This document shows positions 1 through 64,000 of a stretch of DNA of 64,000 bases, one piece after another; within the stretch, counting starts at the first letter, position 1; each line of letters starts with the position of its first letter. The position numbers and the translations under genes were made by a program. Source of the DNA: Deltaproteobacteria bacterium (GTDB taxonomy: Bacteria; Desulfobacterota; Binatia; UBA9968; JAJDTQ01); assembly GCA_026712905.1 (NCBI GenBank), contig JAPOPM010000038.1, positions 1-64,000 of the forward strand. Reading direction: 5' to 3'. The notes beneath the pieces are model-generated. The model ran no database searches. It had not been told where the DNA came from and saw only the letters and a list, made by a program, of their open reading frames with translations.

Positions 1-391
1 CGGTGGGCCGTCCCGCGGCAAACAGGTTCGCAAGGTGCGACTCCGCCTGGAGTATGGCCTCGCCCTTGGCGATGGCCCTGGTCTTCATTTTAGCGTGAAT
101 CGCCTCGATGAGCGCGATCTGTTCCCGGGTGAGATCGAGGTCGATCTTGAGATCGAGAAGGTGCCGCGGCCCGGGGAAACTGTTCAACTCGGCCGGTCGA
201 GCGAGGCCCATGCCTTCGCCGTTCCGCAACTCGCGCACCTCGTCAGGCGTGAGGGTTGCGAACTCGGCGCTTTGGGAATGCGCATAAGGGGACATCGTGT
301 GATCATGCTGCGCCAACGCCCAGGTCGCCGCGAGGGCGAAGAAGCCGATACAGCCAAACAATCCAAACGCCTTTGTCGTAGTGGTCATCAT
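1..391 (-). CDS. Partial periplasmic LTxxQ-motif (Spy/CpxP-like) protein
   Basis: The frame is open to the left edge, so only the first 130 residues are visible. It begins MMTTTTKAFGLFG and has a classic signal peptide (hydrophobic core about residues 8-25, probable cleavage after ALA at about 27). The mature part is rich in His near its start (AQHDHTMSPYAH) and carries the LTREQ motif at about residue 88 followed by an amphipathic helix, the hallmark of the Spy/CpxP family of periplasmic chaperones and metal or envelope-stress proteins. The family assignment is from the motif; the specific role is inferred. A second ATG directly follows the first, so the start is uncertain by one codon. The C-terminus lies outside the window. 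Confidence 0.7.
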   Translation of the reverse strand, partial: MMTTTTKAFGLFGCIGFFALAATWALAQHDHTMSPYAHSQSAEFATLTPDEVRELRNGEGMGLARPAELNSFPGPRHLLDLKIDLDLTREQIALIEAIHAKMKTRAIAKGEAILQAESHLANLFAAGRPT

Positions 392-583
392 CAAGACTCC
401 GTGGCTGCGCCTGCACTTCCACGCCGCCACTCATGGGCAGCGAACCCATAGACACGGTCAGGTTGGTCAACAACGATCGAGCATGGCGTCGATAGTGGGA
501 AGAGCGGCGCGGTGATCCCTGCCGGTGACGGGAACAACGTCTCTTTGTTGGGTCTCGTCGCTCACGCGCCGCCGAGGCCGGAA

Positions 584-604
584 GTTTGGTATCGTGCACC
601 AAAC
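584..604. repeat. Short perfect inverted repeat between two minus-strand genes
   Basis: Seven-base arms GTTTGGT and ACCAAAC separated by seven bases lie in the 263-base space between the left-edge gene and the NIPSNAP gene. It could be a small hairpin downstream of the NIPSNAP gene, but no T-run follows on the minus strand, so it is not called a terminator. Nothing else was recognised in 392-654. Confidence 0.35.
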
Positions 605-654
605 AACCGGCCGAGCGGCAGCGATCTGGACGCCCGAGTAGCGGCGGGTTTCGA

Positions 655-1269
655 CTAGTGCAGCGGCGAGAACGACGCCGGCACGACGATGGAGTTTTCC
701 TGGTGGAGCAGCATCTCGCGAGTGGTGGGCGGCCAGTTGGGGAGCTTCATGGCATCGGCGCGCAGCCGGGAGCGTTCGCCCATGTCCTTGTACGGCCAGA
801 TGTGCACCCACTGGTTGAGCGCGCCGTAGGTGGTGAACCAGGCGGCCGCCAGGGGCGAGATCTTGACCCGGTCCTCGATGCAGTCCTCCCAGCGCTTGAT
901 CAGGTCCGGGATCAGGCCGGGATGCACCGTGTAGGTGCGGATCTCGTAGATGTTGCCCATCTCGCGCGGCTCCAGCGGCGGGGAGAAGGGCGCGGGCTGA
1001 AAGACCTTGCTCTCCTGGGTTACCATGAAGTCGCGAACCTTGGGCGGCCAGTGGCCGGTGGCCCGGGCCTCGGCGCCGATGCGGTCCTTTTCCGCGAAGC
1101 TCTCGTAGGGCCAGATGTGGATGACCTGGTTCAGTTGCCCCACCTCCGAGTGAAAGAACGCCCCCAGCGGGGAGATCTTGGCGCGGTGCTGCAGCCCTTC
1201 CTCGAAAGCCTTCTCGAAATCCGGCGTCTTGCCGGGCTTGAGCGTGTAGGTTCTCATCTCGATGATCAT
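655..1269 (-). CDS. Tandem-duplicated NIPSNAP domain protein
   Basis: 204 residues made of two homologous halves. The first half starts IIEMRTYTLKPG and ends near residue 70; the second begins at about residue 101 with IYEIRTYTVHPG. Both halves repeat the motifs RxKISPL and LNQxxHIWPY, the NIPSNAP fold (a ferredoxin-like dimeric alpha-beta barrel). The internal duplication would let one chain form the barrel that single-domain proteins build as dimers. The biochemical role of bacterial NIPSNAP proteins is poorly known. Start chosen at 1269 because GGAGG lies just upstream (RC of 1276-1280). It is divergent from the HigA-like gene, sharing a 163-base intergenic region. Confidence 0.85.
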   Translation of the reverse strand: MIIEMRTYTLKPGKTPDFEKAFEEGLQHRAKISPLGAFFHSEVGQLNQVIHIWPYESFAEKDRIGAEARATGHWPPKVRDFMVTQESKVFQPAPFSPPLEPREMGNIYEIRTYTVHPGLIPDLIKRWEDCIEDRVKISPLAAAWFTTYGALNQWVHIWPYKDMGERSRLRADAMKLPNWPPTTREMLLHQENSIVVPASFSPLH

Positions 1270-1366
1270 GTGTTTCCTCCTGCGGTCGGCCAGTGAAGTC
1301 TGCTCCCTTTCTTTCCGTTTTGACCGGCAAATGCAAACACCCTCTCCTCGTAGGTGTTACGAAATC

Positions 1367-1383
1367 GTCAATTGCCAATTGAC
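1367..1383. promoter_or_regulatory. Near-perfect palindrome, likely HigA operator
   Basis: GTCAATTG-C-CAATTGAC, two 8-base arms around one base, 50 bases upstream of the HigA-like start and in the divergent region shared with the NIPSNAP gene. HigA-type antitoxins repress their own promoter by binding such palindromes. The link to this particular protein is inference from position. Confidence 0.5.
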
Positions 1384-1432
1384 GGCCGACATGCTAGCGT
1401 CTTGGGATGATCAGGTCACTGAGGAGGTCGTG

Positions 1433-1720
1433 ATGGCGATGCAAAATCCTCCCCATCCCGGAGGGCTCGTAAAGCGGCAGTGCCTGGAACCACTGGGGCT
1501 TTCCGTCACCCGTGCTGCTCGGGGCCTCGGCGTGACGCGTCAGGCACTTTCCGAACTCGTGAATGAGCGAACGGGAATTTCCGTGGATATGGCCATACGA
1601 CTGTCGAAGGCGTTCGGGTCGACCCCCGAGACTTGGCTCGGAATGCAGATGGCCTACGATCTTTGGCGGGCGCGGGAACGCGCCGATCAAATGAAGGTCG
1701 AGAGTTTTGCCGCGGCCTGA
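1433..1720 (+). CDS. higA: HigA-family Xre antitoxin-like regulator, apparently without HigB
   Basis: 95 residues with the HigA signature: HPGGLVK near the N-terminus, then a lambda-repressor-type helix-turn-helix (SVTRAARGLGVTRQALSELVN, read across residues 25-45) and the typical RLSKAFGSTPETWLGMQ tail. Start placed at ATG 1433 because GAGGAGG sits 6-12 bases upstream; a longer reading frame back to 1262 overlaps the divergent gene and lacks a ribosome site. HigB normally precedes HigA, but the 163 bases upstream hold no toxin and the next gene downstream is uvrA on the other strand. It may be an orphan antitoxin acting as a repressor of itself and perhaps of the NIPSNAP gene. Confidence 0.8.
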   Translation: MAMQNPPHPGGLVKRQCLEPLGLSVTRAARGLGVTRQALSELVNERTGISVDMAIRLSKAFGSTPETWLGMQMAYDLWRARERADQMKVESFAAA

Positions 1721-1760
1721 CGCGTCCAAATTCGCGCGACGACTAACGGCAGAGGAGCGC

Positions 1761-7556
<5,796 letters not shown>

Positions 7557-7599
7557 GGTGGACGGGAATCGGGATGCGGGATGGCTGGTAACGTCCGGG

Positions 7600-7899
7600 C
7601 TATCCGATGCCGAGCTTTTGCCGGGCTTCCTCGCTGATGCGGCTGGGGTCCCAGGGCGGCTCCCACACGAGGTCGACGCTGGCTCCCTTGACCCCGGGGA
7701 TCTCCTTGATGAGGGACTCGGCGTTGGCCGCGATCATGCCGCCCATGCCGCATCCCGGTGCGGTCAGGGTCATCTTGACCGCCACGGTGTCGTCCTCGAC
7801 CTCGACATCGTAGACGAGGCCGAGCTCCACGATGCTCACCGGGATCTCGGGATCGTAACAGTCCTGCAGGGCTTCATAGACCTGTTCCTTGGTAACCAT
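7600..7899 (-). CDS. MIP18/DUF59 family Fe-S assembly protein (SufT-like)
   Basis: 99 residues, the usual size of the family. Family motifs are seen in order: DPEIPVSIVELGLVYDV near residue 16, LTAPGCGMG near 45 and WEPPWDP near 80. The reactive Cys in the APGCG motif is conserved. Proteins of this family assist Fe-S cluster maturation (SufT) or metabolic ring-cleavage complexes (PaaD). The neighbouring mrp scaffold gene favours Fe-S assembly. Start at 7899 is set by AGGAGG seven bases upstream; the frame extends back to 7926 without a site. The gene lies 34 bases after the DUF971 gene and 43 bases before uvrA. Confidence 0.85.
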   Translation of the reverse strand: MVTKEQVYEALQDCYDPEIPVSIVELGLVYDVEVEDDTVAVKMTLTAPGCGMGGMIAANAESLIKEIPGVKGASVDLVWEPPWDPSRISEEARQKLGIG

Positions 7900-7933
7900 G
7901 GTTCCTCCTGCCGTGTCCTGTCCCACGAATGCT

Positions 7934-8257
7934 CTATGGGGCAGGGCGCTCGGTCTTCACACACTCCTCACATGGGCACAGCGAACGCAGGTAGTCGAAC
8001 GTGTAGATGCCGGTCATGTGGCCGTCGCTCCAGCGGAAACAGACGGCGTAGTTGCCCACCGGCTCGATGGCCACCAGGCCCGCGTCCGGCACTTCCACGA
8101 AACGCTTCTCGACGGCCGAGTCGTGCCCCTGGCACATGGCGCAGGGACAGTAACCCCGGATGTACATCCTGGGGTATTCGCCCACGTGCCCGTCGTCCCA
8201 GGTGATGCGCACGACCCCCTGGGCCTTGACGTGGTTGATCTCCACGGGGAACGCCAT
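7934..8257 (-). CDS. DUF971 domain protein
   Basis: 107 residues. The fold of the N-terminal domain of gamma-butyrobetaine hydroxylases: WDDGHVGEYPRMYIRGYCPC near residue 20 and RWSDGHMTGIYTFDYLRSLC near 75. Cys residues cluster in CPCAMC (about 38-43) and CPCEEC (about 94-99), which look like a metal or Fe-S binding pair. Stand-alone DUF971 proteins are often found beside mrp, as here, where it starts 5 bases after the mrp stop. A role in Fe-S transfer is an inference from that context. Confidence 0.85.
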   Translation of the reverse strand: MAFPVEINHVKAQGVVRITWDDGHVGEYPRMYIRGYCPCAMCQGHDSAVEKRFVEVPDAGLVAIEPVGNYAVCFRWSDGHMTGIYTFDYLRSLCPCEECVKTERPAP

Positions 8258-8262
8258 GTCCC

Positions 8263-9360
<1,098 letters not shown>

Positions 9361-9541
9361 GTCGTTCCTCTTCTCTCCGCCGGCGTTGCGCCGCCGGAAC
9401 CGCGTGCCGAATAGTGCCATGTAGAGTTACCTTGCCTTGCCGTTCCGCGGGGATCCATGGGCCCGAGAGTCCGGGCCGGGTTGGAATGGCCGAACTCAGG
9501 GTTCCCGAAACAATCGAATATAGACTCGCCCAGCCTCTATT

Positions 9542-11113
9542 TCAATGTGTCAATGTACGGACGGGCTGGTGCCGCGGCCGCAGCAGGTCGAGCACGGTCT
9601 TCACCGGCGCGAAACTGGCCGCGGGGAGCTCGACGAACACCGTGTTCCAGCGCGCCATGCCGCCGTTCCAGAGGCCGGGGTGCTCCAGTGCCTTGAGCGG
9701 GCGCCCGCCGCTGGACTTGACGGAGATGAACGCGCTTTGCGGATCGCTGAAGCGCATGAGGTCGTGGCACGCGCCCGAGGGGCGGCGCACGCCGCAGACC
9801 ATGTCCACCGGGTTGAAGTGGGTGGACGCGGCGAAGACGTCCCCTTGGCGCGGCGCTTCCATGTCCACCTGGGACGACTCGACGATCTGGAGCGAGCACG
9901 CGCCGTCGGCGCCCCGGACCCAGAACGGGCCGCCGCCGGGCTCGCCGGCCGACGGCACCATGCCGCACACCCGGAGCGGACGGTCCAGCGCCGCGCGCAG
10001 GAAGCCGGCGCGTTCCGCCGCGGGCGCGCCCTTGAGGCTGTCCGGGCCGGCCACGCCCAGCGCGTCGCGGGCGAAGCGCGCCGCCTCGTCCACCAGCGAC
10101 GCCGCGGGGTCGGCGTGGAGGGCGTCGAGGTAATGGAACACCCGGGCCTGCAGTTCCACCAGCATGCCCGCCAGCGCCTTGCGGTAGCGGACCGCAGTCC
10201 CGGCATAGACGGCGACGTTGTCGATATTCTGGATGAACACCAGGTCGGCCGCCAGATCGTTGAGGTTCGCCAGCAGCGCGCCGTGGCCGCCGGGCCGGAG
10301 CGACAGGCTCCCGTCCGGTTCGCGGAACGGCTGGTTGTCGGGGGTCGCGGCCAGCGTGTCGGTGTCGGGCCGCTGAACCGAAAGCGTCACGTCGATGGAG
10401 GTATCCCGGTCCTCGCAGCGGCGGCACATGGCCGCGACATGGTCCTCCACCGCGCGCGCGTGTTCGGGAGAGACCGTGAAGTGAACCCGCACCATCCCGG
10501 TCCGGTCCCGGACATACCGGCATGCCTCCAGCAGGTGCTCGGCCACGGGGGTGCGGCAGTCGTCCGCGTAGCGGTGAAAGGGGACGAGAGCCTTGGGCAG
10601 CGCGGCGTAACCCATTCCGCCGGGCTCCAGGAGGCAGTCCAGTATCTCGCGAAAGCGTCCGGCCTGGCGCAGCGGCCGAAGGCGCTTCCCTTGCCGTTCC
10701 AGGGCAGCGTTCAACTCGGGGTAGAACGCGAAGCGCTCAAGCCCGGCCATGAACTCCCGCAGCACCGGGTATCCCGGCGCATCGCGAAGGTCATCCACGG
10801 CCGTCACCGCATCGCCGGCCCGGTCCCGGGCCTCCAGCAGCGCCTGAAACATGCGGCTCGCCGCTCCCGACGCGGGAACGAACTTCAGGCAACGCCCGGC
10901 CCGCGCGGCCTCCTCGCCACGCCGCGCCAGCCGTTCCAACTCCGCCCCGTCCAGCACCGTGATGCCGTCGCCCGGCGTGCAGGGACGGTCCAGCACCACG
11001 TACGGCACGCCCCCGGCCAGGGTTGTCAGATGGTCGACGGCCTGCTCGGGTGAGATGCCACGAGCCCGGAGCTGTTCCAGGTCGCGTTCGGTAAGAGGAG
11101 GAGCCATGACCAT
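9542..11113 (-). CDS. DUF4301 family protein
   Basis: 523 residues (521 if the second ATG at 11107 is used). The architecture matches DUF4301: N-terminal LTERDLEQLRARGIS, FVPASGAASRMF near residue 79, RPGGHGALLANLNDL near 275, and DLVFIQNIDNVA just after, resembling a nucleotidyltransferase core. Proteins of this family are mostly reported from Bacteroidetes. Function is unknown; the glycine-rich VPASGAASRM loop and the RPGGHG loop suggest nucleotide or sugar-nucleotide binding, an inference. It stands alone, 181 bases upstream of the mrp start on the same strand. Confidence 0.8.
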   Translation of the reverse strand: MVMAPPLTERDLEQLRARGISPEQAVDHLTTLAGGVPYVVLDRPCTPGDGITVLDGAELERLARRGEEAARAGRCLKFVPASGAASRMFQALLEARDRAGDAVTAVDDLRDAPGYPVLREFMAGLERFAFYPELNAALERQGKRLRPLRQAGRFREILDCLLEPGGMGYAALPKALVPFHRYADDCRTPVAEHLLEACRYVRDRTGMVRVHFTVSPEHARAVEDHVAAMCRRCEDRDTSIDVTLSVQRPDTDTLAATPDNQPFREPDGSLSLRPGGHGALLANLNDLAADLVFIQNIDNVAVYAGTAVRYRKALAGMLVELQARVFHYLDALHADPAASLVDEAARFARDALGVAGPDSLKGAPAAERAGFLRAALDRPLRVCGMVPSAGEPGGGPFWVRGADGACSLQIVESSQVDMEAPRQGDVFAASTHFNPVDMVCGVRRPSGACHDLMRFSDPQSAFISVKSSGGRPLKALEHPGLWNGGMARWNTVFVELPAASFAPVKTVLDLLRPRHQPVRTLTH

Positions 11114-11146
11114 GGTCCTTCGACTTCGATCCGGGGGCGTGACAAT

Positions 11147-11671
11147 TCAACCAGTCTTCTGCGGCGCAGGCTCTTGGCACGCATCGCCCACGGCCGTCTT
11201 CACCACCTCGTCGTCGGCGTCGTTCGTGTAACCGCGGCACTCTCCGGTGCCGCACACGCACGGATACACCTCATCGCCCTGGAGCCGGTAGTCGAAGGTG
11301 ATCTCCTCGCCTTCCTCGATGTCCCGTTCCGCGATGAACCAGATGCGGTTGTTGATGATGTCGGCGTAGGCGTTGCCGTCGCAGGAATGGTTGGCGAAGC
11401 GCGCTTCGTTGCCGTTCAACGAACCGTCCACGTCGTACTTGTCGCTGAGATTGAAGATGTAGGTGAGTTCCTCATCGCCCCTGGACCGGGTGGCGCCCTC
11501 TCCGGCGGGAACCTTATCGCCCTTGTACTCGATGATGCGCCGGCCCTTCCGGATCCGCTCGCCCGCGAAGAGCCCGTCCCCATGAATCGCGGACGTCCCT
11601 ACGAACACCTTCGGAAGCACGCGCTTCGATGCCTTCGCCACCGGTTTCCCCGCTTTCGCTACGACCTGCAA
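11147..11671 (-). CDS. SET-domain protein with post-SET zinc motif
   Basis: About 174 residues if TTG 11671 is the start. SET motifs are all present: GDGLFAGERIRKG, then RFANHSC (the NHSC pseudoknot), then EEITFDY, and a post-SET CxCx4C (CVCGTGEC). These domains methylate lysines of proteins using S-adenosylmethionine. The start is uncertain: the frame stays open to 12019, but the upstream part lies antisense to the divergent membrane-protein gene, and no ATG exists between 11671 and that gene. The basic stretch AKAGKPVAKASKRVLPK before the domain resembles a histone-like tail. Substrate unknown. Confidence 0.75.
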   Translation of the reverse strand: MQVVAKAGKPVAKASKRVLPKVFVGTSAIHGDGLFAGERIRKGRRIIEYKGDKVPAGEGATRSRGDEELTYIFNLSDKYDVDGSLNGNEARFANHSCDGNAYADIINNRIWFIAERDIEEGEEITFDYRLQGDEVYPCVCGTGECRGYTNDADDEVVKTAVGDACQEPAPQKTG

Positions 11672-11792
11672 CGGTGGATCGTGTATACCATCCCGCGGCC
11701 GGAAAGTAGACTTGGACAAGAGGGCGTGGCGAGAGCGCCGCCACGCATCACCCCGGTTGATTCGGCCTCCGAATAGGGCAAACTGACCAAGT

Positions 11793-12317
11793 ATGGAGAC
11801 AGGGATGCGCGTTCTGTTGAAACCGATGGCGGTTCTGTCCGTGTTGTTTTCGGGCGCCATTTTCGGCTTCTTCTTTGCCTGGGTCTGTTCGACCATGTGG
11901 GGGCTCGACGCGGCCGATCCCAACGTCGCCATCGCCGCCATGCAGGCCATGAACGCGAGCGTACGTAACGCCGTCTTTGCGCCGGCCTTCTTCGGCACGC
12001 CCTTCGTCCTGCTCGCCACCGCGCTGATCGCATGGGTGACCGGAGAGAGCCGCGCCGCGTGGCTCTTCGGCGCCGCCGGTATGCTCTATCTCGTTGGAGG
12101 CATGATCCTGACCATGACGGTCCACGTCCCGATGAACGAAGCGCTCGCCCAGGTGGAAACCCCGTTGGAGCCGGCCCGCGCGCGGGAAGTGTGGCAGGGC
12201 TACTCCATCCCGTGGCAGCGTTGGAACACGGCCCGCGCGGCTATCTCGGGTATCACTCTGCTGCTCGCGGGCCTGGGCATCCTGAGGTGCGCCGACTCAA
12301 CGTCGCGGGTTCCTTAA
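11793..12317 (+). CDS. DUF1772 (anthrone oxygenase-like) membrane protein
   Basis: 174 residues with four hydrophobic segments (about 9-30, 64-84, 91-110 and 150-168). The family signature VHVPMNEAL before the last part and WQRWNTARA near 145 match DUF1772 proteins. It may start at METGMRV or four codons later at MRVLLKP. Function is not known; some relatives are linked to anthrone oxidation, others are simply membrane proteins. Divergent from the SET gene, so the two may share the control region 11672-11792. Confidence 0.75.
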   Translation: METGMRVLLKPMAVLSVLFSGAIFGFFFAWVCSTMWGLDAADPNVAIAAMQAMNASVRNAVFAPAFFGTPFVLLATALIAWVTGESRAAWLFGAAGMLYLVGGMILTMTVHVPMNEALAQVETPLEPARAREVWQGYSIPWQRWNTARAAISGITLLLAGLGILRCADSTSRVP

Positions 12318-12499
12318 ACCTGTTCACGGTTCGCGAGAGCCTCGTGGATACTTGTCTGCCGTTCGTTGGCTTTCCTCATGCGATCGGCAGCCCCGGCCCA
12401 TCGCCTTGCCGGTACACCTGCAATCATATACCAATAGCGTCGAACACTACATTCGTGGACTGGCGGCGGTATCCACCTGATACACAAGGAAGGAACGAG

Positions 12500-14215
12500 A
12501 TGGCCAAGACAACCCTGTTGAACGTGACCGTGGCGGATGCCTATCTGGCGCTGCTGGCGGATCGGGGCGTGGATTATTTCTTTGCCAACGCGGGCACGGA
12601 CTTCGCGCCCATCGTGGAGGCCATGGCCAAGGCACAGTCGCTGGAGACGCGGATTCCCGAGCCGGTCACGTGCCCACACGAGAACACGGCGATGCACATG
12701 GCCATCGGTTACTACCTCGTGACGGGGAAGCCCCAGGCCGTGATGGTGCACGTCAACGTCGGCACCGCCAACGGCATGAACGGGTTCCTGAACGCCGCCC
12801 GGGGCAACATCCCCGTGCTGTTCACGGCGGGCCGGACGCCCACCAACGAGGAGGGCCTCGACGGCCACCGGAGCCTGGACATCCACTGGACCCAGGAGAT
12901 GTTCGACCAGGCCTCCATGGTGCGGGAGGCGGCCAAGTGGGACTACGAGCTGCGCAACGGCAAGCAGACCGAGACCATCGTCGACCGCGCCCTGGCCGTG
13001 GCCAAGAGCGAGCCCACGGGTCCGGTGTACCTGAGCCTGCCGCGGGAAGTGCTGGCGGAGCAACTGAACGAGTTCACCTACGAGTCGCCCGGACGCCAGC
13101 ACGCGGCGGCGCCGCCCTATCCCAACGCGGCGGCCACGGACGAGACGGCGGCGCTCTTGGCCGACGCCGAGAACCCGCTGATCATCACCAACTGGGCGGG
13201 CCGCAACCCGCAGGTGTGGGAACCCCTGGGCGCCCTCGCCGAGCGCTACGCCATCCCGGTGGTGCAGTACCGCAACCGCTACATGTCGCTGCCCACCGAC
13301 CACCCCATGAACCTGGGCTACGACCTGAACCCGCTGCTGGGCCAGGCGGACGTGATCCTGGTGGTGGACGTGGCGGTGCCGTGGCTGCCGGCCACGGACA
13401 AGGTGCGCGACGACGCCAAGGTGATCCACATGGGCGCGGACCCGCTGCACACCTACGTGCCGCTGCGCGGCCATCCCTGCGACATCGCCCTGGCGTGCGC
13501 CACCGACGCCGGCCTCACCATGCTGAACGAGGCCATGTCGGCGCACGAAGGCCGGGTCAAGGCCCGCGTCGACAGGCGCCGGAGCGCCCTGGCGGAAATG
13601 TGGCGCAAGCAGCGCGACGGCTGGGCCAAGCGCCTGGACCAGGTGAAGGACAACAAGCCCATCCACCCCATCTGGATCACCGACTGCATCAACCAGATCA
13701 AGGGTGACGACACCATCGTGGTGAAGGAATCGGCACTGGCGTCGACCCACATCGACATCAGCCGGCCGGGGACTCTGCTCAACGCCGGCGCCGCCTCGGG
13801 CCTGGGTCACGGCCTCGGCGTCGCGCTGGGCGCCAAGCTGGCGGCCCCGGACCGGCTGGTCATCGGCACCCACGGCGACGGCTCCTACATGTTCGGCAAC
13901 CCCATCGCCAGCCATTACGTCGCGGCGGAGCAAAAGCTGCCGCACCTCACGGTCATCTTCAACAACCAGCGATGGCAGGCGGTGCGCCGCGCCACCGTGG
14001 GCCTCAACCCCGAGGGCTACGCGGCCAAGAGCGACCACCAGCCCATCACCATGCTCAACGCCGTGGACAAGTACGAGAAGGCGGTGGAAGTGGCCGACGG
14101 CTACGGCGAGCGTGTGGAGGAAGCCGCCGACCTCATGCCCGCCCTGGAGCGCGGCCTCAAGGCGGTGGAAGTGGAGAAGCGCCAGGCGGTGATCAACGTC
14201 ATCTGCTCGGCGTAG
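12500..14215 (+). CDS. Thiamine pyrophosphate-dependent enzyme, acetolactate synthase-like
   Basis: 571 residues, the usual size for the POX/AHAS superfamily. Three domains: Pyr domain (1-185) with the catalytic Glu in CPHENTAMHMA near residue 55, a central Rossmann domain (about 205-345), and the PP domain with the TPP motif GDGSYMFGN followed 25 residues later by NN. Enzymes of this superfamily condense or decarboxylate 2-oxo acids. The protein lacks a neighbouring ilvN regulatory subunit, so it is likely a catabolic or unassigned member and not the biosynthetic enzyme. Start is set by AAGGAAGGA at 12486-12494. The 182 bases before it hold no other recognised element. Confidence 0.88.
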   Translation: MAKTTLLNVTVADAYLALLADRGVDYFFANAGTDFAPIVEAMAKAQSLETRIPEPVTCPHENTAMHMAIGYYLVTGKPQAVMVHVNVGTANGMNGFLNAARGNIPVLFTAGRTPTNEEGLDGHRSLDIHWTQEMFDQASMVREAAKWDYELRNGKQTETIVDRALAVAKSEPTGPVYLSLPREVLAEQLNEFTYESPGRQHAAAPPYPNAAATDETAALLADAENPLIITNWAGRNPQVWEPLGALAERYAIPVVQYRNRYMSLPTDHPMNLGYDLNPLLGQADVILVVDVAVPWLPATDKVRDDAKVIHMGADPLHTYVPLRGHPCDIALACATDAGLTMLNEAMSAHEGRVKARVDRRRSALAEMWRKQRDGWAKRLDQVKDNKPIHPIWITDCINQIKGDDTIVVKESALASTHIDISRPGTLLNAGAASGLGHGLGVALGAKLAAPDRLVIGTHGDGSYMFGNPIASHYVAAEQKLPHLTVIFNNQRWQAVRRATVGLNPEGYAAKSDHQPITMLNAVDKYEKAVEVADGYGERVEEAADLMPALERGLKAVEVEKRQAVINVICSA

Positions 14216-14248
14216 GCGGCCGCACCGCCAGAGACGCGCTTTCCCGTC

Positions 14249-15241
14249 TCAGAGGTAACCCTGTTCCCGGTAGTAGCGCTCCGCCCCGGGGTGCAGCGGC
14301 AGGTCCAGCGGGCCGTCGGGAGTATCGCTGCAGAACCGGGGCATCGGGGGCACGCCGGGGGTGTCGTAACCGATGTCTTCGCGCATGCGCTCGATGGCGC
14401 CGACCACCTGGTAGGCGAGTTCGTCCGGCATGTCGGCGTGAGTGACGATGGGCCAGCCGCTGAAGTCCACGGCGGTGACGGGCTCGGGTACCTTGCCGTC
14501 GAACAGTGGGCCGCTCAGGGGCGCGTGGGTGAAACCGTAGCGGTCGAGCCGCGCCATGCCCTTGGGCGAGAGGTGCAGGAAGGCCATCTCGTGCTCCACC
14601 GCGGTGCTTGCCCACGATGTCAGGCCCTCGTCGATGACCGCGTCGACCTCGCCGGACGCGATTCCCTCCAGGCGCCGCGGGTTGCTGGGCCGCACCACCG
14701 GCTCCACCACGCCGCCCCACTCCTCGAAGGTCTTGAGGCTCATGCCGTGGGCGCGCAGCAGCGCGCCGATGGCGAAATCGACGCAGTCGTTGGTGGCCAC
14801 CGATACCGTGAGCGCGGGACGCTTCCGCTTCAGATCGTCCATGGAGCGGATGCCCCACTTGGGCGCCACCGCGATCACCAGGCGATCGTAGGAGGGGAAC
14901 ACCGCCAGCGCGCGCAGGGGCAGCGGTTTCCGGAAGGGGCCGCGTCCGTGATACGCCATGGCCGGGATCACCGAGGGGTTGAGCCAGGCGATGTCGATCT
15001 TGCGCCGCCCCACCAGGCGCGCCCCCTGGATGCCGCTGCACCACGCCGGGCTGATGGCGATGTTGAAGGCGAAGGGCGGACCCGCCGTGGCGGCGGAGCC
15101 GGGCAGATCCACGTAGAGCCGGATGGCGCTGGTCATCATGGTCGGCACCGAGTCGTAGAGGCCGGCCAGGAGCTTGGTACCGATCTGCGCCCGCAGGAGG
15201 CTGGAGCTCATGGGTTTCACGCTGCGGTCGTCGTAGGTCAT
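14249..15241 (-). CDS. TAXI-family TRAP-type substrate-binding-like protein
   Basis: 330 residues from ATG 15241, where AAGGAG lies upstream. The TAXI pattern is seen in NIAISPAWCSGIQGARLVGRRKIDIAWLNP read across residues 60-90, then AVFPSYDRLVIAVAPKWGIRSMDDLKRK and SGEVDAVIDEG. Unlike most binding proteins it has no signal peptide or lipobox, so it may be cytoplasmic or a diverged enzyme-like relative. No TRAP membrane subunits are nearby. Convergent with the TPP gene (33 bases between stops). Confidence 0.7.
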   Translation of the reverse strand: MTYDDRSVKPMSSSLLRAQIGTKLLAGLYDSVPTMMTSAIRLYVDLPGSAATAGPPFAFNIAISPAWCSGIQGARLVGRRKIDIAWLNPSVIPAMAYHGRGPFRKPLPLRALAVFPSYDRLVIAVAPKWGIRSMDDLKRKRPALTVSVATNDCVDFAIGALLRAHGMSLKTFEEWGGVVEPVVRPSNPRRLEGIASGEVDAVIDEGLTSWASTAVEHEMAFLHLSPKGMARLDRYGFTHAPLSGPLFDGKVPEPVTAVDFSGWPIVTHADMPDELAYQVVGAIERMREDIGYDTPGVPPMPRFCSDTPDGPLDLPLHPGAERYYREQGYL

Positions 15242-15456
15242 GTCGTCGTTCTCCTTCGTCGAGGGTCGCTCGCGGCGTGCGCGGCGTTTCCGGATCGAGT
15301 CCGGCACCTTCCGGGACAGATTAGCCTATGTAAGCCGGGTATTGTATAGTGTGCCGTCTGCTGGCCTGTCACGCGGTCCGCTGATTTCTTGCCGGCGATT
15401 CATACGCGACGGGCCGCTGACATGATGCCTTCACGGTCCGCCCGTCCCGCTTGCAC

Positions 15457-16317
15457 ATGGCAACATTGACCGCCCTGGCAGCCGCGTTCTTCTTCGGCTC
15501 CGCCCATATCCTGGTGCGCTACGGCATGCGCACGGGCTCCACCACCACCGCCATCACCTTCAACATCATCACCATGGGCACGGTGCTGCTGGCGGTCATG
15601 GGTCCCTTGGCCGAATGGTCGCAGGCGTCGGTGCCCGCGGTGGGCTGGTTCATGTTCGCCGGGGCGGTGGCGCCGCTCACCACCCAGTTCCTGTTCTACG
15701 CGGCCATCTCCCGGGTCGGCGTGGCCCGCGCCTCGCCGCTCAGGAACACCTCGCCGCTGTTCGCGGGCGTGGTGGCGGTGGCGTGGCTGGGCGAGCAATG
15801 GACCCTGACGCTGCTCGGCGGCACCATGCTGATCATCCTGGGTGCGACGATTCTGGGGATGCGCGACGCCAAGGCGCTCACGGCCTTCCGCAAGCGCGAC
15901 CTCCTTCTCGCCATCGGCGCGTCGATCCTGGGAGGCATCGCCAGTCCCATTCGCAAGTTCGGCTATTCGATGATCACATCGGTGCCGCTGGCGGTCAGTC
16001 TGACGATCATGGGGAGTGTCAGCGGCCTGTTGGTCTACCTGGTAGCCGCGCGGGGCTACCGCGACCTGAACTTCAACCGCGGGGCGGTGATGTGGTTCGG
16101 CCTTTCGGGCATGGTGACGAGCTGCGGCATCACGTCCTACATGCTGGCCCTGAGCCGCGGCGACGTCGTGCTGGTGGACCCCCTGATCGCCACCACGCCG
16201 CTGTTCTCGGTGGCCTTCACCCACCTGCTGCTGAGGGACCACGAACGGGTCACCTCCAAGGCGGTCATCGGCGCGCTGATGATCTGCGCGGGCGGCGTGG
16301 TGCTGACGGCGTTCTGA
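15457..16317 (+). CDS. EamA/DMT-superfamily transporter
   Basis: 286 residues with about ten hydrophobic segments in two repeats of five, as usual for EamA exporters. The end of each repeat shows the typical pattern: FAGVVAVAWLGEQWT in the first and PLFSVAFTHLLLRDHERV in the second. Substrate cannot be predicted. ATG 15457 is preferred over an in-frame TTG two codons earlier. The gene is divergent from the TAXI-like gene, with 215 bases between them that show no clear element, and is followed by an interspersed repeat patch. Confidence 0.85.
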   Translation: MATLTALAAAFFFGSAHILVRYGMRTGSTTTAITFNIITMGTVLLAVMGPLAEWSQASVPAVGWFMFAGAVAPLTTQFLFYAAISRVGVARASPLRNTSPLFAGVVAVAWLGEQWTLTLLGGTMLIILGATILGMRDAKALTAFRKRDLLLAIGASILGGIASPIRKFGYSMITSVPLAVSLTIMGSVSGLLVYLVAARGYRDLNFNRGAVMWFGLSGMVTSCGITSYMLALSRGDVVLVDPLIATTPLFSVAFTHLLLRDHERVTSKAVIGALMICAGGVVLTAF

Positions 16318-16336
16318 TGGCGCCAACGCCTGAATC

Positions 16337-16457
16337 GTCATTCCCGTGAAAGCGACTGCGTCAATGCTCCGGTCGGCCAGGAGACGGCACGGCCCTCCGG
16401 AAGGTCATTCCCGTGAAAGCGGCTGCGTCAATGCTCCGGTCGGCCAGGAGACGGCAC
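16337..16457. repeat. Two 54-base direct repeats, 67-base period
   Basis: Copies at 16337-16390 and 16404-16457 differ at one base. Each begins GTCATTCCCGTGAAAGCG, the same head as the palindromic repeats that follow, so this is a degenerate part of the interspersed family present at four places in the window. Confidence 0.85.
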
Positions 16458-16561
16458 ACGTCATTCCCGCGGAAGCGGGAATCCAGGGGCAGTGGAGGGG
16501 CACTACGGCGGCGTTTCCCCACCTCACCACCCCTGGATTCCCGCTTCCGCGGGAATGACGT
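16458..16561. repeat. 32-base perfect inverted repeat, interspersed family
   Basis: Arms 16458-16489 and 16530-16561 are exact reverse complements separated by 40 bases. Each arm contains a small internal palindrome (ATTCCCGC ... GCGGGAAT). The same 29-base core recurs at 17404-17432 and 60663-60691. The structure could fold into a long hairpin in RNA or be the two ends of a small non-autonomous element. Confidence 0.85.
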
Positions 16562-16574
16562 TCCATTACGTAGG

Positions 16575-16651
16575 TGCCTCATGAGTCTTGACACAGATGT
16601 TTCTCGGGAATGACGATTCGAGGGAGCTCTGCCTCATGAGTCTTGACACAG
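16575..16651. repeat. Two 22-base direct repeats
   Basis: Copies at 16575-16596 and 16630-16651 read TGCCTCATGAGTCTTGACAC plus AG. A related version is at 17448-17468 (TTGCCTCACGGGTCTTGACA), so the unit belongs to the same repeat family. The second copy covers the extended TTG start of the NUDIX frame. Confidence 0.8.
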
Positions 16652-16723
16652 CTCGCTGCGCGGAAACGATGTTCCAGGGCTCCGGTTGACAAGGCCAAAC
16701 ACCGCCCGCTACCGTCCCGTCCT

Positions 16724-17230
16724 GTGGATCCGGGCGATGAAATCATAGCCATCGTGGACGAGGACAACCGTGTCGTGGGGTCCGCGCCGCGGCGGGAGAT
16801 GCGCGCGCGGCGGCTGCCGCACCGGAGTACCTACATCCTGGTCTTCAACTCAGCCGGCGAAGTCTATGTGCAGAAACGCACCCTGACCAAGGACGTGTTC
16901 CCTGGATACTACGATCCCGCGGCCGGCGGCGTGGTGCTGGCGGGCGAGAGCTACCTCGATGGGGCGAAGCGCGAGCTCGAGGAAGAAATGGGCATCCGTG
17001 ACGTCCCGCTGGAGAGCCTGTTCGAGTTCTACCATGCCGACGACCACAGCCGTGTCTGGGGCGCGGCCTACCGTTGCGTCTACGACGGACCGGTGACCCT
17101 CCAGGAGGAAGAAGTAGAGAGCGGCTCGTTCATGCCCGTGGACGCGGTCTTCGAGGCCGCGGCGATCCAGCCCTTCACGCCGGACGGCCTGTACGTGCTG
17201 CGGCGCTACACGGAATCGGTCCGCGACTGA
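16724..17230 (+). CDS. NUDIX hydrolase, YfcD-like
   Basis: 168 residues from GTG 16724. The Nudix box is seen as GESYLDGAKRELEEEMG (G5xE7-REUxEE pattern) near residue 78, preceded by GYYDPAAGGVV. The start DEIIAIVDEDNRVVGSAPR is typical of the isopentenyl-diphosphate isomerase-like/YfcD group, which hydrolyse or rearrange diphosphate substrates. An in-frame TTG at 16643 would extend the protein by 27 residues, but that part is repeat-derived sequence and not conserved in kind. No good ribosome site is seen for either start, so the repeat insertion may have replaced the native leader. Confidence 0.8.
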   Translation: MDPGDEIIAIVDEDNRVVGSAPRREMRARRLPHRSTYILVFNSAGEVYVQKRTLTKDVFPGYYDPAAGGVVLAGESYLDGAKRELEEEMGIRDVPLESLFEFYHADDHSRVWGAAYRCVYDGPVTLQEEEVESGSFMPVDAVFEAAAIQPFTPDGLYVLRRYTESVRD

Positions 17231-17318
17231 CCTGATCCCCTCTCGGTCCCTGGATTCCCGCTTCCCAGGGTGTGTCAAAACTCCATTCGAACGAGAAATG
17301 GCAACGACATCCCATACC

Positions 17319-17368
17319 GTCATTCCCGCGAAAGCTTGCCCTCGACCCCGATCGGGGGCGGGAATCCA
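17319..17368. repeat. 50-base repeat identical (inverted) to 50634-50683
   Basis: This 50-base unit contains the palindrome CCCCGATCGGGG and ends in the family arms. It is an exact reverse complement of 50634-50683, more than 33 kb away. Part of the interspersed repeat patch 17250-17490 that fills most of the 413 bases between the NUDIX gene and tmk. Confidence 0.9.
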
Positions 17369-17403
17369 TGGGTTGGGAGGGGCCAAACGGGCGTGTTTCC
17401 CCG

Positions 17404-17486
17404 CCTGGATTCCCGCTTCCGCGGGAATGACGTTCCGTAGGGTCCTTGCCTCACGGGTCTTGACACAGCCTGTCTCGCGGGAATGA
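17404..17486. repeat. Interspersed palindromic repeat copy
   Basis: Positions 17404-17432 match the 29-base core at 16532-16560 exactly, followed by the TTGCCTCACGGGTCTTGACA module and a terminal CGCGGGAATGACG. The order core, spacer, TTGACACAG module, GGGAATGACG tail is the same as at 16532-16614, which defines the full unit as about 83 bases. Confidence 0.85.
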
Positions 17487-17579
17487 CGACTCCGGGCGTT
17501 GATGCCGGTTCTCATCCGACCGGAGTCTGTGACACGGCCTGATTTGCCGCTCTCTCGAAGAGATCTCCCTTGGCCGCCG

Positions 17580-17609
17580 TTGGGCAGCCGTCCCGTTCTC
17601 GTGTAATAT
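17580..17609 (+). promoter_or_regulatory. Predicted promoter of tmk
   Basis: A weak -35 TTGGGC (17580-17585) and a good -10 TAATAT (17604-17609) are 18 bases apart, 35 bases ahead of the tmk start. Read from pattern only. Confidence 0.45.
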
Positions 17610-17619
17610 TCTTCTCATA

Positions 17620-17635
17620 CGGGGGTGCTCCCCCG
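17620..17635 (+). promoter_or_regulatory. GC hairpin just before the tmk start codon
   Basis: CGGGGG-TGCT-CCCCCG, a six-pair stem and four-base loop, ends eight bases before ATG 17644, where a ribosome site would be expected. It could limit translation initiation; this is inference. Confidence 0.4.
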
Positions 17636-17643
17636 ACCATGGA

Positions 17644-18297
17644 ATGCTGCGTTTTTTGACCATCGAGGGCGGCGACGGATCGGGGAAAAGCCGTCAAATC
17701 CGGCTGCTCGACGAGTATCTGGGCGCGCGGCAAGTACCGCGGCTGATGACCCGGGAGCCGGGCGACACGCCGCTGGGCAAGGAGTTGCGCAGGCTCCTGC
17801 TGGAGCGCGGCCCGCGGCTGCTTTCCCGGGAGGCCGAGCTGTTCATGATACTGGCCGACCGGGCGCAGCACGTCCGGGAGGTGGTCCGGCCCGCCCTGGA
17901 ACAGGGCAAGCTGGTGGTGTCCGACCGTTTCACCGATTCCACCCTGGCCTACCAGGGTTACGGGCGGGGCATGGACCTGGACCTGCTGCGGCGGTTGAAC
18001 CACGAGGCGACGGGCGGGACGATGCCCGAGCTGACGATCGTGCTGGACTGCCCCGTGGAGGTGGCGCTGGCACGGGCGGCCGAGCGGGCGGACCCGCGGG
18101 CGGCGCGCGAAGACCGGTTCGAGGCCGAGGGCACCGCCTTCCAGCGCCGGGTACGCGACGGGTTCCTCAAGCTGGCCGAGGCGGATCCGGAGCGCTATCG
18201 GGTTGTGCATTCGGAAGGCCCGGTCGAGACAACCCAGGAACAGGTGCGGCGCATCGTAGCGGAATGGCTTGACGGGTACGCGGCGGCCAGCGGGTAA
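17644..18297 (+). CDS. tmk: Thymidylate kinase
   Basis: 217 residues. P-loop EGGDGSGKS at residues 8-16, the DR motif SDRFTDSTLAYQG near 100, and the lid region near 145-160 (RAAREDRFEAEG). Phosphorylates dTMP to dTDP in the cytoplasm. First gene of a plus-strand run with holB, metG, tatD and aroE, an order seen in many bacteria (tmk-holB-tatD). A decoy ATG at 17639 is in another frame and ends quickly; ATG 17644 gives the normal N-terminus FLTIEGGDG. Confidence 0.96.
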   Translation: MLRFLTIEGGDGSGKSRQIRLLDEYLGARQVPRLMTREPGDTPLGKELRRLLLERGPRLLSREAELFMILADRAQHVREVVRPALEQGKLVVSDRFTDSTLAYQGYGRGMDLDLLRRLNHEATGGTMPELTIVLDCPVEVALARAAERADPRAAREDRFEAEGTAFQRRVRDGFLKLAEADPERYRVVHSEGPVETTQEQVRRIVAEWLDGYAAASG

Positions 18298-18388
18298 CCT
18301 CCGCGGACGGTGTGATCAATTTGGCGCAGGACGTTGGCGTGTGGACCATCGAGTCCAGTGACGGCGCTCCCGTGGTGATGTTCGGATA

Positions 18389-19381
18389 ATGCTGCTTGGC
18401 TTCCATGATATCATCGGCCACGAAGGGCAGATCGCGTTGCTGCGGCGCGCCGTCGAACGGGACCGGCTGCACCATGCCTACCTGTTCGTCGGCCCGGAAG
18501 GGACGGGGAAGCGCACCGTCGCCACGGCCCTGACGGCGGCGGTTCAGTGTTCCGCCGGCACCGGCGATGCCTGCGGGGACTGCTCGGCCTGCCGGGCCGT
18601 CGAGCACGACAACCACCCGGACGTGCACTGGCTGGCGCCGCGCAAGGGCAAGCGCGACATCACCATCGAGCAGGTGCGGGAGCTGCAGCAACAGTTGGCG
18701 CTGCACCGCTTCAACGGCAAGAAGAAGGTCGCCGTCATCGACCCGTTGACGCTCATGAACCTGCACGCCCAGAACGCGCTGCTCAAGACGCTGGAGGAGC
18801 CGCCGGACCATTCGCTGCTGATCCTCATCGCCGAGAGCACCGGCGGCGTGCTGCCCACGGTGCTGTCGCGCTGCCTGCGGCTGCCCTTCTTTCCCCTGAC
18901 GGTGGAGCAGGTGGCGGCCATCGTGGCGCGGCGCGAGGGGCTTTCCGAGGACCGGGCGATGTTGCTGGCCAGTCTCAGCTACGGGAGCCTCGGCAAGGCG
19001 CTGGCGGGAGAGGACGAGGCGCTCCTGGAACAGCGCCGGGAGTGCTTCCGCCGGCTGGCGGGCCTCTCACCGGACGACGCGCGCGGCATCTCGGAGCTGG
19101 CCGAGGAGATGGGCAAGGACCGGGAGCAGGCCCTGCGTTTCCTGGACTGGGTGCGGGGGTGGCTGCGGGACATCATGGTGCTGCAGGTCACGGGCTCGGC
19201 CGCCACCGTGTGCAACCGGGACCTGCTGGAGCCGCTCCAGAGGGCCGCCGGCGCCCGGCGCGTGCAGGACTCCACCGCCGCCATGGCCGAGATCGACAAC
19301 GCGACCCGGTCGATTAACCGGAACTTCAACCGGCGCATGGTGCTGGAGGGCTTCATTCCCGGTATCTTGAGCCAAGAATAG
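18389..19381 (+). CDS. holB: DNA polymerase III delta-prime subunit
   Basis: 330 residues. Clamp-loader AAA+ ATPase fold: FVGPEGTGKRT at 33-43 (a near-canonical Walker A), a zinc module with CGDCSAC near 62, and KTLEEPPDHSLLILIAES near 140. It is part of the sliding-clamp loader complex. The presence of the zinc module and PEGTGK motif leaves little doubt. It follows tmk by 91 bases and precedes metG by 64 bases. Confidence 0.93.
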   Translation: MLLGFHDIIGHEGQIALLRRAVERDRLHHAYLFVGPEGTGKRTVATALTAAVQCSAGTGDACGDCSACRAVEHDNHPDVHWLAPRKGKRDITIEQVRELQQQLALHRFNGKKKVAVIDPLTLMNLHAQNALLKTLEEPPDHSLLILIAESTGGVLPTVLSRCLRLPFFPLTVEQVAAIVARREGLSEDRAMLLASLSYGSLGKALAGEDEALLEQRRECFRRLAGLSPDDARGISELAEEMGKDREQALRFLDWVRGWLRDIMVLQVTGSAATVCNRDLLEPLQRAAGARRVQDSTAAMAEIDNATRSINRNFNRRMVLEGFIPGILSQE

Positions 19382-19445
19382 GCTACCGCTGACATAGGCT
19401 ACCGCTGACGCGCAGACATCAGACCGAGGGGACCGCACCACCACC

Positions 19446-20987
19446 ATGGACCGGATATACTTCACCACGCCGATCTACTATGTGAACGCCCAGCCGCACC
19501 TCGGGCACACGTACACGACCATTATCGCGGACACGCTGAAGCGCTACCACCGGATGCGCGGCCGGGACGTGTTCTTCCTCACCGGCACCGACGAACACGG
19601 CGACAAGATCGCCCAGGCGGCGGCCGCGGACGACATCGACCCCAAGGCCTACGCGGACCGGATCAGCGGGCTGTTCCGCTCCACCTGGGACACCTGCGGA
19701 ATCGCCTACGACTACTTCATCCGCACCACCGACGACTACCACAAGGCCACGGTGAGCCGGATCCTCCAGCACATCTACGACGCCGGCGACATCTACTTCG
19801 GGGAGTACGGCGGGTACTACTGCTACGGCTGCGAGCGTTTCTACACCGAGAAGGAGTTGCAGGACGGCAAGTGTCCGGACCACCAGACCGAGGCCGCCTT
19901 CATCGAGGAGAAGAACTACTTCTTCCGCATGGGCAAGTACCAGGACCGGCTGCTCGATCAGCTCGAGAAGGACCCCGATTTCGTGACGCCGTCGAGCTAC
20001 CGCGCGGAGGTGCTGTCGCTCTTGCGCGAGCCCCTGGAAGACCTGTGCATCTCCCGGCCCAAGAGCCGGCTGCAATGGGGCATCCCGTTGCCCTTCGACC
20101 AGGACTACGTCACCTACGTGTGGTTCGACGCGCTCATCAACTACGTGAGCGCGCTGGAACACAAGGGCGCGGGGTCCTTCGACGCCTACTGGCCCTGCTG
20201 CAACCACATCATCGCCAAGGACATCCTCAAGCCTCACGCCATCTACTGGCCCACCATGCTCATGGCCGCGGGCCTGCCGCTCTACCACCGGCTCAACGTG
20301 CACGGCTACTGGATCATGGACAAGGGCAAGATGTCCAAGAGTCTGGGCAACGTCATCCGCCCGCTCGACATGAAGGAGCGCTACGGCATGGACGCGTTCC
20401 GCTACTACCTGCTGCGGGAGATGGTGTTCGGCCAGGACGCCGCCTTCTCGATGGACGCGTTCATCAACCGGGTCAACGCCGATCTCGCCAACAACTTCGG
20501 CAACCTGGTGAGCCGCGTTCTCGCCATGCAGAAACGCTACTTCGGCGGGGTGGTCCAGCCCATGGGCGACGGCGAACGTGCCGAGGACCGGGAGCTCAAG
20601 GAGGCCTTCCAGGAAGCGGCCGAGAGCGTAGACCGGTACATGGAGGACATGGCTTTCCACCGGGCACTGGAATCGATCTTCGCCGCCCTGGACCGCACCA
20701 ACCAGTACATCGTGCAGACCGCGCCCTTCACCCTGGTCAAGGACCCCGACCAGAAGCCGCGCGTGGGCGAGATCCTGCACAACGTACTGGAGAGCGTGCG
20801 CCTCACCGGCGAGTTGCTGAGCCCGTTCCTGCCCGAGACCGGCGCGGCGGTACGGGAACTCCTGGGGTTACCCGCCACCGACGGCCTCCGCACCGAGTGG
20901 GGCGGCTCGTTCCCCGAGGGGCACGCGGTGCAGGCGCCGCGGATACTGTTTCCGAGGATCGAGGAAACGGAGGACGACGGAGAGTGA
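19446..20987 (+). CDS. metG: Methionyl-tRNA synthetase
   Basis: 513 residues, the short form without the C-terminal EMAP/tRNA-binding domain. Class I motifs are seen: PHLGH at 17-21 and KMSKS near 298. A single zinc knuckle is seen near 125 (CYGC then CPDH). Charges tRNA-Met with methionine. The stop overlaps the tatD start (GTGA), so the two are translationally coupled. Confidence 0.96.
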   Translation: MDRIYFTTPIYYVNAQPHLGHTYTTIIADTLKRYHRMRGRDVFFLTGTDEHGDKIAQAAAADDIDPKAYADRISGLFRSTWDTCGIAYDYFIRTTDDYHKATVSRILQHIYDAGDIYFGEYGGYYCYGCERFYTEKELQDGKCPDHQTEAAFIEEKNYFFRMGKYQDRLLDQLEKDPDFVTPSSYRAEVLSLLREPLEDLCISRPKSRLQWGIPLPFDQDYVTYVWFDALINYVSALEHKGAGSFDAYWPCCNHIIAKDILKPHAIYWPTMLMAAGLPLYHRLNVHGYWIMDKGKMSKSLGNVIRPLDMKERYGMDAFRYYLLREMVFGQDAAFSMDAFINRVNADLANNFGNLVSRVLAMQKRYFGGVVQPMGDGERAEDRELKEAFQEAAESVDRYMEDMAFHRALESIFAALDRTNQYIVQTAPFTLVKDPDQKPRVGEILHNVLESVRLTGELLSPFLPETGAAVRELLGLPATDGLRTEWGGSFPEGHAVQAPRILFPRIEETEDDGE

Positions 20988-21799
20988 TCGACACCCACTG
21001 CCACATCCAGACCGAGGAGTTCGACGAGGACCGGGACGCGGTGCTGGAGCGTGCCGCGGAGGCGGGCGTCGACACCCTGATCGTGGTTGGCGGCGCCGGC
21101 GACCTCTCCACCAACGACAAGGCGGTGCGCTTGGCCGAAAAGCACGCGGGTCTCTATGCCACCGTGGGCATGCACCCGCACGACGCCAAGGACGTGGCCG
21201 CGGAAGACATGGCGCGCTTGCGGGACCTGTCACGGCATCCCAAGGTCGTCGCCATCGGCGAGACCGGCCTCGACTTCCACTACGACCACTCGCCCCGGCA
21301 GGTACAGCGCGACATGTTCGAGCGTTTCGCGGCCCTTGCCGTGGAGACCGGGCTGCCCATCGTGGTGCACAACCGGGAATCGGATCGCGAGGTAGCGGAG
21401 ACGATTCGGGGCCGGGGCGGCGGGGCACTTCACGGGGTGATCCACTGCTTCACCAGCGACGCCGCGGCCGCGCGCACGTTCCTCGACCTCGGCTTCTATT
21501 TGTCGTTCTCGGGCATCGTCACCTTCAAGAACGCCGACGGGCTACGGGACGTCGCGCGTCAGGTCCCCACGGACCGGCTGCTCATCGAGACCGACGCGCC
21601 TTTCCTGGCGCCGGTTCCCCGGCGCGGGCGCAGGAACGAGCCCGCCTACGTCCGCTTTGTGGCCGAGACCCTGGCCCAGGTGCGGGGGGTCGGCGTGGAC
21701 GAGATCGCGGACGCCGTTAGCCGCAACGCTCGGATGCTGTTCGCGCTGCCGGCCGACGAAACCGCTGAGGGCCATGCGGTTCATGCAGCCACGGAATGA
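20984..21799 (+). CDS. tatD: TatD-family metal-dependent hydrolase
   Basis: 271 residues from GTG 20984, which overlaps the metG stop by four bases and has GGAGGACG upstream. The metal ligands are seen as DTHCHI at residues 3-8, GETGLDFHYD near 88, VVHNRES near 125, HCFTSD near 151 and ETDAPFLAP near 202. TatD proteins are 3'-5' exonucleases or deoxyribonucleases with a TIM-barrel fold. The tmk-holB-metG-tatD order is common. Confidence 0.94.
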   Translation: MIDTHCHIQTEEFDEDRDAVLERAAEAGVDTLIVVGGAGDLSTNDKAVRLAEKHAGLYATVGMHPHDAKDVAAEDMARLRDLSRHPKVVAIGETGLDFHYDHSPRQVQRDMFERFAALAVETGLPIVVHNRESDREVAETIRGRGGGALHGVIHCFTSDAAAARTFLDLGFYLSFSGIVTFKNADGLRDVARQVPTDRLLIETDAPFLAPVPRRGRRNEPAYVRFVAETLAQVRGVGVDEIADAVSRNARMLFALPADETAEGHAVHAATE

Positions 21800-21868
21800 T
21801 CGCACGGTATTTCGCCATGGATCGGCTCCGGCGACGGAAGGCGTGGCGGTAACCATCGAACCCGAGTC

Positions 21869-22747
21869 ATGATCGACGGCACCACGAAACTGCTGGGCGT
21901 GCTGGGCTGGCCGGTGGAGCACTCCAAATCGCCGGTGATGCACAACGCGGCCATACAAGCCGCCGGCCTGAACGCGTGCTACGTCCCCTTCCCGTGTCGG
22001 CCCGAGGCCCTGGGCGACGTCATCGCCGGCCTGCGCGGCCTCGGGTTTCTCGGGGCCAACCTGACCATCCCGCACAAGCAGGCGGTCATCCCTCACCTCG
22101 ACGGCCTGAGCGAGGAGTCCCGCTTCACCGGGAGCGTCAACACCCTCTACTGGGAAGGCGACCGGCTGATGGGGACCACTACCGACGCCCCGGGCGCCGT
22201 GCTGAACCTCCGCGAAGCCGGTCTTGAACTGGACGGCAGGCGCGTCGTGATCCTCGGCAATGGCGGCGCGGCTCGGGCGCTCGCCTTCGTGCTGGCCCGG
22301 GGCACCTGCGCGGGAACCGGCGGGGTCGACGAGACCTTCCGGTTGCCGGAACTCACCCTGCTGGGCCGGGACGCCGGAAAAGCCGGCGCGCTGGCGCAAG
22401 ACGTTGCGGCGGCCAGCGCGGCAGGCACGGCGGTGCGCTCAGGCCCGCTGACCGATTTCGCCGCCTTCGGTGGAGAAGCCGACCTCATCATCAACTGCAC
22501 ATCGGTGGGCATGGCCCCGGACGTTCGAGGTTGTCCCATCGACCCCGCCCTCCTGGAACCGCGCCACGCCGTCTACGACATCGTCTACCAGCCCCGGGAG
22601 ACCGTGCTCCTCCGGGAGGCCCGACACATGGGATGCCGGACGGTGGAGGGCATCGGCATGCTCGTGCACCAGGGCGCCGCGTCCTTCCGCACCTGGTTCG
22701 GGCGAGATCCGGACACCGCCGTCATGTTCGCGGTACTCGGAGAGTGA
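21869..22747 (+). CDS. aroE: Shikimate dehydrogenase
   Basis: 292 residues. Shikimate-binding HSKSPVMHN near 18-26, the catalytic Lys in TIPHKQAV near 71, and the NADP loop GNGGAARA near 130. Reduces 3-dehydroshikimate to shikimate with NADPH. The substrate-binding motif usually reads GxNTDxxG; here it is GTTTDAPG, so the Asn is Thr while the Asp is kept. Last gene of the tmk run; the accessory island starts 79 bases after its stop. Confidence 0.95.
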   Translation: MIDGTTKLLGVLGWPVEHSKSPVMHNAAIQAAGLNACYVPFPCRPEALGDVIAGLRGLGFLGANLTIPHKQAVIPHLDGLSEESRFTGSVNTLYWEGDRLMGTTTDAPGAVLNLREAGLELDGRRVVILGNGGAARALAFVLARGTCAGTGGVDETFRLPELTLLGRDAGKAGALAQDVAAASAAGTAVRSGPLTDFAAFGGEADLIINCTSVGMAPDVRGCPIDPALLEPRHAVYDIVYQPRETVLLREARHMGCRTVEGIGMLVHQGAASFRTWFGRDPDTAVMFAVLGE

Positions 22748-22826
22748 GACGCAGCACGGTGGCTCGGCGGCGACACGCGTGCGACGCGGAGTTGCGCATC
22801 AATCGTCGACCCGGCCATCAAGACTC

Positions 22827-24950
22827 TCAAGACTCTCCCAAACGGTCAATCTCGGTTCGCAGTCCAGCCAACTCTTCTAGGATGTCGCTCCTTCTTCGAA
22901 CGGGTCGCTCGTATTCCTGCCATCGTTCAAACTGCCTGAGCAAGGCGTCAACCTGACCTGAATTGTCCTTCAGAACCTTGTCCATCGTCGTTGGCCTTGC
23001 CCCGTTTCGAAAAGCGTTCAAGCAGCAGATGGCCAGCATGCGGTCGTTTCCACCCAGATACCCGAGATCCCGCGCCAGGACTTCCCCATAGTCGTCGACA
23101 ACGGTTGCCGACTCAGATTCCCCTTGTCCTTCTGACTCGCCGAAAACCGCAGGATGCCTTGCGAACAGGCGACCGATGTGCGTCTCGATCCGTTCCACGA
23201 GATGGGCCAAGGAAATTGTCAACCAACACTCCCGTGCACCTTCGAATACTTCGCGCCACAGTTCTCCTGCCTTATCGCGACGGTTATGGTTGGTCAGCCA
23301 GTCAACACCCGACGTTCCGGCAGCGAGAAGAAACAAGGAAGGCGCCAGCGCATCACTGTCCTGCGTTTCGCGCCAGTGCTGGACCCGCCGCCTTTGCTCG
23401 GTGAGCAACTCCCAGGATTTTCGCCACCGTAGAGTGGGTTCCTTCGCTCTCGCGAACAGGAGTCCACAGCTATTCGCCGGCAGCCCACCGGCCGTCGGAT
23501 CGAGAGCGGCTTCCCTATCGAAGGCTGGATCACGAGTCCCCAACAACGCGTCCAGCAGAGTAATGTTCTTGCCAGGATCAACGTCGCAACCCTCGTTGAT
23601 CATGTGATCCAAGACCGTCATCATCGACAGGCCGTCAAGGTGGACAGAGGGTTGCCGTCCATCGGCTGGCTCCGGCGGCAACGGAGAAAACTTGCGGGTG
23701 CTCGATCTGTCCGGAAAGTCACTCTGGGCAGCAAGATGTTTTCCGGATAATCCGGCCCTGGAAAGGCCGACCGCGATCCATTCGATCAGATCGTCCTGAC
23801 GCAGGTAGTCTTGGTGCGGCTCTCCTGCTGTGGCGCCATGCGGACGGTGCGTGCGCTCATCGGAAGCCTTCAGCAGCAGCCATTGTGAGCCAAGAAAATC
23901 ACCATCGCGGCGCTCCATGACTATTTGGGCGAGCCCTTCAACCCACGACGAAAGAACTGCAGTTGCTTTTTCCATGGTCGCCAAGAGAGCCCCGTCCAGG
24001 TCGTCCTGCCTGCGCACGATCTGCCAACGATCGTGGCAGTGACGTTCGGCAGCCTCCAGAATCAGTAGGACTGTCAGACGATGGTTCCAGGAGCACTCGT
24101 CATCTCTGCAGATCGGTGCTGCCCCGAGGGCGGCGGCGATCTCGTCGCGGTCGTGCAGGAACGTGTGGTGCTGCAGGATCTGCCGTATGGGATGCGGGAA
24201 GTCAAAGGCGTCGACGAGTTCGAGGACGCGGACTCTGTCCACCGGCAGGATCAACGGCACCAGGTTCAAGAGATTGTAATGGACGGGAAACCATGGGTCT
24301 CGTGCCAACCAATTCTTCAGAAGAGACTTCTCCGACCGGAGTGTCCCTACGAGAGCGTTGAACGCTTCACGTTCACCTGAGTACGTTCCGAGCCCAGGAT
24401 CTCTATTGATGTCTTCGAATCGAGCATTTAGGTCCCGCAGGAGGGCTTGGAAAGCCAATGGTGACCGGCGCAACAGTTCCGGTATCGCCTCACCGAATGC
24501 CACGCTCATCAGGGCGTTGGAACTGACCAAATCCCAGACGCCGGATAGCACACGTCCCGCTGAACCGTCCGCTACCACGAATTCTTTTGTGATCGCGTTG
24601 GCCAGACCTGTTCCGAACAACCACGCGGCGACGTGTTTCCGAGGGTCCTCGCGGTTCTCAAGTAGCGCCGTGAAGCCAGTTTGCAAAGATTGCCGTTTCT
24701 TCACATTGCGAACGAATTCAAAGGTCAGCGACGTGGACCCGGGAAGTGCCAAGAGATCGGACAGATTGGAACCGTCAGGCCCAGGGTCGAGAATGTCCGT
24801 GCCGAACAGTGTTTGCCTGCACCACTCCGCCAGCCCCACGACGAGGTCTTCAGCGTCAAGCAACTGTCGCGCCTCAGCGCGAGCTGTGGCAGCCGCCCTT
24901 TGTGTGGCTGCAAGAGAAGGGTCGTCGTGCTCGAACAATGGATCACGCAT
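22827..24950 (-). CDS. Large protein of unknown function in accessory island
   Basis: 707 residues from ATG 24950. The start is chosen because ATGCGTGA overlaps the stop of the previous gene and GGAG lies upstream; the frame extends back to 24989. No nucleotide-binding loop, HKD, zinc or membrane segment was recognised. The sequence is mostly helical in character, with a C-terminal stretch (RRRSDILEELAGLRTEIDRL, about the last 25 residues) that resembles a coiled coil. Base composition is lower in GC than the flanking genes. Co-transcribed with the two PLD-like genes upstream. It may be a scaffold or sensor of the same system, an inference from operon structure only. Confidence 0.8.
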   Translation of the reverse strand: MRDPLFEHDDPSLAATQRAAATARAEARQLLDAEDLVVGLAEWCRQTLFGTDILDPGPDGSNLSDLLALPGSTSLTFEFVRNVKKRQSLQTGFTALLENREDPRKHVAAWLFGTGLANAITKEFVVADGSAGRVLSGVWDLVSSNALMSVAFGEAIPELLRRSPLAFQALLRDLNARFEDINRDPGLGTYSGEREAFNALVGTLRSEKSLLKNWLARDPWFPVHYNLLNLVPLILPVDRVRVLELVDAFDFPHPIRQILQHHTFLHDRDEIAAALGAAPICRDDECSWNHRLTVLLILEAAERHCHDRWQIVRRQDDLDGALLATMEKATAVLSSWVEGLAQIVMERRDGDFLGSQWLLLKASDERTHRPHGATAGEPHQDYLRQDDLIEWIAVGLSRAGLSGKHLAAQSDFPDRSSTRKFSPLPPEPADGRQPSVHLDGLSMMTVLDHMINEGCDVDPGKNITLLDALLGTRDPAFDREAALDPTAGGLPANSCGLLFARAKEPTLRWRKSWELLTEQRRRVQHWRETQDSDALAPSLFLLAAGTSGVDWLTNHNRRDKAGELWREVFEGARECWLTISLAHLVERIETHIGRLFARHPAVFGESEGQGESESATVVDDYGEVLARDLGYLGGNDRMLAICCLNAFRNGARPTTMDKVLKDNSGQVDALLRQFERWQEYERPVRRRSDILEELAGLRTEIDRLGES

Positions 24951-25584
24951 TGCAAGCGCTCCAGCATTCTTCAAAGAAATGCCGTGCACGAGTCTCGGCT
25001 TCAGACCAGGGTCCGCTTGCTGCCGTCACTCCGGGATGTCCGCCGCCAACTGTCGCGCCGAAGTGCCATAGCGCCCCGTCCACGATGGCAAACCGGTCGT
25101 GCAAGAACGGGAACCGATGCCGATCCAGTGTACTGCTCCAGCGCACCTCTGCCAAGTCGGACCCGGACCGGTTCATGTTGCGGAATTGGGTAAGTGTGTC
25201 CTTGAGTTCGGCCATGCCCCGTTCTCCCGTTGCGCTGCCACCGGTAAGCAAACGGATATCCCCGGCATGGCTCGATGCGAGTGGGAACGCCAAGGCGTTA
25301 ACGCCCAATTCGTCGAAATGAGGGTCCAGGACCAGGACGTGATCCAATGATTGGCCGACGGCCGCTTGAAATGTCGTGAGTGCCAAGTCTTTGCGGGCAG
25401 TTCCCTTGTTATATCGCTGAACGACCTGATTCCGATCAGGGAATCGAGGTCGATCGCGATTGTCGATCCCTTGCCCGTATTCTATCGAGGGCCACAAGAT
25501 CCGTGCGACCCCCAACTCGGCCGAACGCCGATGCGCCCATGCCTCTCTCAAGTCCTCGGTTTTTTCGGGCCGCAGCCGACTCAT
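24943..25584 (-). CDS. Phospholipase D-like protein, single half-site
   Basis: 213 residues. A C-terminal PLD-type module is seen: a strand-turn DHVLVLDPHFDELGV at 81-95 and the half-site HDRFAIVD at 162-169, that is H-x-R-x4-D, the HKD motif with Arg in place of Lys. The same two elements occur in the C-terminal part of the upstream 535-residue protein, so the two are likely paralogous in this domain. One half-site per chain implies a dimer, as in Nuc and BfiI nucleases. The N-terminus (1-75) is of unknown kind. It starts 48 bases after the upstream gene, in the same frame, and its stop overlaps the start of the 707-residue gene by eight bases. Confidence 0.75.
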   Translation of the reverse strand: MSRLRPEKTEDLREAWAHRRSAELGVARILWPSIEYGQGIDNRDRPRFPDRNQVVQRYNKGTARKDLALTTFQAAVGQSLDHVLVLDPHFDELGVNALAFPLASSHAGDIRLLTGGSATGERGMAELKDTLTQFRNMNRSGSDLAEVRWSSTLDRHRFPFLHDRFAIVDGALWHFGATVGGGHPGVTAASGPWSEAETRARHFFEECWSACNA

Positions 25585-25632
25585 GGGTGAAAGGCATTCG
25601 CTGCATGCGGGGTGGCCAGCCCATACATGGCC

Positions 25633-27240
25633 TCAATCTCCCGCCGTTGTGTTGCGCCGGTTTGACAACCAGTCTGCCAAGCTCGGCGCCCTACGCCAGA
25701 ACGCTTCGAGTCGTTCGATGACTGGCTCCGGATCGGGTAGTCGCACGATCATTGCCGCACGCTCGCCAAGAGTGCTCAGAGAATTCCCCGAGAGCCAGAC
25801 GTTTCTGTCGACGACCAGGAAGCGGTCATGCACGTCAGGTGTCTTGCCACGAAGTATACGAACCTCCGGTCTTATCGATGGTGTATCGAAGGTTTCTTCC
25901 AGGGCTCGCTGGAGTTGCGACCCCCGATCCTTGTCCGCCGAATCGTCGATCCCTTCTCTCAGGCCACGGGCCGACGTCAAAATATGCAGACTCACGGCCG
26001 GCCGCCGCTTCGCGTGGCCGAACTCCAGTAGTCCGCGGGCGTCGAAATACGGATCGACGATGACAACCTGGTCATGCGCACGACCGATTAACCCACGCAA
26101 ATAATGTGCCGCGTCAGCGGGTGCTTGGTGGAACCACCGCTGGTCGTGTTCCCGCGCCGCCTGTTGACGTGCTCTGCGTGCCTCGGTAGCCGTGAGGCGA
26201 GAAACTATGTCCTGGTCTGTCAGCGGTTCGCCTATAACCACCTCCCCCGCGTCGTCGACCTCCTCCACCCGGTAGTTGTAACCGGGACGCTTGCGGCCAC
26301 CGGCCGGAACGAACACCTCCTTCTGTCGACGGGGTAGTTCCATCCCGACATGCACGGTCCTCAATACCGGAAGAGGTTCGTGCCAACTGAACAACCCGTG
26401 GTCGGGGTGCGCGATCGACTCGCCCTCACTGTACACTTCGGCCGGTGAGTCAAAGACGACGATCGGATCCTTCCCGAATTCATGGACCATCGGCACCATG
26501 CGTCCCCGTGGGCGTTCGTTGACGACTTCCAATCGCAAACCGTCAACACTGTGACCGTGGCGAGCGACGATCTTGTATGCAATGGATTTAGCCGCGTTTG
26601 AGCGGGCGTTTTCGAGGTGGGATTTTTCGACGGCTCGAAACACAGGGTTTGGGGCAACTAGGCAGATCGCTCCCAGGTACTCACGGTACGTATGGACAAC
26701 GTCAAAATTGAGCCATTCTGTCAACTTTTCACGGATCTTGTCGCCCTCGACAGTGTGTTCGATCTTGGCGGGAAGAACGTTTTTCGGGAACAGGAAATGC
26801 GCCCGCGAACCATGCATCCAGTCGGGCGCGAAAACCAACTCGTTCGATGTGACGAGATGGGGCCACGGTGGCTCCTGAACGAAAGGACCGCCGTGAAGCC
26901 TTTTCTGTTGGACGGGCTCTTGTTCGTCAGGGAACGTGAGAACATCCCGCATCGTGTTCGTGTACCACGCAATGGCATCGCCCACCGAGGACGCGAAGCG
27001 CTGGTAGTAGACGTACGCGCGGCCCTTACTCCCGGACCGAAGGGCCTTTGTCGAACAACCCGAGTCATGCGGAAGTTCGGCGGGACGCAATTCGACCATC
27101 CCAAACACCAAATGGTAGGTATCGTCGTCGCGGAACCACGCAAGGTGGATGATTGACTGGCCATATCCTTCCAACTCCATTGTCATCACCTGCGGCATTC
27201 CGTGTACGATGGCGACCCTGACGCCAATGCCATGCGCCAC
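25633..27240 (-). CDS. Protein with C-terminal phospholipase D-like domain, VPA1262-like candidate
   Basis: 535 residues from GTG 27240; ATG 27180 has the better ribosome site (AGGTGAT) and would give 515. The C-terminal 150 residues hold a PLD-like module: DQVVIVDPYFDARGL near 390, then HDRFLVVDRNVWLSG with H471, R473 and D478 as an HxRx4D half-site. Residues 1-370 are a large domain that I do not recognise with certainty. The organisation recalls proteins of the VPA1262 N-terminal-domain family, found in mobile islands, but this is from memory and weak. First gene of the three-gene island operon. A nuclease role in defence is possible but not shown. Confidence 0.75.
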   Translation of the reverse strand: MAHGIGVRVAIVHGMPQVMTMELEGYGQSIIHLAWFRDDDTYHLVFGMVELRPAELPHDSGCSTKALRSGSKGRAYVYYQRFASSVGDAIAWYTNTMRDVLTFPDEQEPVQQKRLHGGPFVQEPPWPHLVTSNELVFAPDWMHGSRAHFLFPKNVLPAKIEHTVEGDKIREKLTEWLNFDVVHTYREYLGAICLVAPNPVFRAVEKSHLENARSNAAKSIAYKIVARHGHSVDGLRLEVVNERPRGRMVPMVHEFGKDPIVVFDSPAEVYSEGESIAHPDHGLFSWHEPLPVLRTVHVGMELPRRQKEVFVPAGGRKRPGYNYRVEEVDDAGEVVIGEPLTDQDIVSRLTATEARRARQQAAREHDQRWFHQAPADAAHYLRGLIGRAHDQVVIVDPYFDARGLLEFGHAKRRPAVSLHILTSARGLREGIDDSADKDRGSQLQRALEETFDTPSIRPEVRILRGKTPDVHDRFLVVDRNVWLSGNSLSTLGERAAMIVRLPDPEPVIERLEAFWRRAPSLADWLSNRRNTTAGD

Positions 27241-27342
27241 TGGCTCACATAAGTCTAACGAACTGACACAAACAAATATAGGGAGAGTTGGGGCACCTGC
27301 GAGACCAGCGAAGGCATTATGGACTTGTCAGTCTAGTGAGGC

Positions 27343-27378
27343 AAAAAAAAGGGGGAAGGACTGGGTCCTCCCCCTTTT
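27343..27378 (-). terminator. Rho-independent terminator after groEL
   Basis: On the minus strand a stem of AAAAGGGGGAGGAC paired with GTCCTTCCCCCTTTT around a short loop ends in a run of T (27343-27350 on plus is A-rich). It lies 34 bases past the groEL stop. The plus-strand reading also has TTTT, so it may act in both directions and shield the island from groE transcription. Confidence 0.85.
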
Positions 27379-27411
27379 GTCGGTCCCGGCCCGCCTTCGG
27401 GCCGTTGCCTT

Positions 27412-29043
<1,632 letters not shown>

Positions 29044-29334
29044 TTATTCGACGATCCCGAGGATGTCGTCTTCCCTCATGATGAGGTGCTCGTCGCCGTC
29101 CAACTGGATCTCGGTGCCGGAATACTTCCCGAACAGGACCTTGTCGCCTTCCTTGACGTCCAGGGCCACCACCTTGCCGTCCTCGCGCCTGCCGGAGCCC
29201 ACCGCCACCACCATGCCCTCCTGGGGCTTTTCCTTCGCCGTGTCGGGGATGATGATGCCGCCGGCCGTCGTCTCCTCCTCGTCCAGCCTCTTGACGATAA
29301 TCCTGTCGTGCAAAGGCTTTACTTTCGCCGCCAT
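29044..29334 (-). CDS. groES: Co-chaperonin GroES
   Basis: 96 residues. N-terminal [16 protein letters not shown], the mobile loop [17 protein letters not shown], and [10 protein letters not shown] near residue 68. Forms the heptameric cap for GroEL. GGGAGG upstream (RC of about 29340-29345) is the ribosome site. No CIRCE element was seen upstream. Confidence 0.97.
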
Positions 29335-29376
29335 AAGAACCTCCCTTTAAGAATGAGATGATAGGATTTGAGCGCG

Positions 29377-29404
29377 AATTTAAGCATGATTTTCCCGCAG
29401 TCAA
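29377..29404 (-). promoter_or_regulatory. Sigma-70-like promoter of groESL
   Basis: On the minus strand -35 TTGACT (29399-29404) and -10 TAAATT (29377-29382) are 16 bases apart, 43 bases upstream of groES. No CIRCE inverted repeat (TTAGCACTC type) is present, so HrcA control is not supported here. Confidence 0.6.
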
Positions 29405-29516
29405 GTGGGTGTGTGGACGCTTTCGCGGGTTTCGTAGTAGATTTTCGAGGTGCTCCGGCGGGTTTGTCCCTCGGCGGCGGCCCGGCCGGGCCGAATTTCT
29501 CTTGGAGGTGCCTCAA

Positions 29517-30137
29517 GTGCTGAAAATTCTGGGCAGAAAGACTTCATCCAACGTGCAGAAGGTCCTGTGGTGCTGCGGCGAACTGGACATCCCCTTCGAG
29601 CGCGAGGACATCGGCGGCCCGTTCGGCAAGAACCGGGAGCGTCCCTACCTCGACCTGAACCCCAACGGCGTGGTCCCCACCATACAGGACGGCGACTTCG
29701 TCCTGTGGGAGTCCAACAGCATCGTCCGGTACCTGGTCCAGAAGTACAACGGGGGCAGGCTCCTGCCCGACACGCCCGAAGGGCGCGGCAACGCCAACCG
29801 CTGGATGGACTGGCAGTTGTCCACGGTGAACGCCTTCATGGTGCCGATCTTCTTTGGGCTTATCCGCACCCCCGAAGCCGAGCGCGACGCCGCCGCCATC
29901 GAGAAGGCGGTGGTGGCGGCGGTCGGCATGTGGGGGATCGTCGAGCGCTACCTCGAGGGCCAGGACTATCTCGCCGGCGATTCCTTCAGCATCGGCGACA
30001 TCCCCATGGGCATCTGGGCCTACCGCTGGTTCGCCATGGACATCCAGCGCCCCTCCATGCGCAACGTCGAGACTTGGTACGCGCGCCTGTGCGAGCGCCC
30101 GGCCTACAAGGAGCACGTCATGATCCCGCTCTCCTGA
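29517..30137 (+). CDS. Glutathione S-transferase family protein
   Basis: 206 residues from GTG 29517, with GGAGGTG at 29504-29510. N-terminal thioredoxin-like domain starts LKILGRKTSSNVQKVLWCCGELDIPFE, then the GSH-binding NGVVPTIQDG and ESNSIVRYL motifs. The helical C-terminal domain follows (from about 90). A catalytic Ser is likely in the GRKTSSN segment. Substrate unknown. Divergent from groES. Its last 20 bases overlap the convergent nitrilase-like gene. Confidence 0.88.
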   Translation: MLKILGRKTSSNVQKVLWCCGELDIPFEREDIGGPFGKNRERPYLDLNPNGVVPTIQDGDFVLWESNSIVRYLVQKYNGGRLLPDTPEGRGNANRWMDWQLSTVNAFMVPIFFGLIRTPEAERDAAAIEKAVVAAVGMWGIVERYLEGQDYLAGDSFSIGDIPMGIWAYRWFAMDIQRPSMRNVETWYARLCERPAYKEHVMIPLS

Positions 30138-30963
30138 GCGGGAGCGGGTGGTCTGTCAGGAACCCCCTCCGGTGGTCGAGCGCCGGCAGCCGGCGCCGGA
30201 CATCCTCCAGGTAGTCGAGGTCGATCTCGGCCAGGACCAGGCCCGGCTCGGTGCCGGCTTGGGCGATGATCTTGCCCCATGGGTCGACGATCACGGAGTG
30301 GCCGTAGGCGTCCATGCTGGCGGGGTGCGAGCCGGTCTGGTCGGGGGCGATGATGTAGACTTGGTTCTCGATGGCGCGGGCGCGCAGCAGCGGTTCCCAG
30401 TGCGCCCGGCCGGTGGGGACCGTGAACACCGACGGCACGAAGACGACCCTGGCGCCGGCGGCGGTGAGGCGGCGATAGAGCTCGGGAAAGCGCAGGTCGT
30501 AGCAGACCGAGAGGCCCATGGGGCACATGGGGGTGTCCGCCACCACCACATCCTCGCCCGGGCGGCGAAACTCGGACTCGCGGATGGGCGCTTCGCCTTC
30601 GATGTCGACGTCGAAGAGGTGGATCTTCCGATACCTGGCGATGATCTTCGCGTCCGGGCTTATGAGCACGCTGGTGTTGTAGGCGCGCCCGTCCGCGCCC
30701 GCGGCCTCCAGCATCGAGCCGGCCAACAGGTGAAGGCCGCACTCGGCCGCCAGTTCGCCCATCCGTTCCGTCGTCGGGCCGGGCACCGGCTCGGCGTTGG
30801 CCGCGGTGTCCCTGCCGCGCCCGCGCCAGTTGAACACCTCCGGCAGGACCACGAGTCGAGCTCCCTCGGCGTGGGCGCGCCGAATCCAGCCTTCGGCTTC
30901 CCGCAAATTGGCCTCCTTGTCGGAGGTGGCCAGCATCTGGATCGCTGCCGCGAGAAACTTCAT
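30118..30963 (-). CDS. Carbon-nitrogen hydrolase (nitrilase superfamily, Nit-like)
   Basis: 281 residues from ATG 30963 (GGAG upstream). The catalytic triad is visible: E42 in LPEVFNW, the Lys in [10 protein letters not shown] near 116 and the Cys in [10 protein letters not shown] near 154. This pattern ([16 protein letters not shown]) matches the Nit1/Nit2-type omega-amidases that hydrolyse deaminated glutathione or alpha-ketoglutaramate. Standing next to a GST gene fits a glutathione repair role, an inference. A longer frame to 31083 is not favoured. Confidence 0.9.
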
Positions 30964-31075
30964 GGATCGACTCCAGCGATGTGAAGGAGAAACAGACTCC
31001 GTTTGAGGCGCTTGACCCGACGATAGCAGCACATCGGGGTTTTTCAACCATTCAAGGACCTCAGGGGCGCGGCTG

Positions 31076-31106
31076 CATGACAAATCGTTTCGAAGGATGG
31101 TAATAT
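31076..31106 (+). promoter_or_regulatory. Possible promoter placed for a leaderless transcript
   Basis: -35-like TGACA around 31078-31082 and -10 TAATAT (31101-31106) lie 18-19 bases apart. The next gene's ATG (31114) is only eight bases past the -10, so the transcript would start at or near the A of the start codon. Confidence 0.35.
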
Positions 31107-31113
31107 TGCCGAT

Positions 31114-31395
31114 ATGGCAAGGAAGACCTCGGCCAAAAACAACTTTCAGGAGCGTCTGTTCCAGGAACTACGAGGTTTCGCGGAACAGTGCGGGATCGAG
31201 GTGCGCTGCGAGAAGCTGTCGCGCGACCTGGGCTACCGGGTGCGCAGCGGCGGCTGTACGGTCAAGGGAAGGAAGTGGGTGATCGTGGAACGGACGCTGC
31301 CGGCAAGCGACCGGCTGGACCTGCTGGCGGACGAGGTCAGGGAATCGGTCAGCGGCGATGTGGAGATACCCGCCAACCTGCAACCCTTCCTCTAG
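31114..31395 (+). CDS. Small conserved-looking protein of unknown function
   Basis: 93 residues, charged and soluble, starting MARKTSAKNNFQERLFQEL with one Cys pair spread as C26, C32 and C48 region (EQCGIEVRCEKLS and GGCTVKGRKW). No motif I can name. It reads as a real gene because the codon usage is like its neighbours and the frame is free of stops in a GC-rich region with a plausible -10 just upstream. It lies between a divergent nitrilase and the TonB receptor. Confidence 0.6.
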   Translation: MARKTSAKNNFQERLFQELRGFAEQCGIEVRCEKLSRDLGYRVRSGGCTVKGRKWVIVERTLPASDRLDLLADEVRESVSGDVEIPANLQPFL

Positions 31396-31502
31396 GAAAT
31401 CCTCGTCGTGCTCGGTTGGTTTCGGCGAGGCACACGGTCGGCCCGTTTCGGGACATCGTCGTCCAGGACATCACGCGTTGGTTCGAACGGAGGGAAGTCC
31501 CA

Positions 31503-33977
31503 ATGAAGACCCTTTTGGCTTCGGTTGCTGTATTCGCCGTTCTGGCGGCTGGTGGAGCCCATGCCGGCCCCCTCGCGCCCGAGCCACGCGTCATCGCCAC
31601 ATTGGGGCGAGACGCCATCGAGCGTTCCGGCGCCCAAACGCTCGATGAATACCTGGATACAGGCATCGCCCGTTACTTCCTCACCGGTGGGCAGGCTTTG
31701 CTCGTGCTGGTCAACGGCAGGCCCTACTCCTCCACCTCCAGCGATCTGGATGCCTTGCCGCTCTCGGCCATCGAGCGCATCGAGCTTCTGAGCGGCGACA
31801 GCCTGGGCACCCTGGGCGGCAGCGCCGTGCGCGGCGCGGTCAACGTCGTGCTGCGGAAGGATCTGGACGGCGTCGAGACGCGAGCGCTCGCACGGATGCC
31901 GGGCAAGGACGGCGGCGACGGCTGGCAGGGGAGCGCCTTCTGGGGCGGGGCGGTGGGCAAAGGCCGCATGACGCTCGGTGTGGACATCCTCGAACGTCGG
32001 GAAATCCCCGCGCGAAGCCGGGAGTACAGCCGCTCCGTCTGGCGGGAGGGCGGCTCGTTCAAGGACACGAAGAACGTCAGCTTCGGCGGCAACACCGTCT
32101 GGATCGTCCAGCGGGATGAAACCGGCGTACCGACCGGCCTGAGGTCCATCGCACTGGGCGACTGCGACCCGGCGAGAGGTTATACCGGCCCGCTCATCAA
32201 TCCGTCCGGCATCCTGTCTGGCGACAAGGGCTGCGGTTTCGCGTACGGCGCCATCATGTGGAACAGCACCAGCTATGAGCAGAAGAGCGCGATCCTGAAC
32301 CTGGAGCACCCGCTCACCGAAGAGGCGAACCTCCACCTGGACGCCAATTTTACTCGCGCCGATACGGCTTTCCGCTACGCGCCGTCGGTGGGCGCGTTCG
32401 GCTTCACGCCGAACGGCGATTTGCTGGACGCCATCAACGAGGCAGCCGGCTCGGCCTTCACGGCGGACGACAATGACCGGTTCGTCGTGGCGCACCGCTT
32501 CGTCCGCCACGGCAACCGGGACTGGCTGACGGACTCCGAGGAATACGACATCTCCGTGGGCATGGAGGGTCGGATCACGGAGAGCCTCGGCTACGATGTG
32601 CGCCTCGAAGCCTACCGGCAGGACGCTTTCCAGGAGGGCAACACCTTCGTCCATGAAGCGACGATAGCGACGGCCATCCGGGAGGGACGCTACGACCTTG
32701 CGGACCCGTTCTCCGACGCCCCGGAGCATTCGCGTGCCATCGAGGAGAGCAGCCTGGTGCTGGAGAACGACTTCGGCGGCGAGGGGGTGGGAGCCAGTCT
32801 GGCACTGGAGGGTTCCGGATTCGCCATCGGCGACCGCGACGTGGCATGGACCGCGGGGTTCGAGCTGGGCAGAGCCGACGCCCATGACATCACGGTCTAT
32901 CGCGGCGCGGACGGCACGGAACGCCGGATATACGAAGTGCTCGGCACCGGCGGCGCCAACTATCGGGGCGAGCGCAAGGCTTGGGCGACGTTCGCGGAAA
33001 TGTCTCTGCCTTTGGCCGAGAAACTGGACGTCAGGGTCGGTGGGCGCATGGACGACTACGACGATGTGGGCGGAATGGCGTCCTGGCGCCTCGGGGCCGC
33101 GTACCGCGCAAGCGACATCCTCACGCTACGCGCCTCCTGGAACGCGGGAGAGCGCGCGCCATCGATGTTCCATCTCCACGCCTTCGATCTGCAGGACCAT
33201 CCCTACGTCGAGTGCGACCCCGGGCCCGGGTCTCCGCCGCGCGAGTGTATGGAGCTCAATTCCCGACAGGTGGAGCGCCAGACCGCCGGCAACCCGCAAC
33301 TCGATCCTTCGAACACCGAAAGGATCGCCATCGGCGCCGAAGCCCGCAAGGGGCCGCTCTTCCTGAACGTCGAATGGTATAGCCTTTCGCGCTCCGATCG
33401 GCCGGGGCAGAACAGCGCGGACTGGGCCATGCGACACCTGCATGAATGCGTGGGCCAGGACCGGACGAACTGCATTTACCGCGACGGCGGCGACATCACG
33501 ATTCACGACATCTATGCCAACATCGTGGACGACGGGGTCTCCGGCATCAATACCCGGTTCGGCACGGGCTTCAGGACCGGCTGGGGCGTGGTCGGCCTCC
33601 GGGGAGCCTGGCGGCACGTCGCCAACGCCGACCTGCGAATCGCCGGCGAAGAGGACCGGCTCGCCATCCCCAAGAATGCCGCCCGTCTCACCGTTCTGGG
33701 CAGGCGCGGCAGCGTGACCGCCACCTGGACGACCTACTACCGCTCCAGCTACAAGAACCGGACGGCCAGCGGAACCTTCGACTCGTGGGTCGGCCATGAC
33801 CTTACGCTGGACTGGACCGATCCGCTGGGACTGAAGGGTGCGCGCATCACGGCCGGCGTCTTCAACGTCACCGACACCGGCCTCTCGGTGAACACCGCCA
33901 ACCCCCATAGCGTGGACGGTCCCACGGAAGCCGGTTGGGGGCGGACCTTCTTCCTCGCCCTCCGGATGCAGTTTTGA
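31503..33977 (+). CDS. TonB-dependent outer-membrane receptor
   Basis: 824 residues from ATG 31503, with GGAGGGAAG upstream. Signal peptide MKTLLASVAVFAVLAAGG with cleavage near AHA at 24. The plug domain starts near 34 (ATLGRDAIERSG) and includes LVLVNGRPY, IERIELLSGD and GGSAVRGAVNVVLRKD, typical of TonB receptors. The rest is a beta barrel that ends with a terminal Phe (LALRMQF), the outer-membrane assembly signal. No TonB, ExbB or siderophore genes are near, so the substrate (metal chelate, cobalamin or sugar) is open. Confidence 0.9.
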   Translation: MKTLLASVAVFAVLAAGGAHAGPLAPEPRVIATLGRDAIERSGAQTLDEYLDTGIARYFLTGGQALLVLVNGRPYSSTSSDLDALPLSAIERIELLSGDSLGTLGGSAVRGAVNVVLRKDLDGVETRALARMPGKDGGDGWQGSAFWGGAVGKGRMTLGVDILERREIPARSREYSRSVWREGGSFKDTKNVSFGGNTVWIVQRDETGVPTGLRSIALGDCDPARGYTGPLINPSGILSGDKGCGFAYGAIMWNSTSYEQKSAILNLEHPLTEEANLHLDANFTRADTAFRYAPSVGAFGFTPNGDLLDAINEAAGSAFTADDNDRFVVAHRFVRHGNRDWLTDSEEYDISVGMEGRITESLGYDVRLEAYRQDAFQEGNTFVHEATIATAIREGRYDLADPFSDAPEHSRAIEESSLVLENDFGGEGVGASLALEGSGFAIGDRDVAWTAGFELGRADAHDITVYRGADGTERRIYEVLGTGGANYRGERKAWATFAEMSLPLAEKLDVRVGGRMDDYDDVGGMASWRLGAAYRASDILTLRASWNAGERAPSMFHLHAFDLQDHPYVECDPGPGSPPRECMELNSRQVERQTAGNPQLDPSNTERIAIGAEARKGPLFLNVEWYSLSRSDRPGQNSADWAMRHLHECVGQDRTNCIYRDGGDITIHDIYANIVDDGVSGINTRFGTGFRTGWGVVGLRGAWRHVANADLRIAGEEDRLAIPKNAARLTVLGRRGSVTATWTTYYRSSYKNRTASGTFDSWVGHDLTLDWTDPLGLKGARITAGVFNVTDTGLSVNTANPHSVDGPTEAGWGRTFFLALRMQF

Positions 33978-34001
33978 GAGGGAAGAGCGCCGGCGCCAAC
34001 G

Positions 34002-34034
34002 CCGACAAGGGCGAGCCGAACCCGCCCTTGTCGG
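34002..34034. terminator. Perfect 12-pair hairpin between convergent genes
   Basis: CCGACAAGGGCG and CGCCCTTGTCGG form a 12-base stem around nine bases, between the stop of the TonB receptor and the stop of nuoN (34041). No long T-run follows in either direction, so it is a probable bidirectional stop of transcription or an RNA end-protecting hairpin. Confidence 0.6.
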
Positions 34035-34040
34035 GCCTGC

Positions 34041-35525
34041 CTATTGCATGAAGAAACCCAGCGACCCGCTGGTGTAATCGAGCAGCGGAGCCCAGTACAC
34101 TCCCAGCACGACGGTGAGCACCATGAGGGCGCCGAGCAGCGGCATGGCGCTGGCGGTGGCGGCCACGGGGCCGTCCTCGGGAGCGGGCTCGTCCAGGAAC
34201 ATGGTCTTGACGATCCGCCAGTAGTAGTAGAGCGAGATGACCGTGTTGATCATGGCCACCACGGCCAGCACGTAGAACTGGCCCTCGATGATGGCGGCCA
34301 CGAGCAGGAACTTGCCGATGAAACCCGCCAAGGGCGGCAGCCCGGTGAGGGAGGCCAGGAACACCATCATGCACACGGCCGGAAAGGCCGCGCCGCGCCA
34401 GGCCAGGCCGCGGTAGGCGTCCATGTCCTCGCGTCCGGTGGCGTTGGCCACGATCATGACCACCAGGAACGCGCCCAGGTTCATGATCAGGTAGACCACC
34501 ACGTAGAACAACATGGCGTTCAGGCCGTCGTTGTTCAGCACCACCAAGCCCATCATGATGTAGCCGGCGTGGGCGATGCCCGAGTAGGCCAGCAGGCGCT
34601 TGACGTTGCGTTGGTTCAAGGCCGAGAGGTTGCCCCAGGTCATGGTGACGATGCTGATGGCCACCAGCAGGTCGGTCCACTGGAGTACGGGCAGCGCCTG
34701 GAAAGCCCACGCGCCATCCTGACCCAGCGTGGACACCGCGGGGTAGAAGAAGCGGATCAGGATGGCCACGCCGGCGGCGTTGGACGCTACCGACAGGAAC
34801 CCGGTGAAGGGCGTGGGCGCCCCCTGGTACACGTCGGGCGACCACATGTGGAAGGGCGCGAAGGCCATCTTGTAGCCGAACCCGGCCAGGATGAAGACGA
34901 ACGCCATGAAGAGGGCGAGCTGGTTGCCGCCGGCCTCGCCCATGGCCGCGTTGATGGCGGCGTAGTCGAGGCTGCCGGCCATGCCGAACACCCAGCTCAT
35001 GCCGTAGATCATGGTGCCGGAGGCGACACCGCCGTAGATAAGGTACTTGAGCGCGGCTTCAGCCGAGCGCCGGTTGTGCGGCAGCATGCCGGTGAGGATG
35101 TAGGAGGTCAGGCTCACCAGCTCGAGGCCGAGATAGGCCATCAGCAGGTTGTTGGCCGAGGCCATGAAGAACATGCCGAACCCACAGGTCAGCAGCACGA
35201 TGTAGTACTCGCCCAGGTGCACCTGGCGCACCTCGCTCGACCCGATGGACATCCAGATGGCGCCCACCAGCGCCGCCAGGGTGACCACCTTGAAGAACAG
35301 GCTGAAGTTGTCCAGCGCCACCATGCGGTGGAACAGGAGCGTGGGCTCCGTGCCGTAGAGCTCCACGGTGGCGCCCAGGGCGATGAGGCACCCGGCCAGA
35401 GCCAGGTACGCCATGGCGCGCTTGTTGGGCACCAAAAGGTCCAGGATCGTCAGCGCGATGATGGTCCCCGCGAGGACGATCTCCGGATAGAACAGACTCA
35501 GGCTTGCGACGTTACCGAGATCCAT
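34041..35525 (-). CDS. nuoN: NADH-quinone oxidoreductase subunit N
   Basis: 494 residues, about 14 hydrophobic segments. Antiporter-like fold with the conserved Lys/Glu region (LGLELVSLTSYILTG near 132, and RNVKRLLAYSGIAHAGY near 304). Proton-pumping arm of complex I in the cytoplasmic membrane. Last gene of the nuo operon. Confidence 0.95.
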   Translation of the reverse strand: MDLGNVASLSLFYPEIVLAGTIIALTILDLLVPNKRAMAYLALAGCLIALGATVELYGTEPTLLFHRMVALDNFSLFFKVVTLAALVGAIWMSIGSSEVRQVHLGEYYIVLLTCGFGMFFMASANNLLMAYLGLELVSLTSYILTGMLPHNRRSAEAALKYLIYGGVASGTMIYGMSWVFGMAGSLDYAAINAAMGEAGGNQLALFMAFVFILAGFGYKMAFAPFHMWSPDVYQGAPTPFTGFLSVASNAAGVAILIRFFYPAVSTLGQDGAWAFQALPVLQWTDLLVAISIVTMTWGNLSALNQRNVKRLLAYSGIAHAGYIMMGLVVLNNDGLNAMLFYVVVYLIMNLGAFLVVMIVANATGREDMDAYRGLAWRGAAFPAVCMMVFLASLTGLPPLAGFIGKFLLVAAIIEGQFYVLAVVAMINTVISLYYYWRIVKTMFLDEPAPEDGPVAATASAMPLLGALMVLTVVLGVYWAPLLDYTSGSLGFFMQ

Positions 35526-35529
35526 GGCG

Positions 35530-37050
35530 CTACGACAGGTGCGTGATCACCATCTGGTTGATGTTGTTGAGAGAGGCCTGGAGCAGGTCCAGCACCACCC
35601 GGGGATAGACCCCGACGATCACCACGATCACGCCCAGCGGGAACAGCGTGAAAATCTCGCGCCCGTTGATATCGGGCAGCGAGCGGTACTTCTCGTTGGG
35701 CGGGCCGAGATAGACGCGCTGCATCATCCACAGCATGTAGCCCGCGGTGATGACGATGCCCAGGGCCGCGATGATGGTGAGCGCATGGTACCTGGGCCAG
35801 GCCCCCAGCAGCACCAGCACCTCGGAGACGAAGCCCGAAAGCCCCGGCAAACCCATGGAGGCGAAGAACGCCAGCGCCGTGAAGCCGGCGTACACCGGCA
35901 TGATGCCGGCCAGTCCCCCGAAGCCGTCGATATCACGGTGATGGGCGCGATCGTAAATGACGCCCACGAGCAGGAAGAGCATGGCGGTGATGGTGCCGTG
36001 GTTGAACATCTGCAGCACCGCGCCGTTGATGCCCTGGGTGTTGAAGGCCGCCATCCCCAGCATGACGTAGCCCATGTGGCTCACGCTGGAGTAGGCCACC
36101 AGCTTCTTCATGTCGGTCTGGGCCATGGCGCAGAGGCCGCCGTAGACGATGTTCCACGCGCCCAGGGCGGCGAGGAACCAGAAAGCCAGATCGGCGGTGG
36201 CCTCCGGCAGCATCGGGTAGTTGATGCGCAGGATGCCGTAGGTGCCCATCTTGAGGAGGATGCCCGCCAGGATCACGGAGATGGCGGTGGGCGCCTCCAC
36301 GTGGGCGTCGGGCAGCCAGGTGTGGAACGGGAAAGCCGGGATCTTGATGGCGAAACCGATGAACAGGGCCATCCACACCACGTGCTGGAAGCCCCAGCCC
36401 CATACGCTGAAGGGCCACATTCCCAGCGGCTCGGTGCTGTACAGGCTGTTCCGGTCCATGAGCTTGGTCATGTCGAAGGTGTTGGGCTCGGAGTAGAAGT
36501 AGAGCGCCAGGATCGCGATCAGCATGAGCACGCTGCCCAGCAGCGTGTAGAGGAAGAACTTGATGGCGGCGTATTCCTTGCGCGGGCCGCCCCAGATGCC
36601 GATGAGGAAGTACATGGGAAGCAGCATGACTTCCCAGAAGACGTAGAAGAGCACGAAGTCCAGCGCCACGAACACGCCGGTCATGCCCGTGTCCAACAAG
36701 AGGAACAACGCGAAGTAACCCTTGACCCCCTTGTCGATGCCCCAGGACGCGAAGATGCAGAGGAAGGACAGCAGCGCGGTCAGCAGCAGCATGGAGACGC
36801 TGAGGCCGTCCACGCCCACGAAGTACTCGATGTTGAACGCCGGGATCCACGCGGCCCGCTCCACGAACTGCATGGCGGTGGTGGTGGTGTCGAAGTTGGC
36901 GTAGAGCCAGATCCCCAGAAGGAGCGGAGGTACCGTGGCCGCGGCCGAAACCCAGCGAATGAGGTCGTGGCGATCACTGGGCAGGCACAGCACGATCAAC
37001 ATCCCGGCCAGGGGGAAGAAGACCATGTAGCTCAGCACATGTTCGGTCAT
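35530..37050 (-). CDS. nuoM: NADH-quinone oxidoreductase subunit M
   Basis: 506 residues and many membrane segments. The Glu in FWEVMLLPMYFLIG near 142 and the Lys-rich KKLVAYSSVSHMGYVMLG near 315 match NuoM. Proton-pumping subunit of complex I. Stops four bases before nuoN begins. Confidence 0.96.
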   Translation of the reverse strand: MTEHVLSYMVFFPLAGMLIVLCLPSDRHDLIRWVSAAATVPPLLLGIWLYANFDTTTTAMQFVERAAWIPAFNIEYFVGVDGLSVSMLLLTALLSFLCIFASWGIDKGVKGYFALFLLLDTGMTGVFVALDFVLFYVFWEVMLLPMYFLIGIWGGPRKEYAAIKFFLYTLLGSVLMLIAILALYFYSEPNTFDMTKLMDRNSLYSTEPLGMWPFSVWGWGFQHVVWMALFIGFAIKIPAFPFHTWLPDAHVEAPTAISVILAGILLKMGTYGILRINYPMLPEATADLAFWFLAALGAWNIVYGGLCAMAQTDMKKLVAYSSVSHMGYVMLGMAAFNTQGINGAVLQMFNHGTITAMLFLLVGVIYDRAHHRDIDGFGGLAGIMPVYAGFTALAFFASMGLPGLSGFVSEVLVLLGAWPRYHALTIIAALGIVITAGYMLWMMQRVYLGPPNEKYRSLPDINGREIFTLFPLGVIVVIVGVYPRVVLDLLQASLNNINQMVITHLS

Positions 37051-37097
37051 TTTCGCATCTCTCCTTCTGAATCAGCTCCGGCGGCGCCGCGCGTTTC

Positions 37098-39131
37098 TCA
37101 GCTCCAGTAGCGCAGCTTGACGATCAGGGCGACCACCACGGCTCCCACCACGACGTAGAGGTAGCTGTTGATGTTCCCGGTCTGGACCCGGCGGAAATTG
37201 TTGCCCACCGCAAAGGTCACGTTGGCCACGGCGTTGACCAGCATGTCGACGACGTACTTGTCCAACAGGCCGTTGAACCAGGAGATGATGATGGTGACCT
37301 TGGCCGATCCGTCCACGATGGTGTCGATGATGTAACGGTCGAAGGCCGCCCCGATGCGCGCCAGCAGCAGCGTGCCGCCCACGAAGACGAACTGGTAGAC
37401 CTCGTCCACGTAGTACTTGTTGTAGAGCAGGCGGTAGACGGGCCCCTTGGCTTCCGGGGAGTCGTCCCGTGACGGGGTACGCAGGTAGTAGAGGAACCAG
37501 GCGACGGCCACGCCCGCGGCCGCGGCGGCGATGGACACGCTCATGACGCCCACCTCTTCCGCCACGGAATGGTGTTCGCCGTGCGGCAAGTGGATCACCG
37601 GATCGAGCCAGCCGTCCAGCAGGTTCACCCCCATGAACGGCGGCAGCCCGATATAGCCCACGACGACGGAGCCCGCGGCGAGGATCCACAACGGCCAGGT
37701 CATGATCTTCGGGGACTCGTGCAGGTGATCGCGCACGTGATGGTCGGCGCGGCATTCACCGAAGAACACCATGAAGAACTGGCGGAACATGTAGAAGGCC
37801 GTCAGGCCCGCCACGAAAACGGCCACGCCCCACAGCACCTCGTTGTGGCTCGCCCAGGCCTGCCACAGGATCGCGTCCTTGGAGAAGAAGCCGGCCAGGA
37901 ACGGCGTCCCGGCGATGGCCAGGACGCCGATGGTAAAGGTCCAGAAGGTCGCCGGCATCGCCGTGCGCAGACCGCCCATCTGGCGCATGTCCTGCTCCCC
38001 CTGCATGGCGTGGATGATGCTGCCGGAGCCCAGGAAGAGCAGCGCCTTGAAGAACGCGTGGGTCAGCAGGTGGAAAACGCCGGCGGTGTAGGCGGCCACG
38101 CCCATGGCCAGGAACATGTAGCCGAGTTGGCTGATGGTCGAGTAGGCCAGCACCCGTTTGATGTCGTTCTGCGTCACCGCGATGGTCGCGGCGAACACCG
38201 CGGTGGCGGCGCCGATGACGGCGATGAGCCCCAGGGTCGCGGGAGCGGCCGAGAACAGCACGTTGAGGCGCGCGATCATGTAGACGCCGGCCGTCACCAT
38301 GGTAGCGGCGTGGATCAGCGCGCTCACCGGGGTGGGGCCCTGCATGGCGTCGGGGAGCCAGACGTAGAGCGGGAGCTGCGCCGACTTGCCGGTGGCGCCG
38401 ATGAACAGCAGGAACGTCACCAGCGTCGCCACGCCGATGCCCCAGAGCTGCATGTTGGCCAAGAGGCCCACGTGCTCCTCGATCTCACGGAACGCCAGGG
38501 TGCCCTGGCCCTGCCCGGCCAGGGTCCAGTAGAGCAGGAAGATGCCGAGCACGAAGCCGAAGTCGCCGATCCGGTTGACGATGAAGGCCTTGTTGCCGGC
38601 ACGCGTGTTGGTGTGGTCGTTGTACCAGAAGCCGATGAGCGCCCAGGAGCACAGCCCGACGCCTTCCCAACCCACGAACATGAGCAGCAGGTTGTCGCCC
38701 GTCACCAGCAGCAGCATCGAGAAGGTGAACAGGTTCAGGTAGGCGAAGTAGCGCCACAAGGAGCGGTCCTCGTGCATGTAGCCGATGGAGTAGAAGTGGA
38801 TCAGGCCGCCGATGCCGCTCACCACCAGGATCATGATCGCCGACAGGGGATCCACCCAGAAGGCCACGTCCACGCTGAACGAGCCCATGGGGATCCAGGT
38901 GTAGAACGCGTCGATCAGGAAACGCTCCTTGGCCGGAAGCCCGAGCAGACGGCCGAAGGCCCACAGCGAGAACAGGAAGGACAGGGTCACCGGAGCGCAG
39001 GCGATGAACGCCACCGCGCGCTTGCCCCAGTTCTCCTGAATGCGGGCACCCAGCAGGCCGTTCACCGCCGCGCCCAGCAGCGGGAACAGCACGATCCAAC
39101 GCAGAAAATCGGTTTGAACGGGGTGATCCAT
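37098..39131 (-). CDS. nuoL: NADH-quinone oxidoreductase subunit L
   Basis: 677 residues, with the long C-terminal extension that carries the lateral helix of complex I. Conserved GWEGVGLCSWALIGFWY near 153 and DIKRVLAYSTISQLGYMFLA near 322 are visible. Proton-pumping subunit at the distal end of the membrane arm. Confidence 0.96.
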   Translation of the reverse strand: MDHPVQTDFLRWIVLFPLLGAAVNGLLGARIQENWGKRAVAFIACAPVTLSFLFSLWAFGRLLGLPAKERFLIDAFYTWIPMGSFSVDVAFWVDPLSAIMILVVSGIGGLIHFYSIGYMHEDRSLWRYFAYLNLFTFSMLLLVTGDNLLLMFVGWEGVGLCSWALIGFWYNDHTNTRAGNKAFIVNRIGDFGFVLGIFLLYWTLAGQGQGTLAFREIEEHVGLLANMQLWGIGVATLVTFLLFIGATGKSAQLPLYVWLPDAMQGPTPVSALIHAATMVTAGVYMIARLNVLFSAAPATLGLIAVIGAATAVFAATIAVTQNDIKRVLAYSTISQLGYMFLAMGVAAYTAGVFHLLTHAFFKALLFLGSGSIIHAMQGEQDMRQMGGLRTAMPATFWTFTIGVLAIAGTPFLAGFFSKDAILWQAWASHNEVLWGVAVFVAGLTAFYMFRQFFMVFFGECRADHHVRDHLHESPKIMTWPLWILAAGSVVVGYIGLPPFMGVNLLDGWLDPVIHLPHGEHHSVAEEVGVMSVSIAAAAAGVAVAWFLYYLRTPSRDDSPEAKGPVYRLLYNKYYVDEVYQFVFVGGTLLLARIGAAFDRYIIDTIVDGSAKVTIIISWFNGLLDKYVVDMLVNAVANVTFAVGNNFRRVQTGNINSYLYVVVGAVVVALIVKLRYWS

Positions 39132-39142
39132 GGCGCGGCTAA

Positions 39143-39475
39143 CTAATCCTTGAGCGTCTCGGTGGCCTCGACATCGATGGTGGCGAAGAGCTGATAGATG
39201 GCGAGGACGATGGCCAGACCGATGGCTGCTTCCGAAGCGGCCAGCATGATGATGAACACCGTGTAGATCTGCCCGTCCACCTGACCGGTGCTGAAGTGCG
39301 AGAACGCCACGTAGTTCAGCCCGGCGGAGTTGAGGATGAGCTCGACCCCCAGCAGGATGCTGATGGCGTTGCGCCGCGTGAGAACGATGTAGATACCCAG
39401 CGCGAACAGGATGCCGGACACCACCAGGTAGTGCTTCAGTCCGACGCCCGCCAGCAATGCAACGTATTCAGCCAT
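39143..39475 (-). CDS. nuoK: NADH-quinone oxidoreductase subunit K
   Basis: 110 residues, three membrane helices. The conserved Glu pair is seen in LLGVELILNSAGLN near 42-53 and ASEAAIGLA near 80. The start MAEYVALLAG was chosen at 39475; a longer open frame is only the shadow of nuoJ. Confidence 0.95.
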   Translation of the reverse strand: MAEYVALLAGVGLKHYLVVSGILFALGIYIVLTRRNAISILLGVELILNSAGLNYVAFSHFSTGQVDGQIYTVFIIMLAASEAAIGLAIVLAIYQLFATIDVEATETLKD

Positions 39476-39486
39476 CTCGCGAGACT

Positions 39487-39993
39487 CTATTCCTTGATTT
39501 CCTTGCGCGACAGCGTGATGGCGCCGATGAGGGCCACCAGCAGCACCACCGCGGCGATCTGGAACGGCAGCAGGTACTCGCCCAGGAAGAGGTTGCCGAT
39601 GACCGCCGTGGTCGGCTCGAAAGCCACTTCCTTGGCCTTCGCCCAGTCGGTCCCGGCGATGGCGTAGACGAGGATGCCGAGGAAGACCGCGCCCGCCACC
39701 AGTCCGGGGATGCGTCCCACGGTGCGGTTGGTGATGTCGATATCGCTGATTCGGTGGGTCAGCATCACCGCGAACAGGATCAGCACGAGAATCCCGCCCA
39801 CGTAGATCAATACCTGCACCGCCGCCACGAAGTCCGCGCCCAGGAACACGTAGAGCGCGGCCACCCCGCCGAAGGTGCCCAGCAGCGAGAACGCCGAGTG
39901 CACGATGTTGCGCGAGAACGCCACGATGCACGCGGACCCCACCACCACCAGCGCAACCAGGTAAAATACGAGGACGTTTATGGGAATCTCCAT
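39487..39993 (-). CDS. nuoJ: NADH-quinone oxidoreductase subunit J
   Basis: 168 residues with five hydrophobic segments. Conserved NIVHSAFSLLG near 29 and VQVLIYVGGILVLILFAVML near 60. The start MEIPINVLVF is set at 39993; a frame back to 40359 is a shadow of nuoI. Confidence 0.94.
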   Translation of the reverse strand: MEIPINVLVFYLVALVVVGSACIVAFSRNIVHSAFSLLGTFGGVAALYVFLGADFVAAVQVLIYVGGILVLILFAVMLTHRISDIDITNRTVGRIPGLVAGAVFLGILVYAIAGTDWAKAKEVAFEPTTAVIGNLFLGEYLLPFQIAAVVLLVALIGAITLSRKEIKE

Positions 39994-40124
39994 GATCAAA
40001 TCAGCCTTGTGATGGGAGTCGATCGGCCCGCGGCAAACGAATGGGGCCGGTAGTATGGTGCACCGCGGCGGCGGGAACGGCAGCCTTTCGGCGATCAAGC
40101 CTCGCGGATCCGACTTCGTGGCCG

Positions 40125-40664
40125 TCAGTTCTCCGGTTCGGCTATCTCGTCCAAGTACCTCTTTCCGATATCCACCTTCTGGACCATCCGGTTTTCCGTC
40201 TCGCCGCCCTTCTTCGGCTTGTACAGGGGCACACTCTCGGTCACGAAATGGCGCACCAGACCGGCGGGATTGTTGCAGGCGCCCTCGAACTCTTGCGTGT
40301 GGCGAATGGATCCCGTGGGGCAGGCCTCCATGCACAGCCCACAATACATGCACTTGCATATGTCGATGTCAAACAGGGTGAAGTCGCGTTGGTTCGTCTC
40401 GGTGTTCCGCTCGATGCCGATGGCGATGCAATTGATCGGGCACACCCGCTCGCACGCCAGGCACCCGGTGCAGATGTCCATGTCGACCTCGAGGATGCCG
40501 CGGTAACGCAGCGGCAGGGTGTCCTGCACCTGCTGGGCGATGCGGTCGGGATACTGCACCGTCGAGGGCTTGCGCACGAAGTGCGAGAACGTGATGGACA
40601 TGCCCTCGAAGATACTGCTCACCGTATCCTTGATGTTCTGGAAGTAGTTGATGACTTCGCTCAT
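40125..40664 (-). CDS. nuoI: NADH-quinone oxidoreductase subunit I, 2x[4Fe-4S]
   Basis: 179 residues with two ferredoxin motifs: CTGCLACERVCP near 67 and CMYCGLCMEACP near 106, both C-x2-C-x2-C-x3-CP. They carry clusters N6a and N6b. The presence of this subunit shows a proper electron-transfer arm is expected. Confidence 0.96.
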   Translation of the reverse strand: MSEVINYFQNIKDTVSSIFEGMSITFSHFVRKPSTVQYPDRIAQQVQDTLPLRYRGILEVDMDICTGCLACERVCPINCIAIGIERNTETNQRDFTLFDIDICKCMYCGLCMEACPTGSIRHTQEFEGACNNPAGLVRHFVTESVPLYKPKKGGETENRMVQKVDIGKRYLDEIAEPEN

Positions 40665-40685
40665 GACGTTTCCCCGCGTTGGTCC

Positions 40686-41891
40686 CTATACGTAGGGCTT
40701 GAGGTAAAGCTCGGGGCGCGAGTGCATGATCTGGTAGACCACCCGCCACATGAAATAAAGGACGACCAGCACCGTGAAGCCCAGGGTCGCCAGGCTCAGC
40801 GCGGGATTCCCGTCGGGCCAGGCCACCAGCAGCACGATGGTGCCGAACATGCACACGAACGCGATGGGCACCATGTATTTCCAGCACATGGCCATGAGCT
40901 GGTCCACCCGCACCCGCGGCAGGGTGCCGCGGATCCACATGGCCACGAGGACCCACATATACGACTTGGCGAAGAAGACCGTGAACTCCACCACGCCCTT
41001 GGCCACCGGATACTCGGCCATGGTCACGCCCAGGATGGTCGCGGGGATCTGCCACCCGCCGAGGAACAGGGTCGTCGCGATGGCGCCGATGACGTACAGG
41101 TTGCCCCACTCCGCGAAGAAGAAGAACAGGAAGCGCATGCCGCTGTACTCGGTCACGTAGCCGGCCACCAGCTCCGACTCCGCCTCGGGAATGTCGAAGG
41201 GCGTGCGGTTCCCCTCGGCCAGCGCGGAGGTGAAGAACATGAAGAAGGCCACCAGGGTGAAGGGATTGTAGAAGATGAACCAGTCCTGCGGCGCCCATCC
41301 CTGGGCCTGGATGATCCCCTGCATGCTCAGGGTGCCGGACAGGAAGATCACCGTCAGCACCGACAGCCCGGCGGGGATCTCGTAGCTGACGATCTGCGCG
41401 GCCGAGCGCATGCCGCCCAGCAGCGACCACTTGTTGTTGGAAGACCAGCCCGCCATCAGGATGCCCACCACCGCGAGCGAGGTGATGGCCAACAGGTAGA
41501 GGATGCCGATATTGAGGTCCGCGGGGATCAGCCAACTGCCGAAGGGGATGACGACGAAGGCCCCGAGGAACCCGGCGAAGACGATGTACGGTGCCAGCAG
41601 GAAGAGCTTCCTGTCGGCCGACGACGGGATGATGTCCTCTTTCTGTATGTTCTTGACGCCGTCCGCGAGCCACTGGAGGATACCCTGCGGCCCGACCCGG
41701 TTGGGGCCGACGCGGGACTGCATGCGCGCCCACACGCGCCGCTCGAGCCAGCTCGTCACCCCGGCCAGCGGCGCCACGAACAACGACAGCACGGCGAAGG
41801 CCACCAGGATCGCGGCCAGCGCATAGCCCACGGGCGCCGGGATCGCCGCCGGCAGCAACGCCTGTATCAGGTCTTGAACGGTGAATTCCAT
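40686..41891 (-). CDS. nuoH: NADH-quinone oxidoreductase subunit H
   Basis: 401 residues from ATG 41891 (MEFTVQDLI). Eight membrane segments; quinone-site region TSWLERRVWARMQSR near 47 and RVGPQGILQWLADGVK near 65. Starts 22 bases after the nuoD stop; the longer frame to 41924 overlaps nuoD. Heel subunit linking the hydrophilic and membrane arms. Confidence 0.95.
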   Translation of the reverse strand: MEFTVQDLIQALLPAAIPAPVGYALAAILVAFAVLSLFVAPLAGVTSWLERRVWARMQSRVGPNRVGPQGILQWLADGVKNIQKEDIIPSSADRKLFLLAPYIVFAGFLGAFVVIPFGSWLIPADLNIGILYLLAITSLAVVGILMAGWSSNNKWSLLGGMRSAAQIVSYEIPAGLSVLTVIFLSGTLSMQGIIQAQGWAPQDWFIFYNPFTLVAFFMFFTSALAEGNRTPFDIPEAESELVAGYVTEYSGMRFLFFFFAEWGNLYVIGAIATTLFLGGWQIPATILGVTMAEYPVAKGVVEFTVFFAKSYMWVLVAMWIRGTLPRVRVDQLMAMCWKYMVPIAFVCMFGTIVLLVAWPDGNPALSLATLGFTVLVVLYFMWRVVYQIMHSRPELYLKPYV

Positions 41892-41913
41892 CTCTGCGGC
41901 CTCAGCGTCGTGT

Positions 41914-43050
41914 CTAGCGGTCAATCTCTGGAGCGTCCACGTCCAGGCTCGCGATCAGCGCGATCAGGTCCGCCACCATGATGCCCGGACTGATCTTGTC
42001 GATGATGCTCATGGCGGTGAAGGAGCCGGTGCGGATGCGCACCCGGTAAGGGTACTCGCTGCCGTCGCTCACCACGTAGTAGCCCATGTCGCCGCGCGGC
42101 GCCTCGATGCGCACGTAGGTCTCACCGGCGGGCGGCTTGAACTTGCGCGCGACCTTGGCGACGGCCGGGCCGTCGGGCATCTTGTCGAGGCACTGGCGCA
42201 GGATCCTGCAACTCTCCAGCAGCTCGCGAATTCGCACGTAGTAGCGGTCGTAGGAATCGCCCTGCGAGCCGCGCTCCCCCCGGCCCACCGGCACGTCGAA
42301 GTCCAGCTCGGGATAGACCGAGTAGGGGATGTCCCGGCGAATGTCCCAATGCACCCCGGACGCCCGCAGGTTGGGCCCCACCAGGTTGTACTGGAGCGCG
42401 TCCTCCTTCGAAATGACCGCGACGTTGGCCAGCCGCTCGATGAAGATCTTGTTGTTGGACAGCAACCGGTTGTACTCGTCGACGATGGTCTCGAAGTGGT
42501 CCAGGAACGCGGTGATGCGGCCGCATGTCTCGGGCTTGATGTCGTAGCCGACGCCGCCGATGCGCAGGTAGTTGTAGGTGAGGCGCGCGCCGCAGATCTC
42601 CTCCATGAGGTCGTTGATGGTCTCGCGCTCGCGCAGCGCGTGCAGGAACGGCGTGATGGCGCCGATGTCCTGGCCGAACGTGCCCACCGCGATGAGGTGG
42701 CTGGCGACGCGGTTGAGCTCGCAGGCGATGACGCGGCAGTACTCGCCGCGCGGCGGCACCTCGACTCCGCCCAGCCGCTCGGCGGCCATGCAGAAGCCCT
42801 GGTTGGCGAACATGGCGGCGAGATAGTCGGCCCGGTCGGTGTAGGGCACGTAGCCGTGCCACGTGCACTTCTCGCCGATCTTCTCGATGGAGCGGTGCAG
42901 GTAGCCCACGTCCGGGATGGCCTCGTTGATGACCTCGCCGTCGGTCTTGACCACGAACCGAAGCACCCCGTGGGTGCTCGGGTGCTGCGGCCCCACGTTC
43001 AGGGTCATGTCCTCGGTGTGCAGGCCCGTACCGGTGGAAACCTCGCTCAT
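41914..43050 (-). CDS. nuoD: NADH-quinone oxidoreductase subunit D (49-kDa type)
   Basis: 378 residues. [15 protein letters not shown] at 18-32 and [11 protein letters not shown] near 50 form the quinone cavity; ends with [13 protein letters not shown]-like tail ([11 protein letters not shown]). Separate from NuoC, unlike the fused NuoCD of enterobacteria. Lies 106 bases after nuoC. Confidence 0.97.
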
Positions 43051-43156
43051 GATATCGATCCTTCGTCAGTCGGTCCGACGACGGCCTGACCGGACGGCAT
43101 CAAACCCCGCCCTCGGCCCGATTCGCGGCCGGACGCGAGGGGCTCGAGCCCCGTCC

Positions 43157-43663
43157 CTACCGCAGGTTCTCCGGCACCAGCGGCGCGCGCTCGGTGCTGA
43201 TGCCGTCGTACTCTTCCTGCTCGACGAAATCCTTGCGCAGGGGATAACCCACCCAGTCTTCGGGCAACAGGATCCTGCGCAGGTCCGAGTGCCCTTCGAA
43301 GAAGACTCCAAAAAGGTCGAACACCTCCCGCTCGAACCAGTTGGCGACCTTCCAGATCTCCTCCACCGTGGCGATCCGCGCCGCGTCGCGGTCGAGATCG
43401 ACCTTGACCACGGTCTGCTCCTTGGAGTCGTATGAATACAGGTGGTAGACCACCTGGATGACGTTCTCCTTCGGGAGGTCCACGGCCGTCAGGTCCGAGA
43501 GCACGTGGAACCTGAGGGCCTCGTCGTCGCGCAACGCTCGGCAGACCTCCTGGACGCGCGCCGGCTCGACCTTGAAGAACGGCTCCGGAACCTCCTCGTC
43601 GAACCCACCCACGCCGTCCGGGCACAGTTCCCGGACGCGCTCGTATATCTCTTTTGCCGTCAT
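43157..43663 (-). CDS. nuoC: NADH-quinone oxidoreductase subunit C (30-kDa type)
   Basis: 168 residues. Characteristic ANWFEREVFDLFGVFFEGH near 107 and RRILLPEDWVGYPLRKDF near 129. Part of the hydrophilic arm, contacting NuoD and NuoB. In most bacteria nuoB lies just before it; here nuoA is the direct neighbour, 28 bases upstream. Confidence 0.96.
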   Translation of the reverse strand: MTAKEIYERVRELCPDGVGGFDEEVPEPFFKVEPARVQEVCRALRDDEALRFHVLSDLTAVDLPKENVIQVVYHLYSYDSKEQTVVKVDLDRDAARIATVEEIWKVANWFEREVFDLFGVFFEGHSDLRRILLPEDWVGYPLRKDFVEQEEYDGISTERAPLVPENLR

Positions 43664-43691
43664 GTCGTCGGTACCTGCCGGAGACGAAGGG

Positions 43692-44069
43692 TCAGTTCTT
43701 CACCCACTCCAGATCGCCCTTGCACCAGTCGTAGATGAGCCCCAGGAACACGATGAGGGTGAAGACGGAGATGGCGGCGAAGGCAAAGAGCCCCGCGTCG
43801 TTCTGGAGCCAGTCGCGGAACACCACCGCCACCGGGAAGATGAAGGCGATCTCCACCTCGAAGATGATGAATATGAGGGCGATAAAGTAGAACCGGACGT
43901 TGAAGTTGACCCAGGCGCTGCCGGACGCGGGCTCGCCGCACTCGTAGGTCATGAGCTTGCGGAGCTGCGGATTGGAAGGCCTCAGCAGCCGGCCGATCAG
44001 CAGGTTGACCCAGACGAAGGCCGCCCCCAACAACGTGAAGCAAAGGACGCTGGCAAAGTCGAAAAGCAT
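43692..44069 (-). CDS. nuoA: NADH-quinone oxidoreductase subunit A
   Basis: 125 residues, three membrane helices. Conserved YECGEPASGSAWVNFNVRFY near 42-61 and FEVEIAFIFPVAVV near 69. First gene of the operon, with a good promoter upstream. AAGGAAA precedes the ATG. Confidence 0.96.
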   Translation of the reverse strand: MLFDFASVLCFTLLGAAFVWVNLLIGRLLRPSNPQLRKLMTYECGEPASGSAWVNFNVRFYFIALIFIIFEVEIAFIFPVAVVFRDWLQNDAGLFAFAAISVFTLIVFLGLIYDWCKGDLEWVKN

Positions 44070-44118
44070 TTTTCCTTGGATAAGCTAAAGAAATCAATGA
44101 CCTTTTTCAGACGGCCAC

Positions 44119-44146
44119 TATATACACAAAAGCCCCTCCCGGTCAA
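44119..44146 (-). promoter_or_regulatory. Promoter of the nuo operon
   Basis: Minus-strand -35 TTGACC (44141-44146) and -10 TATATA (44119-44124) are 16 bases apart, about 50 bases before nuoA. Read from pattern. Confidence 0.6.
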
Positions 44147-44265
44147 ACCAAGCGGTGCGGGCCAGCCACGGGGCGCGCTTACACTGCCGCACCGTTCCTG
44201 TTACCCTAACCGGCAGCCGGATGGCCGGCGCAAACCCTCCGACGCAACGAAAGAGAGCACACACC

Positions 44266-45258
44266 ATGGCAAGTGTCCGCATCACCGTCGCCTGTTGGGA
44301 CTATGACCGTACGCGCCCCTTGCAGGAGGGCCGCGTGCCGGTGGAGGGGGTCGAGCTGACCTACCTGCCGTTCCGCGTCGAGGAGACCTTCTGGCGCATG
44401 CTGCGCTACCAGGACTTCGACGCCGCCGAGATGTCCATGGGCTCGTACCTGATGTCCAAGGACAAGGGCACGCCCCGTTTCGTGGCGATTCCCGTGTTTC
44501 CCTCCCGCGCCTTCCGCCACTCCGGCATCTACATTCACACCGGCTCCGGCATCAAGGCACCCGGCGACCTCAACGGCAAGCGCATCGGTGTTCCCGAGTA
44601 CCAGATGACCGCGGCCATCTGGCAACGCGGCCTCTTGCAGCACGAGTACGGCGTGGAACTCGAAAAGGTAAACTGGTTCACGGGCGGGGAAGAGACACCC
44701 GGCCGGGAGGAAAAGCTCCGTCCGGACCTCCCCGAGACCCTTTCCATCACCCCCATCGGCCCGGAGCAGACGCTCTCCTCCATGTTGGAGAACGGCGACA
44801 TCGACGCGCTGATCTCGGCGCACATGCCGTCGCCCTTCGTGCGCCGCTCCCCCGGGGTGGCGCGCCTGTTCCCGGACTTCCGCGCGGTGGAGGAGGCGTA
44901 CTTCCGCAAGACCGGCATCTTCCCCATCATGCACACCCTGGTCTTCCGGGAGGACGTGTACGAACGCCATCCCTGGGTGGCCCAGAACCTCTACAAGGCC
45001 TTCTGCGAGTCCAAGCGGCTGTGCGCCGAGGCCATGTACGAATACTCCGCGCTCAAGTACATGATGGCCTGGTCCATCGAGCAGATGGAGAAGGAACGGG
45101 AGGTCCTGGGGCCCGACCCCTGGGCCTACGGCCTGGAGCCCAACCGCCACGTTTTGGAGACGCTGGTGGGCTACGCCCACGAGCAGGGTCTCATCAAGCA
45201 GCGGCTGGAAGTGGACAGCCTGTTCGCGCCGAGCACGCTGAACGAGTTCAAGGTATAG
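44266..45258 (+). CDS. 4,5-dihydroxyphthalate decarboxylase-like protein
   Basis: 330 residues. The family pattern is seen in VACWDYDRTRPLQEG at the start, EEMSMGSY-like AAEMSMGSYLMS near 56 and RIGVPEYQMTAAIWQRG near 107. It has the periplasmic-binding-protein fold without a signal peptide, like known dihydroxyphthalate decarboxylases that strip the 4-carboxyl from phthalate intermediates. No other phthalate genes are near, so the substrate is unproven; many such genes are annotated as ABC substrate-binding-like. Start at ATG 44266, after AAAGAGAG. Confidence 0.75.
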   Translation: MASVRITVACWDYDRTRPLQEGRVPVEGVELTYLPFRVEETFWRMLRYQDFDAAEMSMGSYLMSKDKGTPRFVAIPVFPSRAFRHSGIYIHTGSGIKAPGDLNGKRIGVPEYQMTAAIWQRGLLQHEYGVELEKVNWFTGGEETPGREEKLRPDLPETLSITPIGPEQTLSSMLENGDIDALISAHMPSPFVRRSPGVARLFPDFRAVEEAYFRKTGIFPIMHTLVFREDVYERHPWVAQNLYKAFCESKRLCAEAMYEYSALKYMMAWSIEQMEKEREVLGPDPWAYGLEPNRHVLETLVGYAHEQGLIKQRLEVDSLFAPSTLNEFKV

Positions 45259-45280
45259 GCATCGTATAAGGTACAGGTAC

Positions 45281-45880
45281 TTGGCCGACCCCGAAAAGCC
45301 GGGCGGCGACGCCCCTCCGCCCGAACAGCCCATGACGCCGGAGCCGTCAGCAAGCGGCCCCGATCCCGCCATCCAGGAAACCAAGTGGTGGATCGACACC
45401 GGCATCCGGCGGGGACAGGAACCCGCCGAGCGCGAACCCAAGGGCGTCATAGAGCGCTGGGCCTTCGAGCTGCTGAAGGACTATCGCCAGGAACGCGCGC
45501 TCCAGAACATCGTCAACATCAACGGCCAGGTCCTGCGCGAGCTGGGCAACAACGACGAACGCTGGGTCTACGTGTCCCTGGGTGTCGGCGAGTTCCCCAC
45601 CAAGCGCCTCAACCACATCAAGGACGCCCTGCGCATCCCGCGCTACGCCCGCGCCCTCGCCGTCGACGCCGGCTACTCCGTCCGCATCCTCATCACCGGC
45701 GACCCCCCGGGCGAAAAGCTCCTGGACATCAACTTCACCGAGTCGCCGTCCCTGGACTACTGGATCCACGGCGACCTGGTCGAAGAGCAGATGTTCCGCT
45801 CCATCGACGACGCCCTCAAGCGCCTGCGAAATTCCGTGCACCGGTATTTGCGGACGACAGTGGTCGAGGCGGAGTCATGA
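45281..45880 (+). CDS. Protein of unknown function coupled to a PHP-domain remnant
   Basis: 199 residues from TTG 45281 (or 182 from ATG 45332). The first 35 residues are Pro/Glu/Ala-rich and probably disordered; the rest is a mixed alpha-beta domain with WVYVSLGVGEFPTKRLN near 94 and DYWIHGDLVEEQMF near 156. I do not recognise the family. Its stop overlaps the ATG of the PHP-domain remnant (ATGA at 45877-45880), so the two were probably a translationally coupled pair. It may be the partner of a TrlF-like system whose second gene is now broken. Confidence 0.65.
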   Translation: MADPEKPGGDAPPPEQPMTPEPSASGPDPAIQETKWWIDTGIRRGQEPAEREPKGVIERWAFELLKDYRQERALQNIVNINGQVLRELGNNDERWVYVSLGVGEFPTKRLNHIKDALRIPRYARALAVDAGYSVRILITGDPPGEKLLDINFTESPSLDYWIHGDLVEEQMFRSIDDALKRLRNSVHRYLRTTVVEAES

Positions 45881-46203
45881 GCTTCAGACGACAATCAACT
45901 GACCAATGGCAACGCGACATCCCTGGCGCACGTTGGTTCAAAGCCGACCTCCACATACACACGATCGACGACCATGCCGGCAGCCGGGCCACGCCGGAAG
46001 GATGGACGCCAACCCTTGCCCGGATCGCAATTTGCCGCTACAAACTACGCAAATGCGCAGGGAGCGACTATGGAAGACACGATGCATTTGGCGAATGTTG
46101 CGGCAACCATACTTGGCGGATGTCGAGCCATTGGGGTGACGGTGAACACCGATGCCGACATGACCAAAGCGGTAGAGGGCGGTTTCTCCGTCACGACTGT
46201 TGA
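45877..46203 (+). pseudogene. Truncated PHP-domain (TrlF-like) gene remnant
   Basis: The first 45-50 residues read as the start of a PHP-domain protein: RDIPGARWFKADLHIHT holds the HxH metal site of PHP phosphoesterases and closely resembles the N-terminus of TrlF-type AAA-like ATPases. After about residue 48 the frame loses any such character (Arg/Cys/His-rich shadow of the next gene) and stops at 46203. The expected hundreds of further residues are missing. The break coincides with the start of the Xre-RES pair. It is called a remnant because the HIHT motif is at the exact place expected and the ATG is coupled to the upstream gene. Confidence 0.65.
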
Positions 46204-46513
46204 CGCTCTGAGACGGCGGGGGGTAACGGAAAATGAAATTGGCCGCCTGATCATCAAACCTCGGACCCTCTCCCACCGAAGGGCAGGCAGCGGGAGGCTG
46301 ACGGTCGAGGAATCCGACCGTGCGGCGCGGGTGGCTCGGGTGATCGCGTTGGCGGAGAGGACCTTCGGAAACCAAGACAAGGCCTGTCGCTGGCTTCACA
46401 AGAACCTCGCTTCGTTGGACGATCGGCGACCGATCGACCTGACCCAAACGGCGGCAGGCACCCGTCTCGTCGAAGACATCCTGGCGAAAATCGCCTGGGG
46501 TGCCGCTGCCTGA
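46070..46513 (+). CDS. Xre/MbcA/ParS-type antitoxin of a RES toxin
   Basis: 147 residues from ATG 46070, after GGAG at 46061. The C-terminal half has the typical toxin-binding domain: RVARVIALAERTFGN, then ACRWLHKNLASLDDRRPIDL. The order and sizes match the RES-Xre class of toxin-antitoxin modules. The N-terminal part is a DNA-binding helical domain (FSVTTVDALRRRGVTENEIGRL). Its stop overlaps the toxin start by one base (TGATG). It neutralises the RES toxin and likely represses the pair. Confidence 0.88.
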   Translation: MEDTMHLANVAATILGGCRAIGVTVNTDADMTKAVEGGFSVTTVDALRRRGVTENEIGRLIIKPRTLSHRRAGSGRLTVEESDRAARVARVIALAERTFGNQDKACRWLHKNLASLDDRRPIDLTQTAAGTRLVEDILAKIAWGAAA

Positions 46514-46986
46514 TGCGGCTTTGGCGGTTGTCGAACGCCGAGGATGCCCACCGCTTCGACGGCGGCTATGGCCTGTACCATGATGGCCGCTGGAATACGC
46601 GTGGGCACCTTGTGACCTATTGCGCCACCGGTCCCGCGCTTTGTGTGCTGGAAAAGCTCGTTCATGTGGAGGACCCGGCACTACTGCCGGACGGCACCAC
46701 GCTGGTCTGTTACGAAGTGCCTGACGAGCTCGCAACGGACGAAGTCCGAACAGACCAATTGCCGGTCAATTGGCGATCGAACCAACCAGCGACACAGCGA
46801 ATCGGTGACGAATGGCTGCACGGCGCCGGCGGTTGCCTGTTGCGTGTTCCATCGGTGATCGTTCCCATCGCGGAGTCCGGCGACAGAAACTTTCTGATCA
46901 ACCACCGGCACGAGGCGGTGACCCGCATCTATATTTCCTACACCCGGATGTTCGAATACGACCCGCGGCTCTTCACCTTCGGGTGA
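46513..46986 (+). CDS. RES-domain toxin (NAD-depleting)
   Basis: 157 residues. The RES motif residues are recognisable: MRLWRLS at the start, R/GxY/S-type DGRWNTRG near 30 (Arg-rich loop), YCATGPALCVLE near 41 with the Glu, and SDRNFLINHRH near the end. Family members degrade NAD+ by phosphorolysis. It forms a pair with the antitoxin directly upstream. It is convergent with ribBX (7 bases between stops). Confidence 0.88.
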   Translation: MRLWRLSNAEDAHRFDGGYGLYHDGRWNTRGHLVTYCATGPALCVLEKLVHVEDPALLPDGTTLVCYEVPDELATDEVRTDQLPVNWRSNQPATQRIGDEWLHGAGGCLLRVPSVIVPIAESGDRNFLINHRHEAVTRIYISYTRMFEYDPRLFTFG

Positions 46987-46993
46987 GCAGGCG

Positions 46994-48103
46994 TCAGCCG
47001 CCCGCGGCGGGTCTGCCGATGGTGTTGGGCGGGGTGGTGAAGGAGACGGAGCTGGTGATTTCGAGGCCGTAGCCGGAAAGGCCGACGAGGTTTCGAGGGT
47101 TGTTGGTGACGAGGCGGAGCTTGCGTACGCCCAAGTCCCGGAGGATCTGGGCGCCGATGCCGAAGTCGCGGAAGCTCCTTTGCTTTCCCGCCTCGTCGGT
47201 GCGCAGTCCCTTGCCCTCGGGCTGCAGGTAGAGCACGACGCCGGCGCCTTCCTTGGCGATCAGCTCCATGGACTGCTTGATGACCGAGCCGGTGTCGAAG
47301 AACTCGAAGCCGAAGACGTCGCCGGGGAGAAACTTGGTGCACACCCGCACCATGGTCTCGCGGTCCCCGGATATCTCTCCCTTGATGAGCGCCAGGTGCT
47401 CGGTGGCATCCACGTGGGTGTTGTACACCACCGCCTGGAAATCGCCGCCGTAGCGCGTGGGCAGGCGCGTCGAGGCGACCCGGTGGATGAGCGAGTCGTG
47501 CTTGAGCCGGTACTCGATGAGGTCCTTGATGGTGCAAAGCTTGAGGTCGTACTTCTCGCCGAACTCCTCGAGGTCCGACAGCCGCGCCATCGTGCCGTCG
47601 TCCTTCATGATCTCGCAGATCACGCCGGCGGGCTTGAGCCCCGCCAGCCGGCACAGGTCCACGGATCCTTCGGTCTGGCCGGTGCGCACGAGCACGCCGC
47701 CGTTCCTGGCGCGCAGGGGGAAAATGTGTCCTGGAGTGCACAGGTCCCCGGGATTGGCGTCGTCCGCGATGGCGGCGAGGATGGTCTCGGCGCGGTCGGA
47801 GGCGGAGATGCCGGTGGTGACGTTCTTGACGCCGTCGATGGATACCGTGAAGGCCGTGCCATAGGGGGCCGTGTTGTCCCGCACCATCATGGTGAGGCCG
47901 AGTTGCGCGACCTTGTCCTCGGTCAGCGGCAGGCAGATCAGGCCCCGTCCCCAAGTGGCCATGAAGTTGATGGCCTCGGGAGTGACCAACTCCGCGGCCA
48001 TGGTGAGGTCGCCCTCGTTCTCGCGGTTCTCGTCATCCATCAGGATGACCATCTTGCCTTGACGGATGTCTTCCAGTGATTCTTCGATGGTGGCTACGGC
48101 CAT
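46994..48103 (-). CDS. RibB fused to degenerate RibA-like domain (RibBX-type)
   Basis: 369 residues. Residues 1-205 are 3,4-dihydroxy-2-butanone 4-phosphate synthase: [16 protein letters not shown] near 23-38, GRGLICLPL near 52, [10 protein letters not shown] near 123-132. In the motif usually reading GHTE the His is Gln ([12 protein letters not shown]143); in E. coli RibB this His is a metal ligand. Residues 210-369 resemble GTP cyclohydrolase II, but all three zinc Cys are replaced (F, F and T in the region [15 protein letters not shown]) and the segment after EGKGL is shortened. This fits the RibBX type described in Proteobacteria, where the C-terminal part has no cyclohydrolase activity. 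Follows pyrF by 11 bases. Confidence 0.85.
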
Positions 48104-48114
48104 GGGTTCCTAAC

Positions 48115-48849
48115 CTAACATCCGCCATCCATCTCCGCCACCACCGACCGCGCCGCCGCGGGCGGGTCGTCCGCCCCGGTGATGGGCCTGCCCACCACGA
48201 TGTAGTCGATGCCGGCGCGCACGGCGTCGCCGGGGGTCATGACCCGCTTCTGGTCGCCCGCCTGCTGGCCGGCGGGGCGGATGCCCGGCGTCACCAGCAG
48301 GAACGCGTCGCCGCAAGCGCGCCGGATGTCGCGGACTTCCTGCGCGGAGCAGACCACGCCCGCCAGTCCGGTCTCACGGGTCATGCGTGCAAGCCGCACC
48401 ACGTGAGCGGGAACGTCTCCCTGGATACCCTGTGCTTCGAGGTCCGCGCCGTCCAGGCTGGTGAGCACCGTGACGCCGAGCACCGCCGGACGCCGCAGGC
48501 TCTCCGCGGCGCACGCTTCCTCCACCGCCGCCGCGGTCTGGCGCATCATCTCGCGCCCGCCGGAGGCGTGCACGTTGAACAGCTTGACGCCCAGCCGGGC
48601 GGCCTCCACGGCCGCCGCCGCCACGGTGTTGGGTATGTCGTGGAACTTGAGGTCGAGGAAAACCTCGCCGCCGAGGTCGTGGATCATGCGCACGATGTCC
48701 GGCCCGGCGTTCACGAAGAGCTGCTTGCCGACCTTGAACATCCCCACTTCCGGCGCCAGCAGGGTGGCGAGGGAGCGCGCCTTTTCCGGGTCGGCCAGGT
48801 CCAGCGCGACGATCAGCCGTTCCTTGACACCGGAGCCGCCGGAGGTCAT
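48115..48849 (-). CDS. pyrF: Orotidine-5'-phosphate decarboxylase
   Basis: 244 residues, TIM barrel. IVALDLADPEKA at 13-24, the catalytic DLKFHDIPNT near 65-74 (D-x-K-x2-D) and VTPGIRPAG near 185, with VVGRPITGADDP near 218. Makes UMP from OMP. Start overlaps the proS stop (ATGA), so both are coupled. Confidence 0.96.
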   Translation of the reverse strand: MTSGGSGVKERLIVALDLADPEKARSLATLLAPEVGMFKVGKQLFVNAGPDIVRMIHDLGGEVFLDLKFHDIPNTVAAAAVEAARLGVKLFNVHASGGREMMRQTAAAVEEACAAESLRRPAVLGVTVLTSLDGADLEAQGIQGDVPAHVVRLARMTRETGLAGVVCSAQEVRDIRRACGDAFLLVTPGIRPAGQQAGDQKRVMTPGDAVRAGIDYIVVGRPITGADDPPAAARSVVAEMDGGC

Positions 48850-50561
48850 GTCGCCGCTCCTTCGAGCGCCGCGACGATGCGCGCCGCGGCGTCATCCACG
48901 GGAATATCCTCGCTGGCCCCATCCCGGCGCCAGCGCAGTTCCACGTTGCCCTTGGCCAGACCCCGGGCGCCGACGGTGATGCGCAGCGGGATGCCCACCA
49001 GGTCGGCGTCCTTGAACTTGACGCCGGGCCGTTCGTCGCGGTCGTCCAGCAAGACCTCCCAGCCGGCTTCCCTGAGGCCGTCGTAGATACGGTCCGTGAC
49101 CTCCCGGACGGCGTCCTCCTTGTAGTTGAGGGGCAGCAGCTCGACGGCGAAGGGCGCGATGGACAGGGGCCAGATGATGCCGTCGGCGTCGTTGTTCTGC
49201 TCAATGGATGCGGCCATGAGCCGCGTGACGCCGATGCCGTAGCAGCCCATCTCCATGGCGCGCTCGTGCCCCTCGGAGTCGAGGATGGTGGCACTCATGG
49301 CTTCGCTGTACTTGCGGCCGAGGTAGAAGACGTGCCCCACCTCGATGCCGCGATGCTCCTCGATGACGCCCGCCTCGCAGCGCGCGCAACGGTCTCCGGC
49401 CCGAACCAGACGCAGATCCGCGAAGCGCGCGGGGGTGAAATCCCGGGCCTGGTCCACGTGGATGGTGTGGGCGTCGTTCCGGTTGGCGCCGACGACCGCG
49501 TCGGTCATGCCCTGAACGGCGTGGTCCGCCCACACCTCCAGGGGCAGGTTCACGGGGCCCAGGAACCCCGTCGGCGCCCCCACGGCCTGCCGCACCTCAT
49601 CCTCGTCGGCCAACTCCACGGCGATGGTATCCAGCAGGTTGCCCAGCTTGGTCTCGTTGACCTCGTGGTCGCCGCGCACCAGCACCGCCAGCAGCCCTCT
49701 GGACGGCTTCCGGTAGATCATGGTCTTGATGAAGCGCTCCGGCGGTACCTTCAGGAACTCGGAGACTTCCGGGACGGTCTTGAGGCCGGGAGTGGCCACC
49801 ACCTCCGCCTCGGCACCGCCCGCGGCGCCCTCGTATTCCGCCAGCCGCGACTCCGCCTTCTGCACGTTGGCCGCGTAGTCGCAGGCGCCGCACGCCGCGA
49901 GCGCGTCCTCGCCCGATTCCGCCAGCACCTGGAACTCGTGCGACAGGCTCCCGCCGATGGCGCCGGAATCGGCCTCCACCGCGCGGAAGCTCAGGCCGCA
50001 GCGAGTGAAGATGCGCCGGTAGGTGTCGTACATGTTGTGGTACTCGCGCTCGGCGTCTTCCCGGTCCAGGTGGAAGCTGTAGGCATCCTTCATGATGAAC
50101 TCACGCCCGCGCATGAGCCCGAACCGCGGCCGCACCTCGTCCCGGAACTTGGTCTGGATCTGGTAGAGGTTCATGGGCAACTCGCGGTAGGAGCGCACGT
50201 CCCGGCGCACGATGTCGGTGATGACCTCCTCGTGGGTGGGGGCGAGGCAGAAGTCGCGCTCGTGACGGTCCTTGAAGCGCAGCAGCTCCTTGCCGTACAC
50301 GTTCCAGCGGCCGCTGTCCTGCCACAGCTCGGCGGGGGAGGTGACGGGCATCAGCAGTTCCTGGGCGCCGGCCCGGTTCATCTCCTCGCGCACGATGGCC
50401 TCGATCTTGCGCAGGGTGCGGAGCGCCAGCGGCAGGATATCGTACACCCCGCGGCTCACCTGCCGGATCATGCCGGCGCGCACCAGCAGCCGGTGACTGA
50501 CCACATCCGCGTCCGAAGGGTCTTCCTTGACCGTGGGTATGAAAGACGTTCGCCAGCGCAT
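48846..50561 (-). CDS. proS: Prolyl-tRNA synthetase (bacterial type)
   Basis: 571 residues, with the editing insertion typical of the bacterial form between about 220 and 400. Class II motif 2 near 140 (FRDEVRPRFGLMRGREF) and motif 3 GCYGIGVTRLMAA near 447. Editing domain with ERFIKTMIY near 280. Charges tRNA-Pro. First gene of proS-pyrF-ribBX. Confidence 0.96.
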   Translation of the reverse strand: MRWRTSFIPTVKEDPSDADVVSHRLLVRAGMIRQVSRGVYDILPLALRTLRKIEAIVREEMNRAGAQELLMPVTSPAELWQDSGRWNVYGKELLRFKDRHERDFCLAPTHEEVITDIVRRDVRSYRELPMNLYQIQTKFRDEVRPRFGLMRGREFIMKDAYSFHLDREDAEREYHNMYDTYRRIFTRCGLSFRAVEADSGAIGGSLSHEFQVLAESGEDALAACGACDYAANVQKAESRLAEYEGAAGGAEAEVVATPGLKTVPEVSEFLKVPPERFIKTMIYRKPSRGLLAVLVRGDHEVNETKLGNLLDTIAVELADEDEVRQAVGAPTGFLGPVNLPLEVWADHAVQGMTDAVVGANRNDAHTIHVDQARDFTPARFADLRLVRAGDRCARCEAGVIEEHRGIEVGHVFYLGRKYSEAMSATILDSEGHERAMEMGCYGIGVTRLMAASIEQNNDADGIIWPLSIAPFAVELLPLNYKEDAVREVTDRIYDGLREAGWEVLLDDRDERPGVKFKDADLVGIPLRITVGARGLAKGNVELRWRRDGASEDIPVDDAAARIVAALEGAAT

Positions 50562-50633
50562 GCATCACTTATAGGCAGCGCCCCGGAAGGTGTCAAATTC
50601 GGGCTGTCTCGCCATGCCGCCGCGCCCCACCCC

Positions 50634-50683
50634 TGGATTCCCGCCCCCGATCGGGGTCGAGGGCAAGCTTTCGCGGGAATGAC
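50634..50683. repeat. 50-base repeat, exact inverted copy of 17319-17368
   Basis: Lies between proS and the RND permease gene in a 203-base gap. It includes CCCCCGATCGGGG and ends in TTTCGCGGGAATGAC. The gap also shows the tail of the family unit (CCTTGCCTGG ... GACACAGCCTG at about 50694-50729). Nothing else is seen in 50562-50764. Confidence 0.9.
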
Positions 50684-50764
50684 GGTTCGTGAGGTCCTTG
50701 CCTGGCTGGTCCGGACACAGCCTGTTCCGCTGGGATAGCGGATCCTGGCCGGCGCTCCCTGGTC

Positions 50765-53700
50765 TCAAGGATGCTCCGCGGCGACTGCCTCGGGCGGCAT
50801 GGCGCGGTAGCGGAACAACCGCCGGACGATCACCTTCAAGTCATCCAGTATGGCGTAGAGACAGGGGGTGAGGATCAGCGTGAGGACGGTGGCGAACGAC
50901 AGACCCCAGACCACCGAGATGGCCATGGGCGAGAGGAACTTGGCCTGGCCGGTGGCGAAGAAGGCCAGCGGCAGAAGCCCGCCGACCGTGGTGACGGTGG
51001 TGAGCATGACCGGCCTCAGGCGCACGACGCCCGACTGGATGATCGACTCGTACGCCGGCGTGCCGCTTTTCCGGCTGCGGTTGATGAAGTCCACCAGGAT
51101 GAGGGAATCGTTGACCACCACGCCCGCGAGGGCGATGAAGCCCAGGAGGGACATGAAGGTCAGGTTTTCCCCCATGACGAGATGGCCGATCACGACGCCG
51201 CCGAGGGAGAAGGGAATCGCGGCCATGACGATGAACGGCTGTACGAACGACTTGAACAGGGAACCCAGCACGAAATAGATGACGAACAACGTGATCAAGG
51301 AGATTTGCGGCAGGGAACCCAGCGACTCCTCCATCTCCTGCCGCTCGCCCTTGACCACGACGCGCTGGCCCGGGTAGCGGCGGCCGGCGTCGGCGAACTG
51401 CCGCTTCAAGGCGTCCGTAACCTCCAACACCGTGGTTGTCTTCACCTCCACGTCCGCGAAAACGCTCAGCGCCCGCTTCTGGTCGTCCCGGTTGATCTGG
51501 GTCGCGCTGATGCCGGTGCCGATGTCGGCGACGTCACTCAGGAAGACCCGCTCACCGGAGGGCAACGTGAGCTTCATGCGCGACACGGTGTCGACCTGGC
51601 TGCGCTGGTCTCCGGGAAACCGGACGACGATGGGCACGTCCTCGTCGCCGCGCTGGATGCTCGAAGCCTCGACCCCCTGGAAACCCTGCTGCACCTGACG
51701 CGCGATGCTCCTCACATCGAGTCCCAGCGTGCGCCCTTCCGGCTTGAGGCTGATGCGCAGTTCCTCCTTGCCGGCGACCACGTCGTCGCGGATGTCCAAT
51801 ACTCCGGGCAAGGTCGCCAGGAACGCCTTCACCTCATCCGTCAGCCGCCTGAGGCTCGCCAGGTCCTCGCCGATGACCCGGGCCTCGATGTCCGGCCCTC
51901 CGGGTCCGGCCTGGAGACTGAGGAACTGGAGCTTGGTGATGCCCGGTATCCGCTCCATCTTGTCCCGGAGATCCTCGATGACCTCGCCCGAGCCGCGGAC
52001 GCGATCTTCTTGCAACTCCAGGGTGAGTTGCCCCACGTTGCTTCCCCGCACCACGCGGTTCACGTCCAGGAAGGCGGCGCCGACGGTGGTGGATAGGGAC
52101 TTCATCTCGCCGGGTGGCAACCCCAGCACGATCTCCTCTGCCTGAACGGCCACGGCCTCCGTGTCTTCCAGCTTGGCGTTGGCGGAAGTCTCGAAGTTGA
52201 TGAAGAACTGGCTCGATTCGAACTCCTTGAAGAGCACGAAGGGCACCCGATACTGGGCCGCCACCGCCAGCAGCACACTGCCCGCGACGATCACGCTGAC
52301 CGCCACATAACGCCAGCGGACCGCGACTCCGAGGATCGTTTCATAGCCCCCGCGCAGTCTGGCAAGCCACGCGCGCTGGCCGGGCACGTGCATGCGCCGG
52401 AGACCGGTCAGGCGGTCGCGACGGCGCATTCGCGTAAGCCACAGGCGCTCCCCGCGGCGCAGCTTGTTCGCATAGGCCGGCGTGATCACCTCCGAAAGAT
52501 GCGACGGCAGGATGAACAACACCTCGAGCAGCGAGAGCAGCAAGGCGAAGGTCACCACGATGGGGAGCGGCTCCATGAAGAAGCCGATGGTTCCCGGGAT
52601 CAGCAGGAACGGAACGAAAGCCGCGACCGTGGTCATCACGGTGGTGACCACGGGCCAGGCGACCTCGTAGGTGCCCCGGAGCGCCGCCTCCTTGGCGGGC
52701 AGACCCTGCTCCACGTAACGGTACACGTTCTCGGTCACGATGACGGCATCGTCCACCAAGAGGCCGAGGACCAGGATCAGACCGAAGGCGGAGATCATGT
52801 TCAGGCTGTAATCGAAGACCGACATCAGAACCATGCAGCCCAGCACCGCGAACGGAATGCCGAGGGCGGTCAACACGGCGATCCGGCCGCGCACGAACAG
52901 GCACAGCGTGGCCAGCACGATGCTCAGGCCGATGGCGCCGCTCTCGCCCAGAGTACCCAAACGGTTTCGGATGAACACCGAAAAGTCGTTGAAGATCCCG
53001 ATGGAAACGGTTCCCGGCAAGGTGCCGCGGAACTCCGCCACGGAGTCGCGGACGCGTTCCGAGACACTGATGGTATCGCCGCTGTCCTCCTTGATCACCA
53101 CAAGGTTCATCGCCGGCCTGCCGCCGTAACGCGACAACGCCGTGGGGTCTTCGAAGGATTCGCGCACCACGGCCACGTCACCGACCGTGAGGGCATGCCC
53201 GGTGCTGGTGGAGCGGAGAATCATGCGCTCCACATCGGCCACGCCTCCGGCCACCCCCAGGGTCCGCACAAGGATTTCGCCGCGCGCCGTCTTCAGCGCG
53301 CCTCCGGGCACGTTGCGGTTCTGATTGGCCACGGCGGCGCGAATCTCTTCCAGGCTCAACCCGTACTGATCGAGCCGTTCCGGATCGATCTCGATGAGGA
53401 TACGGCTGTCGCGCAAGCCGAAGATCGAGACGGTGGCGACGCCGTCGACGCGCCGGAGCCGATCGCGCACGTCCTTGGCGATCTCCCCCAACTCGCGCTC
53501 GGGGATGTCGCCGCTCAATGCGACGGTGATCACCGGGACGGCGGACAAGACCTCGCTCACCCGGGGCTCCTCGGCCTCCTCCGGTAGTCCGGCGACCTGG
53601 TCCAGGGCGGCGCGCACGTCCCCCAGAGCGCGGCTCATCTCGGTATCCGACTGCATCTGTAGACGGATTTCGGATTGCCCTTCGCGGGAAGTGGACAGCA

Positions 53701-53941
53701 TCTCGTTGACGCCGTCCACGTTGCGGACCCTGTCCTCGATCTTGGCGGTGATGAGCTCCTCCACCTCTTCGGGCGAGGCGCCTCGGTACGTCGTATCGAT
53801 CCGGATCACGCGGCGGGAGAAATCGGGGAACAACTCCCGCTTCATCCCGACAAAGGCGATGACCCCCGAGACGAGGATCAGGAGCACCACCAGGTTGACG
53901 ATGACGGGGTTCCCGATCGAGAACTCGATCACCTTCTTCAT
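50765..53941 (-). CDS. RND-family efflux permease (AcrB/MexF-like)
   Basis: 1058 residues, normal for the family. Twelve membrane helices with a first helix at 11-31 and a second cluster from about 330. The proton-relay Asp pair is in GLLVDDAVIVTENVY near 405. Periplasmic porter and docking parts lie between. Starts MKKVIEFSIGNP. Its start overlaps the adaptor stop by four bases. No outer-membrane factor gene is present, so the pump would use a TolC encoded elsewhere. Closer to MdtB/heavy-metal and multidrug RND pumps than to SecDF; substrate unknown. Confidence 0.93.
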   Translation of the reverse strand: MKKVIEFSIGNPVIVNLVVLLILVSGVIAFVGMKRELFPDFSRRVIRIDTTYRGASPEEVEELITAKIEDRVRNVDGVNEMLSTSREGQSEIRLQMQSDTEMSRALGDVRAALDQVAGLPEEAEEPRVSEVLSAVPVITVALSGDIPERELGEIAKDVRDRLRRVDGVATVSIFGLRDSRILIEIDPERLDQYGLSLEEIRAAVANQNRNVPGGALKTARGEILVRTLGVAGGVADVERMILRSTSTGHALTVGDVAVVRESFEDPTALSRYGGRPAMNLVVIKEDSGDTISVSERVRDSVAEFRGTLPGTVSIGIFNDFSVFIRNRLGTLGESGAIGLSIVLATLCLFVRGRIAVLTALGIPFAVLGCMVLMSVFDYSLNMISAFGLILVLGLLVDDAVIVTENVYRYVEQGLPAKEAALRGTYEVAWPVVTTVMTTVAAFVPFLLIPGTIGFFMEPLPIVVTFALLLSLLEVLFILPSHLSEVITPAYANKLRRGERLWLTRMRRRDRLTGLRRMHVPGQRAWLARLRGGYETILGVAVRWRYVAVSVIVAGSVLLAVAAQYRVPFVLFKEFESSQFFINFETSANAKLEDTEAVAVQAEEIVLGLPPGEMKSLSTTVGAAFLDVNRVVRGSNVGQLTLELQEDRVRGSGEVIEDLRDKMERIPGITKLQFLSLQAGPGGPDIEARVIGEDLASLRRLTDEVKAFLATLPGVLDIRDDVVAGKEELRISLKPEGRTLGLDVRSIARQVQQGFQGVEASSIQRGDEDVPIVVRFPGDQRSQVDTVSRMKLTLPSGERVFLSDVADIGTGISATQINRDDQKRALSVFADVEVKTTTVLEVTDALKRQFADAGRRYPGQRVVVKGERQEMEESLGSLPQISLITLFVIYFVLGSLFKSFVQPFIVMAAIPFSLGGVVIGHLVMGENLTFMSLLGFIALAGVVVNDSLILVDFINRSRKSGTPAYESIIQSGVVRLRPVMLTTVTTVGGLLPLAFFATGQAKFLSPMAISVVWGLSFATVLTLILTPCLYAILDDLKVIVRRLFRYRAMPPEAVAAEHP

Positions 53942-55188
53942 GAGGAAAGATCCCGGCGCGTGACCACGCGAATGCGCGCGCCGTCCAGCAGCAGGCGCTG
54001 CCCGGCGGTGATGAGTAGGTCTCCGGGCTCAAGGCCCCCGGCGATCATGTAGCGTGCGCCGAAACGCCCGGCGATGCGCACCGCGCGCCGCGCCGCGCGG
54101 CCGGAATCGGTATCCACCACGAAGACGGTGGCCTTGTCGCCCTCGAAGAGCACGCTTTCCCGCGGGATCAGGATGGCCCCCGGATAGCCGCGGACCGGAA
54201 TCCTGGCCCGCGCGAACATCCCGGGAAGAAGCCGGCGTCCCTCGTTGGACAGGAAGATCTCCACCGGGAAGGAGCGGGTGCCCGGGTCGGCGCGCGGACC
54301 GATGTTGGTCACCTGTCCGGTGAATTCCCGCTCCATGCCGGTCACCCGCACGCTCGCCGCCACCCGCGATTTGATCTGTCGAATATCGGAGGCCGGGATG
54401 CGCACGTCGAGTTTCACCGTCTCCACGTCGGCCAGTTGAAAGAGCACCTGGCCCAGCGCGACCCGCTCTCCCAGAGTGATGCTCTTGCGCGCGATGATGC
54501 CGGCATAGGGCGCGCGGATCTCGGTGTCGCGCAACGTCTCCCGCGCCTGTTCCAATTGCACGCCGGCGAGGTCGAGGTCGGCCTGGGCGATGGCGTACAG
54601 GGCTTCCGCCTGGTGCTGTCCACTCCTGGCCGACTCCAGTTCCTCCTCGATGCGCCGCCAGGAAAGCTCCTGCCGCTCGACTTCCTGGCTGGACACGAGC
54701 TCCTTCTCGCGCAGCTTGAGGAGGCGGTCGTGCTCCGCCTGCGCAAGCCGGAGCTGTTCCGCGTTGAGGCGCACCAAGTTCCGTTGTCTCTCGATGTCCA
54801 CCGAGGCCTTGCGCCGCCGCGCCGTGGCCGCGGACACCTGGGCCGCGGCCTTCCGTAACGAGATCTCGTAGTCCCGGTGATCCACCTTGGCCAGCAGATC
54901 GCCGGTCGCCACCTCGCTGCCCAGATCCACGTCCGCCGGGATCTCGACGATGCGGCCGGCAACCTCGGCGCTGACCGGCCCTTCGCGCACCGCCGCGATG
55001 CTTCCCAAGGCCTCGATCCGGTGCATGAAGTCGGCCGCCGCCACCGCGGCCACCTCCACGGGTACGGGCACCGCTACGGGCTGGACCGGCGGCTTTTCTT
55101 CCACGTCCTGGATCACGTACACGCCCACCGCGGTCACCGCGCTCAGCAGCAGGATCAACAACACGGATACGGCGATGCGGACTCTCAC
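53938..55188 (-). CDS. RND efflux periplasmic adaptor (HlyD/AcrA-type)
   Basis: 416 residues. N-terminal membrane anchor (about 5-25), then a biotinyl-lipoyl half (IAAVREGPVSAEVAGRIVEI near 64, GDLLAKVD near 95), a coiled-coil hairpin (about 105-205) and the beta-barrel part (RAPYAGIIARKSITLGERV near 225). It bridges the inner-membrane permease and the outer-membrane channel. Start overlaps the TetR stop by four bases and stop overlaps the permease start by four. Confidence 0.92.
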   Translation of the reverse strand: MRVRIAVSVLLILLLSAVTAVGVYVIQDVEEKPPVQPVAVPVPVEVAAVAAADFMHRIEALGSIAAVREGPVSAEVAGRIVEIPADVDLGSEVATGDLLAKVDHRDYEISLRKAAAQVSAATARRRKASVDIERQRNLVRLNAEQLRLAQAEHDRLLKLREKELVSSQEVERQELSWRRIEEELESARSGQHQAEALYAIAQADLDLAGVQLEQARETLRDTEIRAPYAGIIARKSITLGERVALGQVLFQLADVETVKLDVRIPASDIRQIKSRVAASVRVTGMEREFTGQVTNIGPRADPGTRSFPVEIFLSNEGRRLLPGMFARARIPVRGYPGAILIPRESVLFEGDKATVFVVDTDSGRAARRAVRIAGRFGARYMIAGGLEPGDLLITAGQRLLLDGARIRVVTRRDLSS

Positions 55189-55784
55189 GAAAGGCTCCTC
55201 AGGACCGTCCGCGTCAGCGATTCGGTCATCTCGTCGAGGTCGAAGGCCTCCTGGTCATAGAGCCAGTGGAGCGCCAGGCCGTCGACGCAGGCGAGAATGT
55301 GCTCGGCCGCCAGCCGGGGCTGCTCGCAACGGAAGAATCCGCCGGCCACGCCCGCCTCGACCACACGGGTCAGGTCGTCGATGGACGACCGGTAGGCCTC
55401 GCGCAACTGCATGCGCAGGAGGTTCTGCTGCTCGGGCCGGCCGGCCTCGGCCCAGACGTCGCAAAAGACGTAGAAGAAGGGCTGCCATTCCCGGAAGCTC
55501 GCCAGGGCCGCGGCCAGGAAATGGGCCAGGATCTCGGGAGGCTCCTCGATGCCCTTGAGCTTCTCGCCGTAGTACTCCTTGAGCTTGCCCAGCATGTGGC
55601 CGTGGAGGGACTGAAGCAGTTGCGGCTTGCTCGTGAAATACTCGTAGATGGTGCCCTTGCCGATCTGCGCGGCGGCGGCCACTTCCTCCATCTTGGCGCG
55701 ATGGAAGCCCTTGCTGGCGAAAACGGCCATGGCCGCTTCCAGGATCTCCGCGCGCTTGCGCTCCTTGTCGACAACGATAGGCAT
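55185..55784 (-). CDS. TetR/AcrR-family repressor of the RND operon
   Basis: 199 residues. N-terminal helix-turn-helix (about 12-55) with ILEAAMAVFASKGFHRAKM and GKGTIYEYFTSKPQLL, the usual TetR pattern. The C-terminal ligand-binding part is helical. First gene of the operon with adaptor and permease. A perfect-arm palindrome lies between its -10 box and its start, so it most likely represses its own operon until a ligand binds. Confidence 0.93.
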   Translation of the reverse strand: MPIVVDKERKRAEILEAAMAVFASKGFHRAKMEEVAAAAQIGKGTIYEYFTSKPQLLQSLHGHMLGKLKEYYGEKLKGIEEPPEILAHFLAAALASFREWQPFFYVFCDVWAEAGRPEQQNLLRMQLREAYRSSIDDLTRVVEAGVAGGFFRCEQPRLAAEHILACVDGLALHWLYDQEAFDLDEMTESLTRTVLRSLS

Positions 55785-55793
55785 ATCTCAATA

Positions 55794-55811
55794 TGACCGG
55801 CCAGCCGGTCA
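55794..55811. promoter_or_regulatory. TetR operator palindrome
   Basis: TGACCGGC-CA-GCCGGTCA, 8-base arms around two bases, placed just downstream of the -10 box (55819-55824) and before the TetR start (55784). It would cover the transcription start, a repression position. Confidence 0.7.
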
Positions 55812-55818
55812 ATTAAAA

Positions 55819-55846
55819 ATTATAGTACCAGCCGCACCCAAGTCAA
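55819..55846 (-). promoter_or_regulatory. Strong promoter of the tetR-RND operon
   Basis: Minus-strand -35 TTGACT (55841-55846) and perfect -10 TATAAT (55819-55824) with 16 bases between. Confidence 0.75.
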
Positions 55847-55905
55847 TAGGGCAAGTCAACCTTTCGGCGAATTGCTCGGGAACCGCTGAAACGCGGTGAA
55901 CCGAC

Positions 55906-56766
55906 TCAGCGGTCGTCGCCGGCGCCGTCCTCGTCGGGCGAGCGCCGGTCCCCCTCGGGGACGATCAGGAGTTGGCGGAAGGCGCCCTCGCCTTGGCTCT
56001 TGGTGGTGAGCCAAGGGTCGTCCTTGAGCGCCATGTGCACGACACGCCGGTCGCGCGCGTTGAGAGCGTCGATGCTCTGGGGCTTGCGGCTGCGTTTGGC
56101 CTTCTCGCCCAGACGGAGGGCCATGTCCTCCAGGGAGCGGATACGCCGGCCACGGTAGTCTTCGGTGTCGACGATGGGCTGCGCGCCGTCCGCCCCGACC
56201 TTCTCCGCGACGATGCGGCTCACGATGTGCTGCAGCGCTTCCAGGGTCTGACCGCGGCGACCGATCAGCAGCGCGCCGCTGTCACCCTGGATGTCGAGGA
56301 CGACTTCCGCGGGACCGTGCCCCGGCTTGACCACGACCTTGGAATCGATGCCCATCAGTCGCAGTATCTCGGTGAGCACCTCGACACCGATCTTCCGGAC
56401 CTCCGCCACGCTCTCTTCGACATCCGCGGACAGCTCTTCCGCGGGTTCATCCGGCACGGGCGAATCGCCGGCTTCGTCCACGACGGGGGTGTCGCGCACG
56501 TCCACCTCGGCCGCCGCTTCGGCGGGTTCGCTCTCCCGGGCCTCATCTTCGGAACCCCCATCGGACGCCGCCTCGTCGACCACGGCTGTCACCGAGGTCC
56601 GTATGGTGGCGCGGACACGTGCGTTCTGGCGCCCGAAGCCGAGCAGCCCGGCCTTCTCATCCGCCAGAATGTCGAGGGACACCTCGTCCCGTTCGACTCC
56701 CAACAAGCTCAGCGCCTTGCCGATGGCCTCGTCAAGAGTCTCGCCTTCCGTTTCCACTTGCTTCAT
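55906..56766 (-). CDS. khpB: KhpB/Jag RNA-binding protein
   Basis: 286 residues from ATG 56766. Jag N-terminal domain at 1-50 (EGETLDEAIGKALSLLG, LGFGRQNARV), an acidic disordered linker (about 65-125, Glu/Asp/Ala-rich), a KH domain (about 130-205, LLIGRRGQTLEALQHI) and an R3H domain with RRVVH near 253. Binds RNA and is coupled to cell envelope and ribosome roles in other bacteria. The order rpmH-rnpA-yidD-yidC-jag is the classical one. Also known as SpoIIIJ-associated protein. Confidence 0.93.
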   Translation of the reverse strand: MKQVETEGETLDEAIGKALSLLGVERDEVSLDILADEKAGLLGFGRQNARVRATIRTSVTAVVDEAASDGGSEDEARESEPAEAAAEVDVRDTPVVDEAGDSPVPDEPAEELSADVEESVAEVRKIGVEVLTEILRLMGIDSKVVVKPGHGPAEVVLDIQGDSGALLIGRRGQTLEALQHIVSRIVAEKVGADGAQPIVDTEDYRGRRIRSLEDMALRLGEKAKRSRKPQSIDALNARDRRVVHMALKDDPWLTTKSQGEGAFRQLLIVPEGDRRSPDEDGAGDDR

Positions 56767-56822
56767 CACAAGCCTCTCCTCCACGGGGCGCGACAGCCTT
56801 CGGGACTGCCGCCACGGGGCTG

Positions 56823-58565
56823 TCAGCGCTCTTTGCGGTTGATCATGTACTGCTGAAGGATGCTCAGCAGGTTGTTGACGAACCAGTAGATGGTGAGCCC
56901 CGACGGGAAGCTCACGAATATCACGGTGAATATCAGCGGCATCAGCATCATCATGCGCCGCTGGTTGGGATCGCCGACGGCCGGCGACATCCACTGCTGG
57001 ATGAACATGCTCGCGCCCATGAGCAGCACCAGCACCGGTATGCCCGCGTCGAACCCGAACAGGGAGAACGGCAGCGACTCCCAGTCGGGACGGGACAGGT
57101 CCTTGATCCACAGGAAGCTCGCGTGCCGCAACTCGATGGGCGTCAACAAGGCGTTGTAGAAGCCGATGAAGAAGGGGAACTGCAGGAGCATCGGCAGACA
57201 GCCTCCCAGCGGGTTCACCTTGTTCCGCTTGTAGAGGTCCATCATCTCCTTGTTGAGCCGCGTCTTGTCTTCCCCGAACTTGTCCTTGAGACGCTGCATT
57301 TGCGGCTGGAGCTTCTGCATGCGCTTCATGGAGACGAAGCTCTTCTGCGTCAGCGGCCACAGCAGCAGCTTGATGATGAGCGTGAGCAGGATAATGTCGA
57401 GACCGTAGTTCCCGGTATAGGTCTGGAAGAAGTGCAGCGCCTGCAGCATCGGCACCGAGATGAAGCCGAAGTAGCCGAAGTCGATGGACTCATCGAGACC
57501 GCGCCGGAAGGACTTGAGCAGGTTGAGAACCTTGGGCCCCATGAAGAGCTGGTAGCGGGCGGTGCCCGGCGCACCCGGATTGCCGGGAGTGCGGATCTCG
57601 AGGGCGAAGACCGTGTCCGAATAGTCCGCCACCGAGAACCACCCGGACATGTCCTCGCGCCGTTCCGGCGAGAGATTGTTGACCACGGTCGCGGCCGTTT
57701 CCACGCCCTCCGGCGGCAGGAACGCGCTGACGAAGTACGTTTGGCCGAAACCGACCCAGGAAAGCGCGCCGTCCAGCTTGAGCGGGGTCTTGTTGTCGAT
57801 CTCGGACGGACGCAGGAGATCGCCGCCGCGCAACGCGATGACGCCCTCGAACCTGGCGTCCCTGTTGATTCCCTTGCTCTGGCCGTGAGTCGTGAAGAGA
57901 AGGCCCGGCGCCTGAGGTGACCCTTCCATCGATACGGCGACGTCCACGGCATAGCTGGAACCGCTGAAGGTAAACTGCTTCACCACGCGGCGCCCCGCCG
58001 GCGTCACGCCCGAGAAGGTGAGGCCGGCGCTATCGCTCTCTCCCAGCCTGAGGTCCGTGCTATGGACGTCGTACACGATGCCCTGGTCCGTCCCCGACCG
58101 CGTGCCGCGCACGCGCAGCCCCAGCGGGTACTCCATGCCGGGGAGGTGGGAAACCATCTCGATCAACGGGCTGTTTTCGTCGATCTCGTGACGGTAGCGC
58201 TTCAACCGGAAGCTCGTCAGCCGGGCTCCCTGGCTGGTGAAGCGTGCGATGTAGTCGGGGGTCTCCACCGTCACTTCCCTTACGGAAGGGCGCGGCGCCG
58301 GTTCAACGGGAACCGTGCCCGGCAGCGGGGTCGCTTCCGGCAAAGGAGTTGTCCCCGGCAGAGGGGTTGTCGCCGGCAATGGCGCCTGCTCGGCCAACGG
58401 GACCAGCCCCGGAACCAGGTTCGGGGCTGCCTGCTCCTGGCGGGGTTGGGTCGCGGTTTCCCGCGCCGGCGGCTCGGCCGGCGGATAGAACCGCCTCATG
58501 TACTCCTGGTAGAGGATGATGATGAGGATCGAGATGATGACCGCGATGAAAGCTCGTTTTTCCAT
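56823..58565 (-). CDS. yidC: Membrane protein insertase YidC (Gram-negative long form)
   Basis: 580 residues. N-terminal membrane anchor (about 4-22), a Pro/Thr-rich linker, a large periplasmic beta domain (about 75-340) and the conserved insertase core from about 380 (GNYGLDIILLTLIIKLLLWPLTQKS region). It inserts membrane proteins with or without Sec. The linker repeats the unit TPLPGTTPLPEATPLPG several times, a run of near-identical heptads at about 55-75. Confidence 0.96.
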   Translation of the reverse strand: MEKRAFIAVIISILIIILYQEYMRRFYPPAEPPARETATQPRQEQAAPNLVPGLVPLAEQAPLPATTPLPGTTPLPEATPLPGTVPVEPAPRPSVREVTVETPDYIARFTSQGARLTSFRLKRYRHEIDENSPLIEMVSHLPGMEYPLGLRVRGTRSGTDQGIVYDVHSTDLRLGESDSAGLTFSGVTPAGRRVVKQFTFSGSSYAVDVAVSMEGSPQAPGLLFTTHGQSKGINRDARFEGVIALRGGDLLRPSEIDNKTPLKLDGALSWVGFGQTYFVSAFLPPEGVETAATVVNNLSPERREDMSGWFSVADYSDTVFALEIRTPGNPGAPGTARYQLFMGPKVLNLLKSFRRGLDESIDFGYFGFISVPMLQALHFFQTYTGNYGLDIILLTLIIKLLLWPLTQKSFVSMKRMQKLQPQMQRLKDKFGEDKTRLNKEMMDLYKRNKVNPLGGCLPMLLQFPFFIGFYNALLTPIELRHASFLWIKDLSRPDWESLPFSLFGFDAGIPVLVLLMGASMFIQQWMSPAVGDPNQRRMMMLMPLIFTVIFVSFPSGLTIYWFVNNLLSILQQYMINRKER

Positions 58566-58571
58566 GAACGC

Positions 58572-58793
58572 TTACGGTACCGGGTCATAGCCGCCGGCAT
58601 GGAGCGGGTGGCAGCGCAGTATCCTCAAGGCGCCGAGCCAGAGGCCCCTGACGACGCCGTGACGGTCCACTGCCTGCAACGTGTAGGCGGAGCAGGTGGG
58701 GAAGAAGCGGCAGCACGGCGGCAGCAACGGCGAGAGAAGCCGCTGGTAGCCCCTGATGCAGACGCGCACGGCGGCGCGGGCGATGGTCGTCAT
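58572..58793 (-). CDS. yidD: Membrane protein insertion efficiency factor YidD
   Basis: 73 residues. Conserved [20 protein letters not shown] near 18-37 and [16 protein letters not shown] near 50, with the Cys cluster of YidD. Acts near YidC. Six bases separate it from yidC. Confidence 0.95.
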
Positions 58794-58798
58794 CCCTC

Positions 58799-59155
58799 TT
58801 ACCGGGTGTTCGGCTTCGGACCGATCACCTTGCGGAGCTCGGCGGTCACCGCCATGTAGCTCATGTCTCCCGCGCCCTTGCGCGCGATCACCACGGTGTC
58901 CTGATCCGGGCGAAAGTTCTCTTGCCCGCGGCGGAAGAACTCGCGCAGCATGCGCTTCACGCGGTTGCGAACCACCGCGTTTCCCACCTTCGAGCTGACC
59001 GTGACCCCCAGCCGTTTGCCCAGATGGTCGTTGTCTCTACGGATGATGATGAAGTGCGGCGTGAAGAACTTCCGGCCCCTGCGACCCAGCAGCAGGAAGT
59101 CGGAACGTCTGGTCAGGCGGGCTTCCTTCGGGAAACTCTCCCGCACACGGGACAA
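58799..59155 (-). CDS. rnpA: Ribonuclease P protein component
   Basis: 118 residues. Starts with basic [15 protein letters not shown] and has the RNR motif [13 protein letters not shown] near 62. Binds the RNase P RNA and helps process tRNA 5' ends. Nine bases follow the rpmH stop. Confidence 0.95.
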
Positions 59156-59164
59156 CGGGCCGTC

Positions 59165-59326
59165 CTAGGAGCGAGGACCCTTGGGTGGGATGACGACGGT
59201 CAACCGCTTCCTTCCCTTGGCTCGCCGGCGCCTCAGGACATTCCGCCCGCCAGGGGTTTCCATTCGTGCAAAAAACCCGTGGGTTCTTTTGCGCCTCAGA
59301 TTGCTCGGTTGATACGTCCGTTTCAT
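59165..59326 (-). CDS. rpmH: Ribosomal protein L34
   Basis: 53 residues from ATG 59326, beginning [18 protein letters not shown], the strict start of L34. Somewhat longer than the usual 44-46 owing to a C-terminal tail ([10 protein letters not shown]). AAGGTG upstream is the ribosome site. First gene of the rpmH-rnpA-yidD-yidC-khpB cluster. Confidence 0.97.
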
Positions 59327-59445
59327 TTCCGCACCTTCATTCGTCAGTGTCCCTATTTCTGGCATACAGGGGTGGGCTTGTCAATTTGCCGCGGCCGGGA
59401 ACTCCACAACATGGAGCCCTGCGCGTCCCGGTACACCATCGCGTG

Positions 59446-59634
59446 CTAGTGTCCTGCGTCACAAATAGCTTGATGAATCCGCGGGTCCTTTTCGCCGTCG
59501 GCTGCGTTACGTCACCCCGGGCCTTGACCCGGGGTCTTCCTCGCGTGGTGCCCGCCACTGCTCGTCATCGCGCCTTGCCGACGACAAAAATGCCCTCGCG
59601 GATTCATCAAGCTATTTGTGACGCAGGACACTAG
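59446..59634. mobile_element. MITE-like element with long inverted repeats, TA target duplication
   Basis: Inverted arms 59446-59483 and 59597-59634 (38 bases) are exact reverse complements including the outer CTAG on both sides. Reading the target as CTAG with TA duplicated (59447-59448 and 59632-59633) gives a 183-bp element, 59449-59631, starting GTGTCCTGCGTCACAAAT. Removing it restores a single CTAG, as is known for IS630/Tc1-mariner insertions. Inner sequence continues the symmetry imperfectly and contains a central CCCCGGGCCTTGACCCGGGG palindrome. It encodes no protein. It ends at the gpsA stop codon. Nothing else is recognised in 59327-59445. Confidence 0.75.
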
Positions 59635-60626
59635 TCCGCTTCGGCCTTCTGGGTGCGCCGCATGAGGTCGCGGACGGCCTGCATGGGGTCCTTGTCCTCG
59701 TAGAGGACACCGTACATCTGCTCGACGATGGGCATCTCGACCCCGTGGCGTTGGGCCAGGAGGTGGACGGTGCGTGTGTTGCGCACGCCTTCGGCGACCA
59801 TGCGCGTCCCGGCGACGATGTCGGCGAGGCGCCGTCCCTGCCCGAGTTGGAAGCCGAGATTGCGGTTGCGGCTCAGATGGCCGGTGCAGGTGAGCACGAG
59901 GTCGCCCAGGCCGGGGAGGCCGGACAGGGTCATCGGGTCGGCGCCCATCTTCACGGCCAGGCGGGTCATTTCGGCGAGACCGCGGGTGATGAGCGCGGCC
60001 CGGGCGTTGTGCCCCAGCTCCAGGCCGTCGCTCACGCCGGCGGCGATGGCGATGACGTTCTTGATGACGCCGCCCAACTGGACTCCGACGACATCGGTGG
60101 ACGTGTACACGCGGCATTCAGGGGAGCCGACGCTTTGCTGCACCTTGCGCGCCACCGCGGGCTCGGCGCTGGCGGCGGTGACCGCGGCGGGCAGCCCCTG
60201 GGCCACTTCCAGGGCGAAGGTGGGCCCGGACAGGAAGGCGTGTCGACGGGAATTCCCCAGGACGTCCGCCAGTACGTCGCCCATGGTCATGAGGGTCGAC
60301 TCTTCGATGCCCTTGGAACCGCAGCACACGATGGTCTCGGTGGTCACGAACGCCGCCGCCCGCGTCATGACCTCGCGCAGGAAGTGCGACGGGGTCACGC
60401 ACAGAAGCAGTTCACGGCCGGATGCCGCGGTTTCGAGGGAACCGGTGACCTGGAGACGGTCGGGCAGCTTGACCGAAGGCAGGTAAGCGGCGTTCTCGCC
60501 AGTCTCCCGGATGCGCGCCAACGTCTCCGCGGAATGGCACCACAAGGAGACATCGTCGTGCTTCCTGCAGAGCAATACCGCCAAGGCCGTGCCCCAGCCG
60601 CCCGCGCCTATGATACCGATGGACAT
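59631..60626 (-). CDS. gpsA: Glycerol-3-phosphate dehydrogenase [NAD(P)+]
   Basis: 331 residues. Rossmann loop GAGGWGTALAVLL at 7-19, SGPTFALEVAQGLPAA near 139 and the catalytic-Lys region GGVIKNVIAIAAG near 182-194. Makes glycerol-3-phosphate for phospholipids. The stop codon TAG is made of the last base of the MITE plus the TA duplication. Oriented after gyrA, with a repeat in the gap. Confidence 0.95.
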   Translation of the reverse strand: MSIGIIGAGGWGTALAVLLCRKHDDVSLWCHSAETLARIRETGENAAYLPSVKLPDRLQVTGSLETAASGRELLLCVTPSHFLREVMTRAAAFVTTETIVCCGSKGIEESTLMTMGDVLADVLGNSRRHAFLSGPTFALEVAQGLPAAVTAASAEPAVARKVQQSVGSPECRVYTSTDVVGVQLGGVIKNVIAIAAGVSDGLELGHNARAALITRGLAEMTRLAVKMGADPMTLSGLPGLGDLVLTCTGHLSRNRNLGFQLGQGRRLADIVAGTRMVAEGVRNTRTVHLLAQRHGVEMPIVEQMYGVLYEDKDPMQAVRDLMRRTQKAEAD

Positions 60627-60662
60627 GGTCTGTAAGGGTTACGCTGCCCAAACCCCGGCCCG

Positions 60663-60691
60663 CCTGGATTCCCGCTTCCGCGGGAATGACG
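60663..60691. repeat. 29-base interspersed repeat core
   Basis: Exact copy of the core at 16532-16560 and 17404-17432, between gyrA and gpsA (gap 60627-60780). A diverged tail follows (TTGCCACAGCCGTGTTTCGC at about 60731-60750). Confidence 0.9.
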
Positions 60692-60780
60692 GTAAGTGGC
60701 GTTCGTGCCATTTCGTGTCCAAGCACATTCTTGCCACAGCCGTGTTTCGCGGAAATGACCGAGGATGCGGGAATGAAGCC

Positions 60781-63249
<2,469 letters not shown>

Positions 63250-63277
63250 TGAGCAGGGGTGGGGGGATTAGCGGAAA

Positions 63278-64000
63278 TCAGACATCGAGGTTGCGCACCG
63301 TGAGGGCATAGTCCTCGATGAACTTCCGGCGGGGCTCCACGTGATCGCCCATGAGCGTGGAGAAGATGTCGTCGGCCTCGACGCCGTCCTCGACCCGAAC
63401 CTGCAGCAGCACCCGGGACGCCGGATCCATCGTGGTCTCCCAGAGCTGGTCCGGGTTCATCTCCCCGAGGCCCTTGTACCTCTGGATGTATTGCCCCTTC
63501 TTGCCGCGCTCCATGACGAACTGGAGCAGGTCCTTGTGCGAGCGCAGGTCCTTTCGACCGCGCGCATCTTCGGTGCGCTCGCCTTCCTCCACGACGAAGG
63601 GCGAATCACCCGAGGCCCGCAACTCGCCGTGGAGCCGCTTGAGCTCACGGTACTCGGGGCTGGTGAGGAACTCCCGGTCGATGACCGTGCGGATGCCGCT
63701 GCCGTTGGAGCGGGTGGAGCATACGAGCTTCCAGCAATCGTGCTCCGGATCGCGCTCCGTGACGGCGGACATCGGCCCGATCTCCGGCGTCACGAGGTTG
63801 ACGTAGGACTCGAGCTGAACGGCGAGGTCCTTCAAGTCCGACTCGTCCTTGAGATGATTCGCGTCGAAGTCGCGCTGCAGCAGCAACGCCTCGACCAGGG
63901 CGCGCTCCTTGTGCTTCCTGGCCATGAGATGCAGCAGCTTGTCCACCCGCACGACCTTCTTGACGAAGGCCTGAAGCGCCGTACCCTTGACATCCCTGGC
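63278..64000 (-). CDS. gyrB: DNA gyrase subunit B, C-terminal part (runs off the right edge)
   Basis: The frame is open to the window edge, so about 240 C-terminal residues are visible. They hold the GyrB tail: [20 protein letters not shown], then [19 protein letters not shown] and the end VRNLDV. The Toprim core upstream and the ATPase domain lie outside. The piece [19 protein letters not shown] is as in proteobacterial GyrB. recF, dnaN and dnaA are expected beyond the edge, an inference. Confidence 0.96.

Follow-up and report, generated by a model that had tools for sequence, protein, structure and literature searches.

A three-gene cassette with two PLD half-site proteins at the aroE-groEL junction of a Binatia bacterium, a probable horizontally moved defence cassette

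The window (the whole stretch of DNA that was analysed, 64,000 nt, with coordinates counted from its position 1) carries three genes on the minus strand between aroE (21869-22747) and groEL (27412-29028). Gene A (25633-27240) encodes 535 aa with a VPA1262-family N-terminal domain and a single PLD half-site at the C-terminus, gene B (24943-25584) encodes a second single-half-site PLD protein of 213 aa, and gene C (22827-24950) encodes 707 aa when read from the ATG at 24950. A GTG at 24989 would serve as an alternative start for C and give 720 aa (ORF 22827-24989, minus strand). Translation of A probably starts at M19 or M21 (about 27186) rather than at 27240, because the alignment with the nearest relative begins at 27190. 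The GC content of the cassette is 58.8% versus 65.9% elsewhere in the window and is the window's minimum for segments of that size, while GC3 was 0.64-0.67 in the cassette versus 0.86-0.94 in aroE, groEL and metG. ORFs, GC and GC3 all agree with the preliminary description, which had placed a low-GC minus-strand unit of three genes at this site and had the start of C lying within the end of B; the two genes overlap by 8 bases (24943-24950).

A sigma-70-like promoter candidate (TTGCCT-17-CATAAT, 27316-27344, minus strand) was located upstream of A at a score near chance level. An intrinsic terminator of groEL (predicted stem, 27347-27378, minus strand) parts that gene from the cassette, and a comparable stem stands beside groEL in genomes where the site is empty. 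Short dispersed REP/MITE-like repeats in both orientations were noted at 16454-16562, 17237-17435 and 60663-60741 of the window, and also in the contig of the nearest relative.

Motif scanning found one HxRx4D half-site in each PLD protein, at A471 and B162, within the HDRF module that the preliminary description had reported as common to both. The half-site of A reads HDRFLVVD (H471, R473, D478; 25807-25830, minus strand) and is followed by WLSGNSL, and that of B reads HDRFAIVD (H162, R164, D169; 25078-25101, minus strand) and is followed by WHFGATVGG. Screened against NCBIfam, A scored 202.9 bits with NF040700 (VPA1262_N_dom; cut-off 80) over profile positions 4-477 of 478, and can be assigned by this profile to that family, which is named but functionally blank. 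Residues H471, D472, R473, D478, W482, G485 and S487 were invariant across 10 relatives of A (alignment A1). Pfam PLDc_2 was matched by 7 of 10 relatives (best 1e-9), and by the A of the window below threshold (E 0.2). Gene B was matched to the C-terminal part of NF040700 (E 3.9e-5), and its half-site did not vary among the relatives in alignments A2 and A4; a weak HTH_7 match (E 0.19) was left out of the evidence.

The C protein had been described as free of recognised motifs, and none was matched in Pfam, NCBIfam, PADLOC, PHROGs or the PDB sequences. It was predicted to be all-helical, the model containing helices only at a low confidence (pLDDT 39.5) that was too low for a fold search. Homology of C across sets was detected with profiles at E 9e-7, and at 1.5e-5 to plasmid sets with A and C only, versus 0.05 or worse for unrelated controls. 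A HEAT match of one C relative (E 0.083) was left out of the evidence.

The aroE-groEL junction was examined in related Binatia genomes and was empty in four of the same genus (G395, G397, G398 and G400); by comparison of these sequences the cassette can be recognised as an insertion between the two genes. The nearest relative, a Binatia MAG contig (L001), carries the cassette at the identical site with 85% identity at the DNA level. All three genes are open in both, dN/dS between the two copies was 0.31, 0.29 and 0.27, and dS of the cassette genes was similar to that of the adjacent aroE. These ratios indicate purifying selection on A, B and C alike, and together with the open frames and the aroE-like dS they imply that the cassette has been kept by selection since the lineages split. 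In the nearest relative aroE is present twice in tandem (L001:12580-15361), one copy adjoining the cassette. The same-genus genome G395, empty at this junction, holds a whole set at a different place (L053) with 38-47% identity, so the set has moved more than once.

Complete sets in the order A-B-C were found in seven distinct loci including the window, across Binatia, beta- and gammaproteobacteria and temperate phages, which bears out the earlier expectation that the three genes would be found together. Besides the window and L001 at the shared site, and the divergent G395 copy, these were Burkholderia glumae plasmids (L014/L018), a Klebsiella variicola plasmid (L017), an enterobacterial prophage contig (L068) and a P2-like phage contig (L065). 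An eighth locus, in Azospirillum (L013), would be complete but for a frameshift in B; the gene for a 1314-aa ATP-binding SMC-like protein (L013:5012-8956), weakly similar to LmuB, DndD and PbeC, ends 32 bases upstream of its A. A prophage copy (L069) runs from A through B up to the contig end. On three alphaproteobacterial plasmids (L015, L016 and L019) A is followed directly by a C homologue with B absent, and A and C are therefore taken as the core and B as a frequent third component. At two further loci (L064 and L055) A is followed by a gene in which comparison with C as a homologue detected nothing. Intergenic gaps in the sets were short or negative. Divergence of A, B and C was parallel across the sets (Pearson r 0.95-0.99), a relation that leans mainly on a few close pairs, Spearman coefficients being only 0.52-0.56 for the two comparisons with B. 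The survey across bacteria was partial: a scan of genome contigs with A alone gave one relative, and no copy of the cassette was found in the phage collection searched or in E. coli genomes searched by DNA.

Among the plasmid records found with A, 5 of 7 were typed as conjugative. The genes might be passengers of mobile elements that serve the element's own DNA processing (e.g. recombination or repair) outside defence, as some copies lie near recombinases, transposases or imuA/error-prone polymerase genes. Against that, the set recurs on unrelated elements, and the insertion in the window holds no integrase or transposase; a search there for terminal repeats, integrase and transposon ends returned only repeats at chance level. 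Such a passenger role is considered very improbable.

The genomic context points to defence. On the P2-like phage contig the set has the portal gene (phrog_68, E 1e-166) on one side and the replication nickase gene (phrog_91, E 2e-269) on the other. The gpQ-gpA interval of P2-like phages is a hotspot of anti-phage systems (Rousset et al., PMC9122126), and on these gene assignments the cassette is located exactly in that hotspot. Beside it (L065:12781-14535) is a further possible defence gene, whose 584-aa ATPase-like product was matched by neither PADLOC nor PHROG models. In a sister genome (G399) the same aroE-groEL site is occupied by a SoFic-type Fic gene (L058:3241-4335, 377 bits), and in this genus the junction resembles a hotspot where defence genes integrate. 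The surroundings of groEL in a further genome (G396, L060:1902-7037) are unusual, with genes for a type II-like DNA methyltransferase, for an adenylosuccinate-synthetase-like protein whose N-terminal part is kinase-like, and for a CapP/ImmA-like protein whose C-terminal stretch is possibly DarG-like. A Dsr2-type SIR2 protein (601 bits) and an AbiJ-like protein were found near other copies, and some copies adjoin ordinary genes. As is expected of anti-phage systems, the cassette is a conserved multi-gene unit that recurs in defence hotspots and on mobile elements. A defence role is likely by guilt by association, from several independent placements.

A module for plasmid or phage maintenance or for conflict between elements was also weighed, toxin-antitoxin-like, in which A, B or both would be toxic and C would neutralise them. 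The tight coupling of the genes and their occurrence on conjugative plasmids and prophages would suit it; C, however, is far bigger than the usual antitoxin and comes last in the operon, two related species have kept the set at a chromosomal site under purifying selection, and defence-gene hotspots are a more specific placement than mobile DNA generally. This module is regarded as quite unlikely. The reading preferred here, and held with fair confidence, is a horizontally moved defence cassette whose effector is a PLD nuclease and whose targets are phages or other mobile DNA. Anatomy and genomic context are what supports this reading, the function is probable, and protection itself we infer.

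The fold of the HDRF module was modelled. Residues 370-530 of A were modelled as a PLD half-domain at a pLDDT of about 80, with low confidence in the N-terminal part, and the fold matched Nuc (1byr, TM 0.69) and NucT (6ehi, TM 0.62) and also Zucchini and SauUSI. On this model the module of A is a predicted half-domain of the PLD superfamily with an HxKx4D-type motif. The B profile matched the profile of the PLD domain of A at E 1.5e-12; by this comparison the modules of B and A can be called homologous, the PLD assignment of B being made via the profile to A only. The PLD fold proposed in the preliminary description was thus upheld, by the model for A and by the profile match for B. Among viral structures a search gave four matches, all to PLD-type proteins from large viruses of eukaryotes, and none that was phage-specific.

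Lipids as well as nucleic acids can be substrates of PLD domains, and the fold of A also matched phosphatidylserine synthase, phospholipase D2 and the non-catalytic DNA-binding TrmBL2. Within a defence cassette the PLD proteins could then be non-nucleolytic, acting on phospholipids (membrane-directed abortive infection) or serving as nucleic-acid-binding sensors, with C as the effector. That C is the largest and least conserved of the three (14-38% identity between distant sets) would agree with this, as would the prophage copy in which the half-site of A is degenerate. The small single-half-site nucleases Nuc and NucT, however, are among the best matches when the TM-score is taken over their own length, the catalytic H, R and D do not vary among relatives of A other than that copy or among intact relatives of B, and no membrane-spanning part was noticed when the protein sequences were read by eye. 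A non-nucleolytic role is judged unlikely.

With a PLD nuclease as the preferred effector, A and B would each supply one HxRx4D half-site and would most likely pair, or each would dimerise, to form the nuclease, since one PLD active site needs two half-sites. In BfiI two half-sites form one active site and both histidines are discussed as participating, and the active site of SauUSI is likewise built from two protomers (PMC7913695). BrxL-HKD proteins have been described with HxR in place of HxK, and they are presumed to retain activity (PMC12839542). The presence of two different half-site proteins in one operon suggests an A-B pair, and a composite active site specifically of A and B is proposed tentatively, at somewhat less than an even chance. 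Pairing would not be obligatory in the family, because B is absent from the three alphaproteobacterial plasmids. In the degenerate prophage copy (L069:6548-7942) the PLD histidine of A is replaced by Tyr (YDR) and DP by EP while the adjacent B is intact, and this A is a possible natural pseudo-enzyme. The arrangement is compatible with B supplying catalysis and equally with decay of A. The product of C would most likely act as a scaffold of the complex, and most likely also as a sensor of the invader or as a brake on the nuclease before infection; this role is conjectural, because the structure of C could not be predicted. The activated nuclease would cut phage or host nucleic acid. Nuclease activity, A-B pairing, the role of C, the substrate, and cell killing or survival are all putative parts of this scheme.

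The cassette gives a testable function to a family named by NCBI, of which no study was found in the open-access literature. Natural variants (with B, without B, and with a degenerate A) would show how two proteins share a PLD active site, and since one copy belongs to a P2-like temperate phage, laboratory E. coli is a ready host for experiments.

The namesake VPA1262 is a marker of the Vibrio parahaemolyticus genomic island VPaI-6 (PMC1464126), and gene A is likewise an island gene. No published function for VPA1262 was found in the open-access literature, where mentions concern V. parahaemolyticus islands and epidemiology, and no published phage-protection test of the cassette was found there. 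Against the full-length model NF040699 (VPA1262_fam, 1026 positions) A scored 34.6 bits in its PLD part only, below the cut-off of 325, and was rejected as a member of the full-length subfamily; it is shorter and is partnered by B and C. The full-length model did not match C, and no full-length VPA1262 member was found whose C-terminal half could be compared with C.

The locus had been described as a system that could not be named. PADLOC names none of the three genes as a system, which agrees, whereas A does belong to a named NCBIfam family, VPA1262_N_dom. The only PADLOC matches of the cassette were weak ones of the PLD domain to the candidate PDC-S05 (ORF6N + PLD); A matched at E 5e-10 over residues 370-507 only, versus a full-length match of E 1e-119 for a true member (L063:6023-6904), and membership was rejected. 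DISARM (DrmC) and Menshen (NsnC), in broadly the same way, employ a PLD protein within a defence operon of several genes; membership in either was rejected, as PADLOC gave no model match for A, B or C and no partner genes in the cassette. Nuc (1byr), NucT (6ehi), Zucchini and BfiI/SauUSI resemble the cassette proteins in the PLD half-domain fold and the HxKx4D-like motif. Unlike them, the cassette has HxR for HxK and GNSL where GSxN stands, and it combines two different half-site proteins in one operon without a helicase or ATPase partner. It may, at a probability that we place somewhat below even, represent a distinct and as yet unnamed type of immune system. The nuclease would then be an asymmetric composite of two different PLD half-site proteins, controlled by a large helical sensor that belongs to a new family, and splitting or fusion would relate the system to the single-protein VPA1262-like forms.

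Follow-up and report, generated by a model that had tools for sequence, protein, structure and literature searches.

A probable IS630-type MITE on the gpsA stop codon, with a constant core and changing ends

Introduction

Besides IS630 itself, IS870 and ISRm2011-2 are IS630-family transposons that target CTAG, and in IS870 the transposon's own gene takes its stop codon from the CTAG. MITEs are short, non-coding elements with terminal inverted repeats that occur in multiple dispersed copies; it is often, but not always, required that an autonomous transposon of the same genome has the same ends. The closest described MITE case to the element studied here is RUP of Streptococcus pneumoniae with IS630-Spn1: as described in PMC2229807, RUP is a 107-bp MITE located at TA, for which mobilization in trans by the transposase of IS630-Spn1, a transposon with similar ends, has been proposed. 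The present element differs from RUP in its CTAG target, its longer perfect arms and the occurrence of several end types on one core. A second likeness, by description alone, is to the Correia/NEMIS elements of Neisseria, which come in sizes of about 107 bp and, with a 50-bp internal insert, 155 bp, end in TA and form long stem-loops, and for which the account in PMC2229807 reports no CTAG rule. The CTAG target is common to the present element and to CTAG-targeting IS630 transposons such as IS630, for which 5'-CTAG-3' is given as the specific target (PMC6811581, citing Tenzen and Ohtsubo 1991), but those transposons encode a transposase, whereas the MITE does not.

Here, we describe an element at the end of gpsA in the window, by which we mean the whole stretch of 64,000 nucleotides that was analyzed. 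The element sits on a CTAG stop codon, its assignment to the IS630-type MITEs is well supported, and in these respects it is ordinary in kind; the less ordinary feature is a concerted change of both ends around a constant core.

A palindromic element between rpmH and gpsA

The features of the locus are collected in Table 1. The flanking CTAGs occupy 59446–59449 on the left and 59631–59634 on the right, and the 183 bp between the two TAs (GTGTCC...GGACAC) span 59449–59631. Beyond the exact inverted ends, wider arms of 52 nt can be recognized with 88% identity. The near-perfect palindrome at 59446–59634 is not a product of chance. Folding of the element DNA gave z = −13.8 against dinucleotide shuffles, with 0 of 200 shuffles as good, and a 20-base end of the element has two matches in the window versus zero expected. 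The element has no coding capacity, the open reading frames that cross 59446–59634 being mechanical reading frames only, and with copy lengths of 165–189 bp and 38-base exact ends it has the short, non-coding, inverted-repeat architecture of a MITE. The original prediction had placed the element near the likely origin; in this connection, further open reading frames nearby were recognized by eye, and we take them to be yidC, rnpA, gyrA and gyrB.

Table 1 Features of the element and its neighboring genes in the window.
Feature	Position	Strand	Remarks
MITE copy, 189 bp with the two flanking CTAGs counted (183 bp between TAs)	59446–59634	.	38-base exact inverted ends
Left TA, putative target duplication in CTAG (IS630-type TA duplication)	59447–59448	.	
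Right TA, putative target duplication in CTAG	59632–59633	.	
A-type terminal inverted repeat on the left, with CTAG	59446–59483	+	18/22 positions as in IS630-type end
Right terminal inverted repeat, with CTAG	59597–59634	−	
Core common to all family end types, here with REP-like insert	59484–59596	.	Core 93% identical between subfamilies
24-nt palindrome, missing in 165-bp copies	59511–59534	+	Placing ambiguous by one base
gpsA stop codon TAG, from right CTAG	59631–59633	−	
gpsA, NAD-dependent glycerol-3-phosphate dehydrogenase	59631–60626	−	Pfam NAD_Gly3P_dh N and C
rpmH, ribosomal protein L34, downstream gene; own stop also CTAG	59165–59323	−	Ribosomal_L34

The original prediction for this DNA was correct in the coordinates of the element, its 183-bp size, its 38-base exact inverted ends including CTAG and its location between rpmH and gpsA, both of which were confirmed by Pfam domains. 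It had also proposed that the element rebuilds the gpsA stop codon. The TAG, which is the complement of 59631–59633 within the right CTAG, is indeed intact, but nothing special rebuilds it; the stop is retained because ordinary target duplication leaves CTAG on both sides.

Copies, flanks and empty sites

A search for other copies with the same ends, suggested by the original prediction, was positive. In the element's own genome, BLAST returned 72 matches to the element, and an ends-only search of the forward strand (CTAGTGT, followed by 121–181 bases and ACACTAG) identified 23 pair-ended copies, compared to one and one in the reversed-pattern control. All 23 measure 165 or 189 bp, with the common core recognizable by eye in the displayed portion of every copy, and the 12-base end CTAGTGTNNYGT occurs 120 times versus four times for the reversed pattern. 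Among 58 genomes searched, the element was found in all nine members of the genus and in none of the 49 others, giving the multiple dispersed copies expected of a MITE both within the own genome and across the genus. In the own-genome end-pair, flank, stop-codon and end/core counts reported below, duplicate loci were removed partly or wholly by flank. We also noticed very short palindromes of 46–60 bp with CTAGTGT-like ends and almost no core (L102, 1493–1538; L107, 7272–7317; L119, 1446–1505).

With 28 of 74 rows of the flank table left out as inner-register (GTGG/CCAC and similar) or duplicate rows, 34 copies were flanked by CTAG/CTAG and 12 had one or both sides altered, as expected for insertion at CTAG. 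TA stands on both sides of the element, and at a CTAG target a duplication of TA and one of CTAG give identical sequence. The title of Tenzen and Ohtsubo 1991 names TA in CTAG. Two aberrant-flank copies (TTAG/CTAG and CTAG/CTAC) fit TA duplication with a flank change, and point mutation explains them too.

An empty CTAG in relatives, which the original prediction had put forward for comparison, was present at another locus and absent from gpsA. In all seven relatives with the locus, gpsA ends in TGA and the intergenic spacer is not alignable, giving no clean empty site, which is formally among the outcomes that the original prediction had named as refuting it; because of this, we infer rather than observe that a CTAG was present at gpsA before the insertion. 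At C77:84534–84698 of the own genome, the element ends at a gene stop, and G003 and G005, which are without the element there, keep CTAG at the same gene end. At the orthologous site, G001 and G004 read TGA, and G007 carries a shortened element with a different end type. A gene that, judging by eye, we take to be gcvT ends in the element's TAG in G001 and reads CGG TAA in the own genome, so that at some sites relatives show no CTAG. Elsewhere, the same gene-end CTAG holds elements with differing end types in two species, G000 and G008 (L071 and L016, around 1501), and in G008 the CTAG that follows bears another short palindrome. Inspection of sites 2896 and 7706 of L225 revealed no clear empty site. 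Separately, a truncated A-type end in G000 (contig C83; L054, 3858–3861) provides the stop codon of an open reading frame that presumably resembles egtB.

Stop codons and the supply of CTAG

A simple home-made gene caller, which overlooks small genes like rpmH, placed 18 of 38 copies on a stop codon, 20 between genes and none inside a called gene; an earlier scoring had placed 19 of 41 on stop codons. How unusual this is depends on the CTAG background. Relative to CTAGs near elements, which are stops in 18 of 154 cases but come from places rich in IS and element remnants, the 18 of 38 represent an excess (p = 4e-6). A second background, with a filter that is too strict, comprised four stops, 32 intergenic sites and two inside genes (p = 0.0008 versus intergenic). 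Under a looser filter, four of the window's nine other CTAGs are called stops, or five of nine with rpmH, and CTAGs in genus loci not chosen by the element amount to five stops, 48 intergenic sites and nine inside genes (5/62), the last set again coming from places rich in IS and element remnants. CTAG as such is depleted, with 105 seen, some of them in repeats, versus 810 expected from base composition in 246 kb.

Most simply, the pattern reflects two things: the CTAGs that lie outside genes are often stop codons, and insertions within genes are lost. About half of the surviving copies are found exactly at gene ends because CTAG is rare here and often a stop (NNC TAG), and we claim no preference for stop codons beyond CTAG supply because five of the nine other window CTAGs are stops too. 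Alternatively, gene-end copies might have been kept for their hairpin, which, lying right behind the stop, would terminate transcription or shield the mRNA 3' end, a role put forward for REPs and for some MITEs. The strong hairpin is consistent with such a role, as are the 18 of 38 copies on stops, their absence from called genes and the p value relative to the 18/154 background. However, target supply alone may suffice, as the window's other CTAGs illustrate, the loci used for comparison abound in IS and element remnants, and promoter and terminator scans of 59100–60000 found no promoter-like or terminator-like site. We therefore regard retention for such a function as unlikely. The family offers a clean natural case in which target choice renders a transposon nearly harmless: CTAG is depleted and often a stop, and since target duplication preserves the stop codon, the gene product is unchanged and genes are kept intact.

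IS630 transposons with matching ends

No IS630 transposase (PF13358, DDE_3) was found in the own genome or in the genus genomes G002, G003, G006 and G007; draft assemblies can lose such transposase repeats. PF13358 is present in four of the nine genus genomes, with eight hits in total, of which seven were inspected (three of four in G001, two in G004 and one each in G005 and G008). CTAG end pairs surround four of these seven, located in G005, G008 and G001 (two). The G005 transposon measures 1149 bp, has the ends CTAGTGTCCCGTCCC and CTAGTGTCCTGTCCC, and uses the right-hand TAG as the stop codon of its transposase. In G008, a 1133-bp transposon carries CTAGTGTTGCGTTT at both ends, which corresponds to the E-type MITE end at 21 of 26 positions after CTAG. 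The two G001 transposons with CTAG end pairs measure 1195 and 1236 bp, the latter with different inner ends. The three transposases tested scored 235–251 bits to NF033545 (transpos_IS630, NCBIfam; cut-off 100), and the sister genomes thus contain partners with the DDE_3 domain expected for IS630/Tc1-mariner. At one G008 locus (L194, 96–1389), a 165-bp MITE and a complete IS630 transposon stand side by side on one common CTAG. The left CTAG of this MITE closes an open frame.

Using an alignment of the three transposases, a genome-record scan, which may omit near records, yielded 80 related loci (L245–L324). End pairs were called from a TA at the edge and at least 15 of 23 matching bases, without a shuffle control; 59 loci gave a pair, and the 21 without one were dropped. 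Although only TA was demanded, 52 of the 59 have CTAG on both sides. In 49 of the 59, the transposase gene takes its stop codon from the right-hand TAG of the flanking CTAG, an IS870-like arrangement in which insertion at CTAG therefore completes the gene. When compared to 29 end sequences picked from the 59 pairs, each of the seven MITE end types agrees with IS630 ends at 17–19 of 22 positions, a value reached by 0 of 2000 shuffles per type.

An autonomous partner was also sought in the own genome, where 40 stretches around single ends and at other places, together with other loci, gave pairs only at 46–213 bp, plus one unrelated 1389-bp pair. In the complete G004, the list of ends contained no matching CTAGTGT end pair at IS spacing. 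Ends shared with an autonomous transposon were thus found at the genus level (G005, G008 and G001) and not in the same genome. For the original prediction, this means that the IS630 transposase with matching ends that it called for was recovered, with CTAGTGT ends, from sister genomes and not from the own genome, while its assignment to IS630/Tc1-mariner is supported by these genus transposons and the CTAG flanks.

The sequence comparisons make it very probable that the element is a non-autonomous MITE of IS630/Tc1-mariner type, without a gene of its own, that targets CTAG and would be moved by an IS630 transposase made elsewhere. Such a transposase would bind the inverted ends of the MITE, excise it and insert it at the TA within a CTAG, which would leave CTAG on both sides of the inserted element. 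We infer mobilization in trans because the own genome yielded no IS630 transposase, and the 2-bp TA duplication and the history at gpsA have the same standing.

Written as CTAG TGTCC...GGACA CTAG, the sequence reads equally well as a 4-bp duplication produced by an IS5-, IS701- or IS481-type family with ends starting TGT, and a precedent exists in MITEPsy1 of Pseudomonas, which is marked 'IS5?' in PMC3189936 and duplicates CTAG or YTAA. Against such an origin, the complete transposons that carry these ends code for transposases of the IS630 family, rve-family transposase loci scanned as alternative partners gave no matching end pair, and none of the 12 aberrant-flank copies has the same altered 4-mer on both sides; we consider a family that duplicates four bases highly improbable. 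Some other type of hairpin, such as a regulatory RNA or simply an immobile palindrome, is suggested by structure alone and is scarcely credible given the many copies at unrelated sites, their CTAG flanks and constant length, and an Rfam scan that gave only a chance-level match (MIR856, 17.8 bits versus a cut-off of 297).

Constant core and changing ends

Seven end types (n = 15, 7, 5, 5, 4, 2 and 1) emerged when 39 copies of the 165-bp form, taken from the own genome and relatives, were subjected to greedy clustering at 80%. Between end types, the ends are 61% and the cores 93% identical, versus 86% and 96% within end types; core constancy is partly a matter of selection here, as entry into the 39-copy set needed some core similarity, whereas the 23 ends-only copies were not so selected. 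Within single copies, the left end matches the right end at 92% on average, with a lowest value of 66%. Of positions 8–30, all but one show two to four different complementary pairs, with pairing retained in 31 to 39 of the 39 copies. Both arms have changed together around a core that stayed the same, as if the ends had been swapped to follow different transposases.

From these patterns, we tentatively propose a modular MITE, a possible reading in which a constant core was re-fitted several times within one genus with new end pairs matching different CTAG-targeting IS630 transposons. If true, such a non-autonomous element would outlive the loss of any single partner transposase. The combination of a constant core with swapped arms also opens the question of how non-autonomous elements change partner. 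Among the literature matches listed for bacterial MITEs, IS630, CTAG, stop codons and exchanged ends, none describes an IS630 family in which a constant core is combined with swapped ends.

REP-like inserts in the core

The window copy equals a 165-bp copy with 24 additional base pairs, GTCACCCCGGGCCTTGACCCGGGG. Together with the preceding C, this insert starts with CGTC, as in CGTC-tagged REPs (class after PMC3733652). Other copies carry TGTAGGGGCGACCTGCGGTCGCCCC, located elsewhere in the core, and the two inserts look like CGTC- and GTAG-tagged REPs. Di Nocera and colleagues describe GTAG/CGTC REPs and also REPs within longer palindromes, such as the REP dimers within TATAGGA...TCCTATA palindromes of Anabaena variabilis (PMC3733652). 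The likeness lies in a REP-like palindrome within a larger palindrome; unlike in A. variabilis, the host palindrome here is an IS630-type MITE with CTAG ends. One Y1 transposase match was detected in the own genome. Elsewhere in the window, nine CGTCATTCCCG motifs occur in palindromic repeats (CGTC-type REPs) at 16336–17488, 50674–50684 and 60681–60691, where about one would be expected by chance.
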